Below are positions 1 to 64,000 of a stretch of DNA of 64,000 nucleotides, one piece after another. A program made the translations under genes and the position numbers. The notes below the pieces were generated by a model. That model had not been told where the DNA came from. It did no database searches and saw only the letters and a list, made by a program, of their open reading frames with translations. The DNA lies in the NCBI RefSeq assembly GCF_014647455.2, contig NZ_BMPF01000002.1:620001-684000 (forward strand). The letters are read 5' to 3'. The number at the start of each line of letters is the position of its first letter. The first letter of the stretch is position 1. This DNA comes from Halarchaeum grantii (GTDB lineage: Archaea; Halobacteriota; Halobacteria; Halobacteriales; Halobacteriaceae).

Positions 1-3000
1 AGGCCTCGAGGACTTCGAGGCGCTGTTTCGTGTACTCGCGACAGTCGTACTCCTCGGCGACCTGAATCGCGGTGTCCATGTACTTGTTCACGGAGCCCTC
101 GTGGACGGTGAGGTTGACGCGGCCGCCGCACTCCCGGCAGTCACCAGAGAGAGGCATTCGGCGATACTTCTCCCCGCAGTCGAGACAGCGCGTCTCCTGC
201 CGGCTGAACGCTCGGAGGTTCCCGATGAGGTCCGGGAGGAAGTGGCCCTCGATGACGCGCTCGGCGACGTCCGTCTCGTCGACGGCGCGGAGCTTTCTGG
301 CTAACTCGAGTTGGGCGTCCATCTTCTCCATCATCGACCCGAGCGTCTTGTACGCCGAGAGGTCGGGCCCGAGCGCGATGTCGGTCGTGTCGTGCGTGTG
401 CGCGAAACCCGTGTACTCCTCGTCCGTGCCGAGCGACTCCTCGGCGATGGTGATGTCGACGTCCTCGGGGTCCGCCATCTCGCGGGTCGCCTCGTAGAAC
501 TCGAGGGGGTAGCGCTCGACGACGTCCATGTTGTGCGCCTCGTCGTCGATCTCCGTCGGGTCGATGCGCGAGGACATCACGAGCGGCGCGTCCATCTGCC
601 CGCCGCGCTTGTCGGGCAAGTAGGACTTCGAGAAGTTGAGGAGGCCGTCCATGAGGAGCATCACGCAGTCCTCGTCACCGTCGCAGTTGCGGCGCTTCGC
701 GGCGTGAAAGTACGGATGCGCGTAGCCGACAGCCGCAGACGTGAAGCCGACGACGCGGCCGACGACGGCGGCCGACGTGTGGGGCGCCATCCCGAAGACG
801 AGTTCGCCGACGAGGTCCTGGCGCTCCGCGACGTCGTAGAAGGGCTCGAGGCCGTAGTAGTCCTCCAAGAGCTCGTCGACGAAGTCCGCGGTCTTGAGCA
901 TGTGCTCGGCGGCGCCGTCGGGGAGGACGATGTCCTGCACCCGTAACTCGACGAGTTGGTCGTCGTGCTGGAGGGGGTCGCCGTTGACGTCCGCCGTGTA
1001 GCCGAGTTCGCGGAAGTCCTCGACGGTGACGTCGAGTTCGGCGGGCCGCACCGAGGTGACGGGGAGGTCCGTCATGTCGTAGCGGACGGTGCCGTCCTTG
1101 AACGTGGTGACGCCGTGTTTCGCGCGGAGGACGCCCTTCTCGATGGGCTCGGGGACCTTCTCCGTGGAGGTGAGCCCCTTCACGCCCTTCAGGATGTCGT
1201 AGGCGCTCTCGCGCTCGCCGACGGCCTGCAGCGCCTCGCGGTAGGCGTCGCGAACGTCCACCGTTTGGCGCTCGACGTTGTCGAGTTCGCGCTCGCAGCG
1301 CGGGCACTCGACGCGGCCGGACTCGTCGGGTTCGGCGACGATGCCGCAGTCCTCGCACTCGTAGTGGGGGTCGGTCCACGCGCCACAGGACTCACAGCGG
1401 GGCTTGTAGGTGTGCTCCCCGCAGTCCGGGCACGCGCGCTCGCCGAGTTGGACGTCGACGAGGCCCTGCTCGGCGCGCATGTCGGGCGCGTAGTCGGCGG
1501 CCTCGCGGAAGGAGCGCTGACTGCCGCCGGCGTCGCCGATGGGGAAGAGCGTGTGGACGGCGGGCGAGAGGTCGCGCGATTCGGATTTCTCCGGGCGACC
1601 CATCCGGTTCCCGATGCGCGTCGGGGCGCGCTCCCGGACGGCGAAGGGCGCGACGGCCTCGACGGCCCGCATCGCGTTCGGCCACTCGCGGGCCGCCTCG
1701 GGGAGGTCGTCGGGCGCCCACTCGCGCTCGAGGTCGTCGTCGAAGCCCATCGTGCGGACGAGCGGGCGCCAGTCCGCGACGGTGAGCGTCGCGTCGCTCT
1801 GCGAGTGCTCGACGAGGAGGCGTTCGAGGGCGTCGCGCGCGCCCTCGGTGTTCGGGACCCGGAGGGTGTCGGCCTGCACGGCGGCGCCGTCGACGGCGTC
1901 CGCGAGCGCGAGGAAGTCCTCAAGCGTGAGGTCGTGCCAGCAGTAGGTGTACTGGGGGTGGAGCGGCGTGTCGTAGTCGGCAGCCCACGACAGGGCCTGT
2001 TCGGCGTCCGGGTCCGCGAGGTCGACGTACGGCGAATCCCGGAGGGCCTGCACGTCCGCGCCGTCCGCTTTGAGTGCCTGTTCCCACCACTCCACCGTCC
2101 AGCCCGCGGGCGCGAGCGGGTGATTGTTCTCGACGAACTCGCCGTAGTTGACGAGGTACTCGCCCAAGTCGAGGATCTCGACGACGCCGTTCCGGACTTC
2201 GAGCGCCTCCTCGGGGTCGTCGATGCGCCGGACGTCGCCGTTCGCGAGCTTCACGGTCGGCCCCTCGATGGAGTCGACGGGGACGACGCCGCCCGCCTTC
2301 CCCGGGCGCTCGGTCTTGATCTGCGTGCCGGTCGCGAGGAAGTCGTCGACGACGTGCATCGTCGCGGGGTGGACGCCCGCCGTCGCGAAGCCGTGGTTGC
2401 GCGCGCGGCCGTATCGCAGGCGGAAGCCCCCCGCTTCGGAGGGGTGGCCGAAGACCGGGCGGCCGGCGATGAGGTCGCGGAGGAATTTGCTGTCGGGGTC
2501 GACGCGCGGCGGGCCGTCCGGGGCGTCGTCGGGTTCCTCGGGGGTCGCCTCGTCCTCGCCGTCGTCGCCCTCGTCCTCGTCCGCGTCGGCCGCGTCGTCG
2601 CCCCCGTCGTAGTACGTGCCGTCGATGAGGTCCTGCAGCCACGGCCACTCCACCTCGTCGAGTTGGCGCGTGTAGCGCTGTATCTTCGGGGCCTTCAGGG
2701 CGATGCCCTCCGCGAGCACGAGACACATCCCGCCGCGCGCGGAGTTCGTGTCGACGCGCTCGAGGTCGCGAAAGCCCGACACCTCCTCGTCGCCCGTCGC
2801 CTCACCGTCGAGCATGATGGGCATGTGCTCGGCGATGAACCTCGTCTCCTCGTCCTTCGGCGAGTACTGGAGGCCCGTCTCGTCGTCGTAGAGCGAGACC
2901 TCCTCGGCGTAGCGCTCCACCTCGTCGGCGCGAGCGCCGTACTCCTCGATACCCAGCAGGGAGCGCGCATAGTCGGCGACGAGCACGCTGAGGGCTTGGG

Positions 3001-3448
3001 CGGTGCCGCCGGCGGAGCGGATCGGCCCCGCGTAGTAGACGTTCACGAACTCCGTGCCGTCGTCGTTCTGCAGCAACTCGACGCGGTCGATGCCCTCGAT
3101 GGGCGCCGCGACGACGCCCTCGGTCAGGAGGGCGACGGCGGTCCGGACCGCGCCCTCGATCTTCCCGGCGCGCGTGTCGTAGTCGCCGACGGTGCCCTCG
3201 ACGAAGTCCTCGACGAGCGCGAGCGCCGCCTCCTCGCGGCCCATCTCGCCCTCGAGGTCGCGCACGCGCTCGGCGACGCCCTCGATGCCGAGGATGTTCT
3301 CGACGCGGTCCGCCATGTCCTTCGCGACCGGAATCTCGACCTCGGGGACGGGGTCCTCCCCGCGAGTCTTCGCCTCCTCCGCGACGGCGAACGCCTCGTC
3401 AAGTCGCGACTCGAGTCCCTCGAAGTAGGCGTCGTCTTCCGGGCGCAT
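1..3448 (-). CDS. polC: DNA polymerase II (PolD) large subunit DP2, 3'-truncated by the window edge
   Basis: Catalytic large subunit of the archaeal D-family replicative polymerase, partner of the small subunit DP1. About 1149 residues are visible from the ATG at 3446-3448 (MRPEDDAYF...); the last few residues lie beyond base 1. Seen: the conserved early block with YYAGPIRSAGGTAQA; a Cys-rich zinc region (CPDCGEHTYKPRCESCGAW, then CEDCG and CPRC) near residue 670; the catalytic NCDGDED around residue 921; and a C-terminal zinc finger (CLDCGEKY..CRECGGR). An acidic, Asp/Glu-rich linker lies near residues 275-305. PolD family inteins are known at the NCDGDED site (from memory, including Halobacterium); here the host sequence is uninterrupted. 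The gene reads away from the PPC gene, 155 nt upstream. Identity is secure. Confidence 0.97.
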   Translation of the reverse strand, partial: MRPEDDAYFEGLESRLDEAFAVAEEAKTRGEDPVPEVEIPVAKDMADRVENILGIEGVAERVRDLEGEMGREEAALALVEDFVEGTVGDYDTRAGKIEGAVRTAVALLTEGVVAAPIEGIDRVELLQNDDGTEFVNVYYAGPIRSAGGTAQALSVLVADYARSLLGIEEYGARADEVERYAEEVSLYDDETGLQYSPKDEETRFIAEHMPIMLDGEATGDEEVSGFRDLERVDTNSARGGMCLVLAEGIALKAPKIQRYTRQLDEVEWPWLQDLIDGTYYDGGDDAADADEDEGDDGEDEATPEEPDDAPDGPPRVDPDSKFLRDLIAGRPVFGHPSEAGGFRLRYGRARNHGFATAGVHPATMHVVDDFLATGTQIKTERPGKAGGVVPVDSIEGPTVKLANGDVRRIDDPEEALEVRNGVVEILDLGEYLVNYGEFVENNHPLAPAGWTVEWWEQALKADGADVQALRDSPYVDLADPDAEQALSWAADYDTPLHPQYTYCWHDLTLEDFLALADAVDGAAVQADTLRVPNTEGARDALERLLVEHSQSDATLTVADWRPLVRTMGFDDDLEREWAPDDLPEAAREWPNAMRAVEAVAPFAVRERAPTRIGNRMGRPEKSESRDLSPAVHTLFPIGDAGGSQRSFREAADYAPDMRAEQGLVDVQLGERACPDCGEHTYKPRCESCGAWTDPHYECEDCGIVAEPDESGRVECPRCERELDNVERQTVDVRDAYREALQAVGERESAYDILKGVKGLTSTEKVPEPIEKGVLRAKHGVTTFKDGTVRYDMTDLPVTSVRPAELDVTVEDFRELGYTADVNGDPLQHDDQLVELRVQDIVLPDGAAEHMLKTADFVDELLEDYYGLEPFYDVAERQDLVGELVFGMAPHTSAAVVGRVVGFTSAAVGYAHPYFHAAKRRNCDGDEDCVMLLMDGLLNFSKSYLPDKRGGQMDAPLVMSSRIDPTEIDDEAHNMDVVERYPLEFYEATREMADPEDVDITIAEESLGTDEEYTGFAHTHDTTDIALGPDLSAYKTLGSMMEKMDAQLELARKLRAVDETDVAERVIEGHFLPDLIGNLRAFSRQETRCLDCGEKYRRMPLSGDCRECGGRVNLTVHEGSVNKYMDTAIQVAEEYDCREYTKQRLEVLEA

Positions 3449-3575
3449 TCGGTGGTCCACAAAGGGTACAGCGCTGAGGCTATTGAGGGTTGTGTTCGTT
3501 CGGACCCGCGTCGTCGCGACCCCTCACTCGGCGGCGGGTCGCTCGCGCCTCACTTCGCTCGACGCTCGCCTTTTC

Positions 3576-3601
3576 GCGGCGCCTCGCTAGCGAGGCGCCG
3601 C
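3576..3601. repeat. 26-nt perfect palindrome after the PPC-domain gene
   Basis: GCGGCGCCTCGCT is followed directly by its exact reverse complement, so the RNA could form an 11-bp hairpin with a CTAG loop. It begins 2 nt past the stop codon of the minus-strand PPC gene and lies about 130 nt before polC on the same strand. On the minus strand it is followed by GAAAAGG rather than a T tract, so it does not look like a classic archaeal terminator. It could be a processing or stability hairpin, or a protein-binding site. Confidence 0.6.
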
Positions 3602-3603
3602 GG

Positions 3604-4026
3604 TCACTCCCACAGCTCCCGGCCGCTCGCGGTGTCGCGCTCGCGAGTGAGCGCGTCCTCGAAGGTGCGACAGTAGAGTTCGGCGTCGAAGACGGTGGCG
3701 CGGACGAGCGCGCCGGAGACGGTCTGCCCGGAGGGCCGCGAGAGGACGACGTGCGCGTCGACGCCGACGTCGCCGTCGTCGTCGAGCGCGATGGTGCCGG
3801 TGCAGGCGGCGACCTCGAGCGGTTCGTCGTAGGTGACGGTCTCGTACGCGAAGTCGTCCTGATCGTAGACGGCGATTTCGGCGTCGACGACGGCGCCGGT
3901 GGCGCTGAACCACCCGGCGTCGACGTCGGCGGCGGTGGCGAACGACTCGATCTCCGCGATCCACTCCTCGCCGTGGTCGAAGCGGACGGCGAACTCGCGC
4001 TCGCCCGTGACTTCCCGTGCGTCCAT
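3604..4026 (-). CDS. PPC/DUF296-domain protein (PD1-like)
   Basis: A 140-aa single-domain protein of the PPC (plants and prokaryotes conserved, DUF296) family, which forms trimers and is often annotated as DNA-binding. Seen: start MDAREVTGEREFAVRFDHGEEW, a central AGWFSATGAV strand-turn, and the typical HVVLSRPSGQTVSGAL segment followed by ATVFDAELY, which matches the family's HLLEG..GGH..EV order. Length equals that of stand-alone archaeal members. It is read toward polC and ends at the perfect palindrome. The archaeal function is unknown; DNA binding is a family label, not shown here. Confidence 0.85.
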   Translation of the reverse strand: MDAREVTGEREFAVRFDHGEEWIAEIESFATAADVDAGWFSATGAVVDAEIAVYDQDDFAYETVTYDEPLEVAACTGTIALDDDGDVGVDAHVVLSRPSGQTVSGALVRATVFDAELYCRTFEDALTRERDTASGRELWE

Positions 4027-4065
4027 ACTCGGAGGGGTCGGCGGCGGGCGAGAAAAAGGACCGGG

Positions 4066-4236
4066 TTAACGCATCGATGCGAGCGGCTTCGCCTCCCCGG
4101 TGGGTGCGGCGAGCCACGCCTCCTCCGCGGAGACGTCGGCGATGACGAAGCGCTCCACCCCGCCGTCGTCGTCGACGGCGGCCATGACCTCACCGGCGCT
4201 GGACGCGCTCGGCACGACGGTCGTATCGGATGCCAT
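4066..4236 (-). CDS. Small conserved haloarchaeal protein (DUF7556-like)
   Basis: A 56-aa protein starting MASDTTVVPSASSAGEVMA and carrying FVIADVSAEEAWLA, a pattern I recall from a haloarchaeal family now called DUF7556. No membrane segment, signal peptide or metal site is seen, and the function is unknown. The frame is open further upstream, but the internal ATG at 4234-4236 is chosen because a TATA-like CTTAAATT lies 28-35 nt before it, giving a nearly leaderless message. It is divergent from the ABC importer operon. Confidence 0.7.
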   Translation of the reverse strand: MASDTTVVPSASSAGEVMAAVDDDGGVERFVIADVSAEEAWLAAPTGEAKPLASMR

Positions 4237-4263
4237 GTCAATTAGTACCACGTGCCACGGTGT

Positions 4264-4271
4264 ACTTAAAT
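4264..4271 (-). promoter_or_regulatory. TATA-like element for the 56-aa protein
   Basis: Read on the minus strand this is AATTTAAG, 28 nt or more before the ATG at 4236, the usual spacing for leaderless haloarchaeal transcripts. Confidence 0.55.
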
Positions 4272-4356
4272 TCATTGATGCGGAGGACAGCGCCCCTCGC
4301 GGGGAGCGCCGGACGGGCGCCGAATGGTAGATAAATTTAAAAATATATCGAGCGGC

Positions 4357-4365
4357 AAATTTAAG
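4357..4365 (+). promoter_or_regulatory. TATA-like element for the peptide ABC operon
   Basis: AAATTTAAG lies 27 nt before the ATG at 4392. A second AT-rich stretch, TTTAAAAATATAT at 4335-4347, sits just upstream. This makes 4331-4365 the most AT-rich DNA in the first 20 kb and fits a strong or regulated promoter. Confidence 0.6.
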
Positions 4366-4391
4366 CACAACCGACAGTAAAAAGTTGCCGG

Positions 4392-6248
4392 ATGACAATT
4401 TCTGGCAATCTTTCACGCCGTCGGTTCCTGCAGGCGACCGGGGGGGCGGCGACGGCCGCCGCGCTTGCGGGCTGTGGCGGAAACGAGGGTGAGACCGCCA
4501 CGACGACGGCCGCTACCCGGACGACGGACGCGACGGCGTCCGGCGGGGACGTCGGGGAGAATACGTTCTCGATGATCAACAGCTCCGTCTCGACGTTCGA
4601 CCCCGTCGCGTTCGTCGACGAGGCCTCCGGCTACGTCATTCAGCAGCTCTTCGAGACACTCACCGACTACCCGAACGGCGAAGTCGACGTCGAGACCCTC
4701 CTCGCGACCGACTACGAGGTCTCCGACGACGGGCGGACCTACACGTTCCACCTCGCCGAAGACGCCACGTACAGCACCGGCGACCCCGTCACCGCGGGCG
4801 ACTTCGTCTACGCGTGGGAGCGCCTCGCCGCCTCCCCCAACTCGAAGCGCGCGGGCTTCCTCCTCGACAACCTCGGCATCGAGCACGAGACGACGACGGC
4901 GACGACCGACGACGGCCGCGAGGTCGAGCGCTACGTGCCGGACTCGATGGCCGTGACGGCCGTCGACGAGCACACGCTCGAAGTCACGCTCGCGCAGCCG
5001 AACTTCGCGGCGCTGCGAATCCTCGCCTACCGGGGGTTCGCGGCGGTTCCGGAGGGAATCGTCGGCGACATCGACGGCTACGAGGGGGAGCTGAGTCAGT
5101 CGGCGTTCGCCACCGAGAACCCGGTCGGCTCCGGCCCGTTCACCCTCGACGCGTGGCGGCGCTCCGTCTCCATCGACCTCGCCGCGCGCGACGACTACTG
5201 GGGGGACGGCCCCGCGGTGGACGGCGTCCACATGCAGGTCCTCGAGCGAACGAGCGCGCGATACGCGTACGCGACGCTCAACATGAACGCCGACAACCCC
5301 TACGTCCCGCCGTCCAAGTGGGACGCGTCGAAGCGCACCATCGAGGGCACGGACGAGCGCGGGCGGCGATACGGCGAGTACGGCCCGCTCGAGAACGGCC
5401 TGACCGTCCCCTACTACGCGGTGGACGAACTCAGCACGTACTGGCTCGCGTTCAACTGTCAGAACGTCCCGAAGCCCGTCCGGCGAGCCGTCTCCTACGC
5501 GGTCAGCCAGCAGACGGTCGTCTCGGAGCTGTTCAAGGACCGCTACAACCCCGCGCACACGCTCACGCCGCCCGGCCTCTTCCCCGGCGGCCCCGACGCC
5601 CAGTCCGCCTTCGCGGCCGAGCACTACCCCTACGGCGTCGACACCGAGACCCGCCTCGACGAGGCGCGCCGCGTCATGGCGGACGCGGGCTACGACGACT
5701 CGGAGACGTTCGATCTGACGCTCACGCTCTATCAGGGCGACACCTACCGACAGCTCGGTACGCTCGTACGCGACCTGCTCAGCTCCGCGCACATGGACGT
5801 CACCATCGAGCAACCACAGCAGTCGACGATGCTCACCCGCCTCCGGAACGGCAACGTCGACGTGGTCTCGTCCGGGTGGAGCGCGGACTACCCCGCCGCG
5901 ACGAACTTCCTCCAGTTGGTCAACCCGCCGTCCACGCGGACGAGCGACCCCTCCGCGACGTCCTACTACGACTGGTTCGGGACGGCGGCCGCCGAGCGCG
6001 CCGCGAACGCGTGGGACCGGATTCAGGACAGCCTCGGGCCGTCGGAGGCGGCCGCAGAGACGCGCTCGGAGGCCTATCGGACGATGGAGCGCGCGTGGAT
6101 GGAGGACGCGGTCATCGTCCCGCTGTTCTTCTCCGTCGCCCACCACATGGACTACCCGTGGCTCGAGAAGGAGCGCACGGGCGCGATGGGGTCGTCGAAC
6201 ATGCGCTTCGACGAGCTCAGCGTCGGCGACCGGAGCCAGTACCGGTAG
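4392..6248 (+). CDS. Peptide ABC transporter substrate-binding lipoprotein
   Basis: A 618-aa extracellular solute-binding protein of family 5 (DppA/OppA type). Seen: a Tat signal with SRRRFLQATGG, an Ala-rich core and a lipobox LAGC, so the protein is probably exported folded and anchored by a lipid on Cys; then a Thr-rich acidic linker (residues 35-60); then the SBP_bac_5 body with TDYEVSDDGRTYTFHL, ATYSTGDPVTAGDFVYAWERL, NPVGSGPFTLDAW and later DYPAATNFLQL. It is the first gene of a five-gene importer operon, with permease genes starting 146 nt after its stop. The ligand is probably di- or oligopeptides; the sequence does not settle it. Confidence 0.93.
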   Translation: MTISGNLSRRRFLQATGGAATAAALAGCGGNEGETATTTAATRTTDATASGGDVGENTFSMINSSVSTFDPVAFVDEASGYVIQQLFETLTDYPNGEVDVETLLATDYEVSDDGRTYTFHLAEDATYSTGDPVTAGDFVYAWERLAASPNSKRAGFLLDNLGIEHETTTATTDDGREVERYVPDSMAVTAVDEHTLEVTLAQPNFAALRILAYRGFAAVPEGIVGDIDGYEGELSQSAFATENPVGSGPFTLDAWRRSVSIDLAARDDYWGDGPAVDGVHMQVLERTSARYAYATLNMNADNPYVPPSKWDASKRTIEGTDERGRRYGEYGPLENGLTVPYYAVDELSTYWLAFNCQNVPKPVRRAVSYAVSQQTVVSELFKDRYNPAHTLTPPGLFPGGPDAQSAFAAEHYPYGVDTETRLDEARRVMADAGYDDSETFDLTLTLYQGDTYRQLGTLVRDLLSSAHMDVTIEQPQQSTMLTRLRNGNVDVVSSGWSADYPAATNFLQLVNPPSTRTSDPSATSYYDWFGTAAAERAANAWDRIQDSLGPSEAAAETRSEAYRTMERAWMEDAVIVPLFFSVAHHMDYPWLEKERTGAMGSSNMRFDELSVGDRSQYR

Positions 6249-6393
6249 TCGAGCGCGGCCGAGCGGCCGCGTTCCGCCGGGTAGACGGCCTCCCGTCACG
6301 TCGCGCTCCCCCGAGCGGAAGGAATAATTACCGCAAGCGGGTTAGCTCACGCGTACCGATGACCGCGCCCGCCGGAGGCCGAGGTGTCGACCC

Positions 6394-7431
6394 GTGAGGC
6401 GGTGGGCGTACCTCGCGAAGCGCCTCGTCCTCGCGGTGCCGGTCGTGCTGTTCGGGACGTCGCTGACGTTCCTCCTCCTCTACGCCGGGCCCGTCAATCC
6501 GGCCGCGTCGATACTCGGGCAGGGCGCGACGCCCGCGGAGATAGCGCGTCTCGAAGCCCGGCTCGGCCTGAACGAGCCGCTCTGGAGTCAGTACCTCGAG
6601 TTCATGACGGGCGTGCTGACGTTCGGCCTCGGGGAGTCCTACGTCATCAGCCCGAACACGGACGTCTACGCGGTCATCCTCGACTACGCGCCCCGCACGC
6701 TCTGGATGGGGTTCTGGGCGGTCCTCCTCCCGCTGTTCGTCGGCATCCCGCTGGGCTTCTACGCCGGGCTGAACCCGAACACGCCCGCCGACTACGTCGC
6801 GAGCCTCGGCGGAATCGTCTGGCGCGCGATGCCGAACTTCTGGCTCGCCGTCGTCCTGATGACCGCCCTCTCGCGCTCCGGAGCCATCACGGGCGGCGCG
6901 TTCGCGTGGGGGACGTGGCTCGTCGAGACGACGGTCGTCGGCGCGCCGCCGCTCGACGGGCTCGTGACGTGGACCGGCCTCGTCCCGAGCGTGGACGCCC
7001 ACCAGTTCCTCGTCGCGCTGAAGATGACGCTCCCCGCCTCCGTCGTCCTCGGCTCCGCGAGCATGGGCAACGAGATGCGCATCGCGCGGACGGCGATGCT
7101 GGAGGCGACGCACGCGAACTACGTCGAGCTGGCGCGCGCGAAGGGCGTCTCCGGGCGCGCGATCGTCTGGAAACACGTCTTCCGGAACGCGCTCGTCCCG
7201 CTCATCCCCGTCATCAGCGCGGAGGCGTTCCTCCTCGTCGGCGGGAGCGTCCTCGTCGAGTACGTCTTCGGCATCAACGGCATCGGCTACCTCTTCTTCC
7301 GCGCGATGACGCAGGGCGACATCCCGCTCGCCGGCGCGCTCATGTTCGTCTTCATCGTCATCGTCGTCGGGATGAACGTCGTACAGGACCTGCTCTACAC
7401 GCTCGTCGACCCGCGTGTCGGCTACGACTGA
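6394..7431 (+). CDS. Peptide ABC transporter permease (DppB type)
   Basis: A 345-aa integral membrane protein forming half of the translocation pore. Seen: an N-terminal membrane segment after MRRWAYLAKRLVLAVPVV, the DppB signature with LGLNEPLWSQYLEF, several hydrophobic segments, and the coupling-loop (EAA) motif near MLEATHANYVELARAKGVSG, followed by HVFRNALVPLIPV. The start is GTG at 6394; the ATG at 6359 is out of frame and stops after 12 codons. It is followed after 3 nt by the second permease gene. Confidence 0.92.
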   Translation: MRRWAYLAKRLVLAVPVVLFGTSLTFLLLYAGPVNPAASILGQGATPAEIARLEARLGLNEPLWSQYLEFMTGVLTFGLGESYVISPNTDVYAVILDYAPRTLWMGFWAVLLPLFVGIPLGFYAGLNPNTPADYVASLGGIVWRAMPNFWLAVVLMTALSRSGAITGGAFAWGTWLVETTVVGAPPLDGLVTWTGLVPSVDAHQFLVALKMTLPASVVLGSASMGNEMRIARTAMLEATHANYVELARAKGVSGRAIVWKHVFRNALVPLIPVISAEAFLLVGGSVLVEYVFGINGIGYLFFRAMTQGDIPLAGALMFVFIVIVVGMNVVQDLLYTLVDPRVGYD

Positions 7432-7434
7432 CTC

Positions 7435-8871
7435 ATGAGTGAACACGAGACCGTCGAGGGAGAAGGCCTCCGTGAGCGCGTCCGCGCCGACCCGTGGCCG
7501 GCCGCGCGCTGGGCGCTCGTCCTCGCGTGCCTCCTCGCCGTGGAGGCCGGCGCGCTCGCGAGCTTCGTCACGAGTTGGCCGTGGGCGGCCGCCTTCGGCT
7601 GGCTCGGCGGCGTCTGTCACGCCGTCGCGGCCGCCGGAAACGCCCTCGCCGACCTCCCGACGCTCCTCTCGCGGGCGTGGCTCGACAACCGGGGGTATCG
7701 GACGCCGGACGGCGCGTGGCACGGGACGTTCATGGGACTCGCGCCCGCCGTCGTCTGGGCGCTCCGCGTCGCCCTCGTCTACGCGTACGCCGCCGCCGTC
7801 ATCGGGTGGTGCTGGCGGGGCTACCTCGTCTTCCGCGAGCGCTACCGCTACGCGGCGTGGACGCCGACCGACGACGCCGTCGACCGCTTCCGGGGCCACG
7901 ACTGGGGGCGCTTCGGGCTGGTCGTCGTCCTCGCGTTCGTCGTCCTCGCGGTGTTCGCGCCGACGCTCGGCCCGACGACCGTCGACCGGAACATCGCGAA
8001 CCCCTACGACCACCAGATAGCGTACTACGACGGCGGCGTGCAGACGACGAGCGTCGGGCTGGCGAACCTCCGGTCGGCCTCCCGGGGCGCGGGGCAGAAC
8101 GTCGGTATCGGCGCCTACGACCGCTTCGGGCGCTTCCACCCGGTCGGGACGCTCCCCTCGGGAAAGGACCTCTTCACGTTCATGGCGGCGGGCGCGCGCG
8201 TCTCGCTGTTCGTCGGCCTGCTCGCGACCGCCATCAGCGCCGTCGTCGCGCTCGCGCTCGCGCTCCTCAGCGCCTACTACCGGGGCGTCTTCGACCTCGT
8301 GACCGTGCTGGCGAGCGACTCCGTGCAGGCGATGCCGCGCCTGCTCGTCGTCATCATGCTCGGCGTCGTCCTCTCAGGGACGTGGATCGCGGGGGTGTAC
8401 AGCGGCGCGCTCGTGCTCGCGCTCGTCTTCGGCTTCTGGGGGTGGCCGGGGCTCTGGCGCGCCGTGCGCGGACCGGCGTTGCAGGCGGTCGAGAGCGACT
8501 GGGTGGACGCCGCGCGGTCGTTCGGCGAGGGCGTGCCGACGCTCCTCGGCAGGCACGTCGCGCCGTTCGTCGTCGGCTACCTCCTCGTCTACGCCTCCAT
8601 GGGCATCGGCGGCATCATGATCGGCACGGCGGGGCTCTCCTACCTCGGCCTCGGCATCCACGCGCCGACGCCGGAGTGGGGGCGCGCCGTCGCCATCGGC
8701 CAGCAGTACGTCGTCTCGCCGTCGTGGCACATCTCGGTGCTCCCGGGGCTGGCCATCACGCTCGTCGTCGTCGGGTTCAACGCGCTCGGCGACGGCGTTC
8801 GGGACGCCATCGACCCCCGGAGCGAGGGCGACGCATCCGCGGAAGCGGCGGCGACCGGAGGGACCCGATAA
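7435..8871 (+). CDS. Peptide ABC transporter permease (DppC type) with long N-terminal extension
   Basis: A 478-aa membrane permease, partner of the DppB-type protein. Bacterial DppC is about 300 aa. Here residues 1-150 add two hydrophobic segments (around 22-45 and 100-125), then the usual first helix (GLVVVLAFVVLAVFAPTLG), an external loop with DRNIANPYDHQIAYYDGG, and the transporter core with the EAA loop near VDAARSFGEGVPTLLGRH and GTAGLSYLGLGIHAPTPEWG. From memory the extension recurs in haloarchaeal orthologues, so it is probably lineage-specific rather than an assembly error. Its stop codon shares one base with the next gene's ATG. Confidence 0.9.
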   Translation: MSEHETVEGEGLRERVRADPWPAARWALVLACLLAVEAGALASFVTSWPWAAAFGWLGGVCHAVAAAGNALADLPTLLSRAWLDNRGYRTPDGAWHGTFMGLAPAVVWALRVALVYAYAAAVIGWCWRGYLVFRERYRYAAWTPTDDAVDRFRGHDWGRFGLVVVLAFVVLAVFAPTLGPTTVDRNIANPYDHQIAYYDGGVQTTSVGLANLRSASRGAGQNVGIGAYDRFGRFHPVGTLPSGKDLFTFMAAGARVSLFVGLLATAISAVVALALALLSAYYRGVFDLVTVLASDSVQAMPRLLVVIMLGVVLSGTWIAGVYSGALVLALVFGFWGWPGLWRAVRGPALQAVESDWVDAARSFGEGVPTLLGRHVAPFVVGYLLVYASMGIGGIMIGTAGLSYLGLGIHAPTPEWGRAVAIGQQYVVSPSWHISVLPGLAITLVVVGFNALGDGVRDAIDPRSEGDASAEAAATGGTR

Positions 8872-9959
8872 TGCGTGAGGACGGGACGACGGCGGGCGGC
8901 GCACGCGACGACGACCCCCTGCTCCGCGTCGAGAACCTCCGGACGACGTTCGCCACGGAGACGGGGACGGTGCGCGCGGTCGACGGCGTCTCCTTCGACG
9001 TCGAGCGCGGGGAGACGGTCGGCCTCGTCGGTGAGTCGGGCGCCGGGAAGTCCGTGACGGCGCGCTCGCTCGTGGGGCTGGTCGAGGACCCGGGCCGGGT
9101 CGTCGGCGGCTCCGTCCGTCTCGACGGCGCGGAACTCACGGACAACACCGAGTCGGAGTGGCGCGACGTGCGCGGCGGCCGCATCGCGATGGTGTTTCAG
9201 GACCCGCTCTCGCGGCTGAACCCCGTCTACACGGTCGGGAACCAGATCGAGGAGGCGCTGCGCATCCACCGGGGCCTGCGCGGGGCGGCGGCGCGGGAGA
9301 AAGCCGTCGAGCTCCTCGAGGACGTCGGCATCCCGGACGCGGCGCGTCGCGCCGAGGCGTACCCCCACGAGTTCTCCGGGGGGATGTGCCAGCGCGCGGT
9401 CATCGCGATCGCGCTCGCCTGCGACCCCGACCTCCTCGTCTGCGACGAACCGACGACCGCGCTCGACGTCACCACCCAAGCCCAGATCCTCGACCTCCTC
9501 GACGACCTCCGGGCGGAGCGCGACCTCGCCGTCCTCTTCATCACGCACGACATGGGCGTCGTCGCGGAGGTCTGCGACCGCGTGAACGTCATGTACGCGG
9601 GCGAGATCGTCGAGCGCGCGGGCGTCGTCGACCTCTTCGAGCGCCCGAAACACCCCTACACGCAGGGGCTGCTCGACGCGGTTCCGGCGCGGACGGCGCG
9701 CGGCGAGCGCCTCGCGGCCATCGAGGGCGAGGTGCCGACGCCGACCGAGCCCGCGACGGCCTGTCGGTTCGCGCCGCGCTGTCCGCGGGCGTTCGACGCC
9801 TGCCACAGCGTCCACCCGACCGGCGTCGCCGTGAGCGCGGACGCGGACGACCACACCGCCGCCTGCCTCCACTACCCGGCGGACGCCACGCGGGACGAAG
9901 CGGTCGAGCGCCACCGCGAGCGCGACACTCGCACGGGCGCGGAGGGCGATACCGAATGA
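8871..9959 (+). CDS. Peptide ABC transporter ATP-binding protein (DppD type)
   Basis: A 362-aa ATPase that powers the importer. Seen: Walker A GESGAGKS with the Lys near residue 60, Q-loop MVFQDPLSRLNP, signature FSGGMCQRAVIA, Walker B LLVCDEPTTALD, H-loop FITHDMGVVAE, and the C-terminal oligopeptide/dipeptide domain with CRFAPRCPRAF and a later Cys in TAACLHYP. The Cys pattern CRF..RCP is typical of the Opp/Dpp ATPase C-terminus. It starts at the stop of the DppC-type gene and overlaps the next ATPase gene by 4 nt, so translation is probably coupled. Confidence 0.94.
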   Translation: MREDGTTAGGARDDDPLLRVENLRTTFATETGTVRAVDGVSFDVERGETVGLVGESGAGKSVTARSLVGLVEDPGRVVGGSVRLDGAELTDNTESEWRDVRGGRIAMVFQDPLSRLNPVYTVGNQIEEALRIHRGLRGAAAREKAVELLEDVGIPDAARRAEAYPHEFSGGMCQRAVIAIALACDPDLLVCDEPTTALDVTTQAQILDLLDDLRAERDLAVLFITHDMGVVAEVCDRVNVMYAGEIVERAGVVDLFERPKHPYTQGLLDAVPARTARGERLAAIEGEVPTPTEPATACRFAPRCPRAFDACHSVHPTGVAVSADADDHTAACLHYPADATRDEAVERHRERDTRTGAEGDTE

Positions 9960-11302
9960 CCGACGCGTTCGGCGCGGGAACCCCCGAACACCACAGCGAC
10001 GTCGAGGCGGGCGAGACGCTCGTCCGCGTCGCGGACCTGCGGACGTACTACGGCGAGACGGGGCGGTTCGGCGGGACGCCCGTGAAGGCCGTCGACGGCG
10101 TCAGCCTCGACATCGAGAAGGGCGAGACGCTCGGGCTGGTCGGCGAGTCGGGGTCGGGGAAGACGACGCTCGGCCGGACGCTCGTGCGCCTCGAACAGGC
10201 GACCGGCGGCCGCGTCGAGTACGCGGGAACGGACGTGACGGCGCTCTCGGGCGACGAGTTGCGGGCGTGGCGGCGGAACGCCCAGATGGTGTTTCAGGAC
10301 CCCGAGTCGAGCCTGAACGAGCGGCTGCCCGTCGGCGAGCTCGTGAAGGAGCCGCTCGACGTCCACGGCTGGCGGACGCCGCGCGAGCGCCGCGAGCGCG
10401 TTCGTGACCTCCTCGAACGCGTCGGCCTCGCGGAGGAGCACTACTACCGCTACCCCCACCAGTTCTCCGGAGGCCAGCGCCAGCGCGTCGGCATCGCGCG
10501 CGCCCTCGCCCTCGAACCGGAGTTCGTCGTGCTCGACGAGCCGGTGAGCGCGCTCGACGCGTCCGTGCAGGCGAAGATCCTCAATCTCCTCGGGGACCTC
10601 CAAGACGATCTCGGCCTCACCTACCTCCTCATCGCGCACGACCTCTCCGTCGTCGAGCACGTCTGCGACCGGGTGGCCGTGCTGTACCTCGGGCAGTTGC
10701 TCGAGGTCGGCCCCGTCGCGGACGTCTTCGACGACCCCGCGAACCCCTACACGCACGCGTTGCTCTCCGCGATCCCCGACCCCGATCCCACGACGGAGAC
10801 GGCGCGCATCACCCTCCGAGGAACGCCGCCGAGCGCGCGCGACCCACCCTCGGGATGTCGGTTCAGCACGCGCTGTCCGGCGAAGATCCGGCCGGAGGCG
10901 TACGAAGGCCTCGACGACGACGTCTGGGACGCCGTGGAGGCCGTCCGCGACGTGCTCCGCCAGCGCGCGAACGCCGAAGTCGGGGCGCTCGAACGCCTCG
11001 CGCAGTACGCGGGACTCGCCGACCCGCACGCGGACGTCGAGGAAGTAATCTCTGACGCGTTCGCCGGCCTCGACGTGCCCGCCGGCGTCGAGCGGACCGT
11101 CGATGCGGCGGCGGGGCGGGCGGCGAGCGGCGACGTCGAGGGCGCCGAGCGACTGCTCGCCGACGAGTTCGGGAGCGAGTGCGAGCGCGCCCCGCCGACC
11201 GAGCACGCCGTCGGCGAGTCGGGGCGAATCAGCCGCTGTCACCGCCACGAGCCGGGCGTCCAGTCGCCGAGCGAGTACTTCGCCGACCACGACCGACGAT
11301 GA
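9956..11302 (+). CDS. Peptide ABC transporter ATP-binding protein (DppF type) with C-terminal insertion
   Basis: A 448-aa second ATPase of the importer. Seen: Walker A GESGSGKTTLGRT (Lys 69), MVFQDPESSLNE, signature FSGGQRQRVGIARAL, Walker B VVLDEPVSALD and LIAHDLSVVEH. The C-terminal CRFSTRCP is not closed by the second Cys motif at the usual distance. About 110 mostly helical, acidic residues intervene before SECERAPP and SRCHRHEP. I recall the same insertion in other haloarchaeal DppF-type proteins; its role is unknown. The 3' end overlaps the start of the next gene by 4 nt. Confidence 0.92.
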   Translation: MTDAFGAGTPEHHSDVEAGETLVRVADLRTYYGETGRFGGTPVKAVDGVSLDIEKGETLGLVGESGSGKTTLGRTLVRLEQATGGRVEYAGTDVTALSGDELRAWRRNAQMVFQDPESSLNERLPVGELVKEPLDVHGWRTPRERRERVRDLLERVGLAEEHYYRYPHQFSGGQRQRVGIARALALEPEFVVLDEPVSALDASVQAKILNLLGDLQDDLGLTYLLIAHDLSVVEHVCDRVAVLYLGQLLEVGPVADVFDDPANPYTHALLSAIPDPDPTTETARITLRGTPPSARDPPSGCRFSTRCPAKIRPEAYEGLDDDVWDAVEAVRDVLRQRANAEVGALERLAQYAGLADPHADVEEVISDAFAGLDVPAGVERTVDAAAGRAASGDVEGAERLLADEFGSECERAPPTEHAVGESGRISRCHRHEPGVQSPSEYFADHDRR

Positions 11303-11703
11303 GGGGACGTGTCCGGGTCGGCCGACTGGTCCACGCGGCGACGTACGCCGCCGTCACGCTCGCGCTCGTCTGGTGTGCGTCGCTCGCCGTCGGCATCGTC
11401 CTCGGCGGGCCGCTCGTCGCCGCGAAGTACGGGCTGTTCGTCTGCGGGTGGCTCGCCGTCGGCTACGGGACGTGGCTGCTCCGGCCGCGCACACGCCGGA
11501 CGAGCGAGGCGGCAGGCGAGCGGGCCACCGCGGCGCGCGGGCGAACGCGCTACCGGCGCGCCGTCCTCTCGCTCCCGCCAGCCGACCGCTTCGAACTCGC
11601 CGGCACCGAGCGCGTCCCGTCGGGCGTGCTCCTCGTCGCGTCCGGGGTCGCGATGCTCGCGGCGTCCTTCCTCCTCGAAGCCGTCGCCGGCGTCGGCGGC
11701 TGA
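11299..11703 (+). CDS. Small haloarchaeal membrane protein (DUF7555-like)
   Basis: A 134-aa protein with hydrophobic segments at about 10-32, 38-60 and 112-130, and an Arg-rich cytoplasmic loop (RPRTRRTSEAAGERATAARGRTRYRR) between the second and third. It resembles, from memory, the haloarchaeal DUF7555 group, and no function is known. The ATG at 11299 overlaps the DppF stop by 4 nt (ATGA), which ties it to the importer operon. An in-frame ATG 40 codons upstream lies wholly inside dppF and is not favoured. Confidence 0.65.
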   Translation: MRGRVRVGRLVHAATYAAVTLALVWCASLAVGIVLGGPLVAAKYGLFVCGWLAVGYGTWLLRPRTRRTSEAAGERATAARGRTRYRRAVLSLPPADRFELAGTERVPSGVLLVASGVAMLAASFLLEAVAGVGG

Positions 11704-11745
11704 GGGCGCGAAAGACACTTTCGTCTGGGTCGCACACCCCCACGC

Positions 11746-12315
11746 ATGGACGAGCGAGACGCGCCCGGCGAGGGCGACGGCGGGGATCCGGGCGAACGCG
11801 TCGAGGACGTCACGGGCACCGACGCCCACGACGCCGCGTGGGAGGCGACGCGCGACGACATGGCGGCACTCGCCGAAGAGCGCCGCGAGGGGGGGTGGGA
11901 CGTCGTGACGCTGACCGCCGGCGACGTCCGCATCGAGGCGCGCGCGACCGGCCCGGAGGCCGACGATGAGGGGCGCTACGGCCTCGTCTTCGTCGTCCCG
12001 AAGGGCGACGCCGAGGCGTTCGCCGACGTCTTCGAGGAGGGCGGGTTCCCCGCCTACGAGGTCTATCGCGCCGAGCGCGACGGCCGCGTCTTCCTCGTCG
12101 TCTCCTACTTCGACCCGGAGTCGGAGACGTGCATCCTCGCCGCCGCGACCTACCTGAAGCGCGACGCGAGCCGACTCGTCCGGACGGTCGCGGAGACCGA
12201 GGAGATGTACACGCACGTCGAGACGCTCGACCGCACCCACCTCGGGAGCTTCCAGCACGAGGACCACACGAAGTTCTTCCCGGCGGTCGAGACCGTCGCG
12301 GACGCCGGCGAGTAG
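11746..12315 (+). CDS. Conserved haloarchaeal cytosolic protein (DUF7529-like)
   Basis: A 189-aa soluble acidic protein of unknown function. The first 30 residues are a disordered Asp/Gly-rich tail. The body carries HDAAWEATRDDMAALAEERREGGWDVVTL, YGLVFVVPKGDAEAF, YEVYRAERDGRVFLV, and a C-terminal MYTHVETLDRTHLGSF, a block I recall as conserved in haloarchaea (DUF7529). A small palindrome, CGAAAG-aca-CTTTCG (11709-11723), overlaps the expected TATA position 23-37 nt before the ATG. Confidence 0.7.
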   Translation: MDERDAPGEGDGGDPGERVEDVTGTDAHDAAWEATRDDMAALAEERREGGWDVVTLTAGDVRIEARATGPEADDEGRYGLVFVVPKGDAEAFADVFEEGGFPAYEVYRAERDGRVFLVVSYFDPESETCILAAATYLKRDASRLVRTVAETEEMYTHVETLDRTHLGSFQHEDHTKFFPAVETVADAGE

Positions 12316-12459
12316 CCGCGTTCGCCGTTCGCCCGCCCCGCGCACGCGACTGCCGACCGTGAGTGCCACGCCGCGAGGGGGACTCGCCGGCCGTCCGCGC
12401 CACGTGCGGGCCGGAAGCGGGTCGTAGCCTACAAATGGGCCGCCATCATAGGGCGCGCC

Positions 12460-13308
12460 ATGAAAGTCGCCGACGTGATGACGCCCCGCGACGACGTCGT
12501 GACCGTCTCGCTCCCGGGCACCCGCGACGACGTGCTGGGGTACCTCCAAGAGCGACGCTTCTCCGCCGTCCCCGTCGTGAAGGGCGAGGGCGAGGACGAA
12601 GTCTACCGCGGCCTCGTCTCGCGCGAGGACCTCATCGAGGACCCCGACGAGGACCAGCTCGCGCTCCTGATGCGCGACGTGCCGACGACGACCGGTTCGA
12701 CGGACGTCGTCGAGGCCGCCCGCCTGATGGTGTCGGAGGGCGCCCGGCGCGTCCCCGTCGTCGACGGCGACGCCCTCGACGGCATCGTCACCATCACCGA
12801 CGTCGTGCGCGCCATCGCGGACGGCGACGTGGACGGCGAGCGGACGGTCGGCGAGCTCGCGCGCCGCGACGTGAACACGACGTACGTCGAGACGCCGCTC
12901 CCGGTCGCGGAGCGCGAAATCGCGTACGCGGACGTCCCCTACGCGGTCGTGCTCGACGAGGACGCCGACATGACCGGCATCCTCACCGAGGTCGACGTCA
13001 TCGACGTCGCGCGCGTCGTCGAGGGCGAGGACGACGTCGGCGCGAGCGTCGCCGGGCAAGACGACGAGTGGATGTGGGAGGGCATCAAGGCCACCGGCAA
13101 CCGCTACTTCCCGACGCGGAACGTCGAGATTCCCGGCGAGCCCGTCCGCGAGTTCATGACCGCCGACCCGGTGACGCTGACGAAGCGCCGCACCGCGAAG
13201 GAGGCCGCCCAGCGGATGCTGGAGACGGACGTCGAACAGCTCCCGCTCGTCGCGGGTGACGACCTCGCCGGCATCGTCCGGGACGTCGACCTCATCGCCG
13301 CGCTATGA
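12460..13308 (+). CDS. Four-CBS-domain protein
   Basis: A 282-aa protein made of two Bateman modules. Seen: CBS repeats starting MKVADVMTPRDDVVTV, then around VPTTTGSTDVVEAARLMVSEGARRVPVVDG, then VNTTYVETPLPVAEREIAY, then VREFMTADPVTLTKRRTAKEAAQRM. CBS pairs usually bind adenine nucleotides and gate a partner, but no enzymatic domain is attached here. A TATA-like CTACAAAT lies about 24-31 nt before the ATG. The last 4 nt overlap the start of glyS, so the two may be co-expressed; whether there is a functional link is not known. Confidence 0.88.
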   Translation: MKVADVMTPRDDVVTVSLPGTRDDVLGYLQERRFSAVPVVKGEGEDEVYRGLVSREDLIEDPDEDQLALLMRDVPTTTGSTDVVEAARLMVSEGARRVPVVDGDALDGIVTITDVVRAIADGDVDGERTVGELARRDVNTTYVETPLPVAEREIAYADVPYAVVLDEDADMTGILTEVDVIDVARVVEGEDDVGASVAGQDDEWMWEGIKATGNRYFPTRNVEIPGEPVREFMTADPVTLTKRRTAKEAAQRMLETDVEQLPLVAGDDLAGIVRDVDLIAAL

Positions 13309-15044
13309 AGGCGCTGACCGAGCTCGCGAAGCGACGCGGGTTCTTCTTCCAGTCGAGCGAGGCCTACGGCGGCGTCTCCGGCTTCTACACCTACGGCCCG
13401 CAGGGCGCGACGCTGAAGGAGCACGTCGAGGACACGTGGCGCGAGCGCTTCTCCGTCGCGGAGGGCCACATGGAGGTCGACGCGCCCACCGTCATGCCCG
13501 AACCCGTCTTCGAGGCCTCCGGCCACCTCGACGGCTTCGACGACATGCTCGTCGAGTGTGCGGGCTGTGGCGCGAGCCACCGCGCCGACCACCTCATCGA
13601 GGGCGCGACGGACGTCGAGGAGGCCGAGAGCCTCCCCACCGAGGAGGTCGCCGCGCTCATCGACGCCCACGACATCGAGTGCCCGAGCTGTGGCGCGCCG
13701 CTGGCCGACCAGCCGGTCGAGGAGTTCAACCTGATGTTCGAGACGAACATCGGGCCGGGGACGAGCCAGACCGGCTACCTCCGCCCGGAGACCGCTCAGG
13801 GCATCTTCGTGGAGTTCCCGCGCCTCAAGGAGTACGCGCGCGGCCAGCTCCCGTTCGGCGTCACGCAGATCGGGAAGTCGTATAGGAACGAGATTAGTCC
13901 GCGGAACGCGCTCGTGCGGACGCGCGAGTTCACGCAGGCCGAGCTCGAGCTGTTCGTCGACCCCGAGGGCGAGGGCCCGGACGTCGCGTCGGTCGCGGAC
14001 GTCGAGCTCACCCTCTACCCGGCCGCGAACCAGCCGGACGGCGACTACGTCGAGACGACGGTCGAGGCGGCCGTCGACGACGGCGTCGTCGAGCCGTGGG
14101 TCGCCTACTACCTCGGCGTCGCCGCCGAGTGGTACGCGGAGATCGGCGTGGACTTCGAGCGCTTCCGTTTCCGCCAGCATCAGGCGGGCGAGCGCGCCCA
14201 CTACGCCAGTGATTGCTGGGACGCCGAAGCGGACGTCTCCGCGCCGGGCGCGGACCCCGAATGGATCGAGATCGCGGGCTACGCCTACCGGGGCGACTAC
14301 GACCTCTCGAAGCACGACGAGCACAGCGGCGAGTCGTTCACCGTGTTCAAGCAGTACGACGAGCCGAAGACCGTCGAGCGCGCGAGCGTCGACCCCGACA
14401 TGTCGTACTTGGGACCGGAGTACGGCGGGAACGCGGGCGCCATCGCGGACGAACTCGACGCGCTCGCGAAGCGCGACCGCGCCGCCTTCGACGGTGAGAG
14501 CGTGACGGTCACCGTGGACGGCGAGGAGTACGAGATTCCCGTCGAGAAGACGGGCTACGCGGTCGAGGAGGAAACGGAGGCGGGCCGTCACATGATGCCC
14601 CACGTCGTCGAGCCCTCCATCGGTATCGACCGCACCGTCTACACGGTGCTCGCGCACGCCTACGAGGAGGACGAGGTCGACGAGGGCGAGCGCACCGTCC
14701 TCCGACTCGACCCGAGCGTCGCGCCGACCGGCGTCGCCGTCTTCCCGCTCATGGACAAGGACGGGATGGGCGAGCGCGCCCGCGAGCTCGCTCGAACCCT
14801 CCGCTCGGAGGGGTACGCGGTCACCTACGACGACTCCGGGAACATCGGGCGGCGCTACCGCCGACAGGACGAGGTCGGGACGCCCTTCTGCGTCACCGTC
14901 GACTACGAGAGCGTCGAGGAGGACCCGGAGACGGTGACGCTCCGCGAGCGCGACAGCACCGAACAGGTGCGGGTACCGACGGACGACCTCGCGTCGGTGC
15001 TCGCCGACCTCCGCGCGGGCGAGACGACGTTCGACGACCTCTGA
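13305..15044 (+). CDS. glyS: Glycyl-tRNA synthetase
   Basis: A 579-aa class II aminoacyl-tRNA synthetase of the dimeric alpha2 type used by archaea; charges tRNA-Gly in the cytoplasm. Seen: N-terminal FFFQSSEAYGGVSGFYTYGPQG, a zinc-binding insertion with CAGCGASH and CPSCGAPL, motif 2 RNEISPRNALVRTREFTQAE, motif 3 around EPSIGIDRTVYTVL, and a C-terminal anticodon-binding domain beginning APTGVAVFPLMDK. Length is normal. It overlaps the CBS gene by 4 nt and is followed 2 nt later by the dolichol-kinase-like gene. Confidence 0.97.
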   Translation: MKALTELAKRRGFFFQSSEAYGGVSGFYTYGPQGATLKEHVEDTWRERFSVAEGHMEVDAPTVMPEPVFEASGHLDGFDDMLVECAGCGASHRADHLIEGATDVEEAESLPTEEVAALIDAHDIECPSCGAPLADQPVEEFNLMFETNIGPGTSQTGYLRPETAQGIFVEFPRLKEYARGQLPFGVTQIGKSYRNEISPRNALVRTREFTQAELELFVDPEGEGPDVASVADVELTLYPAANQPDGDYVETTVEAAVDDGVVEPWVAYYLGVAAEWYAEIGVDFERFRFRQHQAGERAHYASDCWDAEADVSAPGADPEWIEIAGYAYRGDYDLSKHDEHSGESFTVFKQYDEPKTVERASVDPDMSYLGPEYGGNAGAIADELDALAKRDRAAFDGESVTVTVDGEEYEIPVEKTGYAVEEETEAGRHMMPHVVEPSIGIDRTVYTVLAHAYEEDEVDEGERTVLRLDPSVAPTGVAVFPLMDKDGMGERARELARTLRSEGYAVTYDDSGNIGRRYRRQDEVGTPFCVTVDYESVEEDPETVTLRERDSTEQVRVPTDDLASVLADLRAGETTFDDL

Positions 15045-15046
15045 CG

Positions 15047-15607
15047 GTGGCCGAACTCCGGCGGCGAGCGGTCCACGTGTCGGGGGCCGTGCTACCGCTC
15101 GCGTGGCTCCTCGGCGTCGTCCCGTGGCTCTGGATCGAGGCCGTGCTCGCCGCCGGTCTGGTGTCCGCGAGCGCCCTCGAGGCCGGCCGGCTCACGGGGC
15201 GCGTCGAGTGGTGGGTGTTCGACGAACTCACCCGCGAGTACGAGCAGGACAACCCCGCCGGCTACTTCCTCTACGCGCTCGGGTTCGCCGCGACCGGCCT
15301 CGTCTTCGACCCGCAGGTCGCCGCGCCCGCGATGCTGATGCTCACGTTCGGCGACCCATTTAGTGGACTGCTCCACTCGGGCGGCCTCTCCCGCAAGCCC
15401 GTACCCGTGATGGCGGCGACGTTCGCGCTCTGCCTCGTGCTCGCCGTCACGGCGGGCGTCCCGCTCCTCGCGGCGGCGTGCGGCGCGCTCGGCGCGACGC
15501 TCGCGGACGGCCTCAAGCCCGTCGTCGCCGGGTACGTGGTCGACGACAACCTCACGATGCCGACCGTCGCCGCCGCCGCGATGTGGGTGGGCATTCACCT
15601 CACGTAG
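15047..15607 (+). CDS. Dolichol kinase-like membrane protein (SEC59 family)
   Basis: A 186-aa integral membrane protein with five or six hydrophobic segments. Seen: N-terminal RRAVHVSGAVLPLAWLL, conserved FGDPFSGLLHSGG (the nucleotide-site-like loop of the SEC59/CdsA-like kinases), and C-terminal DGLKPVVAGYVVDDNLTMPTVAA, the family's DNLT/P motif. The likely role is phosphorylation of dolichol or a related polyprenol for archaeal N-glycosylation; substrate is inferred. The start is GTG at 15047, 2 nt after the glyS stop. Confidence 0.8.
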   Translation: MAELRRRAVHVSGAVLPLAWLLGVVPWLWIEAVLAAGLVSASALEAGRLTGRVEWWVFDELTREYEQDNPAGYFLYALGFAATGLVFDPQVAAPAMLMLTFGDPFSGLLHSGGLSRKPVPVMAATFALCLVLAVTAGVPLLAAACGALGATLADGLKPVVAGYVVDDNLTMPTVAAAAMWVGIHLT

Positions 15608-15649
15608 GCCCCGAGCGACGCCGGCGGCCGCGAGTCAACCCGACCGCGG

Positions 15650-15658
15650 GACTTTATA
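15650..15658 (+). promoter_or_regulatory. TATA-like element for the XPD helicase gene
   Basis: ACTTTATAG lies about 25-33 nt before the GTG at 15683 and supports that start and leaderless transcription. Confidence 0.55.
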
Positions 15659-15682
15659 GCGTGACGCGACTACACGTCTCCC

Positions 15683-17893
15683 GTGGCTGCCAGCGACCGG
15701 GACGCCGACGCGGACTACCTGCGCTTCTTCCCGAAGCCGTCGCCGTACGAGAACCAGCGCGAGGCGATGGACCGGATTCGGGACGCCATCGCGGACGAGC
15801 GCGACGTCCTCTTCGAGGGCGCGTGCGGGACGGGGAAGACGCTGGCGTCGCTCGCGCCGGCGCTCGAGTACGCGCGCGAGGAGGACAAGACGGTCGTCAT
15901 CACGACGAACGTCCACCAGCAGATGCGCCAGTTCGTCCGCGACGCCCGCGAGATACACGCCGGCGAGCCGATTCGCGCCGTCGTCTTCCGCGGGAAGGGG
16001 TCGATGTGCCACATCGACGTCGACTATCAGGAGTGTCAGGTGCTCCGGGACAACACGTACGAGGTCGCGGACACCGAGCGCGACAAACGCCAGCTAGAGC
16101 GCCAGCAGGAGGAGTTGCTGGACGCGGCGCGCGAGGGCGACGACGACGCCGCCGACGCCCGGAGCGCCGTGATGGACGAACTGGAGTCGCTCGACGAGGA
16201 ACTCGAGGAGCTGCGCGAGCAGAACGTCTGCGAGCGCTACTACAACAACCTCACCGAGGAGTCGGACGAGTTCGTCTCGTGGCTCTACGACGACGTGCGG
16301 ACGCCCGACGACGTCTACGACTACGCGGAGGAGAACGACCTCTGTGGCTACGAGCTCCTCAAGGAGTCGATGGAGGGCGTCGACCTCGCGGTCTGCAACT
16401 ACCACCACCTGCTCGACCCGGGCATCCGCGCGCAGTTCTTCCGGTGGCTGGACCGGGACCCGGAGGACGTCGTCGTCGTCTTCGACGAGGCGCACAACGT
16501 CGAGGACGCGGCGCGTGACCACGCCTCGCGGGCGCTCACGGAGAACACGCTCGACGAGGCGATGTCCGAGCTCGCGGGTGAGACGGAGACGGACGCCCGC
16601 GCGGAGTACGCGGAGAACGTCCTCGGGGCGTTCCGGGACGCGCTCGTGGAGACGTACGAGGCGGGCGTCGGCCCCGGCGGGGACGGCCCCGCGTCGTTCG
16701 AGGCGGTCGGGGAGAACTGGGCGGACGTCCCGGTCGCGAACGACGGGAAGCGCGACGACCTGACGCTCGCGTTCCTGCAGGCCTACGAGGGGCGGGGCAT
16801 CTCGAAGGACCTCGACGCCGCGCTCTCGCTCGGCGAGGATCTGGAGGAGGCCTACGAGGACGCCTACCGGAACGGCGAGGCCGCGACGCGCGAGGAAGCC
16901 CAGACCCTGCAGGCCGCCGAGTTCGTCGACGCCTACCTGACGGACGGCGACGCGCTCGGGCAGTATCCGACGGCGGCCGTCCGGCGGGACGCGGGCACCG
17001 GCGAGGTGTACGGGCGCGCGGAGCTCTACACGTGCATCCCGCGCGACGTGACCGCCGACCTCTTCGACGCCGTCCACGCGAGCGTGCTGATGTCGGCGAC
17101 GCTCCGACCGTTCGACGTGACCGGGGAGATTCTCGGCCTCGATGACCCGGTGACGATGGCCTACGGGCTGGAGTTCTCGGAGGAGCGCCGCCGGACGTTC
17201 ACCGTCGACACCGAGCCGCTGTTCGCCTCACAACGGGACGACCCCGAGGTACAGGAGGAGGTCGCGGGCGTGCTCGCGGACGCCGCGCGCTTCACCGCCG
17301 GGAGTTCGCTGTTCTTCTTCCCGAGCTACGGCGAGGCCGAGCGCTACCACGACCTGCTCGCCGACGAAATCGAAGGGGCGCGCTATCTCGACGAGGCCGG
17401 GACGCCCGTCGAGGAGCTGCGCGAGCGCTTCGTCGCCGACGAGGACGCGGTGCTGTTCACGTCGCTCTGGGGGACGCTCGCGGAGGGCGTGAGCTTCGAG
17501 GGCGACGACGCGCGCACGGTCGCCGTCGTCGGCGTCCCCTATCCCCGCCTCGACGCGCGCGCCGAAGCGGTCCAGGACGCCTACGACGAGGCCTTCGGCT
17601 CCTCGGGAGCGGGCTGGAAGTACGCCGTCGAGATCCCGACGGTCAGGAAGACCCGGCAGGCGCTCGGGCGCGTCATTCGCTCGCCCGACGACTACGGCGT
17701 CCGGATGCTCGTCGACCGGCGCTACACGAAGGCGTCGCGCTCGCAGATGCGCAAGTACAGCGTGAACGGGAGTTTCCCCGCCGGGGAGCGCCGGGAGATG
17801 GTCGACATCGACCCGGGGAAGCTGAAGTTCGCGACGCTGAACTTCTACGGCGACGTGGACGCGTGGGGCCCCGAGGGGCCGCCTCAGCCCTGA
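15683..17893 (+). CDS. XPD/Rad3-family ATP-dependent DNA helicase
   Basis: A 736-aa superfamily 2 helicase of the iron-sulfur XPD/DinG class, acting on DNA in repair. Seen: Walker A GACGTGKT (Lys 52), DEAH box VVFDEAHNVED (residues 268-271), candidate [4Fe-4S] cysteines at about 109, 118, 183 and 221, and C-terminal motifs LFTSLWGTLAEGVSFEGDDA and RQALGRVIRSPDDYG (motif VI). The iron-sulfur region contains an acidic coiled-coil-like insert (residues 130-180) that is longer than in crenarchaeal XPD. The start is GTG. It converges with the beta-hydroxyacid dehydrogenase gene. Confidence 0.93.
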   Translation: MAASDRDADADYLRFFPKPSPYENQREAMDRIRDAIADERDVLFEGACGTGKTLASLAPALEYAREEDKTVVITTNVHQQMRQFVRDAREIHAGEPIRAVVFRGKGSMCHIDVDYQECQVLRDNTYEVADTERDKRQLERQQEELLDAAREGDDDAADARSAVMDELESLDEELEELREQNVCERYYNNLTEESDEFVSWLYDDVRTPDDVYDYAEENDLCGYELLKESMEGVDLAVCNYHHLLDPGIRAQFFRWLDRDPEDVVVVFDEAHNVEDAARDHASRALTENTLDEAMSELAGETETDARAEYAENVLGAFRDALVETYEAGVGPGGDGPASFEAVGENWADVPVANDGKRDDLTLAFLQAYEGRGISKDLDAALSLGEDLEEAYEDAYRNGEAATREEAQTLQAAEFVDAYLTDGDALGQYPTAAVRRDAGTGEVYGRAELYTCIPRDVTADLFDAVHASVLMSATLRPFDVTGEILGLDDPVTMAYGLEFSEERRRTFTVDTEPLFASQRDDPEVQEEVAGVLADAARFTAGSSLFFFPSYGEAERYHDLLADEIEGARYLDEAGTPVEELRERFVADEDAVLFTSLWGTLAEGVSFEGDDARTVAVVGVPYPRLDARAEAVQDAYDEAFGSSGAGWKYAVEIPTVRKTRQALGRVIRSPDDYGVRMLVDRRYTKASRSQMRKYSVNGSFPAGERREMVDIDPGKLKFATLNFYGDVDAWGPEGPPQP

Positions 17894-17945
17894 TCAGTCG
17901 CTCGCGGTTACACCGCTCGCCTACGTCGGTCGCGCGTCGCGCGAC

Positions 17946-18839
17946 CTACTCGACGCGCGCTTCCTCGCCGGCGAGCATTTCTATCACTTGCATGACGCCG
18001 GAGTTGTCGTCGCGACCCATGCCGTTCTGCTCCATGCTCTTGTAGAGCTCGTGCGCAAGTTCGGTGACGGGCATCGGCGAGCCGTAGGCTTCGCCGGCGT
18101 CGGTGGCGATGCGGAGGTCCTTGTACTGGTAGGCGGCGAAGAAACCGGGGTCGAAGTCGCCGCGAATCATGTCGGGAGCGCGGTTGTCGAGCGCCCAGCA
18201 GCCCGCGGCGCCCCCGGAGATGGCGTCGACGACGGCTTCGAGGTCGGCGCCGGCTTTCTCGGCGAAGACGAGGGCTTCGCTGACGCTGACCATCTGGGCG
18301 GCGACGACGATCTGGTTGCAGGCCTTCGTGGTCTGGCCGGCGCCGCTCGGCCCGCAGTGGGTGACGGTCTCGCCGAGCACCTCGAAGAGGTCCGTACAGG
18401 CCTCGAAGACGGCCGTGTCGCCGCCGACCATGATGGAGAGCGTGCCCTCGATGGCGCCCTCCTCGCCGCCGCTGATGGGCGCGTCGAGCATGTCGACGCC
18501 CATCTCGGCGAGGTCGGCGGCGAGTTCCTCCGTTTGGACGGGGTTGATCGTGGAGTGGTCGACGTAGATGTCGCCCTCGCTGAAGCCCTCGGCGAGGCCG
18601 TCCTCGCCGCGCACGACGTCCTCGACGACGGCGGTGTCGGGGAGACAGGAGAGGATGACTTCGCTGCGCTCGGCGACCTCCCTCGGGGTGTCGGCGGCCT
18701 CGCCGCCGTGCTCGACGAGCGCCGCGACGGGTTCCTCGGAGCGGTTGTGCCCGACGACGTCGTAACCGGCGTCGATGAGGTTTGTCGCCATCGGGAGACC
18801 CATGATTCCGAGACCGACGAATCCGATCGTTCGTGACAT
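17946..18839 (-). CDS. NAD(P)-dependent beta-hydroxyacid dehydrogenase (GarR/HIBADH family)
   Basis: A 297-aa oxidoreductase of the 3-hydroxyisobutyrate/tartronate semialdehyde reductase family. Seen: Rossmann GFVGLGIMGLPMATNL at the N-terminus, substrate-site DAPISGGEEGAIEGTL, catalytic-Lys region SGAGQTTKACNQIVV, and FAAYQYKDLRIATDAGEAYGSPMPVT. Substrate cannot be named from sequence; 2-hydroxy-3-oxopropionate, 3-hydroxyisobutyrate or succinic semialdehyde are all family options. The ATG at 18837-18839 is chosen because residue 2 onward begins the Rossmann fold directly; the open upstream frame has no conserved sequence. Confidence 0.9.
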   Translation of the reverse strand: MSRTIGFVGLGIMGLPMATNLIDAGYDVVGHNRSEEPVAALVEHGGEAADTPREVAERSEVILSCLPDTAVVEDVVRGEDGLAEGFSEGDIYVDHSTINPVQTEELAADLAEMGVDMLDAPISGGEEGAIEGTLSIMVGGDTAVFEACTDLFEVLGETVTHCGPSGAGQTTKACNQIVVAAQMVSVSEALVFAEKAGADLEAVVDAISGGAAGCWALDNRAPDMIRGDFDPGFFAAYQYKDLRIATDAGEAYGSPMPVTELAHELYKSMEQNGMGRDDNSGVMQVIEMLAGEEARVE

Positions 18840-18880
18840 ACGCGGCCAATCGGCAGGCGGTGTGAAAAGCGGTCGGGTCG

Positions 18881-19393
18881 TTACGCCGGGAGGGGGACGG
18901 TCTCGATGCGCTCCTTGTGCTCGGCGTCGTAGAACTCGAGTTCGTCGACGGTCCACGTCACGGGGTCGAAGTCGTAGTCGCGGACCCGCTCGACGGCGTC
19001 GGGCGGGCCGTCGCGCGCGAGCGTGACGTGCGGCGTGTAGTCGTCGCCTTCGAGACCGGGGACGCGGCCGAGTTCGGCGACGAGCTGGCGATGGACCTCC
19101 CAGAGGCCGGGGCTCTCGACGGCGAGGTAGACGACGGGCGCGGTGCCGCCGGTTGGCTCCTCGAAGACGCCGACGTCGCTGATGCGGGCGTCGAAGGAGG
19201 GCGCGCCGCGGAGGGCGCGCTTTGCTTCGCGGGCGGCGCGGAGGTACTCGCGGCGGTCGTCGGCGTCGAGGCGTTTCACGACGAGCGTCGCGGTTCGCTG
19301 GCCGCGGACGCGGTCGAAGCCGGTGAGGAGCGGGCGGAACTCGCGGATGAGTTCGCGCACCACGGGCGGTACGGGAACGCTGACGCTGTACAC
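18881..19393 (-). CDS. 2'-5' RNA ligase/2H phosphoesterase-family protein, first His motif lost
   Basis: A 170-aa LigT-like protein. The second 2H motif is intact, HVTLAR, preceded by YTP, and the family strands DVGVFEEPTGGTAPVVYLAVES are clear. The first motif, normally HxTL, reads TATLVVKRL, with Thr at residue 34 where the catalytic His should be. Since both His residues are needed for phosphoesterase or ligase chemistry, this copy may bind RNA or cyclic-phosphate ligands without cutting; that is an inference. The start is a GTG at 19391-19393 (VYSVSVPVPP), the family's usual beginning; the upstream open frame is not conserved in character. Confidence 0.78.
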   Translation of the reverse strand: MYSVSVPVPPVVRELIREFRPLLTGFDRVRGQRTATLVVKRLDADDRREYLRAAREAKRALRGAPSFDARISDVGVFEEPTGGTAPVVYLAVESPGLWEVHRQLVAELGRVPGLEGDDYTPHVTLARDGPPDAVERVRDYDFDPVTWTVDELEFYDAEHKERIETVPLPA

Positions 19394-19537
19394 GCGCGCT
19401 CTAGGCCGTGGGCGCCTAACTACCTTTTCGTCGGCCGCGAGGCGGACCAGGGCGGCCACGGCGGTCGCGACGGCGCGAGACGGGGCCGACGGCGTTTCGT
19501 GGTGTGTCGTCCCGTGCCAGACAAGTCTTGCAGGGTC

Positions 19538-19552
19538 GAAAGTGCTTAATAC
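19538..19552 (+). promoter_or_regulatory. BRE plus TATA-like promoter ahead of the argG leader
   Basis: CGAAAG (19538-19543) followed by CTTAATAC (19545-19552) matches haloarchaeal BRE/TATA layout. Expected transcription start is near 19573-19577, a few bases before the ATG of the 25-aa reading frame and about 170 nt before argG. The rest of the stretch between the 2H gene and argG (19394-19747) holds the leader frame and hairpins listed below; nothing else is seen. Confidence 0.55.
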
Positions 19553-19578
19553 GCCGTCCGCGCAAGGTGGGAGTAATC

Positions 19579-19656
19579 ATGGAACGGTCCGCCGACACCA
19601 CGTCCGCTTTCTCCGAGAGCGGCGCGACCGTCCGACGACGACCGGGGTCCCCTTAG
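19579..19656 (+). CDS. Candidate 25-aa arginine leader peptide upstream of argG
   Basis: A short frame from ATG 19579 to TAG 19654-19656, placed about 27-31 nt after the TATA-like element, so it would be translated from a leaderless message. It begins MERSADTTSAF and ends ATVRRRPGSP, with four Arg residues among 25, three of them consecutive as CGA CGA CGA at 19633-19641. The Arg run abuts the 5' arm of two alternative hairpins. It is followed by argG, an arginine-synthesis gene. This resembles a bacterial attenuator leader; no archaeal precedent is claimed and expression is unproven. Confidence 0.5.
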   Translation: MERSADTTSAFSESGATVRRRPGSP

Positions 19657-19680
19657 ACCCCACTTTACCTACTACCCCGG
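19642..19680 (+). promoter_or_regulatory. Mutually exclusive hairpins in the argG leader RNA
   Basis: GGGGTC (19644-19649) can pair with GACCCC (19656-19661) across a six-base loop. The overlapping arm CCGGGGT (19642-19648) can instead pair perfectly with ACCCCGG (19674-19680). The two structures cannot coexist, the leader peptide's stop codon lies in the first hairpin, and the Arg codons end one base before the shared arm. No long T tract follows, so any effect could be on translation or transcript stability as well as termination. Confidence 0.5.
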
Positions 19681-19747
19681 CTTCGAGGTTCGACCCGCGA
19701 ACCCCCGCGTATCGTCGTCAACCGACCCCTACCACAACATCACCACA

Positions 19748-20983
19748 ATGTCCGAGAACGAAACCGTCGCGCTCGCCTTCTCCGGCGGGCTCGACACGAC
19801 AGTCTGCGTCCCGCTGCTGAAAGAAGAGTACGGCTACGACGACGTCATCGGCGTCACCGTCGACGTCGGTCAGCCCGAGGAGGAGTTCGAGGAGGCCTAC
19901 GAGACCGCCGAAGCGCTCGGCCTCGAGCACTACGTCGTCGACGCGACCGAGGAGTTCGCGGAGGTCTGCATGGACGCGGTCGCCGCGAACGCCGACTACG
20001 AGGGCTACCCGCTCGGGACGGCGCTCGCCCGCCCCGTCATCGCGAACGCCATCCTCGACGTCGCCGAGGAGCACGACTGCACGGGCCTCGCCCACGGCTG
20101 TACGGGGAAGGGCAACGACCAGCTGCGCTTCGAGGCCGTCTGGCGCGCCACCGACATGGAGGTCATCGCGCCGGTCCGCGAGATGGGCCTGACGCGCGAA
20201 TGGGAGATCGAGTACGCCGACGAGAAGGACCTCCCAGTGGAGGCGGGCGACGGGGGCACGTGGAGCATCGACACGAACCTCTGGAGTCGCTCCATCGAGG
20301 GCGGCCAGCTCGAGGACCCCGGCTACGTCCCGCCGGCGGACATCTACGAGTGGACGAGCGAGCCGTCCGATGAGACGGAGCTCGTCGAGATCGAGTTCGA
20401 CGCGGGCGTGCCGGTCGCCGTCGACGGCGAGTCGATGGCGCCCGTCGAGCTCATCGAGCACCTGAACGAGCTCGCGGGCGCCTACGGCGTCGGGCGCTCC
20501 GACCTGATGGAGGACCGCATCCTCGGGCTCAAAGTGCGCGAGAACTACGAGCATCCGGCGGCGACGACGCTCCTGAACGCACACGAGGCCCTCGAAGGCC
20601 TCGTGCTGACGAAGGACGAGCGCGACTTCAAGCAGACGGTGGACGAGGAGTGGTCCCAGCAGGCCTACGAGGGCTTGCTTGACTCGCCGCTGATGGACTC
20701 GCTCGACGCCTTCCTCATGCAGTCGAACGAGAAGGTCACCGGGACGGTCACCATCAAGTTCGAGGGCGGGCAGGCCCGCCCGGTCGCCCGCGAGAGCGAG
20801 TACGCGGTCTACTCCGAGCAGGCGGCCTCCTTCAACACGGAGACGGTGATGGGCATCGAGCAGGCCGACGCGACCGGCGTCGCGAAGTACCACGGCTTCC
20901 AGGCGCGCCTCGCGCGCGACGCGGAGAAGAAGGCGAAGCCGGAGCTCGCGACGGACGGCGCGGGCGAGGGGACGGAGGAGTAG
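19748..20983 (+). CDS. argG: Argininosuccinate synthase
   Basis: A 411-aa enzyme joining citrulline and aspartate using ATP, the penultimate step of arginine synthesis. Seen: P-loop-like AFSGGLDTTVCVPLL at residues 9-23, TVDVGQPEEEF, the GTALARPVIA segment, HGCTGKGNDQLRFE, and the citrulline/aspartate-site TREWEIEYA. Length is normal. It is followed after 4 nt by argH. The long 5' region with the leader frame is unusual for a haloarchaeal gene and suggests control by arginine. Confidence 0.97.
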   Translation: MSENETVALAFSGGLDTTVCVPLLKEEYGYDDVIGVTVDVGQPEEEFEEAYETAEALGLEHYVVDATEEFAEVCMDAVAANADYEGYPLGTALARPVIANAILDVAEEHDCTGLAHGCTGKGNDQLRFEAVWRATDMEVIAPVREMGLTREWEIEYADEKDLPVEAGDGGTWSIDTNLWSRSIEGGQLEDPGYVPPADIYEWTSEPSDETELVEIEFDAGVPVAVDGESMAPVELIEHLNELAGAYGVGRSDLMEDRILGLKVRENYEHPAATTLLNAHEALEGLVLTKDERDFKQTVDEEWSQQAYEGLLDSPLMDSLDAFLMQSNEKVTGTVTIKFEGGQARPVARESEYAVYSEQAASFNTETVMGIEQADATGVAKYHGFQARLARDAEKKAKPELATDGAGEGTEE

Positions 20984-20987
20984 ACGG

Positions 20988-22439
20988 ATGGACGGCGAGG
21001 GCTCGGAGACGGTGGTGCGCCGCGAGCGCTTCGCGGGCGGTCCCGCCCGGGAGTTCCTCTCCTCGATGGCGTTCGACGACCGGCTCTTCGAGGCGGACCT
21101 CGCCGTCGACCGCGCGCACGTCGTGATGCTCGCCGAGCAGGGCATCGTCGACGCGGCCGACGCGGGCGCCATTCTCGACGCGCTCGACGACGTCGCCGAG
21201 GAGGGCTTCGACGCCCTGCCGGAGGGCGAGGACGTCCACGAGGCCATCGAGACGGCGGTCATCGAGCGCGTCGGCCCCGACGGCGGGCGGATGCACACGG
21301 CGCGCTCGCGCAACGACGAGGTGGCGGCGTGTCTGCGCTACGAGTACCGCGACACCCTCCTCGAGGCGATCGAGACGACGGTCGCGGCCCGCGAGGCGCT
21401 CTGCGAGGTCGCGGAGGCCGAGCGCGAGACGGTGATGCCGGGCTACACGCACCTCCAGCCCGCCCAGCCGACGACGGTCGCGCACTGGGCGCTCTCCTAC
21501 GAGGCGGCGCTCGCGCGCGACACCGAGCGCCTGCTGGACGCCTTCGACCGGACGAACCGCTCGCCGCTCGGGTCGGCGGCGTTCGCGGGGACGCCGTTCG
21601 ACGTGGACAGAGAGCGCACGGCGGAGCTCTTGGGCTTCGAGTCGGTCCTCGACAACTCGATGGACGCGGTCTCCTCGCGGGACTTCCTCGTGGAGGGGTC
21701 GGCGGCGTTCGCGGGCCTCGCGACGACGCTCTCGGGGCTCGCGGAGGACCTCGTGGTCTTCGCGAATCGGGGCCTCGTCGAACTCGACGACGACTACGCC
21801 TCGACGTCCTCGATCATGCCCCAGAAGAAGAACCCGGACACGCTCGAGCTCGTGCGCTCGACGGCCGGGGACGCGTTCGGTGGGCTCCACGGACTCCTGA
21901 CGACGATGAAGGGCCTGCCGCGCGCGTACAACCGCGACCTGCAGAACGCCTCGCCGCACGCGTGGCGCGTCGCGGACGCGGTGGCGGAGGCGACGGACGT
22001 CGCGGCGGGCGCGGTGTCGACGGCCGACTGGCCGGCCGAGGAGTTGGCGGCGGCGGCGGGCGAGGGGTTCTCGACGGCGACGGGCGTCGCGGACCTGCTC
22101 GCGATGCACGGGCTGCCGTTCCGGACGGCGCACGAGATCGTCGCGGCGGCGGCGGAGCGCGGCGCGGACTACGACGCGCTCGATGCGGCGTGCGAGGAGG
22201 TCGTCGGCGAGGGCATCGACTCGCTCGCGGACCGCGACGCCGTCGAGGCGGTGCTCGATCCCGTGGCGAGCGTGGCGTCGCGCGATTCGATGGGCGGCCC
22301 GGCGCCCGGCGCGACGGCGGAGACGCTGGCGTCGGCGCTCGAGGGCTGTGCGGCGCACGCGGACGCGGCGGCGAGCCGCGCGGACGCCCTCGCCGTGGCC
22401 GAGGAGTCGCTCGCGGCGGAGGTGTCGTCGTATGCGTGA
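20988..22439 (+). CDS. argH: Argininosuccinate lyase
   Basis: A 483-aa fumarase/aspartase-superfamily enzyme splitting argininosuccinate to arginine and fumarate, the last step of the pathway. Seen: GGRMHTARSRNDEVAACLRY, GYTHLQPAQPTTVAHW, and the superfamily signature SSIMPQKKNPD near residue 275, then MTTMKGLPRAYNRDLQ. The C-terminal third is Ala-rich. It lies 4 nt after argG, so the two are one transcription unit; the next arg genes start after a 222-nt gap with their own promoter. Confidence 0.96.
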   Translation: MDGEGSETVVRRERFAGGPAREFLSSMAFDDRLFEADLAVDRAHVVMLAEQGIVDAADAGAILDALDDVAEEGFDALPEGEDVHEAIETAVIERVGPDGGRMHTARSRNDEVAACLRYEYRDTLLEAIETTVAAREALCEVAEAERETVMPGYTHLQPAQPTTVAHWALSYEAALARDTERLLDAFDRTNRSPLGSAAFAGTPFDVDRERTAELLGFESVLDNSMDAVSSRDFLVEGSAAFAGLATTLSGLAEDLVVFANRGLVELDDDYASTSSIMPQKKNPDTLELVRSTAGDAFGGLHGLLTTMKGLPRAYNRDLQNASPHAWRVADAVAEATDVAAGAVSTADWPAEELAAAAGEGFSTATGVADLLAMHGLPFRTAHEIVAAAAERGADYDALDAACEEVVGEGIDSLADRDAVEAVLDPVASVASRDSMGGPAPGATAETLASALEGCAAHADAAASRADALAVAEESLAAEVSSYA

Positions 22440-22524
22440 GCTCCCGATGCGACGACCGCGACGCCCGCGACGACCAGCGGTGCGACGACGCGCACCGCGG
22501 CCCCGTTCGGGGCAACATATCAAA

Positions 22525-22540
22525 ATTCCACGATTGGAAT
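22525..22540. repeat. Inverted repeat between argH and argW
   Basis: ATTCCA-cgat-TGGAAT, a perfect 6+6 dyad with a 4-nt spacer inside an AT-rich patch (22515-22542), about 85 nt past the argH stop and 90 nt before the argW TATA-like element. It could be an operator or the end of the argGH transcript. The remainder of 22440-22661 shows only the promoter below. Confidence 0.45.
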
Positions 22541-22626
22541 ACGGTTCTCCCGGTTCGCCGTTTCGGCGCTTCTCGCGCCGGTAGACGCAACTCTGCCTTC
22601 TTGTAAATTATCTGTTAAGTCCGCCA

Positions 22627-22634
22627 AGTATAAG
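22627..22634 (+). promoter_or_regulatory. TATA-like element for the argW-F operon
   Basis: AAGTATAAG spans this site, 28-35 nt before the ATG at 22662, and supports the shorter start of the carrier protein. Confidence 0.55.
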
Positions 22635-22661
22635 TTGGTGGACGGTGAAGGTGCGGGTGTA

Positions 22662-22826
22662 ATGACCGAATGCATCCAGTGCGGTGCGGACCTCGACCTG
22701 CACGCCGACCTCGAAGTCGGCGAAATCGTCGACTGTGGCACCTGTGGCGCCGAGCTCGAAGTCGTCGACGACGACCCCGTGGAGCTCGAAGAGGCGCCCG
22801 AGCTCGCCGAAGACTGGGGGGAATAA
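22662..22826 (+). CDS. lysW: Amino-group carrier protein LysW/ArgW
   Basis: A 54-aa acidic carrier whose C-terminal Glu is joined to the amino group of glutamate (or alpha-aminoadipate) to protect it during arginine (or lysine) synthesis. Seen: zinc-ribbon cysteines CIQCGADL and CGTCGAEL, and the diagnostic C-terminal EDWGE. The start at 22662 gives the family's normal length; an upstream in-frame GTG/ATG-type extension of nine codons would overlap the promoter. It heads the operon argW-X-C-D-E-F. Confidence 0.95.
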   Translation: MTECIQCGADLDLHADLEVGEIVDCGTCGAELEVVDDDPVELEEAPELAEDWGE

Positions 22827-22850
22827 CGGGATGAGGACGACGCACACGAG

Positions 22851-23738
22851 GTGGTCCGCGTGAAGATCGGTCTCCTCTACTCGCGCATCCGGAAGGACGA
22901 GAAGCTCCTCCTCACGGAGCTCCGCGAGCGCGGTCACGACGTCGAGAAGGTGGACGTCCGTAAGCAGCGCTTCGGCGTCGGCGACCCGCCCGAAGCGCTC
23001 GCCGCGTGTGACGTCGTCCTCGACCGGTGTATGGCGACCTCGCGGAGCAAGTACGCGACGACGTTCTGCGAGTCCTACGGCGTCCCGGTCGTGAACAGCG
23101 CGGCGACGGCGGACGTCTGCGCGGACAAGGCGAAGACGAGCGTGAAGCTCGACGCCGCCGGCGTTCCGACGCCCGCGACGACCGTCGCCTTCGACGTCGA
23201 CTCCGCGATGGCGGCCATCGAGGAGTTCGGCTATCCCTGCGTCATCAAGCCCGTCGTGGGCTCGTGGGGGCGCCTGCTCGCGAAGATCGAATCGGAGAGC
23301 GCCGCCGAAGCCGTCCTCGAGCACAAGAAGACGCTCGGCCACTACGAGCACTCCGTCTTCTACGTCCAGGAGTTCGTCGAGAAGCCGGGACGCGACCTGC
23401 GCGTGCTCACGGTGGACGGCGAACCCGTCGCCGCGATGGCGCGCTCCTCCGAGCACTGGCTGACGAACGCCGCGAAGGGCGCGGAGACGACCGAGTTCGA
23501 GCTCGATGAGGAGGTCCGTGCGCTCGCCCGCGAGGCCAGCGAGGCCGTCGGCGGCGGGCTGCTCGGCGTGGACATCATGGAGACCGGCGACGGCTACACG
23601 GTCCCCGAGGTGAACCACACCGTCGAGTTCAAGGCGCTGAACGACGCCGTCGAGGCGGACGTCCCCGGGACGGTCGTCGACTGGCTCGAAGCGAAGGCCG
23701 AACAGGCGAGCGACGCCGACGCGGAGGTCGGCCTATGA
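22851..23738 (+). CDS. argX: LysW-dependent glutamate/aminoadipate ligase (ArgX/LysX)
   Basis: A 295-aa ATP-grasp ligase of the RimK family that attaches the amino-acid substrate to the carrier's C-terminal Glu. Seen: IGLLYSRIRKDEKLLLTEL at the N-terminus, FGYPCVIKPVVGSWGRLLAKI (ATP-grasp), FYVQEFVEKPGRDLRVLTV, and VPEVNHTVEFKALNDA. The start is GTG at 22851 or, three codons later, GTG at 22860, which fits the family's MKIGLLYSRIR beginning better. The stop overlaps the argC start by 4 nt. ArgX rather than LysX specificity is inferred from the all-arginine neighbourhood. Confidence 0.93.
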   Translation: MVRVKIGLLYSRIRKDEKLLLTELRERGHDVEKVDVRKQRFGVGDPPEALAACDVVLDRCMATSRSKYATTFCESYGVPVVNSAATADVCADKAKTSVKLDAAGVPTPATTVAFDVDSAMAAIEEFGYPCVIKPVVGSWGRLLAKIESESAAEAVLEHKKTLGHYEHSVFYVQEFVEKPGRDLRVLTVDGEPVAAMARSSEHWLTNAAKGAETTEFELDEEVRALAREASEAVGGGLLGVDIMETGDGYTVPEVNHTVEFKALNDAVEADVPGTVVDWLEAKAEQASDADAEVGL

Positions 23739-24769
23739 CGTCGGCGAGCGTCGTCGGCGGCAGCGGCTTTACCGGTGGTGAGCTCCTCCGCCTGCTCGCC
23801 GGCCATCCCGAGTTCGAGATTCAGCAGACGACGAGCCGCGAGTACGCGAACAAGACGGTCGGCTCCGTCCACCCGAACCTGCGCGGCCTCGACCTGCGCT
23901 TCGTCGCGCCCGATTCGCTGGATCCGGTGGACGTCCTCTTCGTCTGCGTCCCGCACGGCGTGACGATGGAGCACATCGCGGAGTACCGCGACCTCGCGGA
24001 CACCGTCGTCGACCTCTCGGCGGACTTCCGCCTCCCGGACGCGGAGCTGTACGATACCTGGTACGACGGCCACGTCGCGCCCGAGCACCTCGCGGATGCG
24101 GAGTACGCGCTCCCCGAGCTGAACCGCGAGAACCTCCCCGGGGCGGACCTCATCGCGTCGGGCGGGTGTAACGCCACCTCGACGATGCTCGGCCTCCTCC
24201 CGCTCGTCGAGGCCGGGCTCCTCACCCCGGACGACCGAGTGGTCGCGGACGTCAAGGTCGGCTCCTCGGAGGGCGGCGCGGGCGGCGGCGTGGCGTCCAG
24301 CCACCCCGAGCGCTCCGGCGTCGTCCGGCCGTACGCGCCCACGACCCACCGCCACGAGGCCGAGATCGAGGCCTACCTCGACCTCCAGGTCTCCTTCACC
24401 GTGCACGCGGTGGAGATGATTCGCGGCTCGGCCGCGACCTGCCACGTCTACCCGTCGGAGCTGCCGGCGACGAAGGACATGTGGAGCGCGTTCCGCGAGC
24501 AGTACGGCGACGAGCCGTTCGTCCGCCTCGTCGCGGGCGGCGGCGGCGTCTACCGGTATCCGGAGCCGAAGGCGGTCGCGGGGTCGAACTACGCGGAGGT
24601 CGGCTTCGAACTCGACGAGCGCAACGACCGCATCGTCGTCTTCAGCGCCATCGACAACATGATGAAGGGCTCGGCCGGGCAGGCGGTCCACGCGGCGAAC
24701 GTCGCGCTCGGCTTCGAGGAGACGGCGGGCCTCGAGTTCACGGGCCTCCACCCCGTGGGGAGTCCGTAG
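23735..24769 (+). CDS. argC: N-acetyl/[LysW]-gamma-glutamyl-phosphate reductase
   Basis: A 344-aa NADPH-dependent reductase turning the carrier-bound glutamyl phosphate into the semialdehyde. Seen: SVVGGSGFTGGELLRLLAGHPEF (Rossmann), FVCVPHGVTMEHI, the active-site Cys in IASGGCNATSTMLGLLPL, and VKVGSSEGGAGGG. Length is normal. Its stop codon TAG (24767-24769) touches the ATG of argD directly, leaving no room for the kinase gene argB that in related haloarchaea normally lies here. Confidence 0.95.
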   Translation: MTSASVVGGSGFTGGELLRLLAGHPEFEIQQTTSREYANKTVGSVHPNLRGLDLRFVAPDSLDPVDVLFVCVPHGVTMEHIAEYRDLADTVVDLSADFRLPDAELYDTWYDGHVAPEHLADAEYALPELNRENLPGADLIASGGCNATSTMLGLLPLVEAGLLTPDDRVVADVKVGSSEGGAGGGVASSHPERSGVVRPYAPTTHRHEAEIEAYLDLQVSFTVHAVEMIRGSAATCHVYPSELPATKDMWSAFREQYGDEPFVRLVAGGGGVYRYPEPKAVAGSNYAEVGFELDERNDRIVVFSAIDNMMKGSAGQAVHAANVALGFEETAGLEFTGLHPVGSP

Positions 24770-25906
24770 ATGTCGGAGGCATCCTTCGTCTTCGGCGAGA
24801 AGCCCATCGGAATCGACTCCGGGCAGGGCGTCACGGTCACGGACGACTCGGGGAACGACTACCTCGACTTCGGGGCGTCCTACGCCTGCACGCCGCTCGG
24901 CCACTCGCACCCGACGGTCACCGAGGCCGTCCAGGAGCAGGCGGCGGAGCTCACCTACGTCCAGGGTTCATATCCTGTGGACGTCCGCTCGGAGCTCTAC
25001 GACCGGCTCGCCGCGCTCGCGCCCGGCGACTGCGAGAAGGTCTGGCTCTGCAACTCCGGCACGGAAGCGAACGAGGCGGCGCTGAAGTTCGCCCGACACG
25101 CGACCGGCCGCTCGAAGATCGTCGCGACGATGCAGGCGTTCCACGGCCGGACGATGGGCGCGCTCGCGGCGACGTGGAAGGACGAGTACAAGGAGGGCTT
25201 CGGCCCGCTCGCGGGCGACGTCGAGTTCGTCCCCTACGGTGATCGGGAAGCGATGAGCGAGGCCGTCGACGAGGAGACGGCCGCCGTCATCCTCGAGCCC
25301 ATCCAGGGCGAGGGCGGCGTCAACCCCGCGCCCGAGGGCTACCTCGGGCACGTCCGCGACGTCACGGCCGACGCGGGCGCGGCGTTCATCGCCGACGAGA
25401 TCCAGACCGGCGTCGGGCGCACCGGCGACCTCTGGGCGGTCGAGGGCGAGGGCGTCACGCCCGACGTCGTCACGGCCGCGAAGGGCATCGCGAACGGCCT
25501 GCCGATGGGCGCGACGATGGTGCGGCCGTGGATCGCGGAGAACGCCGGGAACCACGGCTCGACGTTCTCCGGCGGGCCCGTGCCCTGCGCGGCGGCGAAC
25601 GCGACGCTCGAGACGCTCGTCGCGGAGGACCTCCCCGGGCATGCCCGCGAGGTCGGCGCGGCGTTCCGCGAGAGCCTCGAGGGCATCGCGGCGGAGACGG
25701 ACGCCATCCGCGACGTCCGCGGGCGCGGCCTCATGGTCGGCGTCGAAGTGAAGACGGGCGCGAACCCCGTCATCGGCGGGATGGCGATGAATCACGGCAT
25801 CCTCGCGCTCCCGGCGGGGCGCACCGTCGTGCGGTTCCTGCCGCCGCTGACGGTGACCGAAGAGCACTGCCAGCGCGTCGTCGACGCGCTCGAATCGACG
25901 CTATGA
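24770..25906 (+). CDS. argD: Acetylornithine/[LysW]-aminoacid aminotransferase
   Basis: A 378-aa class III PLP aminotransferase converting the carrier-bound semialdehyde to the ornithine (or lysine) form. Seen: CNSGTEANEAALKFAR, HGRTMGALAAT, AVILEPIQGEGGVNPA, FIADEIQTGVGRTG, and the PLP-binding Lys in TAAKGIANGLPMGA (about residue 238). Length is normal. It starts at the base after the argC stop and overlaps argE by 4 nt. Confidence 0.95.
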   Translation: MSEASFVFGEKPIGIDSGQGVTVTDDSGNDYLDFGASYACTPLGHSHPTVTEAVQEQAAELTYVQGSYPVDVRSELYDRLAALAPGDCEKVWLCNSGTEANEAALKFARHATGRSKIVATMQAFHGRTMGALAATWKDEYKEGFGPLAGDVEFVPYGDREAMSEAVDEETAAVILEPIQGEGGVNPAPEGYLGHVRDVTADAGAAFIADEIQTGVGRTGDLWAVEGEGVTPDVVTAAKGIANGLPMGATMVRPWIAENAGNHGSTFSGGPVPCAAANATLETLVAEDLPGHAREVGAAFRESLEGIAAETDAIRDVRGRGLMVGVEVKTGANPVIGGMAMNHGILALPAGRTVVRFLPPLTVTEEHCQRVVDALESTL

Positions 25907-26937
25907 CGGACGCGCGCGAACTCCTGCGCGACCTCGTGGAGACGCCGTCCGTCTCGGGCGAGGAGCGCGCGGTCGCCGAGCGCCTCGTCTCGTACTTCGA
26001 GGCGCACGGCCGCGAGGCCTACCTCGACGACGTCGGGAACGTTCGGGCACCCGCCGACGACGGCGTCCTCCTGACGAGCCACATGGACACGGTTCCGGGC
26101 GACATCCCGGTCCGCGAGGCGAGCGGCGAACTCTGGGGACGCGGCGCCTGCGACGCGAAGGGCCCGCTCGCCGCGATGGCGGTCGCGGCCGCGCGCGCTG
26201 GCGTCTCCTTCGTCGGCGTCGTCGGCGAGGAGACGAGCTCGCGGGGCGCGCGCCACCTCGTGGAGACGCGCGACCAGCCGGAGGCCGTCATCAACGGCGA
26301 GCCCTCCGGGTGGGACGCGGTGACGCTCGGCTACCGGGGATTCGTGAAGGGGCGCTTCGCCGGCGAGACGCCGTCCGCGCACACCTCGCGCCCGGGGCCG
26401 AACGCCCTCGAGCACGCGATGGACTGGTGGCACGACGTCGAGGAGACGTTCGAGGCGGGGAGCGAGTCCTCCGTCTTCGAGCAGGTGACGACGAAACCCG
26501 TCGAGATGGACGGCGGCGTCTCCGCCGACGGCCTCGCGTTCGAGGCGACGGTGGAGGTGCAGTTGCGCGTCCCCCCGTCACTGACCGTCGAAGAGGTGCG
26601 TGCGACCGTCGAGGGCGCGCTCCCGACGTACGTGGGCGAGGAGGCGTCCGTGGCGGTCGAGTGGACGGACGCCATCCCGCCAGTGATGGAGTCCCCGCGC
26701 AACGGCGTCGCGGCGGCGCTGCGCGCGGGCATCCGCGCTGAGGGCGGCGAGACGACGCACCTCCGCAAGACCGGCACCAGCGACATGAACGTCTACCGTG
26801 GCGCGTGGGACTGCCCGATGGCGACCTACGGGCCGGGCGACTCGTCGCTCGACCACGCGCCGGACGAACGCATCGACTTAGAGGAGTACGACCGCGGCGT
26901 CGCCGTGCTGACGGCGGCCGCAGAGCGATTACAATGA
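25903..26937 (+). CDS. argE: [LysW]-ornithine/lysine hydrolase (ArgE/LysK)
   Basis: A 344-aa M20-family metallopeptidase that frees ornithine from the carrier protein. Seen: LLTSHMDTVPGDIPV (metal-binding His/Asp), GRGACDAKGPLAAMAVA (bridging Asp), VGVVGEETSSRGARHL (Glu pair), and the late RKTGTSDMNVY and YGPGDSSLDHAPDERI. It overlaps argD upstream and argF downstream by 4 nt each, consistent with translational coupling. Acting on LysW adducts rather than acetylornithine is inferred from argW and argX nearby. Confidence 0.92.
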   Translation: MTDARELLRDLVETPSVSGEERAVAERLVSYFEAHGREAYLDDVGNVRAPADDGVLLTSHMDTVPGDIPVREASGELWGRGACDAKGPLAAMAVAAARAGVSFVGVVGEETSSRGARHLVETRDQPEAVINGEPSGWDAVTLGYRGFVKGRFAGETPSAHTSRPGPNALEHAMDWWHDVEETFEAGSESSVFEQVTTKPVEMDGGVSADGLAFEATVEVQLRVPPSLTVEEVRATVEGALPTYVGEEASVAVEWTDAIPPVMESPRNGVAAALRAGIRAEGGETTHLRKTGTSDMNVYRGAWDCPMATYGPGDSSLDHAPDERIDLEEYDRGVAVLTAAAERLQ

Positions 26938-27821
26938 ATCTCATCGACATCGACGACTTCGACGTCCCGCAGCTGCACCGCGTGCTCGACACCGCCCTCG
27001 CGATGAAGACGGGCGAGAAGGAGCCCCCGGGGCGACTCGCGGGGACGAGTCTCGGCATGCTCTTCGAGCGCCCGAGCACTCGCACGCGGGTCTCCTTCGA
27101 GGTGGGGATGACCCAGCTCGGCGGCCACGCGGTCTTCCTCGGCAAGGACGACATCCAGCTCGGACGCGGCGAGCCCGTGAAGGACACGGCGCGCGCGCTC
27201 TCCGGCTACGTCGACGCGGTGATGGCGCGCGTGAAGTCCCACGACGACATGCTCGAACTCGCGGAGTACGCGGAGGTGCCCGTCATCAACGGCCTCTCGA
27301 GCGACGCGCATCCCGCGCAGACGGTCGCTGACCTCCTCACGATCCGCGAGCACCACGGCTTCGAGGACACGACGGTCGCGTGGGTCGGCGACGGGAACAA
27401 CGTCGGGGCGTCCTTCCTCGTCGGCGCGGCGATGGTCGGCCTCGACGTGCGGGCCGCCACCCCCGAGGGCTACGAGTTCAGCGACGACACCGTCGAGCGC
27501 GCGGACGCGTACGACGGCGACATCACGACGACGCACGACCCGATCAGTGCGGTCGAAGGCGCGGACGTCGTCTACACGGACGTCTGGGTGAGCATGGGCG
27601 AGGAGGAGGAGCGCGAGGAGAAGGTCGCGGACTTCGAGGGGTTCCAGTTGAACGAGGCCCTGCTCGCGCGCGCCGGCGACCCGAGCGTCCTCCACTGTCT
27701 GCCCGCCCATCGCGGCGAGGAGATCACGGACGACGTGATGGAGTCCGAGCGCGAGCTCATCTGGGCGCAGGCCGAGAACCGCTTGCACGGCCAGAAGGGC
27801 ATCCTCGCCGAGTTGCTCTGA
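26934..27821 (+). CDS. argF: Ornithine carbamoyltransferase
   Basis: A 295-aa enzyme making citrulline from ornithine and carbamoyl phosphate. Seen: carbamoyl-phosphate motif ERPSTRTRVSFEVG (the STRT box), GHAVFLGKDDIQLGRGE, ornithine-loop YTDVWVSMGEE (normally SMG), and catalytic VLHCLPAHRGEEI (HCLP). The ATG at 26934 is chosen over upstream in-frame codons inside argE. Last gene of the arg operon; a Bat-type regulator follows after 44 nt with its own TATA-like element. Confidence 0.96.
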   Translation: MNLIDIDDFDVPQLHRVLDTALAMKTGEKEPPGRLAGTSLGMLFERPSTRTRVSFEVGMTQLGGHAVFLGKDDIQLGRGEPVKDTARALSGYVDAVMARVKSHDDMLELAEYAEVPVINGLSSDAHPAQTVADLLTIREHHGFEDTTVAWVGDGNNVGASFLVGAAMVGLDVRAATPEGYEFSDDTVERADAYDGDITTTHDPISAVEGADVVYTDVWVSMGEEEEREEKVADFEGFQLNEALLARAGDPSVLHCLPAHRGEEITDDVMESERELIWAQAENRLHGQKGILAELL

Positions 27822-27833
27822 GGCGGCCGTCCG

Positions 27834-27840
27834 CTTATAG
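27834..27840 (+). promoter_or_regulatory. TATA-like element for the Bat-type regulator
   Basis: CTTATAG sits 26-32 nt before the ATG at 27866 and only 13 nt past the argF stop, so the regulator is probably transcribed separately from the arg operon. Confidence 0.55.
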
Positions 27841-27865
27841 CACTCCGCCGCGTAGACGCGGGGTA

Positions 27866-30070
27866 ATGCCGACTGAAGAGGGGAGCCTCCGCGATGCGCT
27901 CGCGCCCGCCATCGAACGGCTACCGGAGATGCTGTACCGAGGTCCCGAGGAGCGCGAGCGACCGCTGACGGCCGTGAGCTCCGGTTCAGACCGGGTTTCG
28001 GGGTACGGTCGCGCGACGCTCGAGGACGGCGAGGTCGTGTGGACGCGCGACGTCGTACACCCCTCGGACCGCGAGCGCGCGTGGAACGACGTCCAGCGCG
28101 CGTTGGGCGACGGCGGGACGTACGACGTGACGTATCGCATCGTCACCGCCGACGAGGACGTCCGCTGGGTCCGCGACCGGGGCGAGCGCCTCGGCGACGG
28201 GACGCTCTCGGGCTACGTCGAGGACGTGACGGAGCTGAAGGAGCGGGAGGTGCGACTGCGCGAGGAACTCGACGAGACGTTCGAGCGCATCTCGGACGCT
28301 TTCTTCGCGCTCGACCCGGAGTGGCGCTTCACGTACGTGAACGACCGGGCGGCCGAGTACCTCGAGATCGACGGCGAGGGCGTCGTCGGCGAGAACGTCT
28401 GGGAGGCCTTCCCGGCGGCGCTCGGCACGGACTTCGAGTCGGAGTACGAGCGCGCGATGGAGACCCAGGAGGCGGTGACGTTCACGGAGTACTTCGAGCC
28501 GCTGGACGCGTACTTCGAGGTGAACGCCTACCCCTCGGAGACCGGGCTCTCCGTCTATTTCCGTGACGTCACCGAGCGCGTCGAGCGCGAGCGCCGACTC
28601 GAGCGCTACGAGGCGATCGTCGAGACGGTGTGGGACGGCGTCTACGCCCTCGACGGCGAGGGGCGCTTCACGGTAGCGAACGAGGCGTACTGCGAGCTGC
28701 TCGGCGTCGAGCGCGAGGACGTGCTCGGGCGGCGAGCCGCGGACGTCGTCGGCGACGGCATCGCCGAGGGCGCACGGCAGTTCGCCGAGGAGATGCGTCG
28801 GGACGAGCGCGAGTCGGCGACGCTGTCGTTCACGATCGAGACCGACGACGGCGAGAAGCGCCCGGTGGAGGCGCGCTTGGGGCCGTTCCGCGAGAACGGG
28901 CGCGTCGGCGTGCTGCGCGACGTGTCGCGCCAGCGCGAGCGCCGCCAGCGGTTGCGCCGCCAGCGCGAGCGCCTGTCGAGTCTCGTCGCGCTCTACGACG
29001 CGGCGAGCGACGTCTCGAGCGCGGTGATCGAGCAGACGAACCGGTCGGCGGTCGAGGGGCGGGTCGCGAACCGGCTCGCGGACGGCCCGTATACGGGCGC
29101 GTGGGTCGGGCGGACGACGGGGACGGACGTCACGCGCGTCGCGAGCGCCGGCGAGGACGCGCCCCGGGGGACGGCGCTCGCGACGCGCGCAGTCGACGAC
29201 GAGCGGGTCGTGGTGGCGGCCGAGTCGGACGCCGAGGGCGACGGGGGCGGCGAGGCGGTGGCGGTACCCATCAGCTACGAGGGCGGGACGTACGGCGTGC
29301 TCGTGGTGTGCGCCGCTCACCGGGACGCGTTCGGCGACGCCGAGCGGACGGTGCTGGGCCGGCTGGGGACGACGCTCGGGCACGCCATCGCGGCGCTCGA
29401 CCGGAAGGCCGCGCTGTTGAGCGAGCACGTCGTGCAGGTCGAGTACCGCTCGCAGGCGGTGGCCTCGGAGCTCGGCGTGCCCGCGAGCGGCGACGGGCGG
29501 TTCCGTTTCGAGCGGACGGTCGCGGCGGGCGACGGCGAGTACATCCACTACGTCTGGGTGTCGGGGCTGTCGGACGAGGGGGCGGTGGCGGTCTTCGAGG
29601 ACGCGGAGCGCTATCGACACGTCCGACTCGTCGGTGAACGCGGCGACGCCGTGCTCGTGGAGGCGACGACGGCGGACGCCCACGTCACGGCCGCGATCGC
29701 GAGTCACGGCGGGCGCCTGCGCTCGCTGACGGTACGCGACGGCGAGGTCCGCGTGCTCGCGGAGTTCCCGCAGGGCGTCGACCTGCGGACGGTGACGGGG
29801 TCGATCCGGGAGGTCGCGGACGACGTCGAGTTGGTCGCACAGCAGACGGTCGCACGTGACGACGCCGAAGACGAGCGGGTGGACGCGTTCGGCGACCTCA
29901 CGGAGCGCCAGCGCGCGGCGTTCGAGTCCGCCTACTACGGGGGGTATTTCGAGTGGCCGCGCGACAGCACGGCCGAGGACCTCGCGGAGACGATGGGCGT
30001 CTCCGCGCCGACGTTCCACCAGCACCTGCGCGCGGCGGAGCGCAAACTCCTCGGCGTCTACGTGGACTGA
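27866..30070 (+). CDS. Bacterio-opsin activator (Bat)-type regulator with PAS, GAF and HTH-10 domains
   Basis: A 734-aa transcription regulator. Seen: a PAS-like fold around residues 20-115 (VRDRGERLGDGTLSGYVEDVTEL), a second PAS (DAFFALDPEWRFTYVND..., 130-245), a third (DGVYALDGEGRFTVANEAY, about 250-370), a coiled stretch RQRERRQRLRRQRERL, a GAF domain (about 400-520), the Bat central domain, and a C-terminal HTH-10 with LTERQRAAFESAYYGGYFEWPR and SAPTFHQHLRAAERKLL. The PAS and GAF modules suggest sensing of redox, light or a small ligand. It is located after argF and converges with serB. The target is unknown. Confidence 0.88.
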   Translation: MPTEEGSLRDALAPAIERLPEMLYRGPEERERPLTAVSSGSDRVSGYGRATLEDGEVVWTRDVVHPSDRERAWNDVQRALGDGGTYDVTYRIVTADEDVRWVRDRGERLGDGTLSGYVEDVTELKEREVRLREELDETFERISDAFFALDPEWRFTYVNDRAAEYLEIDGEGVVGENVWEAFPAALGTDFESEYERAMETQEAVTFTEYFEPLDAYFEVNAYPSETGLSVYFRDVTERVERERRLERYEAIVETVWDGVYALDGEGRFTVANEAYCELLGVEREDVLGRRAADVVGDGIAEGARQFAEEMRRDERESATLSFTIETDDGEKRPVEARLGPFRENGRVGVLRDVSRQRERRQRLRRQRERLSSLVALYDAASDVSSAVIEQTNRSAVEGRVANRLADGPYTGAWVGRTTGTDVTRVASAGEDAPRGTALATRAVDDERVVVAAESDAEGDGGGEAVAVPISYEGGTYGVLVVCAAHRDAFGDAERTVLGRLGTTLGHAIAALDRKAALLSEHVVQVEYRSQAVASELGVPASGDGRFRFERTVAAGDGEYIHYVWVSGLSDEGAVAVFEDAERYRHVRLVGERGDAVLVEATTADAHVTAAIASHGGRLRSLTVRDGEVRVLAEFPQGVDLRTVTGSIREVADDVELVAQQTVARDDAEDERVDAFGDLTERQRAAFESAYYGGYFEWPRDSTAEDLAETMGVSAPTFHQHLRAAERKLLGVYVD

Positions 30071-30073
30071 GGA

Positions 30074-30709
30074 CTAGAGCAGGCCGTCCTCCTCGAAGAC
30101 GCGCTGGAGGCGCGACATGGTGGCGACGACGACGTCGCAGTGCGGGCGGACGGCGGGTTTGGGGATGAATCCGATGGCGGTGCCGGCGGCCTTCAGCATC
30201 GGGAGGTCGTTCGCGCCGTCGCCGATGGCGACCGTGTCCGCGAGGTCGGTACCGGTCTCGACGCAGAGCGATTCGAGGGCGTCGTCCTTCGTTCCCTCGA
30301 TGAGGGGGCCTTCGGCGTCGCCGGTGAGGCGGCCGTCCGCGACGGGGAGGTCGTTCGCGACGACGTGGTCGACCTCGGTGTGGTCTTTCGCGAGCGCGGC
30401 CTCGACGCCGGGCGTGAAGCCGCCGGTGAGGATGGCGGTGGTGTGGCCGGCGTCGTTCAGCGCCGCGATGAGGTCGGCGGCACCGGGGCGGAGGAAGACC
30501 TGCTCGTAGGCGGCCTGCGCTTCGGGTTCGGGGAGTCCCTCGAGGAGCGCGGCGCGCTCGTAGACCGATTCGGCGTAGGAGAGCTCGCCGCGCATCGCGC
30601 GCGCGGTGATGTCGCCGATCTCGTTGGCGACGCCGTACTGTTCGCCGAGGAGCACCATCATCTCGGAGTCCGAGAGCGTCCCGTCGAAGTCGAACGCGAC
30701 CAGTGTCAT
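30074..30709 (-). CDS. serB: Phosphoserine phosphatase
   Basis: A 211-aa HAD-superfamily phosphatase releasing serine from phosphoserine. Seen: motif I AFDFDGTLSDSEM at the N-terminus, motif II AILTGGFTPG, motif III Lys region LIEGTKDDALE, and motif IV TVAIGDGANDLPMLKAAGTAIGF. The ATG at 30707-30709 puts the HAD motif at residue 6; the open frame upstream looks non-conserved. It is divergent from serA with 220 nt between, and converges with the Bat-type gene, 3 nt away. Confidence 0.93.
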   Translation of the reverse strand: MTLVAFDFDGTLSDSEMMVLLGEQYGVANEIGDITARAMRGELSYAESVYERAALLEGLPEPEAQAAYEQVFLRPGAADLIAALNDAGHTTAILTGGFTPGVEAALAKDHTEVDHVVANDLPVADGRLTGDAEGPLIEGTKDDALESLCVETGTDLADTVAIGDGANDLPMLKAAGTAIGFIPKPAVRPHCDVVVATMSRLQRVFEEDGLL

Positions 30710-30898
30710 CGGGTGGGCGTTCGCCCCCCAGCGCCCAAGTGGTTTCTGTTCGCACACCACGTTCCACCCGAAACGAAGGGGTCACCGCTCACGACCCGTC
30801 GAGTGTGCATATTTCACATATGTATCCGTCCGGGTTAACCCACATCCGTGTATAGTTTCCTGCGCGATGGCGCCGTCAATTCGCGCCTATGCGAAAAG

Positions 30899-30906
30899 GG
30901 TTAATG
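30899..30906 (+). promoter_or_regulatory. TATA-like element for serA
   Basis: GCGAAAA then GGTTAATG lies about 24-31 nt before the ATG at 30930. A further AT-rich stretch at 30808-30825 (GCATATTTCACATATG) may serve serB on the other strand. An in-frame ATG at 30867 precedes this promoter element and is therefore not favoured as start. Confidence 0.5.
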
Positions 30907-30929
30907 CGCCGGGCGGGCTTTCGTCGTGC

Positions 30930-32513
30930 ATGAAGGTACTCGTAACCGACCCCATCGCGGACGCCGGTTTGGACGTGCTCCGCGAGGCGGGCCACGAGGT
31001 CGAGACCGCGTACGACGTCGAGGGCGACGCACTCCTCGACGCCGTCTCCGACGCCAACGCCCTCATCGTCCGCTCGGGGACGGAGGTCACCGACGCGGTC
31101 TTCGAGGCCGCACCCGACCTCGTCATCGTCGGCCGCGCCGGCATCGGCGTCGACAACATCGACATCGACGCCGCGACCGAGCACGGCGTCATCGTCGCGA
31201 ACGCCCCCGAGGGGAACGTCCGCGCGGCCGCCGAGCACACCGTCGCGATGGCATTCGCCGCCGCGCGCTCCATCCCGCAGGCCCACGCCCGCCTGAAGGA
31301 CGGCGAGTGGGCGAAGTCCGACTACCTCGGCACCGAGGTCAACGGCAAGACCCTCGGCGTCGTCGGCCTCGGCCGGGTCGGCCAAGAGGTCGCGAAGAAG
31401 CTCGGAGCGCTCGGCATGGACCTCGTCGCCTACGACCCCTACATCGGCGAGGAGCGCGCCGAACAGCTCGGCGCGGAGCTCGTCGACATCGACGAGTGCC
31501 TCGAGCGCGCGGACTTCCTCACCGTCCACGTCCCGCTCACCCCGGAGACGGAGAACCTCATCGACGAGGACGCGCTCGCGAACCTCGAGGGCGGCTACCT
31601 CGTGAACTGCGCGCGCGGCGGCGTCGTCGACGAGGACGCGCTCGCCGACGCCGTTGAGGACGGCGTCATGAAGGGCGCAGCCATCGACGTCTTCGCGGAG
31701 GAGCCCCTCCCGGAGGACGCGAAGGTCCTCGACGTCGACGACATCGTCGTCACCCCGCACCTCGGCGCCTCCACGGAGGCCGCCCAGGAGCACGTCGCCG
31801 TCTCGACGGCCGAGCAGGTCGTCGCGGCGTTCAACGACGAGCCCGTGCTGAACGCGCTGAACGCGCCCTCCGTCGACGAGTCCGCGTTCCCCCGCATCCA
31901 GCCGTACATCGGCCTCGCCGAGACGGCGGGGAAGGTCGCCGCGCAGCTCTTCGACGAGCGCATCGACTCCATCGAGGTCTCCTACGCGGGCGACATCGCC
32001 GGCGAGGACGTCGACCTCGTCACCGCGAGCGCGCAGAAGGGCGTCTTCGAGCCCCTCGAATGGAACGTGAACGCGGTGAACGCCCCGCGCGTCGCCGAGG
32101 AGCGCGGCATCGACGTCACGGAGACGAAGAGCCGTTCCTCCGCGGACTTCCAGAGCCTCGTCACCGTCACCGTCAGCGACGGCGAGGACGAGCTCTCGGT
32201 CTCCGGGACGCTCTTCGCGGGCGACGACCCGCGTCTCGTCTCCATCGACGGCTACCGCGTCGACGCCATCCCGCACGGCCACATGCTCATCGCGCGCAAC
32301 CGCGACGAACCCGGCGTCATCGGCTACATCGGGACGGTGCTCGGCGAGTACGACGTGAACATCGCCGGCATGTTCAACGCCCGCGAGACCGACGGCGGCG
32401 AGGCGCTCACCGTCTACAACCTCGACGACGACCTCCCGGACGCGGCGCGCGCGGACCTCGAATCCGACTCGCGCATCACCGAGATCAAGGAGATCGAGCT
32501 GAACGGCGACTGA
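30930..32513 (+). CDS. serA: D-3-phosphoglycerate dehydrogenase
   Basis: A 527-aa NAD-dependent enzyme for the first step of serine synthesis. Seen: MKVLVTDPIADAGLDVLRE start, VGRAGIGVDNIDIDAATEHG, NAD site LGVVGLGRVGQEVAKKLG, VNCARGGVVDEDAL, catalytic His region VTPHLGASTEAAQEHV, an intervening ASB domain (about residues 315-450), and a C-terminal ACT domain from RNRDEPGVIGYIGTVLGEYDVN, which usually binds serine for feedback inhibition. Length is that of the long SerA class. It is paired divergently with serB. Confidence 0.95.
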   Translation: MKVLVTDPIADAGLDVLREAGHEVETAYDVEGDALLDAVSDANALIVRSGTEVTDAVFEAAPDLVIVGRAGIGVDNIDIDAATEHGVIVANAPEGNVRAAAEHTVAMAFAAARSIPQAHARLKDGEWAKSDYLGTEVNGKTLGVVGLGRVGQEVAKKLGALGMDLVAYDPYIGEERAEQLGAELVDIDECLERADFLTVHVPLTPETENLIDEDALANLEGGYLVNCARGGVVDEDALADAVEDGVMKGAAIDVFAEEPLPEDAKVLDVDDIVVTPHLGASTEAAQEHVAVSTAEQVVAAFNDEPVLNALNAPSVDESAFPRIQPYIGLAETAGKVAAQLFDERIDSIEVSYAGDIAGEDVDLVTASAQKGVFEPLEWNVNAVNAPRVAEERGIDVTETKSRSSADFQSLVTVTVSDGEDELSVSGTLFAGDDPRLVSIDGYRVDAIPHGHMLIARNRDEPGVIGYIGTVLGEYDVNIAGMFNARETDGGEALTVYNLDDDLPDAARADLESDSRITEIKEIELNGD

Positions 32514-32552
32514 GGCGCGCGTCGCGCCCCGAATGACTCGTTTTTCGCGCCC

Positions 32553-33800
32553 TTAGAGGACGTCGAGCACGCCCTCGGTGTCGGCGGGCACGGACGTCAT
32601 GTCGCCGCCGGCGGCGGCCGCGGCGTCCGGGTCCTTCAGCAGGTGGCCGGTCGTGAGGCAGACGACCTGCTCGTCCGCCTCGATCTCGCCCTCGGCGCGG
32701 AGTTTCCGCAGGCCCGCGACCGAGGCGGCGGACGCGGGTTCGACGCCGACGCCGTCGCGCGCGAGGGCGCGCTGGGCGTCCGTGATCTCCTCGTCCGACA
32801 CGGCGACGGCGGTGCCGCCGGTGGCTTTCACGCCCGGGAGCGCCTTCGGCGCGTTCACGGGGTTGCCGATGCGGATCGCGGTCGCGATGGTCTCGACGTC
32901 CTCCCAGCGCCGCACTTCGTCATTGCCCTCGCGGACGGCCTCGACCATCGGCGCCGCGCCCTCGGCCTGCACGCCCGTGAGCGCCGGCATCTCCTCCTCC
33001 TCCATCGCGCCGGCCTCGACGAGCTCGCGGAAGCACTTGTAGAGCGCCGCCGTGTTCCCGGCGTTCCCGACGGGGAGGACGATGCGGTCCGGCCACTCGC
33101 CGGTCTCGGCGAGCGATTGCTCGAGTATCTCGAGGCCGATGGTCTTCTGGCCCTCGAGTCGGAAGGGATTGATCGAGTTGAGGAGGTAGGCCTCGCCGCG
33201 GTCGGCGAGGTCCGCGACGATGTCGAGGCAGGCGTCGAAGTTGCCCTCGACTTCGAGGATGCGCGCGCCGTGCAGGGAGGCCTGCGCGACCTTCCCGGCG
33301 GCGACCTTCCCTGCGGGCAGGAGGACGAGGACTTCGGTGTCGGCGCGCGCGCCGTAGCACGCGAGCGCCGCCGACGTGTTCCCCGTGGACGCGCAGGCGA
33401 GGCGGTCGACGCCGAGGCGGTCGGCGACCTTCACGCCGACCGTCATCCCGCGGTCCTTGAACGCGCCGGTGGGGTTCATCCCCTCGTGTTTCACGCGGAC
33501 GTCCGCGACGCCGACGTCGGCCTCGATCTCCGGGACGGTGTAGAGCGGCGTGTTCCCCTCCTTGATGGAGACCCCTTCGGCGAGGGGGAGGGCGTCCGCG
33601 TAGCGCCAGACCCCCGTCCCCTCGAACGCCTCGAAGGTCGGGTACTCCTCGTAGCGCACTTCGAGGAGGCCGTCGCAGTCCGGGCAGCGGTAGACGACGT
33701 CGTCGTAGGGCGCGACGGTCTCGCCGCATTCGATACACGCGAGCCAGACGCCGTCCGTCATGACCGCGGGCGGTTCGCCGCCGAGAGTCAGGTCAGCCAT
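32553..33800 (-). CDS. thrC: Threonine synthase
   Basis: A 415-aa PLP enzyme turning O-phosphohomoserine into threonine. Seen: an N-terminal zinc-ribbon-like CIECGE..YRCPDCDGLLEVRY, the PLP-Lys motif NPTGAFKDRGMTVG (Lys about residue 115), CASTGNTSAALACYGAR, LPVGNAGNTAALYKCF, and C-terminal LARDGVGVEPASAASVAGL. Length is normal. It converges with serA, 39 nt away, and is divergent from the PAS kinase. Confidence 0.94.
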   Translation of the reverse strand: MADLTLGGEPPAVMTDGVWLACIECGETVAPYDDVVYRCPDCDGLLEVRYEEYPTFEAFEGTGVWRYADALPLAEGVSIKEGNTPLYTVPEIEADVGVADVRVKHEGMNPTGAFKDRGMTVGVKVADRLGVDRLACASTGNTSAALACYGARADTEVLVLLPAGKVAAGKVAQASLHGARILEVEGNFDACLDIVADLADRGEAYLLNSINPFRLEGQKTIGLEILEQSLAETGEWPDRIVLPVGNAGNTAALYKCFRELVEAGAMEEEEMPALTGVQAEGAAPMVEAVREGNDEVRRWEDVETIATAIRIGNPVNAPKALPGVKATGGTAVAVSDEEITDAQRALARDGVGVEPASAASVAGLRKLRAEGEIEADEQVVCLTTGHLLKDPDAAAAAGGDMTSVPADTEGVLDVL

Positions 33801-33936
33801 ACGTGTGGGTCACACGCGGACGACCAAATAGGGGACGGAGATTCCCTCGGTGGCCGGCCGAGCGACGGGTCGGAATCGGCGCAACCACCGAGGAACATAG
33901 TTATCAACGTACAACACATGCTACCAATCGAACACG

Positions 33937-35805
33937 ATGGCGGGGAAGTCCGAGGCGGACGACGGAGCGTGGCCGGCGCTCGGCGGGGAGGGGGCGAACG
34001 TCTACGAGGTGATCTTCCGGGAGATGGAGGACGCCGTCTTCCTCGTGGACGTCGAGCGGACGGACGGCGGCTACGAGTTCGTCTTCCGTCGGAACAACGC
34101 CGCGCATCGGCGCCGAACCGGTCTCTCCGAGGACGAGTTACGCGGGCAGACCCCGCGCGGGCTCCTCGGCGACGAGCAGGGCGCGGCCGTCGCGGCGAAC
34201 TACCGGCGCTGCGTCGAGCGTCAGGAAGCCATCGAGTACGAGGAGACCCTCGAGTTGCCGGGCGGACGGAGCGACTGGGAGACGAAGCTCACCCCCGTCA
34301 TGGCGGACGGTCGGGTGACGCAGCTCGTCGGCGTCGGACGCGACATCACGGAGCGGAAGGCACAGCAGCGTGCGTTCGAGCGGACGGCGCGGCGCTTCGA
34401 GACCGTGTTGGAGACGATGACGGAGGCGGCGTTCCTGAAGGACACGAACGGGCGGTACCGCCTGATGAATCAGGCATGCCGGGACCTCCTCGGCGTCGGG
34501 GACACAGCATTCGACGAGTTGACCGACGAGGACCTCTTCCCGCCGGAGACCGCAGAGCGGGCGCGAGCGGACGACCGTCGCGTCATCGAGACGGGGGAGC
34601 GAATCGAGGTCGAGGAGCGGATTCCGACGACCGAGGGGGAGACGGTTCGGCTCACGCGGAAGTCACCCGTCTACGGCGACGACGGCGAGGTCACCGCCGT
34701 CTGCGGCGTCTCGACGGACATCACGGCGCAAAAGCGCCGCGAGGAGGAACTGCGGCGACTCACGGAGCGCTTCGAACTCGCCGTCGAGGGCGCGAACATC
34801 GGCGTCTGGGACTGGGACATGAAGACCGACGCGGTGGAGTTCAACGAGAACTGGGCGCGGATGCTCGGCCACTCGCTCGACGACATCGACCCGCACCTCG
34901 ACGCGTGGGAGAGCCGCGTCCATCCGGACGACATCGAGTCGGCGAGCGACGCGCTCGAGGCGCATATCGCTGGCGAGAGCGAGTACTACGAGACAGAACA
35001 CCGGATGCGGACGGCGGACGGCGACTGGAAGTGGATCCGCGACGTCGGCGAGATCGTCGAGCGCGACGCGGACGGCGAGCCGGTTCGCGCCGTCGGCATC
35101 CACCTCGACATCGACGACCGGAAGCAGTACGAGCGGACGCTCGAACGCCAGCGCGACAGCCTCGAGGTACTCAACCAGATCGTCCGCCACGACGTCCGGA
35201 ACGCCCTCCAGTTCGTGCTCGAGTACGGCGAACTGCTCGACGGCCACGTCGGCGAGGAGGGGGAGGCGTACCGCCGCCGGATCGTCCAAGCGGGACGCGA
35301 GGCCATCGACATCACGCGGACCGCCGGGGACGTCACGCGGGTGTTACTCCGCTCGGAGACGTGCCACGCCCCGGTGGCGGTTCGGCCCGTCCTCGAGGAG
35401 CAGATAGCGGACCTGCGCGCGAGCCACGAGCACGCCGTCGTCTCCGTCGAGGGCGCGCTTCCGGACGTCGAGGTGCGCGCGGACGACATGCTCGAGTCCG
35501 TGTTCCGGAACGTGCTGACGAACGCCGTCGTCCACAACGACGAGGACGTCCCCGAGGTCACCGTCTCCGCGAGCGCGGACGACGAGACGGTTCGGGTCCG
35601 AATCGCGGACAACGGCCCCGGGATACCGGACGACCAGAAGGAACGGGTCTTCAGGGAGGGCGAGAAGGGCCTCGAGAGCGAGGGGAGCGGACTGGGCCTC
35701 TACCTCGTTCGGACGCTCGTCGAGCGCTACGGCGGCGACGTCCGGGTGGCGGACAACGACCCCGAGGGGAGCGTCTTCACCGTCGAGTTGCGCCGCGACG
35801 GCTGA
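33937..35805 (+). CDS. PAS-domain sensor histidine kinase
   Basis: A 622-aa cytoplasmic sensor kinase; no membrane segment is seen. Domains: three PAS folds (about 20-140, 145-270 with LKDTNGRYRLMNQACRDLLG, and 275-405 with GANIGVWDWDMKTDAVEFNENW and its PAC part DGDWKWIRDVGEIVERD), then a HisKA-type box LNQIVRHDVRNALQFV (phospho-His about 418), then an HATPase with N box VLTNAVVHNDE, DNGPGIPDDQ and GSGLGLYLVRTLVERYGG. No receiver domain or cognate regulator gene adjoins it. Signal unknown. Confidence 0.92.
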   Translation: MAGKSEADDGAWPALGGEGANVYEVIFREMEDAVFLVDVERTDGGYEFVFRRNNAAHRRRTGLSEDELRGQTPRGLLGDEQGAAVAANYRRCVERQEAIEYEETLELPGGRSDWETKLTPVMADGRVTQLVGVGRDITERKAQQRAFERTARRFETVLETMTEAAFLKDTNGRYRLMNQACRDLLGVGDTAFDELTDEDLFPPETAERARADDRRVIETGERIEVEERIPTTEGETVRLTRKSPVYGDDGEVTAVCGVSTDITAQKRREEELRRLTERFELAVEGANIGVWDWDMKTDAVEFNENWARMLGHSLDDIDPHLDAWESRVHPDDIESASDALEAHIAGESEYYETEHRMRTADGDWKWIRDVGEIVERDADGEPVRAVGIHLDIDDRKQYERTLERQRDSLEVLNQIVRHDVRNALQFVLEYGELLDGHVGEEGEAYRRRIVQAGREAIDITRTAGDVTRVLLRSETCHAPVAVRPVLEEQIADLRASHEHAVVSVEGALPDVEVRADDMLESVFRNVLTNAVVHNDEDVPEVTVSASADDETVRVRIADNGPGIPDDQKERVFREGEKGLESEGSGLGLYLVRTLVERYGGDVRVADNDPEGSVFTVELRRDG

Positions 35806-35849
35806 GCGCGTGCCGGGCGCTTATGTCGGCGCGCGGCGATGGCACTGAC

Positions 35850-36044
35850 ATGGAGACGACGCGTCGCGTCAGAGTGGCCGCCGCGTGCTGTGTCGCGCTC
35901 GGCCTCGGTGGCGCCGGCCTCCTCTACGCACGGTCGGGGCTCGCGCGTCCCGCCGCGCTCGCGGCGTGTGCGCTCGTCGCGCTCGTCGGCGTCCTGCTGT
36001 CCCGGCGCGCGGCGGACGCGGGCGAGCGCAAACCCGACTGGTGA
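35850..36044 (+). CDS. Small membrane protein of unknown function
   Basis: A 64-aa protein beginning METTRRVRVAAACCVALG with two probable membrane segments (about 8-26 and 32-50) and a charged tail ADAGERKPDW. A TATA-like GCTTATG about 26 nt upstream favours the ATG at 35850 over the in-frame ATG at 35823. It lies 44 nt after the kinase and converges with metX, 12 nt away. Not recognised as a named family. Confidence 0.6.
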   Translation: METTRRVRVAAACCVALGLGGAGLLYARSGLARPAALAACALVALVGVLLSRRAADAGERKPDW

Positions 36045-36056
36045 GCGACCGGCCGC

Positions 36057-37244
36057 TCAGGCGTCCGGGAGGAGGCCCGTGCAGACGCGCGGGTAGTCGG
36101 GCGTGGTGTCGCGGGTGCGCGTCGTCGTGACGGCGTTCGCGCCGCGCTCCAAGAGGGTGCGGACGGGCGGGCCGACCCGGTCGGGTTCGACGAGGAAGGC
36201 GTCGTGGCCGTACTCGCTCTCGACGACGCGGTGGGAGACAGCGGCGGGGCCGGCCTCGAAGGCCTCCGCGATGGTCTCGCCGCCCTCGACGGGGAAGTGC
36301 CAGTCGCCGGTAAAGGAGACGACGAGCGCGTCGCCCGCGTAGTCCGCGAGCGCCTCGGCGTCCGAGTTGTAGTCCTCGGCGAGGTCGTACTCGTCGAGCG
36401 CGCGCAGGAGGTAGAGGTAGCTGTTCGCGTCGAAGCGCTCGGTGAAGCGCTCGGCGTTGTAGTCGAGGTAGGAGGCGACGTCCCGGTAGGGGAAGCCCTT
36501 CGCGCTCGGGTCGGTTCGCTCCTCGGGTTGGCGTTCGGCGACGCGGCGGCCGAAGCGGTCGCGCATCGAGGCCTTCGAGAGGTACATCGCGTGGCCGATG
36601 CGGCGCGCGACGGCGAGGCCGCCGCTGGGTTCGGGGCCGCCGTAGTAGTCGCCGTCGCCGTAGTCGGGGTCGTTCGTGATGGCGCGGCGCGCGGCGGTGT
36701 TGAGGCCGAGACACTGCGCGTCGAGGCGCGGGCTCGTGGCGATGGCGGCGACGCGCTCGACGCGCTCGGGGTAGCGTTTCGCCCAGTCGATGGCGTTCAT
36801 GCCGCCGACGCTCCCGCCGACGACGGCGTAGAGCGTCTCCACGCCGAGCTCGTCGAGGAGGCGGGCCTGACTGCGCGTCCAGTCGCCGACCGTGACGGAC
36901 GGGAAGTCGGGGCCGTAGGGCTCGCCGTCGGGCCCCTCGCTCGCGGGGCCGGTGGTGCCGTAGCAGGAGCCGGGGACGTTCGCGCAGACGACGTGGTAGG
37001 CGCGGGTGTCGATGGGTTTGCCGGGGCCGACGAGGGCGTCCCACCAGCCGGCGGCCTGCCCGCTGACGCCCTCGGGGGCGGGCCCGGCGACGTACTGGCT
37101 CCCCGTGAGCGCGTGGCAGACGAGGACGGTGGGGTTCTCGCGCTCGCCGTACTCCGCGTAGGCGACGTCGAGGTCGAGTTCGCCGCCGCGCTCGAACGCG
37201 AACGAGCCGACATTCGCGACGTCGTCGCGGCGGCCGTAGCTCAT
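36057..37244 (-). CDS. metX: Homoserine O-acetyltransferase
   Basis: A 395-aa alpha/beta-hydrolase enzyme acetylating homoserine for methionine synthesis. Seen: [13 protein letters not shown], nucleophile elbow [20 protein letters not shown] (Ser about 145), [22 protein letters not shown] with the catalytic Asp, and [17 protein letters not shown] with the catalytic His. The start overlaps the metY stop by 4 nt, so metY-metX is an operon read right to left. Confidence 0.94.
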
Positions 37245-38533
37245 CGCGACGCCTCCTCGATGCCGTGTTCGACGTCCGCGAGGACGTCAGCGGGGTCCTC
37301 GATGCCGACGGAGAGACGCACCATGTCGGGCGTGACGCCCGACGCGCGCTGTTCGTCCTCGCTCAACTGGGCGTGCGTCGTGCTCGCGGGGTGGATGACG
37401 AGCGTCTTCGAGTCCCCGACGTTCGCGAGGAAGGACGCGAGGTCGGTCGATTCGCAGAAGCGCTTGCCGGCCTCGTAGCCGCCCTCGAGGCCGAACGTGA
37501 TCATGCCGCCGTACCCCCCGTCGAGGTACTCGCTCGCGTTGGCGTGCGTCTCGTGGTCGGCGAGACCGGGGTAGCTCACCCACGCGACCGCCTCGTGGTC
37601 GGCGAGGTACTCGGCGACGATGGCGGCGTTCTCGCAGTGGCGCTCCATGCGGAGGCCGAGCGTCTCCAACCCCTGCATCGTCTGCCACGCGTCGAAGGGT
37701 TTCTGGGCGTTCCCGAGCGTTCTGGTACCTCGGAGGCGGGTCGCGGCGGCCATCGGGGCGTCCGGGAAGCGCTCGGAGAGGTTGAGACCGTGGTAGGCGG
37801 GATTGTCGCCGCCGATTTCGGGGTAGTCCTCCGCGTCCCAGTCGAAGGTGCCGCCGTCGATGACGACGCCGCCGAGGGTGGTACCGGAGCCGTGGAGCCA
37901 CTTCGTCGTGGAGTGCCAGACGACGTCCGCGCCGTGTTCGAGCGGGCGACAGAGCGCGGGCGTCGCGAACGTGTTGTCGACGAAGAGCGGGACGCCGTGG
38001 TCGTGGGCGACGTCGGCGACCGCCTCGATGTCGGGGACGACGAGCGAGGGGTTGCCGATGGTTTCGAGGTGGACGAAGGCGGTGTCCTCGTCGATGGCGT
38101 CCCGATAGGCCTCGACGTCGAGCGTGTCCACGAAGCGCGCCTCGATGCCGCGGCGGCTCGCGGTGCCGGTGAGGTAGGTCCGGGTGCCGCCATAGATGTC
38201 GGACGCGGAGACGACGTTGTCGCCGGCCTCCGCGAGGACGAACGTCGCGGCGTCGAAGGCGGCCATGCCCGAGGCCGTCGCGACGGCGCCGGCGCCGCCG
38301 GCGAGGCTGGCGAGGCGCTCTTCGAGCATCGCGACGGTCGGGTTGCTGATGCGCGAGTAGAGGTCGCCCTCCTCCTCGAGGGCGTAGAGGGCGGCGGCGT
38401 GCTCGGCGCCCTCGAAGACGTAGGAGGTGGTCTGATAGATGGGGGGTGCGCGCGCGCCGGTCGCGGCGTCGGGGTGGGCCTGCCCGGCGTGGACGGTCCG
38501 GGTGTCGAACCGCCGGTCGTCCTCGTCGCTCAT
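37241..38533 (-). CDS. metY: O-acetylhomoserine sulfhydrylase/aminocarboxypropyltransferase
   Basis: A 430-aa PLP enzyme of the Cys/Met metabolism family that makes homocysteine (or a thio-analogue) from O-acetylhomoserine. Seen: [74 protein letters not shown], and the PLP Lys in [13 protein letters not shown] (about residue 211). Length 430 fits MetY rather than the 380-400-aa MetB/MetC group. The start is the ATG at 38531-38533, 105 nt from a divergent HTH-10 regulator, with a palindrome in its promoter. Confidence 0.92.
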
Positions 38534-38541
38534 GTACTGTA

Positions 38542-38567
38542 TGCATATTCTCCCAGAGGGATATGCA
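38542..38567. promoter_or_regulatory. Palindrome overlapping the metY promoter
   Basis: TGCATAT (38542-38548) and ATATGCA (38561-38567) form a perfect 7+7 dyad with 12 nt between, so the half-site centres are 19 nt apart, near two helical turns. The distal arm coincides with the expected metY TATA position (25-33 nt before the ATG), and the proximal arm lies close to the expected start of transcription. Likely an operator, perhaps for the neighbouring regulator or a methionine/sulfur sensor. Confidence 0.55.
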
Positions 38568-38638
38568 CGGCAGTTACGGCAACGTTCGCCGATTACCGGC
38601 GGAGCGGATACTTGAATCGGGAGGGCGTACCCCGGGTC

Positions 38639-39274
38639 GTGAAACGGCTCAGCGTCACGTTCGACCGGACGGGAGAGGACGCCGCGCGCTTCGCGCCCGC
38701 CGAGGGGCGTCGCGGTCGCCTCCGGACCGTCAGGCGGCGTCGCGACGGCACCGTCCTCGAACTCTGCCAGTTCGAGCGCCCCGTCGCCGCCGCCGTCGCG
38801 GACGCCCTCGACGACGACACGCACGTCCGCGACCACGCCGTCGTCGACGACCGCACCCTCTACGTCCACCTCCGGCCCGGCGCGCGCGTCCGCTCCCTCC
38901 TCGACCGCCTCGAATCCCATCGACTCGTCCTCGACACGCCCGTCTACTTCGACGACGAGCACGTCACCGTCACCCTCCTCGGGCCCGCCGCGCGCATCAG
39001 CGAGGCCGCGAGCGCGCTCCCGGAGGCCGTTCGCGCGGACATGCGCGTCGAACGCCTCACCGAGTACACGGGCGAGGACGGCCTCCACTCCGCGCTCACG
39101 GAGCGCCAGCGGGACGTCCTCGCGGCCGCCGTCGCCGCCGGCTACTACGAGAACCCGCGCGGGGCGACCGTCGCGGACGTCGCCGACGACCTCGACGTCT
39201 CCGCCTCCACCGTCTCCGAGCACCTGCGGAAGATCGAGGCGCGCGTCCTCCCCCACCTCCTCGACGGTACGTAA
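38639..39274 (+). CDS. HTH-10 (bacterio-opsin activator-type) transcription regulator
   Basis: A 211-aa regulator consisting of the Bat central domain and a C-terminal HTH-10. Seen: KRLSVTFDRTGEDAARF, ERLTEYTGEDGLHSALTERQRDVLAAAVAAGYYENPRGATVADVA, and DVSASTVSEHLRKIEARVL (recognition helix). The start is GTG at 38639, supported by a TATA-like GATACTTGAA about 24-33 nt upstream. Being divergent from metY-metX, it is a candidate regulator of that operon; this is inference. No sensor domain is attached, unlike the larger Bat-type protein at 27866. Confidence 0.85.
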   Translation: MKRLSVTFDRTGEDAARFAPAEGRRGRLRTVRRRRDGTVLELCQFERPVAAAVADALDDDTHVRDHAVVDDRTLYVHLRPGARVRSLLDRLESHRLVLDTPVYFDDEHVTVTLLGPAARISEAASALPEAVRADMRVERLTEYTGEDGLHSALTERQRDVLAAAVAAGYYENPRGATVADVADDLDVSASTVSEHLRKIEARVLPHLLDGT

Positions 39275-39329
39275 GTGGCCGGCGAATACCGGCAGTACGG
39301 ATTCCCCCGGGGCGCGCCTCTCCATCCGT

Positions 39330-40667
39330 ATGCAACGACAGCGCATCCCCGGCCCGGACGGGAAACCGGTCGTCGGTGACACGCTCGCGTTCGCCGACGA
39401 CCCCCTCGGGTTCCCCACCCGAATCGCCCGCGAATACGGCGACGTCGCGCGCTACGACCTCGGGACGGAGGACGTCGTGCAGGTCTCCTCGCCGGAGCTC
39501 GTCGAGAACGTCCTCGTGCAGAACAATCAGGCCTACCGGAAGGGCGAGCGCTTCCAGACGTCGTTACGCCCGACGCTCGGGAGCGGCCTCCTCACGAGCG
39601 AGGGCGAGTACTGGCGCGAGCAGCACCACGCGATGCAGCCGGCCTTCTACCCGCGGATGCTCGAGGCGTACGCGGACGTGATGGCCGAGTACACGGAACG
39701 GATGCTCGCGGAGTGGGAGGACGGCGAGGTCCGCAACGTCCACGATGAGATGATGCAGCTCACGGTCGAAATCGCCTCTCAGGCGCTCTTCGGCGTCGAC
39801 ATCCGCGAGGAGGAGGGCGCCATCGCCGACGCGCTCGAAGCCCTGATGGACGACGCCTCCGCGCGGATGCGCCGACCCGTCCAACTGCCGCGCTGGCTCC
39901 CGACGCCCGGCAACGAGCGCTTCGAGAGCGCACAGGAGACGCTGAACGACGTCGTCGACTCGATCATCGCCGAGTACCGAGCCACGAGCGACGCGCCGCG
40001 CGACGGGTCGGACGTCCTCTCGATCCTCCTGAGCGCCACCGACCACACGGACGCGCCGCTGACGGACGAGCAGATCCGCGACGAAATCGTAACGATTCTG
40101 CTCGCCGGCCACGAGACGACGGCGCTCGCGCTCACCTACACCCTCCACGCGCTCGGGCGGAGCAACGACGCGCGCGGGCGCCTCGAAGCCGAGGTCGACG
40201 ACGTGCTCGGCGAGCGGACGCCCGGCTCCGACGACCTCGACGACCTCGCGGACACGGAGCGAGCGGTGAAAGAGGGGTTACGGCTCTATCCGCCGGTCTG
40301 GCAGCTCGTGCGCGAGGCGGACGAGCGCGACGAACTCGGCGGCTACGAGATCGAGCCCGGACAGACCGTCGCGATGCACCAGTGGGTCGTCCACCGCGAC
40401 CCACGGTGGTACGACGACCCGACGGAGTTCCGCCCGGGGCGCTGGACCGGCGAGTTCGAGGCCGACCTCCCGAAGTTCGCCTACTTCCCGTTCGGCGGCG
40501 GCCCACGGCGGTGCATCGGCGACCGCTTCGCGATGCAGGAGGCGCGTCTCGCGCTCGCGACCATCGTCCGCGACTGGCGCCTCGAACCGCGGGCGGACCT
40601 CTCGTTCGACCCGTCGATCACGCTCCGGCCGGACGGCCCGGTCGAGATGCGGGTCGTGCGCCGATAG
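39330..40667 (+). CDS. Cytochrome P450
   Basis: A 445-aa soluble haem monooxygenase. Seen: I-helix AGHETTALALTYTLHALG, K-helix VKEGLRLYPPVW (ExxR), the WVVHRDPRWYDDPTEFRPGRW stretch, and the haem loop FPFGGGPRRCIGDRFAMQEA with ligand Cys about residue 395. There is no signal peptide. Substrate is unknown; in haloarchaea these resemble CYP109/CYP174-like proteins (recollection only). No redox partner gene adjoins it. It follows the HTH-10 gene by 55 nt on the same strand. Confidence 0.93.
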   Translation: MQRQRIPGPDGKPVVGDTLAFADDPLGFPTRIAREYGDVARYDLGTEDVVQVSSPELVENVLVQNNQAYRKGERFQTSLRPTLGSGLLTSEGEYWREQHHAMQPAFYPRMLEAYADVMAEYTERMLAEWEDGEVRNVHDEMMQLTVEIASQALFGVDIREEEGAIADALEALMDDASARMRRPVQLPRWLPTPGNERFESAQETLNDVVDSIIAEYRATSDAPRDGSDVLSILLSATDHTDAPLTDEQIRDEIVTILLAGHETTALALTYTLHALGRSNDARGRLEAEVDDVLGERTPGSDDLDDLADTERAVKEGLRLYPPVWQLVREADERDELGGYEIEPGQTVAMHQWVVHRDPRWYDDPTEFRPGRWTGEFEADLPKFAYFPFGGGPRRCIGDRFAMQEARLALATIVRDWRLEPRADLSFDPSITLRPDGPVEMRVVRR

Positions 40668-40770
40668 GCACCCGACCGAACGAGCGAGCCGCCGCGGAAC
40701 GCCAGCGGGGTGCGCCACGCCGCTCGAAGCGACCCCCGGTTCTTTTTGCGGGCGCGTCGAACGCCGAGAT

Positions 40771-40938
40771 ATGCCCTCGGCCGCCGGCGGGGAGACGCTG
40801 CTCGCGGCGTCACTGACGGCGGGCGTCGCGCTCACGGCGGGCGTCGTCGGCGCGTCGCGGTGGTGGGTGCAGGCGTCGCTCGTCGGCGCGGCGCTGCTCG
40901 CGACGCGCGCGGTCGCGTCGCGGTACCGGCGGGGGTAG
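40771..40938 (+). CDS. Small membrane protein, 55 aa
   Basis: A short frame, MPSAAGGETLLAASLTAG..., with two probable membrane segments (about 9-28 and 32-49) and a basic end RYRRG. A T-rich TTCTTTTTG patch (40740-40748) about 25-30 nt upstream could act as promoter. It lies between the P450 and ligA. Codon use (Ala/Leu/Val rich, GC third positions) is gene-like, but no family was recognised. Confidence 0.5.
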   Translation: MPSAAGGETLLAASLTAGVALTAGVVGASRWWVQASLVGAALLATRAVASRYRRG

Positions 40939-43254
<2,316 letters not shown>

Positions 43255-43257
<3 letters not shown>

Positions 43258-43276
43258 ATATGTAACTATATATCTA
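43255..43276. repeat. AT-rich inverted repeat at the ligA stop codon
   Basis: TAGATAT (43255-43261) and ATATCTA (43270-43276) flank GTAACTAT. The first arm includes the ligA stop codon TAG. The patch is strikingly AT-rich against the local base composition. It could mark transcript end or a binding site for the gene at 43392; the rest of the gap to 43391 contains weak TATA-like sequence only. Confidence 0.45.
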
Positions 43277-43391
43277 GTTCCACCGCGAATACACGTCCGT
43301 TCAGATGTGTCACGCGGGAGTAGTACCCTCAGTGATTAGGTACATACTTCGTGTATCGCGGAGCAGTATCCGGGACAGTGAGGGGGCACGG

Positions 43392-43862
43392 ATGAGCGAC
43401 GACATCGGCGACGAACGGATGCGGAGCGGCCGGGGAATCGCGCGGCGACCGGACGAGAGCGAGGAGTCGCTCGTGCGGGAGTCGAGTCACCTCACCAAGT
43501 GGCTCTACGACCGCTACGGTGACGGGCTCCGGACCGTCCTCGTCTACGACGGCGCCGTGAGCGAGTACACCTACCTCGCCGACCACGTCGGCGAGCAGTA
43601 CAGCGACGCGGAGCTCGAGCGCATCGCGGACGAGCACGCCTTCCAGGACTCGCTCTCCAACCCGCACTACGAGTCGCTCTTCCACCTCGGTGGGACGGAG
43701 GCGACGGTGACGCTCTTCGAGGGGGCGACGCTCGTGCAGGTGCCGTTCGACAACACGACGGGCGTCGTCCTCACCGTGGACCGCGCACGCTCGCTCGACG
43801 TCGACGCGCTCGTCGAGACGGCGCGCGAGGAACACCGCCCGGAGTTCGTCTCCGAGGCGTGA
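43392..43862 (+). CDS. Conserved haloarchaeal protein (DUF7522-like)
   Basis: A 156-aa soluble acidic protein. Body motifs: LTKWLYDRYGDGLRTVLVYDG, YTYLADHVGEQYSDAELERIADE and FEGATLVQVPFDNTTGVVLTVD, a layout I recall from a haloarchaeal family (DUF7522) with no known function. The ATG at 43392 gives the family-like length; an in-frame ATG at 43305 would add 29 residues of poor character. It is 46 nt upstream of srp54. Confidence 0.65.
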   Translation: MSDDIGDERMRSGRGIARRPDESEESLVRESSHLTKWLYDRYGDGLRTVLVYDGAVSEYTYLADHVGEQYSDAELERIADEHAFQDSLSNPHYESLFHLGGTEATVTLFEGATLVQVPFDNTTGVVLTVDRARSLDVDALVETAREEHRPEFVSEA

Positions 43863-43908
43863 GCCACGATAAAGCCTTTAATGCGTCCTCGGCGTCTAGA
43901 GTAGACAA

Positions 43909-45315
43909 ATGGTACTCGACGACCTCGGGAGTTCCCTCAGGGGCACGCTCGACTCGCTCCGTGGGAAGTCCCGGATAGACGAGGAAGACGTCGAGAAGGT
44001 CGTCAAGGAGATCCAGCGCTCCTTGCTCCAGGCCGACGTCGACGTCTCGCTCGTGATGGAGCTCTCGGACTCCATCGAGGAGCGCTCGCTGGAGGAGGAG
44101 CCACCGGCCGGCACGACGGCGCGCGACCACGTCCTCCGCATCGTCTACGAGGAGCTCGTCGACCTCGTCGGCGAATCCACGGAGCTCCCCTTAGAGGAGC
44201 AGACGATCATGCTCGCCGGCCTCCAAGGGTCCGGGAAGACGACGACCGCCGCGAAGATGGCGTGGTGGTTCTCGAAGAAGGGCCTCCGCCCCGCCGTCAT
44301 CCAGACCGACACCTTCCGCCCCGGCGCCTACGAGCAGGCCAAGCAGATGTGCGAGCGCGCCGAGGTCGACTTCTACGGCGACCCCGACGAGGACGACCCC
44401 GTGAAGATCGCGCGTGACGGCCTCGAAGCGACCGAGGACGCCGACGTCCGCATCGTCGACACCGCCGGTCGCCACGCCCTCGAGGACGACCTCATCGACG
44501 AGATCGAGGAGATCGAGGCCACCGTCCAGCCGGACCGCTCCCTGCTCGTCCTCGACGCCGCCATCGGGCAGGGCGCGAAGGACCAGGCCACGCAGTTCGA
44601 GACCTCCGTCGGCATCGACGGCGTTGTCATCACGAAACTCGACGGCACCGCGAAGGGTGGGGGCGCCCTGACGGCGGTCAACGAGACCGGCTCGACCATC
44701 GCCTTCCTCGGCTCCGGCGAGACCGTCCAGGACATCGAGCGCTTCGAGCCCAGCGGCTTCATCTCCCGCCTGCTGGGGATGGGCGACCTCAAGCAGCTCA
44801 CCGAGCGCGTCGAACGCGCGATGGAGGAGACCCAGGCCGAAGAGGAGGAGGACTGGGACCCCGAGGACATGCTGAAGGGGGAGTTCACCCTCAAGGACAT
44901 GAAGCGCCAGATGGACGCGATGAACAAGATGGGGCCGCTCGACCAGGTGATGGACATGATCCCCGGAATGGGCGGGGGCCTCATGGACCAGCTCCCGGAC
45001 GACGCGATGGACGTCACCCAGGACCGCATGCGGAACTTCGAGGTCGTCATGGACTCGATGACCGAGGACGAACTCGAGAACCCCCGCTCCATCGGCGCCT
45101 CGCAGGTCCGCCGCATCGCGAAGGGCTCCGGGCAGGGCGAGGAAACCGTCCGCGAGCTCTTGGAGCAGCACAAGATGATGTCGCGCACGATGAAGCAGTT
45201 CCAGGGGATGGGCGACGGCGACATGCAGCGGATGATGAAGAAGATGCAGCAGGGCGACGGAGGCATGGGCGGCGGCGGTGGCGGCGGCGGCATGGGCGGC
45301 TTCGGTCCCTTCTGA
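43909..45315 (+). CDS. srp54: Signal recognition particle protein SRP54
   Basis: A 468-aa GTPase that binds signal sequences and 7S RNA for co-translational targeting. Seen: N domain, G1 [63 protein letters not shown], and the Met-rich M domain (about residue 325 onward) with [15 protein letters not shown] and [20 protein letters not shown]. The C-terminus is a Gly/Met tail. Length is normal. A TATA-like CTTTAATG (43875-43882) precedes the ATG by about 30 nt. Confidence 0.97.
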
Positions 45316-45383
45316 GGCGCGCATCGCACGTCGCGTCTGCCGCAGTCGGCGCGTTTTAGTCCGCGACGAGCGCACCAGAGAGC

Positions 45384-46574
45384 GTGTCGTCCCGCCTCGC
45401 CCGCCTCCGCTCGCTCGACGTCCTCGCGGCGACGGCGCTCGTCTGGTTCCTCGCGAAGTTCCTCCGCTACGCGTTCCCGCCGCTCTTCCCCGCCCTCGGC
45501 GCGCGCTACGGCGTCACGGACGCCGCGCTCGGCACGGCGTTCACCGCGATGATGCTCGTCTACGCCGCCCTCCAGTTCCCCTCGGGCGCGCTCGCCGACC
45601 GTATCGGCGCGGCGCGCGTCATCACCGCCGGCGCGGTCGTCGCCGCCGGCGCGGCGCTCGCGCTCGCCGTCGACGTCCCCTTCCTCGCGCTCGCCGCCGG
45701 AATGGTGCTCGTCGGCCTCGGCACCGGCGTCCACAAGACCGTCGCCGTCGGGTTGCTCTCCGCCGTCTACCCGGACCGGACGGGCCGCGCGCTCGGCGTC
45801 CTCGACACGGTGGGGGCGTTCGGCGGCGTCGCCGCGCCCGCCGCCGTCGCCGTCCTGCTCGCGAGCGCGCGCTTCGACTGGCACGCGCTCTTCGCCGTCG
45901 CCGGCGTCGTCGGCCTCGCGCTCGCCGCGCTCGCCTACCCGCGAATGCGCGCCCGCGAACCCGCGCCCGCGGACCGGGATGACGACGGGGACGGCGTCCC
46001 GCTGGCGCGCTACGCCACGCTCTTCCGCGACCCGGCGTTCGCGGGGTTCGTCGCCGTCACCGTCTGCGCCGCCTTCGCCTACAACGGCGTCGTCGCGTTC
46101 CTCCCGCGCTTCCTCGAGTACGCCGGCCTCACGCCCGCGACCGCGAGCGCCGTCTACGGCGGCCTCTTCGTCGTCAGCCTCGTCCAGACCGTCACCGGCG
46201 ACCTCGCGGACAGGGTGGGGCCGCTCGCGGTCGTCACCGGGACGCTCGCGCTCGCCGCGCTCGGCCTCTGCGCGCTCACCTTCGGCGGGTTCGGAACGGT
46301 CGGGCTGATCGCCGCCGTCGTCGTCTTCGGCCTCGGCGGCCACGGCTTCCGACCCGTCCGAGGCGCGTACCTGATGGCGCTCCTCCCCGCCGAGCGCTCC
46401 GGGGGCGGCCTCGGCGTCGTCCGGACCGTCCTGATGGGCGCGGGCGCGCTCGCGCCCGCTACGGTCGGCGTCCTCTCCACCTACGCCGATTTCACGGTCG
46501 CGTTCGGCGCGCTCTGCGTCGCGCTCGTCGGCGCGGCGGGCGGCGCCGCCGTCCTGCTCGCCGCCGACGGATGA
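45384..46574 (+). CDS. Major facilitator superfamily transporter
   Basis: A 396-aa membrane transporter with about 12 hydrophobic segments. Seen: LVWFLAKFLRYAFPPLFPAL, the MFS loop motif GALADRIGAARVITAG after helix 2, a central acidic loop REPAPADRDDDGDG between the halves, and a second half with DLADRVGPLAVVTG. The start is GTG at 45384. Substrate cannot be inferred; neighbouring genes do not suggest one. The stop overlaps an upstream open codon of the next gene, which is taken to start later, at 46619. Confidence 0.85.
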   Translation: MSSRLARLRSLDVLAATALVWFLAKFLRYAFPPLFPALGARYGVTDAALGTAFTAMMLVYAALQFPSGALADRIGAARVITAGAVVAAGAALALAVDVPFLALAAGMVLVGLGTGVHKTVAVGLLSAVYPDRTGRALGVLDTVGAFGGVAAPAAVAVLLASARFDWHALFAVAGVVGLALAALAYPRMRAREPAPADRDDDGDGVPLARYATLFRDPAFAGFVAVTVCAAFAYNGVVAFLPRFLEYAGLTPATASAVYGGLFVVSLVQTVTGDLADRVGPLAVVTGTLALAALGLCALTFGGFGTVGLIAAVVVFGLGGHGFRPVRGAYLMALLPAERSGGGLGVVRTVLMGAGALAPATVGVLSTYADFTVAFGALCVALVGAAGGAAVLLAADG

Positions 46575-46618
46575 GCGGCGGCCGGGGTATTTTACGGGGT
46601 GGGGCGTCTGCGTCCACC

Positions 46619-47188
46619 ATGAGCATCCGCGACGTCGCCGCCAGCGCCTACCGGGAGGCCGCGCCGGCGCTCGTCGCGAGCATGGTCGGGGGTCTCTTCG
46701 CGGGCGTCGTCCTCAGCGGGATGCGCGCCGAACTGCAGGCCGTGCCGGGGCTGCTCGTCTGCGTCCCCGCGCTCCTCGCGACGCGCGGGAACGTCTACGG
46801 CTCGCTCGGCGCACGCCTCGCCACCGGCCTCCATCAGGGGCTGCTTCGGCCGCGCTTCGAGGCCGACGAGCGCCTCGTGAACGCCGCCGCCGCCGCGATG
46901 GCGAACGGCCTCCTCGCCTCCGTCGCCGCCGCCGTCCTCGCGTTCTGCGTGCTCCTCGCGCTCGGCCGCGAGGTCGCGTCGCTCGGCGTGCTCGCCGCGA
47001 TAGCGTTCGTCGCCGGCCTCCTCTCCGGCGTCGTCCTCACCGTCGCCGTCGTCGCCGTCGTCGTCGTCGGCTTCAGGCGGGGGTACAACCCGGACGCGCT
47101 CGTCGGCCCGCTCGTCACCACCATCGGCGACGTCTTCGGCCTCGCCTTCCTCGTCGTCGCCGTTCGGCTCGTCCTGGGGGTGGCCTGA
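46619..47188 (+). CDS. MgtE/SLC41-like integral membrane protein, first of pair
   Basis: A 189-aa membrane protein corresponding to the MgtE transmembrane domain alone, without the N-terminal cytosolic and CBS domains. Seen: VPALLATRGNVYGSLGARLATGLH, five hydrophobic segments, and DALVGPLVTTIGDVFGLAFLV, the family's metal-site helix. Likely divalent cation (Mg) transport together with the next gene. The ATG at 46619 is preferred to an in-frame ATG at 46571 because TATTTTAC (46591-46598) lies 21-28 nt before it. Confidence 0.82.
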   Translation: MSIRDVAASAYREAAPALVASMVGGLFAGVVLSGMRAELQAVPGLLVCVPALLATRGNVYGSLGARLATGLHQGLLRPRFEADERLVNAAAAAMANGLLASVAAAVLAFCVLLALGREVASLGVLAAIAFVAGLLSGVVLTVAVVAVVVVGFRRGYNPDALVGPLVTTIGDVFGLAFLVVAVRLVLGVA

Positions 47189-47752
47189 GTGCCCGAGGAG
47201 TGGACCGTCTCGGCCATCGTCCGCGCGACCCTCCCGGTTCTCCTGGGGCTCACCGCCGTCGAGATCGGGAGCGGCCTCGTCCTCGAGAGCTTCGAGGCGA
47301 CGCTCTACCGCCACCCGAGCCTGCTCGTGTTAGTCCCGGTCACCATCGGCACCGCCGGGAACCTCGGGAGCATCCTCGCCTCCCGGCTCTCGACGTCCTT
47401 CCACCTCGGCACGCTCACCTTCGCCGCGACCGACGACGACCTCGCGGGGAACGCCCTCGCCACCGTCACGCTCGCGCTCACCGTCTTCCCGCTCGTCGGC
47501 GCGGGCGCGTGGGGCGCGACGGCGCTCACCGCCGCGCAGACCGACCTCGGCGTCTGGACCGTCGTCGCCGTCTCCTTCGCCTCGGGGGCCGTGCTCGCCC
47601 TGCTCGCGGTCGTCGTGACCGTGGTCGCGACCTACCTCGCCTATCGGCTCCGCCTCGACCCCGACGACGTCGTCATCCCCGTCGTCACGAACGTCTGCGA
47701 CGTCCTCGGCATCGTCGTCCTCTTCGCCGTCGTGCAGCTGCTCGTGGGGTAG
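47189..47752 (+). CDS. MgtE/SLC41-like integral membrane protein, second of pair
   Basis: A 187-aa companion to the preceding protein, with the same fold: VLVPVTIGTAGNLGSILASRLSTSFHLG and DDVVIPVVTNVCDVLGIVVLFAVV. The start is GTG at the base after the upstream stop. Two tandem single-domain proteins could form a heterodimer matching the MgtE homodimer. The absence of fused CBS domains implies a different gating partner or none. Confidence 0.82.
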   Translation: MPEEWTVSAIVRATLPVLLGLTAVEIGSGLVLESFEATLYRHPSLLVLVPVTIGTAGNLGSILASRLSTSFHLGTLTFAATDDDLAGNALATVTLALTVFPLVGAGAWGATALTAAQTDLGVWTVVAVSFASGAVLALLAVVVTVVATYLAYRLRLDPDDVVIPVVTNVCDVLGIVVLFAVVQLLVG

Positions 47753-47800
47753 TCGGCGCGGAGCGACGCGCCTTTTGCGGCGCGCGCCCGTAGCCCGAGT

Positions 47801-48775
47801 ATGCTCGGCGTCCCCGTCGTCGACGTCCTCGAAGTCGTCCTCCCGCGGGTCGCCACGGTCGTCGCGTTCATCTCGGTCGGCGTCTTCGTCGCGAACCTCC
47901 TCGTGGACTTCGGCGCGGTGCGCTACGTCGCCGCGCTCGCGAAACCCCTCACCGGCCCCGCGAACCTCCCGAGCGAGGTCGGGAGCGCCATCCTCACCAC
48001 CGCCGCCTCGACGACCGCCGGCTACGGGATGCTCGCCGAGTTCCGCGAGTCCGGCGCGCTCGACGACCGCGCGACCCTCGTCGCCGTCACCATCAACACG
48101 TTCTTCGGCTTCGCCCAGCACGTCTTCACGTTCTACGCGCCCGTCCTCGTCCCCATCCTCGGCCTCCGAATGGGCCTCCTCTACGTCGGCTTCCGCGCGG
48201 GCATCGCGCTCGCCATCACGGTCCTCGGCGTGCTCGCCGGCGCGCTGTTGCTCTCGGAGGCGAACGTCGACCGCGCGAAACTCGGGACCATCGACGCCGA
48301 CGCCCCGGGCGAGGAGGCGAAATCGACGCGCGAGAAACTCCGCTCGGCCGCCGAAACGACCGCCTCGCGCCTCCGCTCGATTCTCCCGCGCTTGCTCGTC
48401 GTCTACCTCGTCCTCGAAGCCGTCCTGATGACGGTGGACGTGACGCGCCACACCGGGCCGCTGAACGAGGTAGCGGTGGCGGTCACCGGCCTCCCCGTCG
48501 AGAGCGTGCCCGTCGTCGTCGCCTTCACATTCAACACGACCGTCGGCGCGCTCACCGCCGCGAGCCTCGTCCCCGAGACGCTCACCGTCGAACAGGGCGT
48601 CGCGGCGATGCTGCTCGGCGGCGTCTTCTCCTTTGCCGTCTCGACGTTCAAGCGCTCGATCCCCTTCCAGTACGGTATCTGGGGGCCGACGTTCGGCTCG
48701 AAGGTCGTCGCCGTGAACGTTGCGACGAAAATCGTCTTCGTCGCGCTCGCGCTCGCCCTCCTCCTCGCCGTCTAG
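47801..48775 (+). CDS. Nucleoside recognition (Gate) domain membrane protein
   Basis: A 324-aa membrane protein with two Gate domains, resembling spore maturation/nucleoside-transport-related proteins. Seen: ILTTAASTTAGYGMLAEFRESGALDD, INTFFGFAQHVFTFYAPVLVPILG, a charged cytosolic loop (about residues 160-200), VVAFTFNTTVGALTAAS, and FKRSIPFQYGIWGPTFGSKVV. No transported compound can be named. Its end overlaps the end of the UPF0201 gene on the other strand by 4 nt. Confidence 0.82.
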   Translation: MLGVPVVDVLEVVLPRVATVVAFISVGVFVANLLVDFGAVRYVAALAKPLTGPANLPSEVGSAILTTAASTTAGYGMLAEFRESGALDDRATLVAVTINTFFGFAQHVFTFYAPVLVPILGLRMGLLYVGFRAGIALAITVLGVLAGALLLSEANVDRAKLGTIDADAPGEEAKSTREKLRSAAETTASRLRSILPRLLVVYLVLEAVLMTVDVTRHTGPLNEVAVAVTGLPVESVPVVVAFTFNTTVGALTAASLVPETLTVEQGVAAMLLGGVFSFAVSTFKRSIPFQYGIWGPTFGSKVVAVNVATKIVFVALALALLLAV

Positions 48776-49182
48776 AGTTCGACGGGGTCGCCGTCCTCCG
48801 TCTCCGGCGCGAGGTACGTGATGAACTCCTCGACGTCGGGTTCGCGCACCGTCACCGCGACGTGGATGTCGCCGAGTTCCGCTGGTTTACCCACCGAGAA
48901 GTTCACGACGCCGCGAAAGGCCGCCTGCTTCTTCAGGTCGAACGCGAAGCCGGAGTCGGTGCGGCCGTCGAAGAACGTCGAGCGCGCCGTGTCGAGGATG
49001 CGCTGCTCGAAGAGGCACTCGCGGAACGCCTCGAGGTCGTGCGTCGAGGCCACCACCTCCTCGGAGCCGACCTCGACGTCCGCGTTCGGGAAGAGCTCCT
49101 CGACGGCGCGCGCGACGCGGTCCGGCACCTCCGTCGCCTGCACGGGCGCGCGCACCTCGACGTCCACGCTGTAGACGGTCAC
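48772..49182 (-). CDS. UPF0201 family RNA-binding-domain protein
   Basis: A 136-aa archaeal protein of the UPF0201 family (RNA-binding fold similar to ribosomal L5). Seen: YSVDVEVRAPVQATEVPDRV, a central acidic patch, FRECLFEQRILDTARSTFF, FDLKKQAAFRGVVNFSVG and the YLAPETEDGDPVEL tail. The start is GTG at 49180-49182, overlapping the end of the upstream P-loop gene by 4 nt; the two commonly sit together in archaea, suggesting a shared role. Confidence 0.88.
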   Translation of the reverse strand: MTVYSVDVEVRAPVQATEVPDRVARAVEELFPNADVEVGSEEVVASTHDLEAFRECLFEQRILDTARSTFFDGRTDSGFAFDLKKQAAFRGVVNFSVGKPAELGDIHVAVTVREPDVEEFITYLAPETEDGDPVEL

Positions 49183-49730
49183 GCCGCCTCACCCCGCAGG
49201 AGGTCGCGGACCGACTCGTGGAACGACTCGAGGGTGTCCGTGTTCTCGATGGTGAGGTCGGCGGCCTCGATGGCCTCGCCCATCCCGAAGCCGAGCTCGC
49301 GCCGATCGCGCTCCTCGAGGCTCTCGCCGCCCTCGTCCGCCGTGGCGTCGCGGCCGCGCTGGCCGACGCGCTCGCGGCGCACCTCGAAGGGCGCGTGGAC
49401 GTTCACGAGCAGGAACGACTCGCCGAACGCCTCCTCGAAGCGCTCGACCTCCGCGTCCGAGCGGATGCCGTCCACGAGCACGACCTCGCTCCCGTCGAGG
49501 GCGTCCTCGATGACGGGGAGGGAGGCGTCCGCGACGGCGGCCGGCCCGCCCTCCTCGCGCAGCGCCTGTGCCACGTCACCGTGGTGCGTCGTCGGGTCGA
49601 GGCCGCGCGCCTCGCACTCCCGACGGATGACGTCGCCCATCGTCACGACGGGCACGTCGAGTTCCTCCGCGACCGCCGCCGCCTCGCTCTTCCCGCTCCC
49701 CGGGAGACCGACGATACCGATGACCTTCAT
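49179..49730 (-). CDS. UPF0200 P-loop nucleotide kinase-like protein
   Basis: A 183-aa protein related to dephospho-CoA kinases. Seen: Walker A GIVGLPGSGKSEAAAVAEEL, TMGDVIRRECEARGL, EVVLVDGIRSDAEVERFEE, VRRERVGQRGRDA (lid Arg residues) and TIENTDTLESF. True substrate is unknown; archaea use a different enzyme for the CoA step, so the kinase name should not be assumed. Co-oriented and overlapping with the UPF0201 gene. Confidence 0.88.
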   Translation of the reverse strand: MKVIGIVGLPGSGKSEAAAVAEELDVPVVTMGDVIRRECEARGLDPTTHHGDVAQALREEGGPAAVADASLPVIEDALDGSEVVLVDGIRSDAEVERFEEAFGESFLLVNVHAPFEVRRERVGQRGRDATADEGGESLEERDRRELGFGMGEAIEAADLTIENTDTLESFHESVRDLLRGEAA

Positions 49731-49772
49731 ACGGGAGAGATAGCCGCGTCGGCGGTTTAAACACCAGCATCC

Positions 49773-49883
49773 CTACGTGACGTGCTCGCCGCAGCCGAGG
49801 CAGAGCGGCGGGTGACAGGGCTTCGTCGTCGTCGTCCGCTGCGTCTCCTCGCACGTCGGACAGTACGCGGTGTCGTCGCTCAT
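49773..49883 (-). CDS. 36-aa zinc-finger microprotein
   Basis: A very short frame, MSDDTAYCPTCEETQ..., ending KPCHPPLCLGCGEHVT. CPTC and CLGC pairs separated by 18 residues make a plausible single zinc site; an extra Cys-His pair lies between. Haloarchaea carry many such proteins, several implicated in stress or biofilm phenotypes in other species. It lies between the UPF0200 and YccF genes, all on the minus strand. Coding is inferred from the Cys spacing and codon use. Confidence 0.65.
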   Translation of the reverse strand: MSDDTAYCPTCEETQRTTTTKPCHPPLCLGCGEHVT

Positions 49884-49967
49884 ACCGGGTGTGCGCGGGA
49901 GAGCCACATATGCGTACGCCCTCCGGCAGGCGGACGGGACGCCGGCGCGGCCGGCGAGCGGGAGCGT

Positions 49968-50339
49968 TCAGAAGCGATAGAGCGACGTGACGTAGGGGAG
50001 TCTCCCGAACATCCAGATGGCGATCGGGAGGCCGACGACGGTGACGGCGAGGAACGCCGCGAGGTTCGCCCAGAGGAGGCTGGCCCACCAGCCGACGAGG
50101 ACGAAGTAGACGGCGCGCAGGAGGAGGCCGTGCTGGCTTCCGCCGTCCTCGGCGTCGAGGTCCCGGGGCTCCTTGAGCGTGAGCGCGGTCGGAACGAGGT
50201 TGATGAGTTTGATGCCGATGGGGATGCCGACGACGGTGACGTTCAGGAACCACGCGACGTTGACGAGCACGGGCGTCGCCCACCAGCCGACGACAACGAA
50301 CCAGAGCGCGCGAGCGAGGAACGAGCGTTGTTCGGCCAT
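49968..50339 (-). CDS. YccF-domain membrane protein
   Basis: A 123-aa protein with two internally repeated YccF units. Seen: FVVVGWWATPVLVNVAWFLNVTVVGIPIGIKLINLVP (read in parts) and the matching YFVLVGWWASLLWANLAAFL then VTVVGLPIAIWMFGRLPYVTSLYRF. Each unit has two hydrophobic segments with the VGIPIG/VGLPIA turn, so about four membrane spans. Function unknown. Read toward the zinc-finger gene. Confidence 0.88.
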   Translation of the reverse strand: MAEQRSFLARALWFVVVGWWATPVLVNVAWFLNVTVVGIPIGIKLINLVPTALTLKEPRDLDAEDGGSQHGLLLRAVYFVLVGWWASLLWANLAAFLAVTVVGLPIAIWMFGRLPYVTSLYRF

Positions 50340-50379
50340 ACCCAGTGGGAGGCGCCGCGAGGGGAAAACGTCGGGGGCG

Positions 50380-50577
50380 CTACGAGAGGCCGAGCCACCG
50401 CAGGAGGTCGAAGCCGACGCCGGTGACCCCGACGAGGCGATAGCCGAGGTAGATGCCGACGATGCCGACGATACCGGGGAGCGACGGCGGCGCGGGAATC
50501 GGCACGCGGAGGCCGGCGAAGAGCGCGCCGGTGCAGACGCCGACGACGAGCGCGGCGGCGACGAGTGTGGTGTTCAT
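50380..50577 (-). CDS. XapX-domain small membrane protein
   Basis: A 65-aa protein, MNTTLVAAALVVGVCTGALFAGLRVPIPAPPSLPG (in parts), then IVGIYLGYRLV. Two membrane segments with the RVPIPAPPSLPGIVGI signature identify the XapX family, of unknown role. The start is ATG at 50575-50577; longer in-frame reading upstream runs into the palindrome-rich DNA beside the tRNA and is not credible. Confidence 0.85.
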   Translation of the reverse strand: MNTTLVAAALVVGVCTGALFAGLRVPIPAPPSLPGIVGIVGIYLGYRLVGVTGVGFDLLRWLGLS

Positions 50578-50636
50578 ACGCGTCGCGACGGCGGGCGCGA
50601 GGAAAAGGACGCCGAAGCGCGGCGCGGTGCGGTCGC

Positions 50637-50679
50637 GGTTCGGAGCGGTCCGGAGCGGTCGGGGTTCGGAGCGGTCCGG
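50637..50679. repeat. Direct repeat of 17 nt upstream of xapX
   Basis: GGTTCGGAGCGGTCCGG occurs at 50637-50653 and again at 50663-50679, with a partial CGGAGCGGTC between. Part of a 230-nt stretch (50578-50808) that has no gene and is built of repeats and hairpins. Confidence 0.6.
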
Positions 50680-50698
50680 GAGTGGTGCGGAACCAGCG

Positions 50699-50750
50699 TA
50701 CTCGCGCGACGCGCGAGTTTCACCGGTCGCCGAAGGCGACCGGCCTTTTT
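50699..50750. terminator. Two hairpins followed by a T tract (plus orientation)
   Basis: ACTCGCGCG-a-CGCGCGAGT (50699-50717) is followed by CCGGTCGCC-gaa-GGCGACCGG (50723-50743) and then CCTTTTTC. In plus orientation the second hairpin plus T5 looks like an intrinsic terminator, although no plus-strand gene lies just upstream. Confidence 0.4.
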
Positions 50751-50753
50751 CTC

Positions 50754-50807
50754 CCGTGTTTTTGCGACGAGCGGTGCGCTCCGCGCACCCGAGTCGGAAA
50801 AACACGG
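50754..50807 (-). terminator. Nested inverted repeat just past the tRNA-Arg 3' end
   Basis: CCGTGTTTTT (50754-50763) and AAAAACACGG (50798-50807) form perfect 10-nt arms around an inner hairpin GGTGCGC-tcc-GCGCACC (50773-50789). On the minus strand the tRNA 3' end (50809) is followed at once by CCGTGTTTTTCC, a T tract suited to ending the tRNA transcript. The symmetry puts T tracts on both strands, so it may stop transcription from both sides. Confidence 0.5.
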
Positions 50808-50808
50808 A

Positions 50809-50883
50809 CGGGCACGAAGGGATTTGAACCCTCGCGCTTCTGGTTAGAAGCCAGACGCTCTGTCCGAACTGAGCTACGTGCCC
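50809..50883 (-). tRNA. tRNA-Arg (anticodon UCU)
   Basis: 75 nt on the minus strand. Acceptor GGGCACG pairs with CGTGCCC, discriminator G. D-stem GCTC/GAGC. Anticodon stem TCTGG/CCAGA around loop CTTCTAA, anticodon TCT reading AGA codons. T-arm GAGGG-TTCAAAT-CCCTT. No encoded CCA and no intron. AGA is a rare codon in this GC-rich genome. Confidence 0.95.
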
Positions 50884-50934
50884 CACCGGGAGAGTACGCC
50901 GGAGGGGGCAAAAGACGTTCGGGACGGGGTGGAC

Positions 50935-51084
50935 TCAGAGGAGACCGTCGACGTCGTCGAAGTCGCTGCGGCAGTAGGGGCACCGGTAGTTCGTCTCGAA
51001 GCCCGTCCGCTGGGCGACGGTCCGGGTTTGGAGTTCGTGCATCGCGATGCCGCGTTCGCACTCCGGACAGTCGAGCTTGGGCAC
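50935..51084 (-). CDS. 49-aa zinc-finger protein
   Basis: A short protein from GTG at 51082-51084: PKLDCPECERGIAMHEL ... NYRCPYCRSDFDDVDGLL. CPEC and CPYC knuckles 26 residues apart suggest one zinc site. A TATA-like GTTTAAGT on the minus strand (51107-51114) lies about 24-30 nt upstream of the GTG and supports this start. Family name not recognised with certainty; common type in haloarchaea. Confidence 0.7.
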   Translation of the reverse strand: MPKLDCPECERGIAMHELQTRTVAQRTGFETNYRCPYCRSDFDDVDGLL

Positions 51085-51233
51085 GCGTGAGAGTCACACG
51101 CGCTACGCACTTAAACGGTTGGCATTCGGATAGGTCGACGCGGCGCCGGCGGGCAGTCGGGCGGTTCGCGGCCGGCAGGGCTACCGGGCGAGGGGTGGCG
51201 AACAGTCTTAATGCATGGCACTAGAGGAAGCGT

Positions 51234-52148
51234 ATGGAGCTAGATAGCAGGAGTCGGGTGGCGAACACGCTGGTCGAGACGTACAGGCGCTACGTCGGCG
51301 AACCGGACCGCCTCGCGGACGTCTACGTCGGGTTCGGGCTGTTCTTCGGCGGGGTGACGCTCGGCGTCGTCGGCGTGCTGATGTTCCTCTGGGCGACGAC
51401 GATTCCCGCCGCGTCGCCGTTCCACTGGCAGTTGCGCGAGATCGCGGGCGCGCTCGCGCTCACGGGACTGCCGGCGTTCCTCCTGAGCATCCCGGTGCTC
51501 CTACCGGTGGACCGTCGCGCGACGTACGTCGCTGCCGTGGGGGGCGTCGTCTGCCTCGTCGGCGTCGGCGTCTTCGTCGCGAGCTACCCCCAGCACTGGA
51601 ACGTACAGGGGACAACCGACCACAGCACGCTCGGCGTCGTCGTCTACACGGCCGGCCTCGTCGGCCTCGTCGGCGCGGGCGGTGCGGGCCTCGTCTCCGA
51701 CCGCGTGGAGCGCGCGCGCCTCGCCGGCGGCGGCAGTGGGACGGCGACGGACGCCGCGAGCGCGGACGACGGGGCGGGCGACGACCCGGCGGTGTCGGAG
51801 GCGGAGGTCGAACGCGACATCGAGGAGGCGATGTCGGACTCCGAGCTCTCGTGGGGCGGCGTCGAGAAGACGAACACGACGCGGCTCAACATCGACACCG
51901 GCGACGAGGACGTGGAGCGCTCGAACCTGACGACCGAGAACGCGAACGTCTCGCGGAGCGAGGGCGTCGATTCGGCCGTGAGCGGGCTCCAGAAGCTTCG
52001 CGGCGGCGAGTCGACGGAGGAGACGGGCGAGGGCGCGGACGACCAGGTCGCGGCCTTACAGGAGCTCCGCCACCAGCAGGAGATGGAGGAGCTCGCGACC
52101 GAGGACGACGACGGCGTCATCGACCGCGTGAAGTCGCTCTTTCGCTAG
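51234..52148 (+). CDS. Haloarchaeal membrane protein (DUF7139-like) with acidic cytosolic tail
   Basis: A 304-aa protein with four hydrophobic segments (about 30-55, 66-86, 92-112, 126-148), including YVGFGLFFGGVTLGVVGVLMF, LTGLPAFLLSIPVLLPVDRRATYVAA and TDHSTLGVVVYTAGLVGLVG, a pattern I recall as DUF7139 (older label: permease). Residues 155-304 are acidic, Ser/Thr-rich and probably disordered or helical, ending [17 protein letters not shown]-like TCTTAATG (51206-51213) is 21-28 nt before the ATG. Function unknown. Its 3' end overlaps the PRTase gene's 3' end by 4 nt. Confidence 0.75.
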   Translation: MELDSRSRVANTLVETYRRYVGEPDRLADVYVGFGLFFGGVTLGVVGVLMFLWATTIPAASPFHWQLREIAGALALTGLPAFLLSIPVLLPVDRRATYVAAVGGVVCLVGVGVFVASYPQHWNVQGTTDHSTLGVVVYTAGLVGLVGAGGAGLVSDRVERARLAGGGSGTATDAASADDGAGDDPAVSEAEVERDIEEAMSDSELSWGGVEKTNTTRLNIDTGDEDVERSNLTTENANVSRSEGVDSAVSGLQKLRGGESTEETGEGADDQVAALQELRHQQEMEELATEDDDGVIDRVKSLFR

Positions 52149-52729
52149 GTCTCCGCGACGAAGAGGGGGAGCGTCGCGAGCGTCTCGACGGCCGGGTGTT
52201 CGCGGCCCTCGGCGAAGACGGCGGCGCGCGCCGCGACGGTGGCGTCGACGGTCTCGATGAGCGAGTCGAGCGACGCCATCGTCCCGCCGGTGGAGACGGC
52301 GTCGTCGACGAGCGCGACGCGCGCGCCGTCGAGTCGCTCCGCGTCCGCCCCGTCGAGAACGAGGCGCTGTTCGCCGGCGGTCGTGATGGAGTCGGCTGCG
52401 ACGGAGACGGGGTCGCGCATGTACGATTTGACGCTCTTGCGAACGACGACGTACTCGACGCCGAGCTCGGCCGCGAGCGCCTGCGTGAGCGGGAGGGACT
52501 TCGCCTCCGGCGTGACGAGGTAGTCGATGGCGGGGTCGCGGTCGGCGAGGCGGTCCGCGAGCGCCACGGCGGCCGACTCGACGAAGCGCGTCGTCCCGAG
52601 GACGAGGCGGGCGTCCGAGGCGACGTACGTGTCGTCGTCGACCGCGACGACGGGCAGGGTCCACTCCTCCCCGAACAGTTCGAGCGTGTAGGCGTCCCGG
52701 TCGCGATACGGGCGTTCGTAGCGAGTCAT
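52145..52729 (-). CDS. Phosphoribosyltransferase family protein
   Basis: A 194-aa PRTase, probably of the adenine/hypoxanthine type used in purine salvage in haloarchaea. Seen: [33 protein letters not shown], the PRPP-binding loop [18 protein letters not shown], and a C-terminal [10 protein letters not shown]. Which base it uses is not decided by sequence alone; some haloarchaeal members may be regulators. Divergent from the actin-like gene. Confidence 0.85.
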
Positions 52730-52905
52730 CGCGGGCGGCCCCCGAGCGGGCGGTCGATGGGGTCGGCGTCGTGCATACCGAACGAACGGGCGCGACGCAG
52801 TTAGACGTTCACCCGGTCGCGGCCGCCGAACGGCGCGGCCGGGACTCGGGAGGCCTCCGGAGACCTCCCGAGGCGGACGGTCGAACAGTCATCGTTCGCT
52901 GCCAT

Positions 52906-52914
52906 ACTTTTAAG
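52906..52914 (+). promoter_or_regulatory. TATA-like element for the actin-like gene
   Basis: ACTTTTAAG lies 25-33 nt before ATG 52939 but only 1 nt before the in-frame ATG 52915, so 52939 is taken as the start. Confidence 0.6.
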
Positions 52915-52938
52915 ATGAGCGGTTTCGAGCATTCGCGT

Positions 52939-53970
52939 ATGGCCAAAGGACTCGACGTCGGGACGATGAACCTCATTTCGGCGCGCCAGGAGGACGCCGA
53001 CACGGTCTTCGTCCAGCAGCGCAACTCGTTCGTCGAACTCGACTACAGCGACATGGCGGACCAGATGCTCTCGCGAAGCGACGTCCTCCACATCAAGAAG
53101 GGCGATCAGGTCTACGTCGTCGGCGACGACGCCCTGAACTTCGCGAACATCTTCAACCGCGAGACGCGGCGCCCGATGAAGGCGGGCATCCTCTCCTCCG
53201 ACGAGAAGTCCGCCATCCCGATGATCAAGCTCATCCTCCAGCAGGTCGTCGACGACCCCCAGCGCCCGAACGAGCGGCTGTTCTTCTCGACGCCCGCCGA
53301 CCCCATCGACTCCGAGCTCTCCACGCTCTACCACCAGAAGACCCTCGAATCCATCCTCGGCGACATGGGCTACGACCCCGAGCCCATCAACGAGGGGATG
53401 GCGGTCATCTACAGCGAGCTCGCGGAGAACGACTTCACGGGCCTCGGCATCAGCTTCGGCGCGGGCATGACGAACGTCTGTCTCTCCTACTACGCCGTGC
53501 CCGTCATGCGCTTCTCCATCGCGCGCGGCGGCGACTGGATCGACGAGCAGGCGGCGCGCGCCACCGGGACGCCCGTCGACAAGGTCACCTCCACGAAGGA
53601 GGAGGACTTCCGCCTCGACTTCACGAGCGACGTCGGCGGCGTCGAGGGCGCGCTCGGCATCTACTACGAGAACCTCCTCGACTACGTCGTCGAGAACGTC
53701 GTGCAGGAGGTGGACGAGGAGGACGTCGAGGAGGGCCTCGACGTGCCCGTCGTCGTCACCGGCGGCACCGCGAGCCCGGAGGGCTTCGAGGGCCTCTTCC
53801 GCGAGCGCCTCGCCGAAGCCGACCTCCCCTTCTCGGTGAGCGGCGTCCAGCGCGCGCGCCAGCCCCTCTACAGCGTCGCGCGCGGCGCGCTCGTCGCCGC
53901 CCGCTCCGAGGAGGGCGCGGCCGGCGGCGAAGGCGAGAGCGCCGACTCCGAGGCCGAAGCCGAGCAGTAA
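52939..53970 (+). CDS. Actin-like filament protein (salactin/volactin-type)
   Basis: A 343-aa actin/Hsp70-fold protein. Seen: phosphate-1-like [17 protein letters not shown]-type region [38 protein letters not shown], phosphate-2 region [23 protein letters not shown], and adenosine-site [18 protein letters not shown]. The tail is acidic (about 25 residues). It matches, from memory, the haloarchaeal actin homologues salactin (Halobacterium) and volactin (Haloferax), which form dynamic filaments affecting cell shape or inheritance. It stands alone between the PRTase gene and a zinc-ribbon gene. Confidence 0.82.
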
Positions 53971-54165
53971 CTACCCCTCGAGGAAGCGCCTGAGCGCCGC
54001 GTCCCACGACTCGTCCTCGCGTTCCGCCGGCGAGTGGTCGGCGGGGACGTCAGCGAACCCGCAGTCCTCGCAGACGACCGCGCGGTGCTCCTCGAAGACG
54101 AGCGCCTCCAGCGTCCCGCCACAGCGCGGACAGTCCACGGCCGGTTCGTCGGATTCGGAGCTCAT
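53971..54165 (-). CDS. 64-aa zinc-ribbon protein
   Basis: A small acidic protein with CPRCGG and CEDCGF knuckles 18 residues apart, then DVPADHSPAEREDESWDAALRRFLEG. Typical haloarchaeal single zinc-ribbon; function unknown. Its stop codon begins at the base after the actin-like gene's stop, so the two converge without gap. Confidence 0.75.
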   Translation of the reverse strand: MSSESDEPAVDCPRCGGTLEALVFEEHRAVVCEDCGFADVPADHSPAEREDESWDAALRRFLEG

Positions 54166-54172
54166 GACGTCG

Positions 54173-54712
54173 TTAGCGGTAGTGCTTGAAGAGGAGCGCG
54201 CGCACGTCGTCCTTCGTCCGCGCGTGCTTCGTCGAGCCGTCCGGGAGCGTCACCGCGTACTTCCCGTCGCTCGACTCCACCTCCTCCCAGACGTCGTCGT
54301 TGTCCTCGAGGAGCTGCATCGTCTGCGCGAGCGGGCTCGGGCCGCCGCCGGCGTCCGCGTCCGCATCGCCGCCGTCACCGTCGTCCGCATCGCCGTCGAT
54401 ATCGGCCGCCTCCACGTCCTCGCCAGCGCCCTCGCCCGTCGCATCTGGTGTCTCAGCCTCGACGGCCGGCGTCTCGTCCGGCAGGTCGTCGACGGAGAGG
54501 TCGGAGGCGTCACCGTCGTCGCTCGCGGCCGCCGCGTCCGTGTCGGTGCCGAGCGCGCTGCCGTCGTCGCTCGCCTCGTGCTGGTCGATGAGGTACTGGA
54601 GGGCGTCGCGCGTCCGCATCGTCCCGTACTCGCCCAGATGCTCCTCGGCGAGCGCCGCGCGGAGCTCCTCCAAGTACTCCGCCTGCTCGGCGGCGATGTC
54701 GATCTCGGGCAT
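54173..54712 (-). CDS. Acidic haloarchaeal protein of unknown function
   Basis: A 179-aa protein with a helical N-terminus (MPEIDIAAEQAEYLEELRAALAEEHLGEYGTMRTRDALQYLIDQHE, read in parts), a long Asp/Ala-rich disordered middle (about residues 48-125), and a folded C-terminus SPLAQTMQLLEDNDDVWEEVESSDGKYAVTLPDG ending RTKDDVRALLFKHYR. No family recognised. ATG 54710-54712 is chosen; the open frame upstream is not conserved in character. Confidence 0.7.
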   Translation of the reverse strand: MPEIDIAAEQAEYLEELRAALAEEHLGEYGTMRTRDALQYLIDQHEASDDGSALGTDTDAAAASDDGDASDLSVDDLPDETPAVEAETPDATGEGAGEDVEAADIDGDADDGDGGDADADAGGGPSPLAQTMQLLEDNDDVWEEVESSDGKYAVTLPDGSTKHARTKDDVRALLFKHYR

Positions 54713-54787
54713 ACTCGAACACGGGCGGCCGGGCACCAAATAGGTGGGCGTCGAGACGCGCGGGCGTCGCCGGTCGGCGCTCGATTT

Positions 54788-54971
54788 CGCGATTCCTCTG
54801 GAATCGCGTTATTCCTCGAACCCGTCCTCGCGGGTCGTCCCTCCCCGCTCGGTAGTCGGCGATTCCTCGCTGACGCTCAGGCTCGCCTTATTCCTCACGG
54901 GTCGCTTTGCTCCCCGTTCGGTGTTCCGCGACGCCCTCGCTTCGCTCGGTTGTCGCGTTATTCCTCGAACC
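54788..54971. repeat. Repeated 3'-tail sequence downstream of the aminopeptidase gene
   Basis: TCGCGTTATTCCTCGAACC occurs at 54804-54822 and 54953-54971; a third, degenerate copy TCGCCTTATTCCTCACGG is at 54883-54900. On the minus strand each copy reads as the end of a coding region (…GAGGAATAA), and the rightmost copy contains the real stop codon of the aminopeptidase gene. A hairpin CGCGATTCC-tct-GGAATCGCG (54788-54808) closes the array. Otherwise the stretch 54713-54957 contains no gene. Confidence 0.6.
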
Positions 54972-56049
54972 GGAACGTCCCGTCGCGCTGGACGACCTCG
55001 CCATCGACCTCGATGCGCGAGTCCTCGCTCATGTCGACGATCATGTCGACGTGGACGGCGGACTCGTTCGGCTCGCGGTCCTCGGGGACGCAGTCGTCGT
55101 AGGCCATCCCGACCGCGAGGTGGACCGTGTCGCCCATCTTCTCGTCGAAGAGCATGTTGTAGGTGAACTGGTCGATGTCGCGGTTCATCCCGATGCCGAG
55201 CTCGCCGAGGTAGCGCGCGCCCGGGTCGGTGTCGAGGACGTCACCGAGGACATCCGCGTTCCGGTCGGCGTCGTAGTCCACGACGCGTCCGTCTTCGAAC
55301 TCGAGGGAGGCGTTCTCGATCTCGTGGCTCTGGTGATAGAGCGGGAGGTCGAAGCGGACCGTGCCCTCGACGCTCTCGGGGACGGGCGCGGTGAACACCT
55401 CGCCGCCGGGGAGGTTGTGCTCGCCGTGGTCGTTGAGCGTCGTCATCCCCGCGACGCTCATCGTGAGGTCGGTCTCAGTACCGGAGACGATGCGGACCTC
55501 TTCGGCGGGGTCGAGTATCTCCACCATCTGCTGTTGGTGCTCGCGCTGGGCCTCCCAGTCCTTGTTGACGGCGTCGTAGACGAACGCCTCGTAGGCCTCC
55601 GTGCTCATGTTCGCGAGCTGGGCGTTCGCGGGCGCGGGGTACTGCGTGAGACACCACCGCGTGTCGAGGAGTTCGGAGCGAGCGGGCGCGTACGCGCGCT
55701 GGAAGGCGGCCTGCGTCTCGCCGTCGACGTCGCTGGACTCGGTGACGTTCTCGTCGGCGCGTACGCGGATGGCGACGTCGACGTGCTCGTAGAGCGCCTC
55801 GAGGTGCTCGTGGGCGCCGATGTCGTCCTCGTCGACGGCGCGGAGGTAGGCGCGCTCGGCGCGCGCGCTCCCGAAGCGGCCGTTGTAGAGCATCAGCGGG
55901 TGCGCGCCGCGCTCGGCGAGCTCCTCGTAGACGGCGACCGCGAAGTCCTCGGCGACCGGCGGGGCGTTGACGACGACGCGGTCGCCCGCCTCGACGCTCG
56001 TGGAGTGCTCGACGACGACTGCGGCGTGCTCTCTGACGCGAGGGTCCAT
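54958..56049 (-). CDS. M29-family (AmpS/AmpT) aminopeptidase
   Basis: A 363-aa metal-dependent aminopeptidase. Seen: HSTSVEAGDRVVVNAPPVAEDF, FDLPLYHQSHEIENASLEFEDGRV, the Glu/His metal region LGELGIGMNRDIDQFTYNMLFDEKMGDTVHLAVG and the closing HVDMIVDMSEDSRIEVDGEVV, all characteristic of the family. Length is normal. It ends RFEE at a TAA that is part of a repeated tail. The start is ATG 56047-56049, divergent from threonine aldolase (79 nt). Confidence 0.9.
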   Translation of the reverse strand: MDPRVREHAAVVVEHSTSVEAGDRVVVNAPPVAEDFAVAVYEELAERGAHPLMLYNGRFGSARAERAYLRAVDEDDIGAHEHLEALYEHVDVAIRVRADENVTESSDVDGETQAAFQRAYAPARSELLDTRWCLTQYPAPANAQLANMSTEAYEAFVYDAVNKDWEAQREHQQQMVEILDPAEEVRIVSGTETDLTMSVAGMTTLNDHGEHNLPGGEVFTAPVPESVEGTVRFDLPLYHQSHEIENASLEFEDGRVVDYDADRNADVLGDVLDTDPGARYLGELGIGMNRDIDQFTYNMLFDEKMGDTVHLAVGMAYDDCVPEDREPNESAVHVDMIVDMSEDSRIEVDGEVVQRDGTFRFEE

Positions 56050-56128
56050 AGCGTGAGAACGGCGAGCACCCCCAAACCGCTTGCGGACGGAGCGGGGGGC
56101 CTTTGGCGCGCGCCATCCACGGACGCGT

Positions 56129-57165
<1,037 letters not shown>

Positions 57166-57169
<4 letters not shown>

Positions 57170-57294
57170 CGCCCGCCTTTCCCCTCGCGGAAGCTCAGGA
57201 GCGTCCGCCGGAGGAGGAGATAGCAGAAGAAGACGAACCCGAGGACGAGCGCGAGGAGGACGTAGAACATCGGGTCCGACGGGAACAGCGCCAT
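57166..57294 (-). CDS. 42-aa membrane protein (DUF7859-like)
   Basis: A short frame, MALFPSDPMFYVLLALVLG..., with one membrane span (about 9-29) and a basic cytosolic tail RRTLLSFREGKGGR. This span-plus-RRTL..FREG layout matches, from memory, a small haloarchaeal family (DUF7859) without known function. It converges on ltaE with a 4-nt overlap, so each stop lies inside the other gene. Confidence 0.6.
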
Positions 57295-57458
57295 GGGGTC
57301 GACTACCCGGCCGAGCCGCAAAGTGGTTTCGCCCCCGCGTCGCTATCGCAGGGTGAAACGGCCGTTTGAGCCTACGCTACCCTATTGATACCGGACTCCG
57401 TAGGTAGGTGTACAGGCGCGCGGCGTACCCACGCCCCGGTCGGCGCGCGCCTGCCCCG

Positions 57459-57977
57459 CTAGACGTTTCGGCCCTCCACCCGGAACTCCCGCAGTACGGT
57501 GCCGTCACGGTCGATGATTTTCCCGTCCAGTCCCCCCTCGCGCGGCGTGAGTTCGGCGTGACTCGCCGGGTTCCCGCGCGGTTCCGCGTGACTCCCCGGA
57601 TTCAGGAGGACGCAGTCCTCGGTCTCGGTGACGCTCGGGCGATGCGTGTGCCCGGAGACGACGAGGTCCGCGCCGCGTTCGCGCCCGAAGAGCGCGAGCG
57701 CCGTCGGCCCGCCGCGCTCGCGGTGCGTGACGGCGACCCGAACGCCCGCGAGGTCGACGGTGCGCGCCTCGGGGAGACGGTCGCGGACCCCCGGGCCGTC
57801 GCTGTTGCCGTAGACGGCGTGCAGGCGCTCGCTCGCGGACTGGAAGGCGTCGAGCGCGGCCTCGCTCGTGAAGTCGCCCGCGTGGAGGACGGCGTCCGCG
57901 CGCTCGACGGCGTCGCGGGCAGCGCCCGCGAGTTCGTGGCCGCTCCGACTGTGCGTGTCGCTGAGGACGGCGAACAT
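57459..57977 (-). CDS. YfcE/MJ0936-type metallophosphodiesterase
   Basis: A 172-aa calcineurin-like phosphoesterase. Seen: MFAVLSDTHSR (metal Asp/His), VLHAGDFTS, YGNSDGP, VTHRERGG and VSGHTHRPSV, the full metal-binding set, then NPGSHAEPRGN. The family acts on phosphodiesters; natural substrate unknown. ATG 57975-57977 places the first motif at residue 7. The 164-nt stretch 57295-57458 between this gene and the next minus gene shows no recognised feature. Confidence 0.9.
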   Translation of the reverse strand: MFAVLSDTHSRSGHELAGAARDAVERADAVLHAGDFTSEAALDAFQSASERLHAVYGNSDGPGVRDRLPEARTVDLAGVRVAVTHRERGGPTALALFGRERGADLVVSGHTHRPSVTETEDCVLLNPGSHAEPRGNPASHAELTPREGGLDGKIIDRDGTVLREFRVEGRNV

Positions 57978-58050
57978 ACCCGGCCGTTCGGGCGGCAGGG
58001 AGAAAGGCACAGCGGGTGCCTTTAGGTGGCGGCCGCTCCTTCGTCCGCCA

Positions 58051-59016
58051 ATGGCGAGTTCGAAGCGAGTCGTGATCGCGGCCGGCGTCGCGAACGGCGC
58101 CATCGCGATCATGAAGTTCCTCGGCTTTCTGCTGACCGGGAGCCCCGCGATGCTCTCGGAGACGTATCACTCCATCTCCGATACGGGCAATCAGGTCTTC
58201 TTGCTCATCGGCCTCCGATACAGCGGCCGGGAGGCCGACCGCACCCACCCGTTCGGCTACGGCAAAGCGCAGTTCTTCTACAGTTTCCTCGTGAGCGTCC
58301 TCCTCTTCGGCATCGCGGGCTGGATGTCGCTCACGCACGGCTACGAGGCCATCGTCCACGGCCACGCGAGCGCGCTCCACGGCAAAGTCGAGTTGCTGGG
58401 CGCGAGCTTCCGCGCGGTCTACGTCAACTACGTCGTGCTCGTCGGCGCGTTCGGCTTCGAGACCTACGCGCTCGTCACCGCCTATCGCGGGATGCGGATC
58501 GACATGGACGAACACGGCTGGACGAGCTTCGTCGAGGCGTTCAAGAAGACGAGCAACATCACGACGCTCACCGCGTTCACCGAGGACACCGTCGCGGTCA
58601 GCGGCATCGTCCTCGCGTTCCTCGGCGTCTTCCTCACCGACTACACCGGGAACCCGCTCTGGGACGGCCTCGCCGCGCTCTGCATCGGTCTCCTCCTCAT
58701 GGGGTTCGCGCTCGCGCTCGCGTGGGAGAACAAGCGCCTCCTGCTCGGCGAATCCCTCCAGAAGAACGAGGAGGACGAACTGCGCGAGACGGTCGCGAGC
58801 TGGGAGGGCGTCACCGGCATCGTGGACTTCCGCACCGTCTACTTCGGGCCGAATCGCGTGCTCGTCGCCGCAGACGTCGCGTTCGACGGGGACCTCGACA
58901 CCGGCGACGTTGACGAGCGCATCACCGCGATCGAGGACGCGCTCGTCGAACAGAACCCGAACGTCCGCAAGGTCTACATCGAACCCGAGACCGCGACGAG
59001 CGCGGGCGGGCACTAA
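58051..59016 (+). CDS. Cation diffusion facilitator family transporter
   Basis: A 321-aa metal efflux protein. Seen: AAGVANGAIAIMKFLGFLLTGSPAMLSETYHSISDTGNQVFLLIGL (in parts) with the metal site H-x3-D in helix 2, RTHPFGYGKAQFFYSFLVS, and a helix-5 site reading TEDTVAVSGI instead of the usual HxxxD; this HSISDTGNQ/EDTVAV combination resembles the ZnT9-like subgroup. A cytosolic C-terminal domain (about 235-321) is present. TATA-like CCTTTAG (58018-58024) is 27-33 nt before the ATG. Confidence 0.9.
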   Translation: MASSKRVVIAAGVANGAIAIMKFLGFLLTGSPAMLSETYHSISDTGNQVFLLIGLRYSGREADRTHPFGYGKAQFFYSFLVSVLLFGIAGWMSLTHGYEAIVHGHASALHGKVELLGASFRAVYVNYVVLVGAFGFETYALVTAYRGMRIDMDEHGWTSFVEAFKKTSNITTLTAFTEDTVAVSGIVLAFLGVFLTDYTGNPLWDGLAALCIGLLLMGFALALAWENKRLLLGESLQKNEEDELRETVASWEGVTGIVDFRTVYFGPNRVLVAADVAFDGDLDTGDVDERITAIEDALVEQNPNVRKVYIEPETATSAGGH

Positions 59017-59046
59017 GCGGGGCGGACGCCACCCCGCGCCGGCGGC

Positions 59047-59433
59047 CTACGGCGGCCCCTGATAGCGGTAGTCCCCGAAGCCGAGGATGGGGAAGAAGAC
59101 GAAGCCGAGGAACCAGAGGCCGAGCGTGAACCCGAGGCCCTGTCCGAACGCCTCCGCGATGCCCTTCGACAGCCGGTAGGCGGCGTAGATGTTCACGATA
59201 GGGACGAGGAAGAGCAGCAGCCACCACCACGCGTTCCCGCCGATCTTGAGCATGACGTACGTGTTGTATATCGGGATGATCGCCGCCCAGCCGGGCTCGC
59301 CGGCCTTCTCGAACGTCTTCCAGATGCCGGCGATGGAGACGAGGACGAGGACGAGCCAGACGAGGAACAGGACGCCCGACCCGCTACCGCCGCCCTGCTG
59401 GAGGGGGAGCGAACCGGTCAGTGTGAGGACCAT
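59047..59433 (-). CDS. DUF5684-type membrane protein
   Basis: A 128-aa protein with about three membrane segments. Seen: VWLVLVLVSIAGIWKTFEKAGEPGWAAIIPIYNTYVML (in parts), WWWLLLFLVPIVNIYAAYRLSKGIAEAFGQG and LGFTLGLWFLGFVFFPILGFGDYRY. The KAGEPGW-IPIYN pattern marks this family, sometimes labelled signal-peptidase-like; function unknown. ATG 59431-59433 is supported by a TATA box 24-30 nt upstream. Confidence 0.85.
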   Translation of the reverse strand: MVLTLTGSLPLQQGGGSGSGVLFLVWLVLVLVSIAGIWKTFEKAGEPGWAAIIPIYNTYVMLKIGGNAWWWLLLFLVPIVNIYAAYRLSKGIAEAFGQGLGFTLGLWFLGFVFFPILGFGDYRYQGPP

Positions 59434-59456
59434 ATCGGGCCGTCGGCGTCGTCCGG

Positions 59457-59463
59457 TATAAAT
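59457..59463 (-). promoter_or_regulatory. TATA box for the DUF5684 gene
   Basis: TATAAAT on the plus strand (ATTTATA on the coding strand), 24-30 nt before the ATG at 59433. Confidence 0.6.
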
Positions 59464-59541
59464 CCCCGTCTCGGCGGCCGGGCGCGGCGGTCGGCGGCCG
59501 GCGTTCGCGGGCCGGCCGGCGCGCGTCCGACCGCGCGGAAC

Positions 59542-59549
59542 CCTTAACC
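59542..59549 (+). promoter_or_regulatory. TATA-like element for hef
   Basis: CCTTAACC lies 25-32 nt before the ATG at 59574, consistent with a leaderless message. Confidence 0.45.
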
Positions 59550-59573
59550 GACAGAAAGGCGAATCCACGGCAA

Positions 59574-62060
59574 ATGGCGGCCACCGACCCGGAGCAGTCG
59601 TACGTCGAGCACCCGCTGCTCGCCGAGGGCTTCCTCGAGGACCGACGCTACCAGAGCGAACTCGTCGAGCGCGCGCTCGACGACCACACGCTCGTCTGCC
59701 TCCCGACCGGCCTCGGGAAGACGACGGTCAGCCTCCGCGTCACGGCCGACCGCCTGCAGGACGACGTCGGCGCGAAGAGCCTCCTGCTCGCGCCGACGAA
59801 GCCGCTCGTCGAACAGCACGCCACCTTCTACCGCGAGGCGCTCGAAATCCCCGAGGACGAGATCGTCGTCTTCACCGGGGACGTCCGCCCGGACGACCGG
59901 GCGGAGCTCTGGGGCTCGGCGCGCGTCGTCGTCGCGACGCCGCAGGTCGTGGAGAACGACCTCGTCGGCGGGCGCATCGACCTCCGCGACGTCGTCCACG
60001 TCACCTTCGACGAGTGCCACCGCGCCACCGGCGACTACGCCTACGTCTACATCGCCGAGCGCTACCACGCGGACGCCGCCGACCCGCTCGTCACCGGGAT
60101 GAGCGCGTCCCCGGGCGGCGACGAGGAGGAGATCCTGACCGTCTGCGCGAACCTCGGCGTCCGGGAGGTCGCGGTGATGACGGAGGACGACGCCGACGTC
60201 GCCGACTACACCTACGACACGGACGTCGAGTGGGAGCGCATCGAACTCCCCGAGGAAGTGCTGGAGGTGCGCGACGAGCTGAACGACGTCATCCGCGAGC
60301 GCCTCGAGAAGCTGAAGGAACTCGGCGTCGTCAACACCACCCAACCCGACCTCTCGCAGAAGGACCTGAACAAGGTCCACGGGAAACTGCGCGAGCTCAT
60401 CGACAACGACCAGTCGGAGGGGTACGAGGGGATGAGCCTCCACGCGGAGGTGATGAAGCTCCGGCGCGCCGTCGAGCTCGTCGAGACCCAGAGCGTCGAG
60501 TCGGTACGGCGGTACTTCGAGCGCCAGAAGAACGCCGCGCGCTCCTCGGGGGCGTCGAAGGCCTCCCAGCGCCTCGTCTCCGAGCCGAGAGTCAAGGAGG
60601 CGATGCGGCGCGCGGAGGCCTTCGACGGCCTCCACCCGAAGTTCCGCCGCACCCGCATGCTCCTCGCGGAGACGCTCGGTATCGAGGGCGGCGACCGCGT
60701 CATCGTCTTCACGGAGTCCCGCGACACCGCCGAGGCCCTCACGGAGTTCCTCGGGAACCACTTCGACGCGCGGCGCTTCGTCGGGCAGGGCGACAAGGAG
60801 GGCTCCGACGGCATGACGCAGACCGAACAGCAGGAGGTGCTCTCGGAGTTCAAGGCCGGCGCGTTCGAGGTGCTCGTCTCCACGAGCGTCGCCGAGGAGG
60901 GCCTCGACGTCCCCGAGGTCGACCTCGTGCTCTTCTTCGAACCCGTCCCGACGGCGATTCGCTCCGTCCAGCGCAAGGGGCGGACGGGACGGCAGACGGA
61001 GGGGCGCGTCGTCGTCCTGATGGCCGAGGACACCCGCGACGAGGCCTACTTCTGGATCTCGCGGCGGCGCGAGGAGGAGATGGAGAACGAGTTGCGCTCG
61101 CTCCAGTCGCTCGCGGACGACCTCGAAGCCGAACTCGACGACGGGCAGGGAACGCTCGAGGAGTACGCGGACGGCGAGGCGCCCGCCGACGAGCGCGAGG
61201 GCGTGCGGAGTTCGGCGGACGGGCAGGCCGGCCTCGCGGACTTCGAGCGCGGCGACGAGGTCGGGGGCGCCGACGCGTCCGGCGACGGCGCGGCGAGCGA
61301 CGGGGAAACCGACGGCGAGGCCGGAGGCCACGGCGACGAACGCACCGAGGACGGGAGCGAGGACGAGGGCGTCGTCGCGCGCGCCGACCCGCCCGAGGCG
61401 GAGGAGCACGTCGAGGTCGTGGTGGACCAGCGCGAGCTCGACTCGAACATCGCGCGCGACCTCTCGAAGCGTGAGCACGTCGACACGCGCCTCGAAACGC
61501 TCGCCGTCGGCGACTACGTCGTCTCCGACCGCGTCGCCGTCGAGCGCAAGAGCATCGCGGACTTCCTCGACACCTTACTGGGCGGGGACCGCGACCTCTT
61601 CGAGCAGGCGCGCGACCTCTCGCGCCACTACGACCGGCCCGTCCTCCTCCTCGAGGGCGGCGACCTCTACGGCGCGCGAAACGTCCACCCGAACGCCATC
61701 CGGGGCGCGCTCGCCTCCGTCGCCGTCGACTACGGCATCAGCGTCCTCCGAACCGAGGACGAGACGGACACGACGGACATGCTGGACGTGCTCGCCGGGC
61801 GCGAGCAGCTCACCCGCGACCGGGAGGTGTCCGTCCACGGCGAGAAGGGCGCGAAGACGAAGACCGAACAACAGGAGTACGTGGTGTCGAGCATCGCGGA
61901 CGTCGGCCCGGTGACGGCGCGCGCGCTCCTCGCGCACTTCGGGAGCGTCGAGGCCGTCATGACGGCGAGCGAGGACGACCTCATGGACGTCGAGGGCGTC
62001 GGCGAGGTCACCGCCGAGCGCGTTCGGGACGTCGTCGCGAGCGACTACGCTACGGAATGA
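59574..62060 (+). CDS. hef: Hef helicase-nuclease (XPF/FANCM family)
   Basis: An 828-aa protein processing stalled replication forks. Domains: N-terminal SF2 helicase with Walker A CLPTGLGKTT (Lys 49), DECH box (Asp 146), GMSASPGGDEEEI and motif VI SVQRKGRTGRQTEGRV; a thumb-like insertion (about 220-345); an acidic disordered linker (about 540-610); an XPF nuclease with VVVDQRELDSNI and catalytic ERKSIADFLDTL (Glu 657, Arg 658, Lys 659); and C-terminal helix-hairpin-helix repeats (IADVGPVTARALLAHF, VEGVGEVTAERVRD). It overlaps the end of the UspA gene by 11 nt. Confidence 0.96.
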   Translation: MAATDPEQSYVEHPLLAEGFLEDRRYQSELVERALDDHTLVCLPTGLGKTTVSLRVTADRLQDDVGAKSLLLAPTKPLVEQHATFYREALEIPEDEIVVFTGDVRPDDRAELWGSARVVVATPQVVENDLVGGRIDLRDVVHVTFDECHRATGDYAYVYIAERYHADAADPLVTGMSASPGGDEEEILTVCANLGVREVAVMTEDDADVADYTYDTDVEWERIELPEEVLEVRDELNDVIRERLEKLKELGVVNTTQPDLSQKDLNKVHGKLRELIDNDQSEGYEGMSLHAEVMKLRRAVELVETQSVESVRRYFERQKNAARSSGASKASQRLVSEPRVKEAMRRAEAFDGLHPKFRRTRMLLAETLGIEGGDRVIVFTESRDTAEALTEFLGNHFDARRFVGQGDKEGSDGMTQTEQQEVLSEFKAGAFEVLVSTSVAEEGLDVPEVDLVLFFEPVPTAIRSVQRKGRTGRQTEGRVVVLMAEDTRDEAYFWISRRREEEMENELRSLQSLADDLEAELDDGQGTLEEYADGEAPADEREGVRSSADGQAGLADFERGDEVGGADASGDGAASDGETDGEAGGHGDERTEDGSEDEGVVARADPPEAEEHVEVVVDQRELDSNIARDLSKREHVDTRLETLAVGDYVVSDRVAVERKSIADFLDTLLGGDRDLFEQARDLSRHYDRPVLLLEGGDLYGARNVHPNAIRGALASVAVDYGISVLRTEDETDTTDMLDVLAGREQLTRDREVSVHGEKGAKTKTEQQEYVVSSIADVGPVTARALLAHFGSVEAVMTASEDDLMDVEGVGEVTAERVRDVVASDYATE

Positions 62061-62442
62061 CGGTGACGGGGACGCGTTTCGCGTCCATCACCGTCTCCGT
62101 GACGCTCCCGAGGATGGCGCGCTCGACGGCGCCCGAGCCGTGGTGGCCCATCACGACGTGGTCGTAGCCCTCCTCTTCGACGAGCGTGAGGACGTCCTTG
62201 CCGATCCGGTTCGACGGTCGGAAGTCGAGGCTCACGTCCGTGTGGACGGCCGGGTCGTCCTCGACCTCGTGGGTGTCGAGGACGTCGCGGGCGCGCTCGA
62301 CGATGTCCTCGGTGGCGTCGTTTCGCGAGTCCGTGACGTGGACGACGTGCAGGCTCGCGTCGTAGCGCGGCGCCATGTCCGCCGCGAACTCGAGCGCGCG
62401 GAAACTGCAGTCCGAGCCGTCGATGGGGACGAGAATCTGCAT
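62050..62442 (-). CDS. UspA-domain universal stress protein
   Basis: A 130-aa nucleotide-binding stress protein. Seen: MQILVPIDGSDCSFRALEFAADMA and the ATP-site signature VMGHHGSGAVERAILGSVTETVMDAKRVPVTVIP (in parts). The G-2x-G-9x-G-S/T motif is complete, so ATP binding is likely. ATG 62440-62442 is used because the domain starts there. The 3' end overlaps hef on the opposite strand. Confidence 0.9.
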   Translation of the reverse strand: MQILVPIDGSDCSFRALEFAADMAPRYDASLHVVHVTDSRNDATEDIVERARDVLDTHEVEDDPAVHTDVSLDFRPSNRIGKDVLTLVEEEGYDHVVMGHHGSGAVERAILGSVTETVMDAKRVPVTVIP

Positions 62443-62481
62443 ACGCGCCGAGTCGAGGGCCACGGAGTTAACTCCTGTCGC

Positions 62482-63228
62482 CTACCGGAGCGCGTCGAGC
62501 GCCTCGGCGGCCTCGCGGGCGGCCGCCGCGAGTTCGCGCGCGTTCCGGGGGTCGTCGGCGGCGGCGGCGCGCTCGGCGAGCGTGGAGACCGAGCGCGAGA
62601 GCGACGCGCGCGCTGACGCCACGCCGTCCGCCGCGTCGGGCGCGTCGGGTTCGGACCGGCCGGACTGCGGCGGCTCGCGCGCCGGGTCGCGCTCGCCCCC
62701 GGCGTGGGCGTGGTCGGGACGGGACGCGTCACGGCCGGCGTTCGCGTGCGCCTCGGCCGTCACGTCGTGCGCGTGCTCCTCGGGGGACTCGGCGTCGACG
62801 TCCGGGGCGAGCGAGCGGGTCGGCGCGCCCGTCGACGCCGCCGACGCGTCGGCGACCTCACGCTCGTCATTCGCGTCGACAGCGGGTGCGTCGGTCGCCC
62901 GCGCGTCCGCGCTCGCCGCCTCGTCGCCCGGCGCGTCGGCGTCCTCTTCGTCGCTCGCGCCGACCTCGATCTCGGTCGCGTCCGCGTCCGCCGCCTCCGC
63001 GGCCTCGCCCTCCGCCTGACAGGTCGGGCAGAACTCGTTGCCCTCGTAGCGAAAGAGCGGGTTCCCACAGCGGTCGCAGTGCTTGTTCGTCATCGTCGCG
63101 CCCTGCAGGAGAAGTTCGCTCATGCGGCCGGTTCGCTCGCGGTCCTGCGCGTCCGCCGCGTACTTCTCGCGGAGCTCGCGCTTCTGCGCCTCTCGGTCGA
63201 ACCCCTCGGGGTCCTCTCGGTCGCTCAT
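62482..63228 (-). CDS. Sjogren/scleroderma autoantigen 1 (p27)-family zinc-ribbon protein
   Basis: A 248-aa protein. Residues 1-45 (FDREAQKRELREKYAADAQDRERT, MSELLLQGATMTNKHC) and the zinc ribbon CDRCGNPLFRYEGNEFCPTC define the autoantigen p27 family found in archaea and eukaryotes. Residues 72-190 are a long Ala/Asp-rich disordered region, and the end is an Ala-rich helix with LRSVSTLAERAAA-like sequence. Function unknown in archaea. The start is ATG 63226-63228; divergent from mdh with 219 nt between. Confidence 0.85.
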   Translation of the reverse strand: MSDREDPEGFDREAQKRELREKYAADAQDRERTGRMSELLLQGATMTNKHCDRCGNPLFRYEGNEFCPTCQAEGEAAEAADADATEIEVGASDEEDADAPGDEAASADARATDAPAVDANDEREVADASAASTGAPTRSLAPDVDAESPEEHAHDVTAEAHANAGRDASRPDHAHAGGERDPAREPPQSGRSEPDAPDAADGVASARASLSRSVSTLAERAAAADDPRNARELAAAAREAAEALDALR

Positions 63229-63412
63229 GGGTGCGTACAGGACGCGCGCGCCGAAAAGCGTGATGACGCTCGACGTCCGTTGCGGGCCCGAGCGATAGCG
63301 GGGGCGCAGAACGTCGAGCGGGAGTGGGCGGACGCGAACGACACGCGAGACTGAGAGCCGAACACGAGTGCGGCTCCCGGGAGAGCATCCGGCGGCGCGG
63401 GGAGAGGCGGTA

Positions 63413-63420
63413 CGTTTAAC
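63413..63420 (+). promoter_or_regulatory. TATA-like element for mdh
   Basis: CGTTTAAC lies 28-35 nt before the ATG at 63448. Confidence 0.5.
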
Positions 63421-63447
63421 GGGACGCCACGCCGTGTTGCAGGTGAT

Positions 63448-64000
63448 ATGTCGAAAGTGAGCATCGTCGGTGCGGCCGGTACGGTCGGCGCGGCGGCGGG
63501 CTACAACCTCGCGCTCCGCGACGTCGTCGACGAGCTGGTCTTCGTCGACATCCCCGACCAGGAGGACGCGACGGTCGGGCAGGCGGCGGACGCGAACCAC
63601 GGCGTCGCCTACGACTCCAACACGGAGGTCTATCAGGGCGACTACGCGGACACGGCGGGGTCGGACGTCGTCGTCGTCACGGCGGGCATCCCGCGCAAGC
63701 CCGGGCAGTCCCGCCTCGACCTCGCGGGCGACAACGCGCCCATCATGGAGGACATCGGGTCGTCGCTCGCCGAGTACAACGACGACTTCGTCTCCATCAC
63801 GACGTCGAACCCCGTCGACCTGCTGAACCGCCACCTCTACGAGACGGGCGACCGGGAGCGCTCGAAGGTCGTCGGCTTCGGCGGCCGTCTCGACTCCGCG
63901 CGCTTCCGCTACGTGCTCAGCCAGCGCTTCGACACCGCCGTGCGGAACGTCGAGGCGACCATCCTCGGCGAGCACGGCGACGCCCAGGTGCCGGTCTTCT
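63448..64000 (+). CDS. mdh: Malate dehydrogenase, 3'-truncated by the window edge
   Basis: The first 184 residues of an NAD-dependent lactate/malate dehydrogenase family enzyme of the citric acid cycle. Seen: [25 protein letters not shown] (Rossmann GxxGxxG), [21 protein letters not shown] (Asp for NAD preference), [22 protein letters not shown] with the substrate loop Arg, [28 protein letters not shown], and the catalytic His motif [13 protein letters not shown]. The LDH-like tetrameric MDH is the known haloarchaeal type. The rest lies past base 64000. Confidence 0.95.

Follow-up and report, generated by a model that had tools for sequence, protein, structure and literature searches.

Why should the arginine gene cluster of a haloarchaeon begin with a 169-nt leader, and why should that leader hold a short reading frame that closes with three rare Arg codons against a hairpin? 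The question is raised by the region upstream of argG in Halarchaeum grantii, which lies in a 64,000-nt stretch of contig NZ_BMPF01000002.1 (positions 620,001 to 684,000 of the forward strand), hereafter the window. Our preferred answer, to which we assign a probability of about 0.7, is that the leader is a haloarchaeal ribosome-mediated attenuator of the arg operon.

Anatomy of the argG leader

NCBIfam profile matches give the cluster order argG-argH-argW-argX-argC-argD-argE (Table 1), and argG of this genome is 96% identical to that of Halarchaeum nitratireducens. There is no argB between argC and argD (window 23735-25906). On the same contig, at a distance of about 255 kb (contig positions 383946-384695), an argB-family gene stands directly downstream of a second LysX/ArgX-like gene and without an Arg leader. 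The gap between argH and argW is 195 nt long (22440-22634) and could house a promoter within the cluster that serves argWXCDE.

Table 1. Features of the argG leader and of the arg gene cluster in H. grantii (window positions).
Feature	Position	Strand	Basis
Promoter P1: BRE-like CGAAAGTG (19537-19544) and TATA-like TTAATA (19546-19551)	19537-19551	+	sequence; conserved TATA-ATG spacing
Leader ORF, 25 codons (19579-19653), MERSADTTSAFSESGATVRRRPGSP, stop TAG (19654-19656)	19579-19656	+	predicted translation from leaderless or near-leaderless RNA; frame conservation
Stem 1, inside the ORF, pause-hairpin-like; sequence clade-specific, position recurring	19581-19633	+	fold; alifold in genus groups
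Control codons CGA CGA CGA (Arg), rare in this genome	19633-19641	+	codon counts
Stem 2, GGGGTC-CCCTTA-GACCCC (arms 19644-19649 and 19656-19661), putative 'off' hairpin; contains the leader stop	19644-19661	+	complementarity; arm covariation
Nearly G-free C/T/A-rich tract behind the hairpin (ACTTTACCTACTACCCC)	19662-19679	+	base composition
TCGTCGTC, can pair with Arg codons 19634-19641, enclosing stem 2	19712-19719	+	fold; enriched in some clades only
argG, argininosuccinate synthase, first gene of the putatively controlled cluster	19748-20983	+	NCBIfam NF010392 (equivalog) and TIGR00032
argH, argininosuccinate lyase	20988-22439	+	TIGR00838
argW, LysW-type amino-group carrier	22635-22826	+	TIGR01206
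argX, LysX family	22851-23738	+	TIGR02144
argC	23735-24769	+	TIGR01850
argD	24770-25906	+	TIGR00707
argE/lysK-type deacylase	25903-26937	+	NF003367

A first-pass annotation of this DNA had described a BRE/TATA-like promoter at leaderless spacing, a 25-codon frame before argG with a CGA CGA CGA run, and a near hairpin (GGGGTC with GACCCC) accompanied by a distal ACCCCGG complement. All of these were found in place when the coordinates were read directly, with the ATG 33 nt past the first T of TTAATA and the leader stop at the junction between the loop and the 3' arm of stem 2. The 169-nt leader also folds better than 200 of 200 dinucleotide shuffles (z = -4.2).

According to a study of Haloferax volcanii, 72% of its protein-coding transcripts are leaderless (PMC4983044). 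When 165 leaders were located from the hairpin backwards, leaving the TATA box unused, a strict TATA hexamer was present 27-36 nt ahead of an in-frame ATG in 135 of them, nearly always at 29-34 nt. The promoter spacing is therefore conserved across haloarchaea, and because it matches that expected of leaderless haloarchaeal genes, we read the leader frame as leaderless.

Conservation of the frame, its codons and the hairpin

We collected argG upstream regions from 117 relatives and 80 named genomes, giving 190 regions. The element was detected in 174 of the 190 real upstream regions, compared with 64 of 570 dinucleotide shuffles, so that a short frame with Arg codons near its end and a covarying hairpin, the pattern for which the first-pass annotation had proposed to look, is conserved across haloarchaea. 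In several of the 16 regions in which it was not detected, inspection reveals the element with a stem of 4 bp; the exceptions that lack it include divergent genomes (L106, L108, L109 and L110). An Arg-tailed frame with its stop in the hairpin occurs in Halarchaeum, Halobacterium, Halorussus, Haladaptatus, Natrialbaceae, Haloferax, Halalkalicoccus and others, and Halorubrum carries a variant whose stop falls just past the hairpin. No such leader was found before argG in the 21 non-haloarchaeal Halobacteriota examined. From its presence in nearly all haloarchaea and absence from these other Halobacteriota we conclude that the leader is a haloarchaeal invention, and one that is old within the class. 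One genome (G062) has two extra argG copies (L054 and L058) without the leader, each directly downstream of the same unrelated gene; they are possibly paralogues of another role.

The frame itself was examined in 130 genomes by choosing the ATG from the TATA box alone and finding the hairpin independently by structure. Frame 0 is open as far as the hairpin in 129 of the 130 genomes and has its first stop inside the hairpin in 106, against 0 and 5 genomes for the other two frames. It is common to all four Halarchaeum genomes (4/4) and kept throughout haloarchaea, and shows no decay through stops and frameshifts. Its length varies from about 21 to 57 codons; the hairpin therefore tracks the end of the frame and not the promoter.

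Substitutions in the leader are spread equally over codon positions 1, 2 and 3 (1466/1592/1527), and this lack of codon-position bias in the leader body indicates that the peptide product is not what selection keeps. Peptide-level coding selection was considered as a candidate explanation and rejected for this lack of signal. A functional small protein, or a free-standing small RNA gene beside argG, would fit a unit with its own promoter and frame, but protein-like conservation is lacking, no NCBIfam or Rfam family covers the leader, and its place before argG is fixed, which together leave this explanation barely credible. In Rfam searches the only match in the window was one tRNA, and none of seven argG and ilvB loci matched at gathering score.

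Selection on the leader end is instead seen in its codons. Among 141 TATA-defined leaders, the last ten codons contain on average 4.06 Arg codons and never fewer than 2, compared with an Arg content of 12% elsewhere in the leader. CGA makes up 7 of the 190 Arg codons in the large genes of the window; in the named loci its share of Arg codons is 73% at the leader end, 37% over the remaining leader codons and 1.3% within argG, and the leader-end share exceeds that in argG in 65 of 65 genomes tested. This preference favours sensing of a particular tRNA. The CGA excess could in part serve RNA pairing, such as that of the CGA run with a downstream TCGTCG in some clades.

These data also bear on whether the leader might encode an arginine-induced arrest peptide. 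In the fungal arginine attenuator peptide (arg-2/CPA1), arginine drives a peptide-sequence-dependent arrest that acts on translation, and the haloarchaeal leader resembles it in being a uORF ahead of an arginine-biosynthesis gene. The leader C-terminus is often R-R-P-G-x, a point in favour of such a peptide, but endings vary (RRRPGSP, RPRRRAL and RRPRRAF among them), and, unlike in the fungal case, the peptide body is not conserved while the Arg codons are. Selection acts on the codon and not merely on the residue, and a ribosome that stalled when arginine is abundant would keep the 'off' hairpin masked, the opposite of what a biosynthetic operon needs. We therefore regard an arrest peptide as extremely unlikely. 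Conservation falls on frame, codons and pairing, and not on the peptide.

Stem 2, a GC hairpin, takes 18 forms, including GGGGTC/GACCCC, GGGCC/GGCCC, GGCCC/GGGCC, CGGGC/GCCCG and GGGGC/GCCCC. For a covariation test not selected for pairing, the 5' arm was defined as the first GG near the frame end and the 3' arm as a stretch of 12 nt counted from the stop codon. Perfect 5-bp complements were present in 78 of 141 genomes, whereas 2000 partner swaps gave 30 on average and never more than 42. Judged by this covariation, stem 2 is an RNA structure, the arms of which change together.

A palindrome downstream of a promoter is typical of a repressor site, and GGGGTC..GACCCC has just this placement, so the palindrome might be a DNA operator and the reading frame incidental. 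Its position, however, follows the end of the ORF through frames of 21-57 codons and not the promoter, its sequence changes between genomes with complementarity preserved, the frame and the rare CGA codons are retained, and the version before ilvB (described below) has other flanks and matching Ile-Val codons. An operator is accordingly very unlikely.

In most leaders the last Arg codon begins 1-5 nt ahead of the hairpin, and a ribosome positioned there would thus mask it. Across 81 diverse loci, for which the counts are descriptive only since they were drawn from stems selected as paired, G content is 6% in the 20 nt past the hairpin compared with 22% at 41-60 nt. Behind the hairpin stands a C/T/A tract in place of a U-run. 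Contiguous pairing of at least 8 bp within stem 1 occurs in 35 of 174 leaders (7.7 in shuffles), and pairing of at least 8 bp between the Arg codons and downstream sequence in 38 of 174 (5.2 in shuffles).

A proposed mechanism and its alternatives

In its simplest form the conserved anatomy is a single hairpin that a stalled ribosome would mask; translation of the frame, stalling, the sign of control and termination as the controlled step are our inferences. RNA from P1 would start at or a few nt before the leader AUG, so that a ribosome could enter directly, and stem 1 may slow the polymerase and let the ribosome keep up. When charged tRNA-Arg is short, most sensitively the CGA-reading isoacceptor, the ribosome would wait at the CGA codons and cover the 5' arm of stem 2; no hairpin would form, and RNA polymerase would go on into argG. 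With ample arginine, the ribosome would pass, terminate at the stop within the hairpin and leave, allowing stem 2 to form. Stem 2 and the G-free tract would then stop transcription, either by hairpin-assisted termination or by the action of FttA/aCPSF1 on ribosome-free RNA. The 'off' hairpin is probably a terminator.

We modelled this masking with an assumed ribosome footprint that reaches 15 nt upstream and 12 nt downstream of the A-site. Placing the A-site at Arg codon 2 or 3 lowers the probability of stem 2 in the model to about 0.00-0.01, compared with 0.99 otherwise, whereas stem 2 still largely forms (0.83) when the first CGA occupies the A-site. A ribosome on the stop codon masks stem 2 too in the model, and repression would therefore depend on release being fast compared with RNA polymerase.

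The first-pass annotation had framed the locus as a two-hairpin attenuator, in which a ribosome would select between pairing of CCGGGGT (19642-19648) with GACCCC and with the distal ACCCCGG (19674-19680). The Arg-ended frame abutting a hairpin before the arg operon has stood up to comparison across haloarchaea; the alternative pairing has not. In this genome both pairings are perfect, the distal one over 7 bp, and in silico the distal pairing wins thermodynamically once the RNA is about 110 nt long. Among the 174 leaders, however, distal-arm complements of at least 6 bp are not commoner than in shuffles (11 versus 8.9), and those of 7 bp are rare (4 versus 0.8). No universal competing (antiterminator) pairing was found across these leaders, and the competitors that do occur, such as Arg codons with TCGTCG, are clade-specific. 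A classical two-hairpin switch is thus quite unlikely.

The distance from the hairpin to argG, which ranges from about 57 to 227 nt, divides the loci into two layouts. In the short-gap layout (<125 nt; 59 loci, this genome included), a TATA box before argG was found in 0 of 59. In the long-gap layout (115 loci), a TATA-like hexamer precedes argG in 86, mostly with a T-rich tract. Apparently argG has its own TATA box in many lineages, and the leader is therefore not the sole source of argG mRNA there; at such loci it would, as far as the sequence indicates, add regulated transcription to a second promoter. In many lineages with a long gap (L324, for example), the region about 30-80 nt before argG carries this second TATA-like box, and upstream of the box lie T-rich sequence and a recurring stretch, for instance CCTATAGGCATCTCT or GGTTAGCGTCCGCTC.

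The same spacing data bear on translational control, by which the position of the leader ribosome would alter folding or re-initiation and so adjust translation of argG rather than its transcription. The short-gap loci would suit such a scheme, since argG there lies on the leadered RNA 75-125 nt past the hairpin with no TATA box in front (59/59). The variable gap is against it, genus-level folds gave no conserved pairing to the argG start, and leaderless argG mRNA made from argG's own TATA box would escape such control. We consider translational control unlikely.

For attenuation by a masked hairpin, the lack of a U-run makes termination efficiency the weakest link. In haloarchaea a T stretch serves as the strong terminator. 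Hairpins lie ahead of 503 Haloferax 3' ends, and one hairpin that was tested gave 59% termination in vivo (PMC7237163). Transcription-translation coupling has been reported in Haloferax (PMC8576121), and FttA/aCPSF1 may have access to RNA that carries no ribosome (PMC8116511).

The ilvB leader and comparison with known systems

The same leader architecture is present before ilvB in 24 of 27 haloarchaeal loci (L113-L139). These leaders end mostly in (I)IVG(A)-stop, the stop lying within the hairpin; GTA and GGG codons stand in the hairpin arm in numbers that match all 24 loci, and GTA is present in every one. Ile and Val make up 44% of the last six codons compared with 13% of the body. The ilvB leader of this genome (L119; contig C1, start 587709, minus strand) reads MRPAPTQSLRRRVSVIAAVRTPIVGA. 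The same detector found one match in 99 upstream regions of other amino acid genes (leuA 0/29, trpD 1/22, thrC 0/24 and hisG 0/24), the single trpD match being weak, starting with GTG and lacking matching codons. Essentially no such leader is present upstream of trpE, and none upstream of trpS of this genome. Over the 2.06 Mb scanned, which make up 68% of this genome, the full anatomy was seen at argG and ilvB only; the remaining matches were weak and lacked a matching-codon leader, stop-in-hairpin and G-poor tail.

Amino-acid sensing finds its strongest argument in the presence of two independent operons, each with codons for the end product of its own pathway, and the Ile-Val version before ilvB strongly favours it. 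It appears fairly likely that haloarchaea control arginine and branched-chain amino-acid synthesis by ribosome-mediated attenuation with a single stop-housing hairpin, rare CGA/GTA codons and leaderless leader RNAs.

Amino-acid leader-peptide attenuators are well established in bacteria (trp, his, leu, ilvGMEDA and pheST). The haloarchaeal leader shares with them a promoter, a short ORF with product codons near its end, a hairpin before the first enzyme gene, rare synonymous codons and, in our interpretation, a stalled ribosome that senses charged tRNA. It differs in its BRE/TATA-driven leaderless start, in having the stop codon inside the hairpin, in control codons that touch or overlap the 5' arm, and in lacking a conserved antiterminator; a G-free C/T/A tract replaces the U-run, and archaeal RNA polymerase with FttA would replace bacterial intrinsic termination. 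With neither a conserved distal pairing nor a U-run, the element would be a distinct variant and not a textbook trp-type attenuator. Amino-acid leader-peptide attenuators also occur in Actinobacteria, according to one report (PMC1262725).

Another parallel may lie in termination. At E. coli tnaC, a catabolic system with an inducer-driven arrest peptide, control depends on the position of the ribosome beside a Rho-binding C-rich tract. Like tnaC, the haloarchaeal leader has a C-rich, G-poor tract behind its stop and possibly factor-dependent termination on ribosome-free RNA; unlike tnaC, it precedes a biosynthetic operon and has product codons and no conserved peptide.

Leader-peptide attenuation is the textbook case of regulation by coupled transcription and translation, as described for bacteria. 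About coupling in archaea nearly nothing is known, according to PMC8576121. The leader has no NCBIfam family, and the element is unreported in the open-access PMC papers searched, although that absence is not proof of its being unknown. If the proposed mechanism is true, attenuation in archaea evolved separately from the bacterial mechanisms, archaeal termination (hairpins and FttA) is tied to translation, and a natural amino-acid-responsive switch is available for a genetically tractable archaeon. A class-wide element at two operons would make the question of archaeal coupling directly testable in Haloferax, for which TSS, 3'-end and ribosome-profiling studies exist.

The H. volcanii study lists 16 uORFs of 15-31 codons in long 5'-UTRs, some with a second leaderless start site, and among them uORFs of 26 and 23 codons before pheS and a tryptophan--tRNA ligase (trpS) gene (PMC4983044, Table 2). 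That list includes neither argG nor ilvB, which counts against our reading, and no attenuation mechanism is proposed alongside it (PMC4983044). The other Haloferax species examined, H. volcanii not being among them, carry an argG leader that reads MATRSTFATFAPLRAAAVRPRRRAL followed by a stop, or a close variant of it.
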